Positions 1-17,607 of a stretch of DNA of 17,607 nt are shown here, piece after piece. This stretch comes from Bordetella parapertussis (GTDB lineage Bacteria; Pseudomonadota; Gammaproteobacteria; Burkholderiales; Burkholderiaceae_D), in NCBI GenBank assembly GCA_945867725.1, contig CAMBJI010000008.1, forward strand, positions 1-17,607, written 5' to 3'. The notes under the pieces are model-generated. The model had not been told where the DNA came from. It made no database searches and saw nothing but the letters and a program-made list of their open reading frames with translations. The position numbers were made by a program, and so were the translations under genes. Each line of letters begins with the position of its first letter. Position 1 is the first letter of the stretch.

Positions 1-830
1 TGGCCGTTGGTGCTGCCATTCAGGGTTAGGTACTTTCGGGCGATCGCAAAGATTTGCTGCTGCTGGACGTGACGCCGCTGTCACTGGGCATCGAGACGCT
101 GGGTGGCGTCATGACCAAGATGATCCAGAAAAATACGACCATCCCGACCAAGTTTAGCCAGGTGTTTTCTACTGCTGAAGATAACCAGCCTGCAGTCACC
201 ATCAAGGTGTTCCAGGGCGAGCGGGAAATGGCGGTCGGTAATAAAGGTTTGGGTGAGTTCAACCTTGAAGGCATTCCGCCTTCGTCGCGGGGTACGCCGC
301 AAATCGAAGTTACCTTCGATATCGATGCCAACGGTATTTTGCATGTGGGCGCGAAAGACAAAGCATCAGGCAAAGAAAACAAGATCACGATCAAAGCCAA
401 CTCGGGTCTGACCGAAGAAGAAATTCAGCGCATGGTTCGTGATGCCGAAGCCAATGCGGCGGATGATCAGCGTCTCAAAGAGCTGGCGGAGGCACACAAT
501 CAGGGTGATTCACTCGTACATTCCACGCGCAAGGCGCTCACCGAGCATGGTGACAAGCTCGAGGCTGCCGAGAAAGAAAAGATCGAAGCCGCGATCAAGG
601 ATCTGGAAGCTGCACTCAAAGGCAGCGACAAGGCCGACATTGATGCGAAATCGGCGGCGCTCTCAACCGCAGCGCAAACGCTGGGTGAAAAAATGTACGC
701 CGACATGCAGGCACAGCAGGCCTCGGCAGCCCCTGAAGGCGCGCAAGCCAGCGCGAATGCAGGTGCAGGAGCCAAGCCAGCGGAAGATGATGTGGTTGAT
801 GCTGACTTCAAGGAAGTCAAAGACAAATAA
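1..830 (+). CDS. dnaK: Chaperone DnaK (Hsp70), C-terminal part, with an in-frame TAG
   Basis: ATP-dependent cytosolic chaperone working with DnaJ and GrpE. The window starts inside the gene; the frame begins at base 3. Visible are the end of the nucleotide-binding domain (AVGAAIQG), the interdomain linker ([19 protein letters not shown]), the beta substrate-binding domain ([23 protein letters not shown], shortened here to its start [12 protein letters not shown]), the helical lid and an Ala/Gly-rich tail ending in the typical acidic [12 protein letters not shown]. Bases 27-29 read TAG in frame, at the place of a Gly/Ser codon (near E. coli G380, by my alignment from memory). All sequence on both sides is intact DnaK. 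A Ser TCG to TAG change would explain it in one step. Either this is a sequencing or assembly error or the copy is truncated before the linker. dnaJ follows 135 bases downstream behind two hairpins. Identity is certain; functional state is not. Confidence 0.93.
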
Positions 831-839
831 CCCTCTGTG

Positions 840-866
840 CCGCGCAGGCTAACTTGCGCGGGTTTT
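840..866 (+). terminator. Hairpin after dnaK, first of two
   Basis: Perfect 7-base arms CCGCGCA (840-846) and TGCGCGG (855-861) enclose an 8-base loop and are followed by GTTTT. It starts 10 bases after the dnaK stop. The T-run is short, so it may be a weak terminator, an attenuator, or a 3'-end stabiliser. Confidence 0.5.
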
Positions 867-867
867 G

Positions 868-907
868 CCGGGCTGGCGTGGCTTGAAAGCCGCCTGCCCG
901 GTTTTTT
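868..907 (+). terminator. Rho-independent terminator between dnaK and dnaJ
   Basis: Arms CCGGGC (868-873) and GCCCGG (896-901) continue inward with further G-C pairing (GGC with GCC, then GGCTT with AAGCC) and are followed directly by six T (902-907). This is a classic intrinsic terminator shape. Since dnaJ lies on the same strand 59 bases later, partial readthrough or a separate dnaJ promoter is expected; I see no convincing promoter in the gap. Confidence 0.75.
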
Positions 908-965
908 GCATGTGAGGTTCTGCCGAAACAGGTCAGAACTGCCGTAGTACTCAGGACAACCGACG

Positions 966-2102
966 ATGGCCAAACGCGATTTTTACGAAATACTCGGTGT
1001 AGCGAAGAATGCTTCTGATGACGAAATCAAGAAAGCGTATCGCAAGCTGGCGATGAAACATCATCCGGACCGCAATCCGGACAGCAAAGGCGCCGAGGAT
1101 AAATTCAAAGAAGCCAAAGAGGCTTATGAAATGCTTTCTGATGCTCAGAAGCGTGAAGCCTATGACCGCTTTGGTCACGCCGGTGTTGATCCCAATATGG
1201 GTGGTGGCGGTGGTGGTGCTGGATTCGCCGGCGCTGGCGGTTTCTCGGATGCTTTTGGCGATATCTTCGGCGACATATTCGGTGGTGGCGCAGGCCGCTC
1301 ACGCGGCGGCGCGCAGGTCTATCGTGGCGCAGATTTGCGTTACAACCTCGATATCAGTCTTGAACAAGCTGCCAACGGTTTTGACACCACAATCCGTGTG
1401 CCGTCCTGGGATGGTTGCGACACCTGTCATGGATCAGGTGCCAAGCCCGGTACGTCACCGACGACGTGCGGCACTTGCGGTGGTCATGGTCAGGTACGGA
1501 TGCAGCAGGGATTTTTCAGCATTCAGCAAACCTGTCCCAAGTGCCACGGCACGGGCAAGGTGATTCCCGACCCCTGTACTACCTGTAGTGGCTCGGGTCG
1601 CATCAAGCGTAACAAGACACTCGAAGTCAAAATACCTTCCGGTATTGACGATAGCATGCGCATCCGCTCGACCGGCAATGGCGAGCCTGGCATGAACGGC
1701 GGACCACCCGGTGACCTTTACGTTGAAATTCATATCAAGCCGCATGCTGTTTTTCAGCGTGATGGTGATGATTTGCACTGTGAAATGCCGATCTCGTTTG
1801 CCAGAGCGGCGATCGGTGGCGACATCGAGGTACCTACACTTTCCGGCAAGGTGTCATTCACCGTGCCCGAAGGTACGCAAACCGGCAAGACCTTCCGCTT
1901 GCGTGGTAAAGGCATCAAAGGCGTTCGCTCAGGATTCCCCGGTGATCTGTTCTGTCATGTGCTCATTGAAACCCCGGTGAAGTTGACTGAAAAACAAAAA
2001 GATCTACTGCGTGAATTTGAAACGCTCACGGATGCGGGGGGCGCAAAGCACAGCCCGCAAAGTAAATCATGGATGGATAAGGTGAAAGATTTTTTTGAGT
2101 AG
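966..2102 (+). CDS. dnaJ: Chaperone DnaJ (Hsp40)
   Basis: Type I J-protein that delivers substrates to DnaK and stimulates its ATPase. It has 378 residues, the normal length. The J domain is residues 1-70 with the essential HPD at 33-35. A Gly/Phe-rich linker spans about 76-115. Four zinc-binding CxxCxGxG repeats lie at 151-158 (CDTCHGSG), 168-175 (CGTCGGHG), 190-197 (CPKCHGTG) and 204-211 (CTTCSGSG). The C-terminal substrate-binding and dimerisation domains follow. The ATG at 966 is preceded by AGGAC near 952 as a modest ribosome site, and [12 protein letters not shown] is the standard N-terminus. It sits downstream of dnaK, separated by a terminator, and is itself followed by a strong terminator at 2157-2191. 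Nothing is missing. Confidence 0.98.
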
Positions 2103-2156
2103 TCGTTGAGTAACTTCAATACGATGATTTAAAAATCTAAAATTCAAATCCACGAT

Positions 2157-2191
2157 AAAAGCCGCTGACATAAAGTCAGTGGCTTTTTTTT
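2157..2191 (+). terminator. Rho-independent terminator after dnaJ
   Basis: Arms GCCGCTGAC (2161-2169) and GTCAGTGGC (2175-2183) pair with one G-T wobble around the loop ATAAA. A run of eight T follows (2184-2191), and AAAA precedes the left arm (2157-2160), which lengthens the stem against the T-run. It closes the dnaK-dnaJ unit and separates it from rpfC. Confidence 0.9.
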
Positions 2192-2365
2192 GGCCTTCGA
2201 TTTGCACTGATTTCATAACAACTTGTGAATTTTCGTTAAGACCATCCGCCAGCTCGTCGCGGAAGTAAAATTTTGTTATTCCGCAGCTCTAGTCAATTGA
2301 TTTTCTGCAAAAAATCACTGTGTTCGCTGCAAATCAGCCTACCGCCACTGGTCGAACCAAAACCC

Positions 2366-4975
2366 ATGCCACAGCCTTTGTATCGCTATGTAGAAGGACC
2401 TCGCGGCAGCGAACTTGAACAATCGGTGGTCAGAATAGTTGTTGGCGTGGCCTTACTTTCCTACTTTGCCTATATCGGCGGATCGAGTCCGTATACAAGT
2501 AATGAATTTCACGCCGATGTACTCACCGTCACGGCAATTTTTCTAGGTGTCGCACTCAGTATCAGTGCCTGCATTGTATTAGGGCGTGGTGATGTTCCTG
2601 CGCGGCGTATCGCATCCATTGTGCTGGATGTCGGTGCTCTTTCTTATGTGTTCCTGATTGGCGGAATCCATGCCGCCCCATTATATTTTCTGTACCAGTG
2701 GATCATCATCGGTTACGGTTTTCGGTTTGGCAAAAAATATCTGTTCGTTGCCTTGGCACTGTCACTCATAGGATTTGGCTGGGTCATCGTTTCCGTACCT
2801 TACTGGGTCAGCGAGCCAGGCCTTTCAGTTGGTTTGTGGGTCGGCACTCTGTTGATATCCACCTACTTCAGTACGCTGGTTGGCAGACTTTACAAAGTGT
2901 TGGAGCATGCTGAAGTCGCCAATAACGCAAAACGTCAGTTCATTTGTGCTGTCAGTCATGAATTACGAACGCCACTGAATGCCATCATTGGTATGGTTGA
3001 CTTAATGAAAAGCACCAAGATTGACCGAGAGCAAAAAGAAATGTTGGATTGCATGACCACGACTTCCCAGGTCATGTTGTCCCAGATTGAGGATGTTCTG
3101 GATTTTTCAAAAATAGAAGCAGGAAAAATGTCGATTAACTTCACGACATTTGACTTATACCAGCTGGTACAAAGCATTCTCGATATTTTTCGCTACCGAA
3201 TTGATCCGCTGGCGATAGAGTTGATGAATAGCACCGCTTGCGATGTACCTTATCTTGTCAAGGGCGATCCACATCACCTTCGGCAAATTTTGGTGAATTT
3301 GCTTGGGAACTCGGTCAAGTTTACCGAGCAAGGTCGAATAAGCTTGTGTGTGAGGCTTTTGTTCAGGACACCAAACTCAGTCCGCTTGCGCTTCTCTGTA
3401 AAAGATACAGGGATAGGCATTCCACTCGAAGCGCAGAGCAGGATATTCGACAGCTTCACCCAAGCCGAAGAAACGATTGCAAGACGCTACGGTGGGACCG
3501 GCTTGGGAACCACCATCAGTAAGCAACTCGTCGAACTCATGGGAGGGGAGATCGGCTTTCAAAGCGTTCAAGGTCAAGGAAGCGATTTCTGGTTCGAGCT
3601 GGATTTTGGTCTGGCTAACGTTGAAGACGTGGAAAAAAATTCGCTCGTTACAATCCAAGTGAGAAGCATCATCATCAGTACGAAAAAAAATACAGATGAC
3701 TTACTCAATAATCTAACCAATTACATCAACCACCCGCCCGTTCTAGCCACAGATTTTGATGAGGCAACAGACATCATTGGGCAATCCATATTAATTGGAA
3801 AGCCAATTCGTTTAATCTTCATTCAAGAGTCACCTTGGCCAGGATTGGCTATGGATGAGTACGAAACCGTTCTGAGACAAAAAGTGCTTTCCATTCGCGG
3901 AGTTACTAACGACATGCCGGTGACATTAGTGCTGATCTCTCAGTCTGATTCACAAGCGAGTCTGGTGGAAGAATTAGCCGAGAAGGTTGGATTTTCAGTT
4001 GTTCTTCATTTGCCTTTTGATCTAGACCATTTGAATAATATTTTGCACGCTCATTTTATTATTTCATCTCGCGATATTTCAAAAAAGTTTATTCCGTTTA
4101 ATGCAGAATCCGACTTGTCATTGTCAACAACGAATCTTGATGTGAAATTCGACGACTCCAGTTACAGGGTTCTGGTTGCAGAAGATAATCCTACCAATCG
4201 CAAAGTCATTCAAAAAATACTCGAGCGAGCTGGTCATCACTGTACTTTGGCAAAAGATGGTGAAGATGCGCTCGACAAAATAGAAAAAAAAGAATTCGAC
4301 GCCATTATCCTGGATATGACTATGCCTGGCATGACGGGTGTTGACGTTGCCCGTATTTACAGGCTCATGCGCGGAAACATGGCGCGCGCCCCCGTGATCA
4401 TGTTTTCAGCCAATGTGACTACAGAGGCTCGTGATGAAAGTATTGAAGCGGGCGCTGATGAATTTCTCCCCAAGCCCATTCAGGTGAATTCATTCCTGCA
4501 AACTCTTCAGCAACTTGTAACTGACTTCAAGGTGTCCGGCTCACCCGAAAATCGCGCTCTTCTGCCGAAACCGAAAAATAGATTGAAGTTATTGTGGCCA
4601 ACGGAAGCAGTACTAGACCTGCAGAGCCTGACCGATTTGGAAAATGTAAGTAAAGATCCGAAATTTCTTGATGACTTGATCCTTGAATTTATTTCTGAAA
4701 ACAGAAATTTGTTGCGCTCTCTCGAGATCGCTTTAAGTGAAGTAAAAGTGGATGAAGTAAAAGAAATACTTCACACACTGAAGGGCTCCGCGCTCAGCAT
4801 TGGGGCGGTTTCTCTGAAAATGATGTGCAAGCGCGTTGAAAAACTAAATAATTTTGAATTGGGGGAGTATTCATCTGAAATATCGCAGGAAATGAAAACA
4901 GTATTCAGTCATCTTTGCGAGGAGCTCGAAAAGTATCGACAGCTAAGACGACAAACTATTACTGAGCGTGACTAA
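2366..4975 (+). CDS. rpfC: RpfC-type hybrid sensor histidine kinase of the DSF system
   Basis: Inner-membrane sensor of the diffusible signal factor made by RpfF. With the ATG at 2366 it has 869 residues: five or six membrane helices (about 22-176); HisKA with the phospho-acceptor H198 in AVSHELRTPLN; HATPase with N315 (N box), DTGIG 347-351 and GGTGLG 376-381; a degenerate receiver-like segment about 427-564; a true receiver about 601-714 with E606/D607, acceptor D650 in LDMTMPGM and K703; and an HPt domain with H803 in HTLKGSA. As I recall, Xanthomonas RpfC is shorter (about 726 residues, key residues H198, D512, H657), so the His198 match supports this start and the extra length is the degenerate receiver. 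The frame also opens at a TTG at 2273 with GGAAG 7 bases before it, which would add 31 residues. Codon use is AT-richer than in the housekeeping genes. No rpfG is adjacent. Confidence 0.88.
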   Translation: MPQPLYRYVEGPRGSELEQSVVRIVVGVALLSYFAYIGGSSPYTSNEFHADVLTVTAIFLGVALSISACIVLGRGDVPARRIASIVLDVGALSYVFLIGGIHAAPLYFLYQWIIIGYGFRFGKKYLFVALALSLIGFGWVIVSVPYWVSEPGLSVGLWVGTLLISTYFSTLVGRLYKVLEHAEVANNAKRQFICAVSHELRTPLNAIIGMVDLMKSTKIDREQKEMLDCMTTTSQVMLSQIEDVLDFSKIEAGKMSINFTTFDLYQLVQSILDIFRYRIDPLAIELMNSTACDVPYLVKGDPHHLRQILVNLLGNSVKFTEQGRISLCVRLLFRTPNSVRLRFSVKDTGIGIPLEAQSRIFDSFTQAEETIARRYGGTGLGTTISKQLVELMGGEIGFQSVQGQGSDFWFELDFGLANVEDVEKNSLVTIQVRSIIISTKKNTDDLLNNLTNYINHPPVLATDFDEATDIIGQSILIGKPIRLIFIQESPWPGLAMDEYETVLRQKVLSIRGVTNDMPVTLVLISQSDSQASLVEELAEKVGFSVVLHLPFDLDHLNNILHAHFIISSRDISKKFIPFNAESDLSLSTTNLDVKFDDSSYRVLVAEDNPTNRKVIQKILERAGHHCTLAKDGEDALDKIEKKEFDAIILDMTMPGMTGVDVARIYRLMRGNMARAPVIMFSANVTTEARDESIEAGADEFLPKPIQVNSFLQTLQQLVTDFKVSGSPENRALLPKPKNRLKLLWPTEAVLDLQSLTDLENVSKDPKFLDDLILEFISENRNLLRSLEIALSEVKVDEVKEILHTLKGSALSIGAVSLKMMCKRVEKLNNFELGEYSSEISQEMKTVFSHLCEELEKYRQLRRQTITERD

Positions 4976-5004
4976 TCACGGGTTCTATATTTTGGGAGAA
5001 ATGT

Positions 5005-5652
5005 ATGTCATTTGCGAATCAACTTATTGAGTTGACCGATATAAATTGCCGTGAGATCGAAAGTACACCCACGATACGTAAATTACTTTCTGGAGATGTG
5101 TCAGAAAAGCACTATGTCAGTTTCATGACCGATATCTATCCTATCGTTTTGCATTTTTGTCCGATCATGGCCGCCGCTGCCGGACGTTGTGCGCAAAAAT
5201 ATGAAGCGGTCAGGCTTTATCTTTATGACCACATTCATGAAGAAAAAGGTCACGAAAAAATCGTGCTTCAAGATATTGCTAGTTTCGGCTATGCACCAGA
5301 GCAAGTGATTGAAAAAACGCCGCGTGGATCGATTCAGGCAATGATTGCGTTTAATTATTATTCGGCATTAATGGGTAATCCTTGCAGTGTTCTCGGCATG
5401 ATTTATGTACTGGAGATCATTTCCTCTGTTTATGCCGGTAAGGCTGCCGATGCTATTTCGAATACTTTCGGTCGAAAACTTTCCGATGGTTTTATTTTTT
5501 TGCAATCGCATGCTTCGGCAGACATGGAGCATATGACGAAATTACGGAATTTGTTTCAGTCAATCGATTCGCCTGAAATTATCGAGGACTTAATGAATAG
5601 TGTAAAAATGAATTTTTATCTTTTTTATCAAATATTCACGAGCGAAAAGTAG
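5005..5652 (+). CDS. Heme-oxygenase-like fold protein, putative iron enzyme
   Basis: 215 residues, all-helical in character, cytosolic (no signal peptide or membrane segment). It resembles the TenA/PqqC/heme-oxygenase-like superfamily, especially the iron-containing redox enzyme or HDO group. Candidate metal ligands fit that pattern: E80-x2-H83 (in HIHEEKGHE), E137 (in YVLEIISS) and H169/D173/H176 (in SHASADMEH). The glutamate expected on the first core helix is not evident; that helix offers H50 (IVLHFCPIM). GGGAG at 4994-4998 lies 6 bases before the ATG. It starts 29 bases after the rpfC stop, so it is probably co-transcribed with rpfC, and it converges on rpfF. Relatives such as UndA oxidise fatty acids, so action on the fatty-acid signal or its precursor is an inference. 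A non-catalytic sensor or partner role is equally open. The exact function is unknown. Confidence 0.72.
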   Translation: MSFANQLIELTDINCREIESTPTIRKLLSGDVSEKHYVSFMTDIYPIVLHFCPIMAAAAGRCAQKYEAVRLYLYDHIHEEKGHEKIVLQDIASFGYAPEQVIEKTPRGSIQAMIAFNYYSALMGNPCSVLGMIYVLEIISSVYAGKAADAISNTFGRKLSDGFIFLQSHASADMEHMTKLRNLFQSIDSPEIIEDLMNSVKMNFYLFYQIFTSEK

Positions 5653-5741
5653 CAGAAATCTGGACTTTAGTGATTTTTTGAGAAGGTCCTAAATAAATCG
5701 TATTTTTGTGTCGAGTGGTGTAGTTGTGCGACGGAGAGTTC

Positions 5742-5776
5742 AGCCAAGTTAAGGGCTTATTACCCTTAGCTTGGCT
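5742..5776. terminator. Long hairpin between convergent genes, possible terminator
   Basis: Arms AGCCAAGTTAAGGG (5742-5755) and CCCTTAGCTTGGCT (5763-5776) form a 14-pair stem with one wobble around a 7-base loop. It lies between the stops of the HDO-like gene (5652) and rpfF (5843), where a two-way terminator would be expected. Neither strand has a proper T-run after the stem (plus strand continues AAAAATGTTTTC), so termination is not certain. Confidence 0.5.
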
Positions 5777-5842
5777 AAAAATGTTTTCGGCTTTACTTCA
5801 TCAGTACATCCTTAGTTCAATGCGGTATGGGTAGCCCTTACC

Positions 5843-6784
5843 TCATGCTGCCGCAAGATAAAAGCTGCTCGCTTCCGCTTGAGCCCGCTGGTCCTGCTGC
5901 CGCCGTTGCGAGTGAACCAGACGATTCATCATGTGTAGATCTTTGTCTGTCAGCTTCAGCGCGGAATCAACCCATATCGAGGTAATGTCTAGAAGTTCTT
6001 TATACGAGACTGGATTGGTATGTCGACGGCATTCGTAGATAGCGCGTAGCCCGTTGAGTCTTTTACTTTGTTTTTGAATCATTTCGAAAACGGCTTTGGT
6101 TCCTTCGCCCGGAGGTACGACCAAGTCAACGACGCCTAATTTTTCCAAATCTTCGGCGAGATAAGTATTCCCGCTGATCATCATCTTTTCCGCAGCGCGC
6201 ATGCCAATCCGTCGGCTGAGGAGGCTATAGGCGCCCATCCCTGGAAAAAGATTGAACATGATTTCCGGAAATCCCATCCTGACCCCCTGCTCGGCAACGA
6301 TGATGTTGCTGGAGAGGGCAAATTCAAATCCGCCACCTAAGGCATCACCTTGAACGAGCGATATCGTCATTGCAGAGGCGTTATAGTTGCAAAGGCGGGT
6401 ATATATCCCATCAACACAGAGCTTTGCATAATTCATCAAAGCATGTCGGTCTCTGGCCTTGATCAGCCTGATAAACAAGGCAAGGTCACCGCCAAGGTTA
6501 AAGGTGCAAGGATGACGTGATGCAATAATAAAATAATCGACTGGAGACCAGGCGTCGTCATGAAAAAACTGGCCCTTGTTGGATTGCACTTCAGCAAACA
6601 TTTGATGCAATTCTTCCACCATGCCGAGGTTGAAACAGGGTACGCCCAGCGGTTTCATGTAAGTCCATAAAGCGTTGCTCGCGCTTTGGTACTCGAGATC
6701 AATTTGGTGATACTGCCGCTTCGGTATGGCGGCATTGCCGGTTTTTTGAATAACAGACATATTTTCACGTTCTAAAGTCATCAT
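5843..6784 (-). CDS. rpfF: RpfF-type DSF synthase (enoyl-CoA hydratase family)
   Basis: Crotonase-fold enzyme that in Xanthomonas and Burkholderia makes cis-2-unsaturated fatty acids (DSF/BDSF) from 3-hydroxyacyl-ACP by combined dehydratase and thioesterase activity. It has 313 residues. The signature region VQGDALGGGFEFALS and MGFPEIMFNLFPGMGAYS matches RpfF rather than ordinary enoyl-CoA hydratases. E154 and E174 are 20 residues apart, as are the catalytic E141 and E161 of Xanthomonas RpfF (from memory). The oxyanion-forming Gly-rich loop GGG (150-152) is present. The ATG at 6784 has AAGGAG at 6797-6792, 7 bases upstream; a second ATG follows immediately. It is convergent with rpfC and the HDO-like gene. 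The chain length of its product cannot be read from sequence. Confidence 0.9.
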   Translation of the reverse strand: MMTLERENMSVIQKTGNAAIPKRQYHQIDLEYQSASNALWTYMKPLGVPCFNLGMVEELHQMFAEVQSNKGQFFHDDAWSPVDYFIIASRHPCTFNLGGDLALFIRLIKARDRHALMNYAKLCVDGIYTRLCNYNASAMTISLVQGDALGGGFEFALSSNIIVAEQGVRMGFPEIMFNLFPGMGAYSLLSRRIGMRAAEKMMISGNTYLAEDLEKLGVVDLVVPPGEGTKAVFEMIQKQSKRLNGLRAIYECRRHTNPVSYKELLDITSIWVDSALKLTDKDLHMMNRLVHSQRRQQDQRAQAEASSFYLAAA

Positions 6785-7021
6785 TTTGATACTCCTTCGA
6801 TGGAATCAATTAATGGATGATGCATCTGATCGCCAATACTCGATTGGAACTCTTTCAGCATCAAGATCTTTAATGGTTTAATAATTTTATGAAAAATTTA
6901 TTCACCGCCTTGCGTATCTTTTCTGACTAACAGGAAACACTGGTTTTTAGATAACATGCATTTTTGTCTTGCTTTAGCTATATTGAAAAAGCATCTTTAG
7001 TATTGATGGAGAGCTGATCAA

Positions 7022-7060
7022 ACGTCACTACAACTTGTTTTATCTCAGTTGTCGTGACGT
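7022..7060. promoter_or_regulatory. Large imperfect dyad upstream of rpfF
   Basis: ACGTCACTACAAC (7022-7034) and GTTGTCGTGACGT (7048-7060) are inverted copies with one mismatch (12 of 13), separated by 13 bases. Flanking TGATC and GATTCA weakly extend the symmetry. It lies about 240 bases upstream of rpfF and 400 upstream of the carbonic anhydrase gene. It could be an operator or a hairpin in a leader; there is no T-run to make it a terminator. Confidence 0.45.
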
Positions 7061-7345
7061 GATTCAGTTTATAAAAAACACTTTTGAAGTAAAAATAAAT
7101 TAGTAAAATTTTAGATAATTGCTAATATTATTTGAACTGCTGGTACAGAAGTTGTTTGAGATATGGGCAATTTTCGATATGAAATCAAGCCCGGGTGTCG
7201 CGTTGGTATGATTGGTTGGGTCATGATATTTCCCAAGCCAGACTCTGCGGTAGAATCGGCATGGTCTCGGAGATTGCTGAGTGGATGTCCTCGTGTTTTG
7301 CGAGGCGCCAGTGGTGCGGTGTCAGACTGTATTAAGTGTATTTAA

Positions 7346-7429
7346 GGATTTTTGTCATCTATTCAGCTACCGATGTTGTCGGGTCGATTCCGTCGTATCC
7401 TTGGCTCTTTGTGAACCGGATTTTTGTCA
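7346..7429 (+). repeat. Pair of 12-base direct repeats before the carbonic anhydrase gene
   Basis: GGATTTTTGTCA occurs at 7346-7357 and again at 7418-7429, with starts 72 bases apart. The second copy ends 28 bases before the carbonic anhydrase start codon. It may be a small duplication or paired protein-binding sites; nothing else supports a function. Confidence 0.35.
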
Positions 7430-7457
7430 GTAGCTTGCCCATTATTCTTTCCATCTA

Positions 7458-8138
7458 ATGAATAAAAATAATACAAATTCAGTGCTTCAACAGCTGTTCG
7501 CAAACAATCGGCAATGGGCTGATTCCATGATTGCGCGTGATCCCGATTTTTTTAGCAAGCTGCTGTCTCAACAGTCTCCGGAATTTTTATGGATTGGTTG
7601 TTCGGATAGTCGCGTCCCTGCAAATACGATTGTGGGACTTGAGCCTGGCGAGTTATTCGTACACCGCAATATCGCCAACGTGGTGGTTCACTCGGATTTG
7701 AATAGCCTGTCTGTTGTGCAGTTTGCGATTGATGTTTTACGCGTCAAACACATCATCGTGTGTGGTCACTATGGGTGCTCTGGCGTGAGGACCGCACTTG
7801 AGCGTCGCAGAGTTGGGTTGGCGGACAACTGGCTTCGCCACGTGCAGGACGTGCACAACAAGCACACAGCTTTTCTACCGACAGAGATGACGCCGCAAGA
7901 TCGCAGCGATCGTCTCTGTGAATTGAACGTCATCGAACAAGTTGTCAACGTGTGCCAGACGACTATCTTGCAAGATGCATGGGATCGCGGCCAAGAGGTG
8001 ACTGTGCATAGCTGGGTCTACAGTCTCGAAGACGGTCTTGTTCGCGACTTGGGTCTGGCAGTGAGTGATCTGGATTCGCTCGCACCTCAACTTGACGCGA
8101 GTTTAGCTCGTTACCAAACTAGCGCTACGGACACATAA
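7458..8138 (+). CDS. can: Beta-class carbonic anhydrase
   Basis: Zinc enzyme interconverting CO2 and bicarbonate in the cytosol, supplying bicarbonate for carboxylation reactions. It has 226 residues, close to E. coli Can (220), which it resembles along its length. Zinc and active-site residues are visible: C48, D50 and R52 in CSDSRVP, and H104 and C107 in GHYGCSGV. LEPGELFVHRNIAN and CELNVIEQV are also family landmarks. The sequence after the second zinc cysteine is Ser-Gly where E. coli has Gly-Gly. The ATG at 7458 has no clear Shine-Dalgarno sequence, but the N-terminal length fits the family. It is a single gene, transcribed towards the minus-strand panB. I see no terminator in the 111 bases after the stop. 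Confidence 0.96.
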   Translation: MNKNNTNSVLQQLFANNRQWADSMIARDPDFFSKLLSQQSPEFLWIGCSDSRVPANTIVGLEPGELFVHRNIANVVVHSDLNSLSVVQFAIDVLRVKHIIVCGHYGCSGVRTALERRRVGLADNWLRHVQDVHNKHTAFLPTEMTPQDRSDRLCELNVIEQVVNVCQTTILQDAWDRGQEVTVHSWVYSLEDGLVRDLGLAVSDLDSLAPQLDASLARYQTSATDT

Positions 8139-8249
8139 GTGTGCGTACGTTGATGACCTGAGTTTATTGTTGGAAGCACAGTTCTACGTAAGTTATACCG
8201 AGCATCGCAGGATCAGAGTCAAGCTGCACAGAAGATTTTTAAACAGAAT

Positions 8250-9083
8250 CTAGAAGCAGTGCTCCATGCCTGGAAAACTCCCATCTTTCACCGCCTGCAC
8301 ATACGCGCTGATGGCGCCGGCAATGTCTGATTGATCTTCCATGAAGTTTTTGACAAATTTGGGTCGTTGTCCAGGGAAGACACCCAGCATGTCATGCATG
8401 ACCAATACCTGACCCGAGCATCCGGGACCCGCTCCGATACCTATTGTCGGTATTAGCAAAGATGTCGTGACACGATCCGCAAGCGTGGTCGGTATGGCTT
8501 CCAGCACCAGCAGCGAAGCGCCGGCATCTTGCAGCGCGAGTGCGTCGGTTAACAGCTGCTCGGCAGCCGCGTCAGTTTTTCCTTGTACCTTGAAGCCGCC
8601 CAGTTGATGAACCGATTGCGGTGTCAGTCCTAAATGCGCGCACACAGGTATCCCACGTTCGACTAGCATTTTTACGGTGGGGGCGAGCCAGCTGCCGCCT
8701 TCCAGTTTGACCATCTCGGCCCCTGCTCGCATGAGCTGTGCTGCATTGTCCAGCGCTGGCTCAGGCGTCGCATAGAACCCAAACGGCATGTCGGCAATCA
8801 GCAGCGGCGCGCGATTGCCGCGTGCTACGCACGCCGTGTGATAGCAGATGTCCGCCAGCGTGACCGGCAAGGTCGTGCCGTGGCCCTGTATCACCATACC
8901 CAGCGAGTCACCGACGAGCAGTGCATCCACACCGGATTGATCCATCGTGGCTGCAAAACTGGCGTCATAACAAGTGAGCATCGCAATTTTTTCAGCGCGG
9001 GTGCGCATTGCAGCGAGCGTCGTAATGGTGATTTTTTTCCGGCTGCTGCCGTTGTCTGATTTCAGATAACCGGTCATTGTCAT
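8250..9083 (-). CDS. panB: 3-methyl-2-oxobutanoate hydroxymethyltransferase
   Basis: First committed step of pantothenate synthesis: transfers hydroxymethyl from 5,10-methylene-THF to alpha-ketoisovalerate, giving ketopantoate. It has 277 residues. Metal and catalytic residues D59 (LLVGDSLG), D98 (ADMPFGFY), E128 (VKLEGG) and E195 (LEAIP) have exactly the spacing of E. coli D45/D84/E114/E181. [10 protein letters not shown] is also present. Two starts are possible. ATG at 9083 overlaps the stop of the upstream kinase gene as ATGA, with GGAG only 1 base before it. ATG at 9077 (275 residues) has the same GGAG at an ideal 7 bases. It is the last gene of the minus-strand operon; panC is not nearby. 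Coupling with folK two genes upstream makes sense because the enzyme uses a folate cofactor. Confidence 0.97.
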
Positions 9084-9721
9084 TCTCCGCGGTTAAAGAA
9101 TTCTCGCTTGCCTCGCATGCCCGCGATACGTTCCAGCAGCAACTCGAAATCGTCACTGCTTTCGACGGGGTTCAAATGCTCGGCATTCACCATGAGTAGT
9201 GGTGACGTTTCGTAGTTGTAGAAAAAGCGGCTGTAGCTTTCGCAGAGACGCTGAAGGTAGTTTTCCGAAATGCCCGCTTCGCTGGGAATGCCTCGCCGGC
9301 GAATACGTTCTGCCAGCGTCGCAGGTGCCGCTTGGAGATAAATCACCAGATCCGGTCTGGGCGCCGACTGACTGAAGTGGTCGAACAGCTGCCGGTATAG
9401 ATTGAGTTCATCGTCGGCCAACGTGAGTGCTGCAAAGAGAGGATCTTTATCAATCAGGAAATCCGATACTACGGGCGCAGAGAACAGATCAGTTTGTGTC
9501 AGGTCGCGTAGTTGGTTCATCCGCTGAAACAGGAAGAACATCTGGGTCGGCAACGCGTAGCGGGTGGCGTCCCGATAGAATCGCTCAAGAAAAGGGTTTT
9601 CCTGTGGTTGTTCCAGCACCGGCTGCGCATTAGTCTCGGCAGCGATTTTGCGGGCAAGACTGGTCTTGCCGACGCCGATCGGACCTTCCACAACGATATA
9701 ACGATATTTTTCCAAGCTCAT
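9080..9721 (-). CDS. Deoxynucleoside kinase
   Basis: Phosphorylates a deoxynucleoside for the dNTP salvage pathway; relatives are deoxyadenosine/deoxyguanosine kinases. It has 213 residues. The P-loop GPIGVGKTS is at 13-21, followed by the family's [14 protein letters not shown] segment (substrate-binding Glu), a central SDFLIDKD in the place of the DR[SY]-type motif, and the Arg-rich [16 protein letters not shown]. Which base it prefers cannot be told. The ATG at 9721 has only a weak ribosome site, and it is 51 bases from the folK stop, the only real gap in the operon. Its TGA overlaps the ATG of panB (ATGA), suggesting translational coupling. Confidence 0.92.
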
Positions 9722-9772
9722 GCCAGAGATGATACGCGATTGCGATAGCGGAATGCCTGCTGCGCGCGTCTT

Positions 9773-10288
9773 TCAGTCGGAAGGCAGCGCAGTGGCAGGG
9801 GCGCCGTCGATGACTTGTATTCGCTGATCCTGAACGCTGTTAAGAAAATCTTGCGCCTGACCCATGCCAGGAATATGGATCGCCGCATCCAGTTCTAGCA
9901 GAGGCTTGAGTACAAATGCACGACCCGTCATGCGGGGATGCGGCACTTCCAGACTGCTGCTCTGTATCTGGGCCTGCCCATAGAGCAATAAATCCAAGTC
10001 CAGAGTGCGGGGCGCGTTCCGAAATGGCCGCTCGCGTCCAAAGGCTTGCTCGATTTTCTGTAATTCCGATAATAAGGTCTCCGCCGCAAGGCCCGTATCG
10101 ATACGCGCTACTGCGTTAACGAAATCGGAGCCATCGGCATCAATGGGAGCGCTGGCGAACAGGGATGAGCTGGCCGACAAGCGAGTATGTGCCAGTCCTT
10201 GCAATGCCGCGATGGCGCTGCGTACGGTTTGCGCCGGATCGCCAAGATTGGCGCCGATGCCGACATAGGCCGAGACCATGACGGTCAC
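9773..10288 (-). CDS. folK: HPPK, 6-hydroxymethyl-dihydropterin pyrophosphokinase
   Basis: Transfers pyrophosphate from ATP to 6-hydroxymethyl-7,8-dihydropterin in folate synthesis. It has 171 residues (E. coli about 159). Family landmarks are YVGIGANLGDP near the start, the catalytic-loop region RPFRNAPRTLDLDLLLYG with the metal-binding DLD, and HPRMTGRAFVLKPLLEL. The start used is GTG at 10288 with GGGGA about 6 bases upstream; it overlaps the pcnB stop as GTGA. An in-frame ATG three codons later (10279) is the alternative. It sits between pcnB and the deoxynucleoside kinase gene in the minus-strand operon. Confidence 0.95.
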   Translation of the reverse strand: MTVMVSAYVGIGANLGDPAQTVRSAIAALQGLAHTRLSASSSLFASAPIDADGSDFVNAVARIDTGLAAETLLSELQKIEQAFGRERPFRNAPRTLDLDLLLYGQAQIQSSSLEVPHPRMTGRAFVLKPLLELDAAIHIPGMGQAQDFLNSVQDQRIQVIDGAPATALPSD

Positions 10289-11637
10289 TGCGCATCCCCA
10301 GAGTCCTTGCTGCGGCCGCGTCCGCCGCGACGCCTTCGCCGCTTCGGTGCAGCACCATCTTCTTCAGGCGGCTTGCGGTTCAGCAGCGATTCACGATCAA
10401 CGCCGTCGGCCTGCATGAATTCAGTCCACCAGTCGCCGAGTTCACCATCGACCTCACCTGATGCACAGCGCAGTAGAAGGAAGTCATAGCCTGCACGCAG
10501 GCGGGTGTGCTCCAGCAGTTTGTAAGGTGATTTACCCGCGCGGCGCTCAAAGCGAGGTTGCATCGCCCAGATATCGCGCATGTCAGTCGCAATCCGTCGC
10601 TGCAGTGCGAGTTTTTCGGTCTGGCCGTCGAGCACATCATCGGCAGCGAGGTGCAGCGCTGGAATCGGATACTCGCCCGCTGCGCGATAAGCTTCCCACT
10701 TTTCCAGGACCTGATGCCACAGCAGAGAGGCAAATAGAAAACCGGGCGAGACCGGCTTGCCTTGCCGTATACGCTCATCCGTGTTGGCCAGTGCCAGTGT
10801 GACGAATTTTTCGCCCATGGGCTGCTCGAGAACGACGTCCAGCAAGGGCAACAGCCCGTGATGCAATCCCTCTTTTCGGAGTTGCTGCAGACAAGCCATC
10901 GCATGACCGCTCATCAGCAGCTTAAGCATTTCATCAAAGACCCGCGCTACGGGCACATTGTTGATCAGCGGTGCCATCACAGAGATCGGCGCGCGGGTGG
11001 TCGGCGCAATCTTGAAATCGAGTTTTGCAGCAAAGCGCACCACGCGCAAAAGACGCACCGGATCTTCACGGTAACGCGCTTCAGGGTCGCCGATCATGCG
11101 CAGCGAGCGGCTGCGAATATCCTTCATGCCGCCGTGATAATCGAGCACCAGTTGCTGCTCCGGATCGTAATACATCGCATTGATCGTGAAATCACGCCGC
11201 TCGGCATCTTCATGCTGCTCACCGAAGGTGTTGTCACGTAACACCCGGCCATGCTCGTCTTTAGGGGCGCCATCTGATGAACTGCCGCGGAAGGTGGTCA
11301 CTTCAATCAGGTCCTGACCAAACATGACATGCACGATCTGAAATCGTCGACCGATGATGAAGGCGCGTCGGAACAGGCGCTTGATCTGTTCGGGTGTGGC
11401 ATTAGTCGCCACATCAAAGTCTTTGGGTTTGAATCCCAGCACCATATCGCGCACCGCACCGCCGACGATGAAGGCTTTGAAGCCCGCGCGCTGCAAGGTT
11501 TCTGTCACACGTACTGCATTGGATGACACATCGTCGGGATCAATGCCGTGCTCATCAGGCCCAAAAACCAGCGGTGCATGAGCCTCGCCAGTGTTTGGGC
11601 TGTTGCCGAGAAGGCGGCGTATGAATTTTCTAATCAT
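10285..11637 (-). CDS. pcnB: Poly(A) polymerase I
   Basis: Adds 3' poly(A) tails to RNA, marking it for decay. With the ATG at 11637 it has 450 residues. The class II nucleotidyltransferase head has GGAVRD (59-64) and the catalytic pair D73/D75 in KDFDVATNATP. RRAFIIGRRFQIVHVMFG and RRDFTINAMYYD follow, and these favour PcnB over the closely related CCA-adding enzyme. A helical C-terminal domain precedes a very basic tail with a run of Arg/Lys and Gly (KRRRRRGGRGRSK), likely RNA-binding. The frame opens 9 codons earlier at 11664, but 11637 gives the normal MIRKFIRRLLG start and overlaps the preceding HAD gene by 8 bases (ATGATTAG). There is no strong ribosome site, so translation is probably coupled. 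Confidence 0.95.
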   Translation of the reverse strand: MIRKFIRRLLGNSPNTGEAHAPLVFGPDEHGIDPDDVSSNAVRVTETLQRAGFKAFIVGGAVRDMVLGFKPKDFDVATNATPEQIKRLFRRAFIIGRRFQIVHVMFGQDLIEVTTFRGSSSDGAPKDEHGRVLRDNTFGEQHEDAERRDFTINAMYYDPEQQLVLDYHGGMKDIRSRSLRMIGDPEARYREDPVRLLRVVRFAAKLDFKIAPTTRAPISVMAPLINNVPVARVFDEMLKLLMSGHAMACLQQLRKEGLHHGLLPLLDVVLEQPMGEKFVTLALANTDERIRQGKPVSPGFLFASLLWHQVLEKWEAYRAAGEYPIPALHLAADDVLDGQTEKLALQRRIATDMRDIWAMQPRFERRAGKSPYKLLEHTRLRAGYDFLLLRCASGEVDGELGDWWTEFMQADGVDRESLLNRKPPEEDGAAPKRRRRRGGRGRSKDSGDAQ

Positions 11638-12301
11638 TAAACAGGTGCAGTATCGGCCAGCCATGCGCTTGTGCGTGAGACGTCAGCTTGGCATTAGGAT
11701 TGGTGGCAACAGGATGGCTTACTTCCGAGAGCAGCGGAATATCGTTTTGCGAATCGCTGTAGAACGTGCTGCGGCTAAAACTGGACAGCGACAGATTCAT
11801 GGTTGAGAGCCACTGGTGCAGGTTGATGACTTTACCCTCTGCAAACGGTGGCGTTCCGATATGTCGGCCAGTGATTTGTCCGTCGCTATCGAGTTCGGGT
11901 TCGGCCGCAATCAGATGGGGCACCCCAAAGGCGTTGGCAATCGGACCCGTTACAAACCGGTTAGTAGCGGTAACAATGGCGATCAGATCGCCCTCCTGCT
12001 GATGCTTGTTGATCAGCGCGATTGCTTCAGGTCGAATCGCCGGTGCGATAACCTCAGTCATGAATTGGGCATGCCAGGCATCGAGCTGAGTGCGAGCAAA
12101 GCGCGCGAGCGTGCCAAACGCGAATTCGAGATACTCAACCGGGTTGAGTGTGCCTTGCTGATACTGCTCGTAGAAGACTACATTGCGTGCGGTGAACGTA
12201 GCCTGATCCACCGCGCCAGCGCGGACCAGGAACTGTCCCCATTCATAATCCGAATCCAAGGGTAGCAGCGTATTGTCGAGATCGAAAAGCGTGAGGTTCA
12301 T
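11630..12301 (-). CDS. HAD-superfamily hydrolase, SerB-like (subfamily IB)
   Basis: Probable phosphatase; substrate unknown. It has 223 residues. HAD motifs: I, FDLDNTLL with nucleophile D7 and acid D9; II, threonine in IVTATNRF; III, a lysine in AEGKVINL; IV, YSDSQNDIPLL with the acidic metal ligands. A helical cap between motifs I and II fits the IB (phosphoserine phosphatase-like) group. Histidinol-phosphate or phosphoserine phosphatase activity is possible in such proteins but cannot be told here. Its ATG overlaps the hda stop (ATGA), and its own TAG overlaps the pcnB start. It is a standard member of this operon in Burkholderiales, as I recall it. Confidence 0.9.
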   Translation of the reverse strand: MNLTLFDLDNTLLPLDSDYEWGQFLVRAGAVDQATFTARNVVFYEQYQQGTLNPVEYLEFAFGTLARFARTQLDAWHAQFMTEVIAPAIRPEAIALINKHQQEGDLIAIVTATNRFVTGPIANAFGVPHLIAAEPELDSDGQITGRHIGTPPFAEGKVINLHQWLSTMNLSLSSFSRSTFYSDSQNDIPLLSEVSHPVATNPNAKLTSHAQAHGWPILHLFND

Positions 12302-12984
12302 GAGGTCGGTTGAGCGTTGCCGAGTTGCAGCAGCTCTCGCAAAAGCGGCATCGTAATGGGGCGCTGCGTCTCCAGAGAGTAGCGATCCAGCGCATCCAGG
12401 ATCGCTGACAGCGATTGCATGTCTCTGCGAGAGTGCGTTAGTAGGTAGGGTAACACGCCGGGCGAGAGTGCCATTCCACGGGCATCGGCTGACTTCGATA
12501 GTGCATCGATTTTTTCTTCGTCAGACAGACCTTGGACCCGATAGACCAGACCCCAGGCCAGCCGCGTACGCAAATCCTCGCGCAGCATTAGCTGTGCCGG
12601 TGGTCTGCTGGCAGCGGCCACCAGCACGCCACCGGCTTCGCGTATCTGGTTATAAAGTGCAAATGCCGCAATCTGCTGGTCGTCATCAAGACGGTCGCAA
12701 TCGTCAAGCAGATACAGCAATATCTCCGGCGACCACGCATAATTCTCAGCGGGTTGGTCGGCGTTCAGGTAAAGCGCTCGTTCGCCTTCGGCCAGTGCGT
12801 GCAGCAAGTGAGATTTGCCAGCGCCTGCTTCACCCCAGAGGGTAATGAAACGCTGATCCAGTGTGGTCGTTTCTCTACGGGCGATATGGCGGAGTATTGA
12901 AGCGAGTTCCTGGTTGCGCCCAATGACGAAGCTATCAAGTGTGGGCGGCCCGGCTGCACCCCAATCAAGCAGTAACTGCCTCAT
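12298..12984 (-). CDS. hda: DnaA regulatory inactivator Hda
   Basis: AAA+ protein that, bound to the DNA-loaded sliding clamp, triggers hydrolysis of DnaA-ATP and so prevents re-initiation of replication. It has 228 residues. The N-terminal QLLLDW is a clamp-binding-type motif (E. coli has QLSLPL). Walker A is GEAGAGKS (51-58) and Walker B LLYLLDD about 89-95. LRTRLAWGLVYRVQGLSDEEK is shared by DnaA and Hda (shown here from its LRTRLAWGL start). There is no DNA-binding domain, which separates it from DnaA. The ATG at 12984 overlaps the stop of the permease gene (ATGA). Being inside the same operon as dNTP salvage and folate genes, it may be co-regulated with growth. Confidence 0.94.
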   Translation of the reverse strand: MRQLLLDWGAAGPPTLDSFVIGRNQELASILRHIARRETTTLDQRFITLWGEAGAGKSHLLHALAEGERALYLNADQPAENYAWSPEILLYLLDDCDRLDDDQQIAAFALYNQIREAGGVLVAAASRPPAQLMLREDLRTRLAWGLVYRVQGLSDEEKIDALSKSADARGMALSPGVLPYLLTHSRRDMQSLSAILDALDRYSLETQRPITMPLLRELLQLGNAQPTS

Positions 12985-14048
12985 GACTGATTGTAGAAGC
13001 TGCTGTTGAGATAATGTTGGCGCAAACGACCAAACACCACCAGAAGAATCGCAGAGGCGGGTAGCGCCAGCAGTACGCCCACAAAGCCGAATAACTGACC
13101 AAACGCGAGCAACGCAAAAATCACGGCAAGCGGATGCAGACCGATGCGCTCGCCCACCAGTCGTGGTGTCAGATAAAAACTTTCGATGAACTGTCCCAGC
13201 CCATACACAATAGCCACGGCGATAAGTCCATGGGCAGTATCAAACTGCAGCACCGCTGCGACGATAGCTAACAGCAGGCCCACACCAAAGCCAATATAGG
13301 GAATGAACACCAGTAGTCCTGTGAGCAGCCCGACCGGAAGCGCGACATCGAAACCGGCCACGGCAAGGCCAATTGAGTAGTACGCCGCCAACAGCAGCAT
13401 GACCAGCAATTGACCGCGCAGATATTGCGCGAGCAGGCTGTCAACTTCCTGTGCTATCGAGGTCACCTGTGCGATCCAGCGGCGTGGTACGTTTTCACTC
13501 ATGCGCGCAAACAGGGTATGCCAGTCCAGCAATACATAAAACAGCACGATCGGTATCAGCAATAGCGTCGCAGCCCATCCGATAACGGCCGTGCCGCCCA
13601 CCCGCAGCCAGTTCAGCATGGCGCTGCTCAAGCCATCGCTTGCGGCGAGTTTTTCAGTGATGATTTCTTGGATGCCCGCCAGATCAAGTCGGCCACCCAT
13701 ACCCATTTGACGCAGCCAGACGCCCACACTGCCATCAATGCGATCCAGCAGTATGGGCAGCCTTTGTTTGAGGATGGGTAGTTCTTCACCCAGTACGGGC
13801 AGGACGATGAGAACGATGGCCGCGATCAGCAGCCCGACAGCAGCGATGGCGATCAGCGCCGCCACGGTGCGCGGCATTCCGCGTGCTGTCAGCGTATCTA
13901 CCCCGGGATTAAGGATGTATCCAATGATTCCCGCAGCGACAAAGGGCGTCAGAATAGGCCCGAGCAGGACCAGCATAACGGCCAGCAAAATGCCAACGGC
14001 TAGCCATAGCAGGGTCTGTCTTTGTTCGGGCGTGGTCACCATGGGCAT
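12981..14048 (-). CDS. AI-2E family (PerM-like) membrane permease
   Basis: Multi-pass inner-membrane protein of the AI-2E exporter family; substrate unknown. With the ATG at 14048 it has 355 residues. Two N-terminal membrane helices (LLWLAVGILLAVMLVLLGPI) are followed by further helices, a soluble stretch and a C-terminal block with the family's FIPYIGFGVG, SFYLTPRLVGERIGLHP and LPASAI-like segments. The frame stays open to an ATG at 14108, adding a 20-residue Ser/Pro/Arg-rich stretch unlike family N-termini; a third ATG is at 14042. None has a strong ribosome site. It is the first gene of the minus-strand operon and divergent from purM. Despite the name, the sequence does not show autoinducer export. 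Confidence 0.88.
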   Translation of the reverse strand: MPMVTTPEQRQTLLWLAVGILLAVMLVLLGPILTPFVAAGIIGYILNPGVDTLTARGMPRTVAALIAIAAVGLLIAAIVLIVLPVLGEELPILKQRLPILLDRIDGSVGVWLRQMGMGGRLDLAGIQEIITEKLAASDGLSSAMLNWLRVGGTAVIGWAATLLLIPIVLFYVLLDWHTLFARMSENVPRRWIAQVTSIAQEVDSLLAQYLRGQLLVMLLLAAYYSIGLAVAGFDVALPVGLLTGLLVFIPYIGFGVGLLLAIVAAVLQFDTAHGLIAVAIVYGLGQFIESFYLTPRLVGERIGLHPLAVIFALLAFGQLFGFVGVLLALPASAILLVVFGRLRQHYLNSSFYNQS

Positions 14049-14069
14049 GTCTCGCGGGGCCGGGGAGGG

Positions 14070-14135
14070 CGATTTGGTAAAATGTCGGTCACTCCGGCAC
14101 TCTGGCACCGTCGCAGCTGCGTCATTTTACCGTTT
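14070..14135. promoter_or_regulatory. Putative divergent promoters, permease operon and purM
   Basis: GGTAAAATG occurs at 14076-14084 on the plus strand and as its inverse CATTTTACC at 14123-14131. On the plus strand it reads TTTGGTAAAAT, a TGnTAAAAT extended -10, placing a purM start site about 84 bases before its ATG. The inverse copy would give a start near 14116, about 68 bases before the ATG at 14048. Neither has a good -35, so this is tentative. Confidence 0.45.
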
Positions 14136-14173
14136 CCTCTGCCTGATTTCCCATTCATTCATCATCCGCAATC

Positions 14174-15217
14174 ATGTCCACAAAGCCCCCGGTTTCCCTC
14201 TCTTATCGCGATGCAGGTGTTGATATCGATGCCGGCGATGCCTTGATCGAAGCGATCAAGCCATTTGCCAAGCGCACGATGCGTGACGGTGTACTTGCCG
14301 GTATCGGTGGCTTTGGTGCGTTGTTTGAAGTCAGTAAAAAATACCGCGAACCTGTGCTGGTCTCCGGAACCGATGGTGTCGGTACCAAACTGAAACTGGC
14401 ATTTCATCTGAACCGGCACGACACGGTCGGCATCGATCTGGTTGCCATGAGTGTCAACGACATTCTGGTTCAGGGTGCTGAACCCCTCTTCTTTTTAGAT
14501 TACTTTGCCTGTGGCCGTTTGGATGTTGCGACGGCGACCGACGTCATCAAAGGCATTGCAGCGGGTTGCGAACAGGCTGGCTGTGCATTGATAGGCGGCG
14601 AGACGGCAGAGATGCCGAGTATGTACCCCGACGGTGAATATGACCTCGCCGGTTTTGCTGTGGGCGCGGTAGAAAAATCTCGGATCATTGATGGTAAAAA
14701 AATCAGCCCCGGTGATGTCGTGCTCGGTTTGGCATCATCAGGCGCGCATTCGAACGGTTACTCGTTGGTGCGCAAAATTCTTGATGTTGCCAAGCCGGAT
14801 CTGAATGCAGACTTTCATGGGCGGCCACTATCGGATGTGCTGATTGCGCCAACGCGCATTTATGTAAAGCCGTTGCTGGCGCTAATGGAAAAAATTGATA
14901 TCCACGGCCTGGTTCACATCACCGGTGGAGGACTGGTTGAAAATATTCCGCGCGTATTGCAACCTGAGCTCACCGCCGTACTTCACCGCGATGCCTGGCA
15001 AATGCCACCGTTGTTCACATGGCTGCAGCAGCATGGTGGTGTCGAGGATGCGGAAATGCATCGTGTCTTTAATTGCGGTATCGGTATGACAGTCATTGTC
15101 GCTGAAGACAAGGCTGACGAAACTGAAGCGATGCTCAGGCAATCAGGCGAAACGGTTTTCCGTTTGGGAGAAATTCGTGAACGTCAGCAAGGCGAGCCGC
15201 AGACTATCGTCGAATAG
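14174..15217 (+). CDS. purM: Phosphoribosylformylglycinamidine cyclo-ligase (AIR synthetase)
   Basis: Fifth step of de novo purine synthesis: ATP-dependent ring closure of FGAM to aminoimidazole ribotide. It has 347 residues, the usual length. Landmarks in order are [28 protein letters not shown] (substrate and ATP loop), [55 protein letters not shown] and [15 protein letters not shown]. The ATG at 14174 fits the family N-terminus; no clear Shine-Dalgarno precedes it. It is transcribed divergently from the permease-hda-pcnB operon. Its stop lies only 7 bases from the stop of the convergent hypothetical gene, with no terminator visible between them. Confidence 0.98.
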
Positions 15218-15224
15218 TACTTGC

Positions 15225-15773
15225 CTAGCAATCGTCATAAGGACTCGTTCGGCCGTTCAAATGAACCTGTACTAGTCGGCCATTTCGCATGTTGAAGAAA
15301 AACCGAAAATCATCGCGATCTCCATCGCTGCCATCGCAATACATGATGTAGTTATCTTCGTTCAGACTGCGTTTTGGCTCGCCCAGATAGCCGTCTGAAG
15401 GTACTGATCGACGAGTCACCTGCGGCACCGGAATCCGAAATCTCAACGTGCCATCGGGTTTGAGTACGTTCCAGTATCGCCCGCCCGGCGTGACATACAC
15501 CAGCCCCGATCTGTCAGGGATAGGCACCGGACAATGCTGATTCTCAATAATCTCGTCCTGAAATATCCAGCGTGTGGCTACCGGAAAGCGTGTCTTATCG
15601 GGGCCGATCAGCTGATAAATCCATTTCATGATGTCGCGCGTCGGCTCATGAAAACGAGAAACCGATCCGTCATTCCAGACCTTTACCGGATTTTTGATCA
15701 GATCGCGTGCCTTCAACTTCAATTTTTGAGGCGGATTAGTGTCCTCTTTCATCACATCCTCGTCAGCGTCCAT
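15225..15773 (-). CDS. Hypothetical protein, unrecognised
   Basis: 182 residues; I do not recognise the family. No signal peptide or membrane segment is visible, so it is probably cytosolic. The N-terminus is charged (MDADEDVMKEDTNPPQKLK). The middle is rich in Trp, Tyr, Pro and Arg, with VWNDGSVSRFHEPTRD, WIFQDEIIENQHCPVPIPD and GRYWNVLKPDGTLRFRIP, which suggests beta strands and a Gly-Pro-rich fold. The C-terminal half has an acidic SDGDRDD and FFFNMRNGRL. Two starts are possible: ATG 15773, or ATG 15752 (175 residues), which has GAGGA 4 bases upstream. It is convergent with purM, and the non-coding spacer upstream carries repeats that might regulate it. Coding bias and length make it likely to be real. 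Confidence 0.7.
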   Translation of the reverse strand: MDADEDVMKEDTNPPQKLKLKARDLIKNPVKVWNDGSVSRFHEPTRDIMKWIYQLIGPDKTRFPVATRWIFQDEIIENQHCPVPIPDRSGLVYVTPGGRYWNVLKPDGTLRFRIPVPQVTRRSVPSDGYLGEPKRSLNEDNYIMYCDGSDGDRDDFRFFFNMRNGRLVQVHLNGRTSPYDDC

Positions 15774-16302
15774 TGTGTATGAATGGTTAGTACGGCATTG
15801 AAGGAAGTGATTGACGAGATGCGCAGTTGAAGAGGTAGGTATGCATCATCGTCAATCTCGGTTTTGCTTTACATTCGTTCGTGATACTTCAGACCTCATG
15901 CATCACGATGAATTGCAGCGTTACGGATTGTCTTGCATTCGATGAGCATTGCAAGCATTGACTTTGGTTGGTGTCAAAGATGCTTTGCACTTTGTTTACT
16001 CAATTTCGATTGTTGTCGCTAAATTTTCACGCTGCTGAAAAGCATGATTGATGCTTAGCATGATTGTTGAATTGCATGATTGCTATTTGGGTAATGTAAT
16101 GAGTGGCTGCAGTTGATGTGATTCATGTATTTTTATACATTGCTCACTTGCTCATCGATTACCTTTCTTGATCTGGCGTTGAAGTCACCGCCGGCCATCG
16201 CTGTTGTACATCTCATTGAAAAAACCTGACATCGCCCCGTTACCTCACTGCATACGTCAAAAGAAACAGAGACGTATCAAGAAGCATGCCAGCGAGGAAT
16301 GC
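15774..16302. other. Non-coding spacer with short repeats
   Basis: No gene found in either strand. It holds the 16-base-period GCATGATTG array (16042-16082), scattered GCATTG/GCATTC words (15795, 15935, 15946, 15955), ATGCATCA twice (15841 and 15899), a 6-base inverted repeat ATGTAT/ATACAT (16125-16140) and ATACGTC/GACGTAT (16252-16277). It lies downstream of the symporter gene and upstream of the hypothetical gene. No T-tailed terminator for the symporter is visible. Confidence 0.6.
16042..16082. repeat. Three iteron-like direct repeats, 16-base period
   Basis: GCATGATTG occurs at 16042-16050, 16058-16066 and 16074-16082, so the starts are exactly 16 bases apart with 7-base variable spacers. 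The first copy is part of an inverted repeat AAGCAT-GATTG-ATGCTT (16040-16056). Regular spacing of about one and a half helical turns suggests cooperative protein binding; an origin is not suggested by anything else here. Confidence 0.55.
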
Positions 16303-17607
16303 TCAGGGGCTGCGCAGGTGATCAACGAGGTCGAGTAACTCGGCTTTCGGAGGTGGCGTGAGTAAAGAGACGATGATCATCGCGGCCAGTCCCGCGGGCA
16401 CGCCGAAAACGCCCGCGGAGGCAGATGCGATATGAAACCATAGGTGAGCGCTGCTGCCACCCAGCGCAGGATTGGTTTGCACCAAATAGATGAGACAGAC
16501 GAAAAATCCGGTCAGCATGCCCGCAATTGCCCCTTCCTGGTTGGCCCGCTTCCAGAAAACGCCCAAAACTAGTGCGGGGAACAAGGTGGATGCCGCTACC
16601 GAAAATGCAATGCTGACCATGGACAAAATATCGCCCGAGCGGAAAGAGGCGGTGTAAGCGGCGAGCAGGGCGACTACTAGCAGAATGAGTTTGGAAACGG
16701 TGACTTGTTTCTGGCTTGAGGCGGCTGGGTTCACCATCTTGAAATAAGTATCGTGCGACAGTGCGCTGGAGATGGTCAACAGCAGTCCATCCGCCGTGGA
16801 AAGTGCAGCAGCCAGAGCACCGGCCGCGATCAGCGCTGAAATCACATAGGGCATGCCGGCAATTTCTGGTGTGGCCAGCATCACCATATCGCCATTGATG
16901 ACGATCTCTGCCAGCTGAACCAGCCCATCTTGATTGATGTCGGTGATGTTGATCAGCGGTTTGAGTTTGTCGATGTTGGCCCAGTAGCTGACCCAACCGG
17001 GAAGGTCGGCGAAAGGCGAGCCGACCAGCGAGGTATAAATTTCATACTTCACCAGTACGGCCAGTGCGGGAAACGCAGTGTAGAGCAGCAAAATAAAAAA
17101 CAGCGCCCAGAACACCGATGAGCGCGCCTGCGGAACGGACGGTGTTGTGTAAGAGCGCACCAGTACATGGGGTAGTGCGGCGGTCCCGAGCATCAGGCAA
17201 AAAACGAGTGCCAGAAAATTATTGCGTTGTATGTCCGAACTGGCCTTGTCTGCTGCCGGGAAAGGCTGGGTATGAGATTGCAGTGCTTGCGATCGCGCGA
17301 GATCGGCATCGCGCGCAAGCAGCCAGACGCGACGTGCTTCTTCGGGACTTTTTGGGTAATCAGTGAGTGCGCGGTTTGCTGACTTGATCTCGATGAGTGA
17401 GGCATTGCTGGTTTGTAGTGCTTGCAGACGGCGACGTGCATCCCGCAAACCTTCAGCCCATGAAAGTGGCAGGGCTGCCAGTTTGGCGTCGTATTGCTGC
17501 GCGCGTTCGCGATACAGGTCGCGTACCTGTTGTTCGCTCTTGCTGGCGGCAAGTCGTTTTTCTTGTGCGGTGAGCTTTTCTACGGCGGAGCTGTAAGCGA
17601 TCTGCGG
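16303..17607 (-). CDS. Sodium:solute symporter (SSS family), C-terminal part
   Basis: The frame runs off the window end; 434 codons plus stop are visible. It is related to the acetate-permease-like, VC_2705-type subgroup, judged from GTAALPHVLVRSYTTPS, ATPEIAGMPYVISALIAAG and ALSTADGLLLTISSALSHD. The segment from 17607 to about 17221 is hydrophilic and heptad-like (Glu/Lys/Gln/Arg/Ala-rich), a coiled-coil insertion of at least 129 residues before a membrane helix; ordinary SSS proteins lack it. After three helices, a loop at 16941-16906 reads DINQDGLVQLAE, a perfect EF-hand calcium loop. About six further helices follow, ending in a short charged tail. Substrate is probably a small organic acid by family, but unproven. 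Sodium-site residues cannot be judged with the N-terminal half missing. Confidence 0.87.
   Translation of the reverse strand, partial: PQIAYSSAVEKLTAQEKRLAASKSEQQVRDLYRERAQQYDAKLAALPLSWAEGLRDARRRLQALQTSNASLIEIKSANRALTDYPKSPEEARRVWLLARDADLARSQALQSHTQPFPAADKASSDIQRNNFLALVFCLMLGTAALPHVLVRSYTTPSVPQARSSVFWALFFILLLYTAFPALAVLVKYEIYTSLVGSPFADLPGWVSYWANIDKLKPLINITDINQDGLVQLAEIVINGDMVMLATPEIAGMPYVISALIAAGALAAALSTADGLLLTISSALSHDTYFKMVNPAASSQKQVTVSKLILLVVALLAAYTASFRSGDILSMVSIAFSVAASTLFPALVLGVFWKRANQEGAIAGMLTGFFVCLIYLVQTNPALGGSSAHLWFHIASASAGVFGVPAGLAAMIIVSLLTPPPKAELLDLVDHLRSP

Follow-up and report, generated by a model that had tools for sequence, protein, structure and literature searches.

In the stretch of 17,607 nucleotides analysed here (the window), positions 2366..4975 of the plus strand hold a gene for an rpfC-like hybrid sensor kinase, whose product matches the HisKA, HATPase_c, REC and Hpt profiles and has the HisKA-HATPase-REC-Hpt architecture of RpfC. 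The ATG at 2366 is the start chosen in the first-pass annotation, and the longest open reading frame begins at a TTG at 2273. The stop codon is separated by 29 bases from the ATG of a gene for a predicted heme-oxygenase-like dimetal oxidase (HDO; 5005..5652, plus strand), ahead of which GGGAGA at 4994..4999 (plus strand) reads as a likely ribosome-binding site. A gene for an rpfF-like DSF synthase of the crotonase family (5843..6784, minus strand) converges on the HDO gene. Open reading frames and profile matches thus confirm the order given in the first-pass annotation, namely rpfC, a heme-oxygenase-like gene 29 bases on, and rpfF in convergent orientation. Between the convergent genes lies an inverted repeat with a perfect 14-bp stem (5742..5776; -23.3 kcal/mol on the plus strand); because no T run follows the stem on either strand, the reading as an intrinsic terminator was rejected. 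No tRNA genes or Rfam families were found in the window.

The RpfF assignment is based on profile and structure matches together with conserved residues. The protein passes PRK08788 (364 bits, cut-off 177), falls below the cut-off of the NCBIfam equivalog SgnlFctrSynRpfF (244.8 against 550 bits), and has chains named RpfF (3m6m, 6dgn) among its four best solved matches. E154 and E174, which we take to be the crotonase active-site glutamates of RpfF, are kept in 55/55 aligned rows, a few of which come from the same genome. The locus resembles the Rpf/DSF locus of Xanthomonas, described in the available part of PMC4504480 as an rpfGHC operon convergent with rpfF, in that an RpfC-type hybrid kinase converges with an RpfF-type synthase in which both glutamates are kept. 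It differs in the inserted HDO gene and in that the window showed neither rpfG nor rpfB. No HD-GYP protein was matched in the three nearest MAGs (3/3), which are possibly incomplete assemblies; rpfG adjoins rpfC in several other HDO loci, and in one genome (G875) a REC-EAL gene occupies its place.

The HDO protein and its relatives

The HDO gene encodes 215 residues that match PF14518 with 56.3 bits (cut-off 28.9). Its AlphaFold2 model (pLDDT 93, pTM 0.89) has the seven-helix heme-oxygenase-like fold, with 3dde, CADD and UndA as the best structure matches by Foldseek and VIA. Alignment to the ligands of UndA predicts E80, H83, E137, H169, D173 and H176 as metal ligands. This 3-His/3-carboxylate set recurs across 71 rows (55 chosen rows and 16 locus rows, the window protein being present in both sets), E80 in 70 of them and the other five positions in all. 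Since the six ligands are kept and dN/dS is 0.05-0.07, a sign of strong constraint (YN00, with NG86 as fallback), the protein looks, from its sequence, like a working enzyme.

The kinship with UndA suggested in the first-pass annotation stands in part: the protein belongs to the heme-oxygenase-like, dimetal-type enzymes and UndA is a structural neighbour, but the fold alone is not specific to fatty acids. With 3dde on top, the Z scores of UndA (21.6), the heme oxygenase HmuO (21.6) and TenA (21.4) tie, and because heme oxygenases and TenA score equal to UndA, the modelled fold does not by itself point toward fatty acids. Identity to UndA, a fatty-acid decarboxylase of the HDO type (6p5q, 4wx0, 4wwj), is about 14%, and UndA is only a weak match to the profile (E 0.0024); identity to 3dde (Shewanella denitrificans Sden_3740, function unknown) is 22%.

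Three established identities were considered and rejected. Canonical heme oxygenases carry their proximal His in the first helix (His25 of HO-1); residues 1-19 of the window protein contain no His, and a PF01126 match is absent from it, one relative (L084) scoring 23.8 with that profile (cut-off 23.0). TenA/PqqC was set aside as PF03070 does not match the window protein; two distant members of the group, L026 and L090, are matched by it at 19.8 and 26.4 bits (cut-off 22). It is misleading to label such genes ‘TenA family transcriptional regulator’ or ‘PQQ biosynthesis protein C’. The self-sacrificing pABA synthase CADD/PabS shares the fold, the class of dimetal ligands and about 17% identity, and its self-sacrificed residues are Tyr27 and Lys152 (PMC11965152, in the portion available). 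Both are replaced in the window protein, by T23 and A147 in a pairwise alignment counted by hand, and the NCBIfam CADD score is 23.7 bits against a cut-off of 200. PvfB of the Pseudomonas Pvf cluster, a diiron N-oxygenase in the pathway of a quorum-sensing signal (PMC10194917, partial text), would be a functional parallel to HDO, but Pvf is not a DSF system.

The closest relatives form a sister PF14518 group with 28-34% identity to the window protein, encoded in T_hemolysin/AMP-ligase/HDO/SDR/TPR operons. These proteins carry six identical ligands (32/32) and differ in that rpfF is not adjacent and signature residues are changed. In the 23 loci of the nearest paralogues that were examined, one of which (L026) was the source of the query proteins, an AMP-binding ligase gene lies on one side and an SDR gene on the other without exception; a TPR gene is present in 21, and the remaining two begin at a contig end. 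A V. cholerae ligase adjoining delta-thermostable hemolysin is mentioned in PMC12208996, as far as the accessible text extends.

Linkage to rpfF across genomes

Conservation of the linkage, on which the first-pass annotation had staked its proposal, was surveyed in other genomes with HDO thresholds of 1e-8, 1e-35 and 1e-20 and RpfF thresholds of 1e-30, 1e-60 and, with the RpfF of genome G273 as query, 1e-40, the bars differing by survey; in many genomes scoring was limited to the best few first-look candidates. The check could have refuted the proposal, and the linkage held: rpfF adjoins the HDO gene in 26/26 other genomes carrying the HDO clade, genomes recurring between surveys being counted once. 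Adjacency is direct in 25, and in the remaining locus (L004) a fatty-acid desaturase gene intervenes. Nineteen of these loci are convergent, three have rpfC-HDO-rpfF on the same strand, and four have an HDO-rpfF pair. The 27 rpfF-linked HDO sequences form one clade (support 100/99.5) apart from 36 relatives of the sister groups, near none of which an RpfF match was seen in 1.5-kb flanks (L017-L039) or place listings (the others), many of these assemblies being fragmented.

The first-pass reading changes in that rpfF, and not rpfC, is the constant partner: in the G273 family, HDO and rpfF form a two-gene unit with a kinase on the far side. The RpfF of this family is very divergent, and HDO and RpfF occur in the same 4/60 genomes. 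For the two proteins, identities were set side by side, and rows with less than 80% query coverage (e.g. L005) were left out of the RpfF tree. Because rpfC stands beside rpfF with HDO absent in 13/30 RpfF loci examined, HDO is an accessory, optional to DSF loci; in the order survey, 65/72 RpfF genomes are without an HDO gene. The panB/dgk/folK flank of the locus is likewise conserved in many HDO carriers.

Genes for fatty-acid enzymes recur in the interval between rpfC and rpfF. Five of the 26 HDO loci hold an extra one there: a PF04116 FA_hydroxylase in L006, L007 and G074, and a PF00487 FA_desaturase in L004 and L005, the two desaturases being unlike proteins. In G152, a genome without HDO, the interval is taken up by carrier-protein and ketoacyl-synthase genes, and ketoacyl synthases lie near rpfG in G074 and G309.

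A putative role in DSF signalling

We put at about even the chance that HDO is an optional, RpfF-partnered tailoring enzyme of the DSF system. The scheme proposed here infers the metals of HDO, what it acts on, the chemistry and the consequence for signalling. RpfF homologues form a cis-2-enoyl product from 3-hydroxyacyl-ACP and are thioesterases as well, setting free cis-2-enoic acids along with further fatty acids (PMC4504480, available part). HDO, with a centre of two irons or of Fe and Mn, would bind such a released acid there by the carboxylate group, a binding mode modelled on UndA with lauric acid, and HDO with O2 might then oxidise the chain by further desaturation, hydroxylation or shortening, yielding a modified, oxygen-dependent DSF-type signal in the HDO lineage. 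Desaturation by HDOs has precedents in MboA and PolF (PMC13108848, in the portion available). Tailoring is supported by a linkage that persists through three gene arrangements and a very divergent RpfF partner, by the single clade and the enzyme-like conservation of the linked proteins, by the recurrence of other fatty-acid genes in the rpfC-rpfF interval, and by the acyl-ligase/SDR operons that house the nearest paralogues. Against it stand the tied Z scores, the low identity to UndA and the many RpfF genomes without HDO. A sister sequence in genome G527 keeps the same ligands with rpfF absent nearby, which likewise speaks against tailoring, and HDOs need not be signal makers, because the HDO-domain protein DtpC has a stress role (PMC13232832, partial text).

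The main rival to tailoring, which we regard as rather unlikely, is that HDO acts in turnover, clearing DSF itself or free acids leaked through the RpfF thioesterase, for instance by UndA-like oxidative decarboxylation to alkenes, and so ends the signal or protects the membrane. The solved matches include two UndA complexes, one containing lauric acid (6p5q) and one 3-hydroxydodecanoic acid (4wx0), and rpfB was not seen beside HDO loci, both of which would suit such turnover; the co-location of hydroxylase and desaturase genes better fits building a signal than destroying it, and a degrader fixed in a pair with the synthase, as in the G273 family, would tend toward cancelling that synthase. 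In Xanthomonas, RpfB counteracts the thioesterase activity of RpfF (PMC4504480, available part), by a route that differs from the turnover proposed for HDO. The short distance to rpfC in the window and the place that HDO takes, in many loci, between the genes of sensor and synthase could instead suggest a non-enzymatic sensor that binds iron, O2 or free acid and regulates RpfF or RpfC through direct contact. This we consider quite improbable, given that every catalytic-type metal ligand is kept and that the G273-family HDO travels with rpfF rather than with the kinase.

Action upstream of RpfF, on acyl-ACP or acyl-CoA, would let HDO set the substrates of the synthase, and is consistent with the carrier protein and ketoacyl synthase genes described above and with a signal mixture said to track substrate supply (PMC4504480, available part). 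In structurally studied 3H/3C HDOs, substrates are bound directly at Fe1 (PMC13108848, in the portion available), which suits a free acid over a thioester, and we give this alternative little credence. It is equally hard to credit that HDO has no DSF role, being a heme oxygenase, a TenA or a pABA synthase of the usual kind, or a gene kept by inherited order: the conserved panB/dgk/folK side and the TenA or PqqC annotations elsewhere favour it, but the Tyr and Lys of CADD are absent, and the three arrangements, together with the divergent G273-family RpfF, whose gene shares its few genomes with HDO, led us to discount hitch-hiking by synteny alone.

No report of the HDO-rpfF pairing was found in paper listings and abstract openings from the open-licence literature, which is not all literature, and within that scope the result agrees with the first-pass view that such an accessory is undescribed. 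The range of DSF-family signals made by one bacterium is ascribed to substrate supply to RpfF (PMC4504480, available part). If tailoring is the correct reading, the oxidase beside rpfF would diversify the signals in a second way, by enzymatic action, DSF quorum sensing would be tied to oxygen and iron, and the HDO superfamily, with about a dozen functionally validated members (PMC13108848, in the portion available), would gain a signalling pathway. More tentatively, and with somewhat less than even confidence, we suggest that a betaproteobacterial DSF branch employs oxidised, O2-dependent signals made by HDO and that a slot between sensor and synthase gains fatty-acid enzymes, diversifying the signal. 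The contents of this proposed slot are a hydroxylase, two kinds of desaturase, and a carrier protein with a ketoacyl synthase.

Gene order and RpfF in the window

The genes of the window begin with the 3' part of dnaK, followed by dnaJ and an rpfC-like hybrid sensor kinase gene (2366-4975, +). The first-pass annotation had placed a heme-oxygenase-like gene directly behind rpfC, with the DSF synthase gene rpfF converging on it, and both features are seen in the coordinates: the PF14518 gene (5005-5652, +; 215 residues), encoding a probable heme-oxygenase-like dimetal oxidase (HDO), has its ATG 29 bases past the rpfC stop and faces the convergent rpfF-like gene (5843-6784, -). Beyond rpfF lie a carbonic anhydrase gene, panB and others; an ORF of 182 residues (15225-15773, -) has no Pfam match. 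In profile searches the RpfF of the window scores over the PRK08788 cut-off and below the stricter NCBIfam RpfF equivalog cut-off. Two of its glutamates, which we take to be the catalytic residues, are kept in all 55 rows of the RpfF alignment. No HD-GYP match was found in the three nearest MAGs (G001-G003), which may be incomplete, and RpfG appears to be missing from DSF signalling in the clade of the window. In genome G875, the position upstream of rpfC is taken by a REC-EAL gene instead.

Linkage of the HDO gene to rpfF

The proposal of a DSF accessory called for linkage to rpfF in other genomes, and the neighbourhood survey bore this out in 26 genomes besides the window, duplicates removed. 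The arrangement is convergent in 19 of these; rpfC, HDO and rpfF share one strand in three (G901, G875, G822), and the HDO-rpfF pair converges with the kinase gene in four. A contig search with the heme-oxygenase-like protein as sole query matched 26 stretches, nine of them encoding a relative, all from betaproteobacterial MAGs. rpfF was near and convergent in 9/9, with no other gene seen in between in eight; in the exception, locus L004, the two are separated by a gene for a fatty-acid desaturase, read in the same direction as rpfF. Among 399 genomes of the order of G006 (bars 1e-8 for HDO, 1e-30 for RpfF), 59 had a relative and 72 an RpfF; all seven relatives with at least 35% identity adjoin RpfF, and none of the 52 weaker ones lies near an RpfF match. 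Across 369 genomes of the class, the HDO profile matched in 37 and RpfF in 68; only G006, already counted, was linked, and the HDO of G527, the second strongest match, was not. Within the family of G001 (145 genomes), HDO was found in 10 at 1e-35 and RpfF in 18 at 1e-60, and rpfF adjoins HDO in all 10 carriers. In the family of G273 (60 genomes), the four strong HDO carriers are exactly the four with an RpfF-like gene; three weak matches (31-32%) occur without one.

Loci without HDO were also inspected. Within about 1.5 kb of the best 30 RpfF loci of the order survey, HDO was present in six, rpfC adjoined rpfF without HDO in 13, and neither was found in 11. Eight RpfF genomes of the family of G001 lack HDO: rpfC is directly convergent with rpfF in six, G812 has a cut-down locus (L133 6031-7820) in which partial matches to rpfF and rpfC directly adjoin and the intervening gene is gone, and in G882 a contig end falls at the RpfF locus. 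In G804 (L124 6283-7108), rpfF lies in two reading-frame pieces next to an intact HDO match, reflecting either sequencing error or decay.

Descent and fatty-acyl neighbours

All 27 linked HDO sequences group together in a single clade, apart from the 36 others (support 100/99.5). In a smaller tree of 16 linked sequences against 33 others, the nearest outsider is the unlinked copy of G527, which is found (L090 7049-7834) beside a BCCT transporter and ferrochelatase. Mapped onto an RpfF tree of 43 rows, 15 of which have HDO, the distribution of the gene requires four changes, and well-supported branches force three or more of these. Since HDO comes and goes on this tree, is absent from G309 inside an HDO-bearing group, and accompanies a very divergent RpfF in G273, the gene is accessory, gained and lost, yet kept with rpfF wherever present.

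An extra fatty-acid enzyme gene lies between rpfC and rpfF in 5/26 loci: PF04116 FA_hydroxylase in L006, L007 and G074, PF00487 FA_desaturase in L005, and another PF00487 desaturase, unlike it, in L004. This last locus has the appearance of a tandemly duplicated HDO-rpfF pair, because it holds two HDO copies (326-1736), the second broken and in two frames, and between them an ORF that repeats the carboxy-terminal end of rpfF over 93 residues, without Pfam match. In G152, which has no HDO, the interval from rpfC to rpfF encodes a carrier protein (PF00550) and a ketoacyl synthase (L092 5615-7143). G074 and G309 also have ketoacyl synthase genes, located upstream of rpfG. In all 23 loci looked at for the sister group of HDOs (L017-L039), the HDO gene is flanked by genes for an AMP-binding ligase and an SDR, and a TPR gene is present in 21. 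Given these hydroxylase, desaturase, ketoacyl synthase and ligase/SDR neighbours, both HDO groups keep company with fatty-acyl chemistry. The recurrent ligase/PF14518 HDO/SDR/TPR arrangement is a putative fatty-acyl operon; one also occurs in G001 (L091 4810-9158), which is closely related to the window, and is led there by a T_hemolysin-family gene.

Proposed role and known parallels

According to PMC4504480, RpfF homologues release free cis-2-enoic acids and other free acids, a pool to which a dimetal oxidase that binds carboxylates and is encoded next to RpfF would have ready access. We rank first, at an even chance, that the HDO tailors the DSF signal, with metal, substrate and product all putative. 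Turnover by the HDO comes second and is rather unlikely, regulation third and improbable, while action on a precursor and the lack of any role in DSF signalling both appear very improbable.

The literature was searched, by title and start of abstract, for rpfF in combination with heme oxygenase, TenA or diiron enzymes and for DSF in combination with iron-containing redox enzymes, Oxalobacteraceae, Burkholderiales or Noviherbaspirillum; no report of the rpfF-HDO pairing appeared. A diiron N-oxygenase, PvfB, is already known from another quorum-sensing pathway (PMC10194917). We regard the HDO-bearing locus as a variant form of DSF system rather than a system of a new kind.
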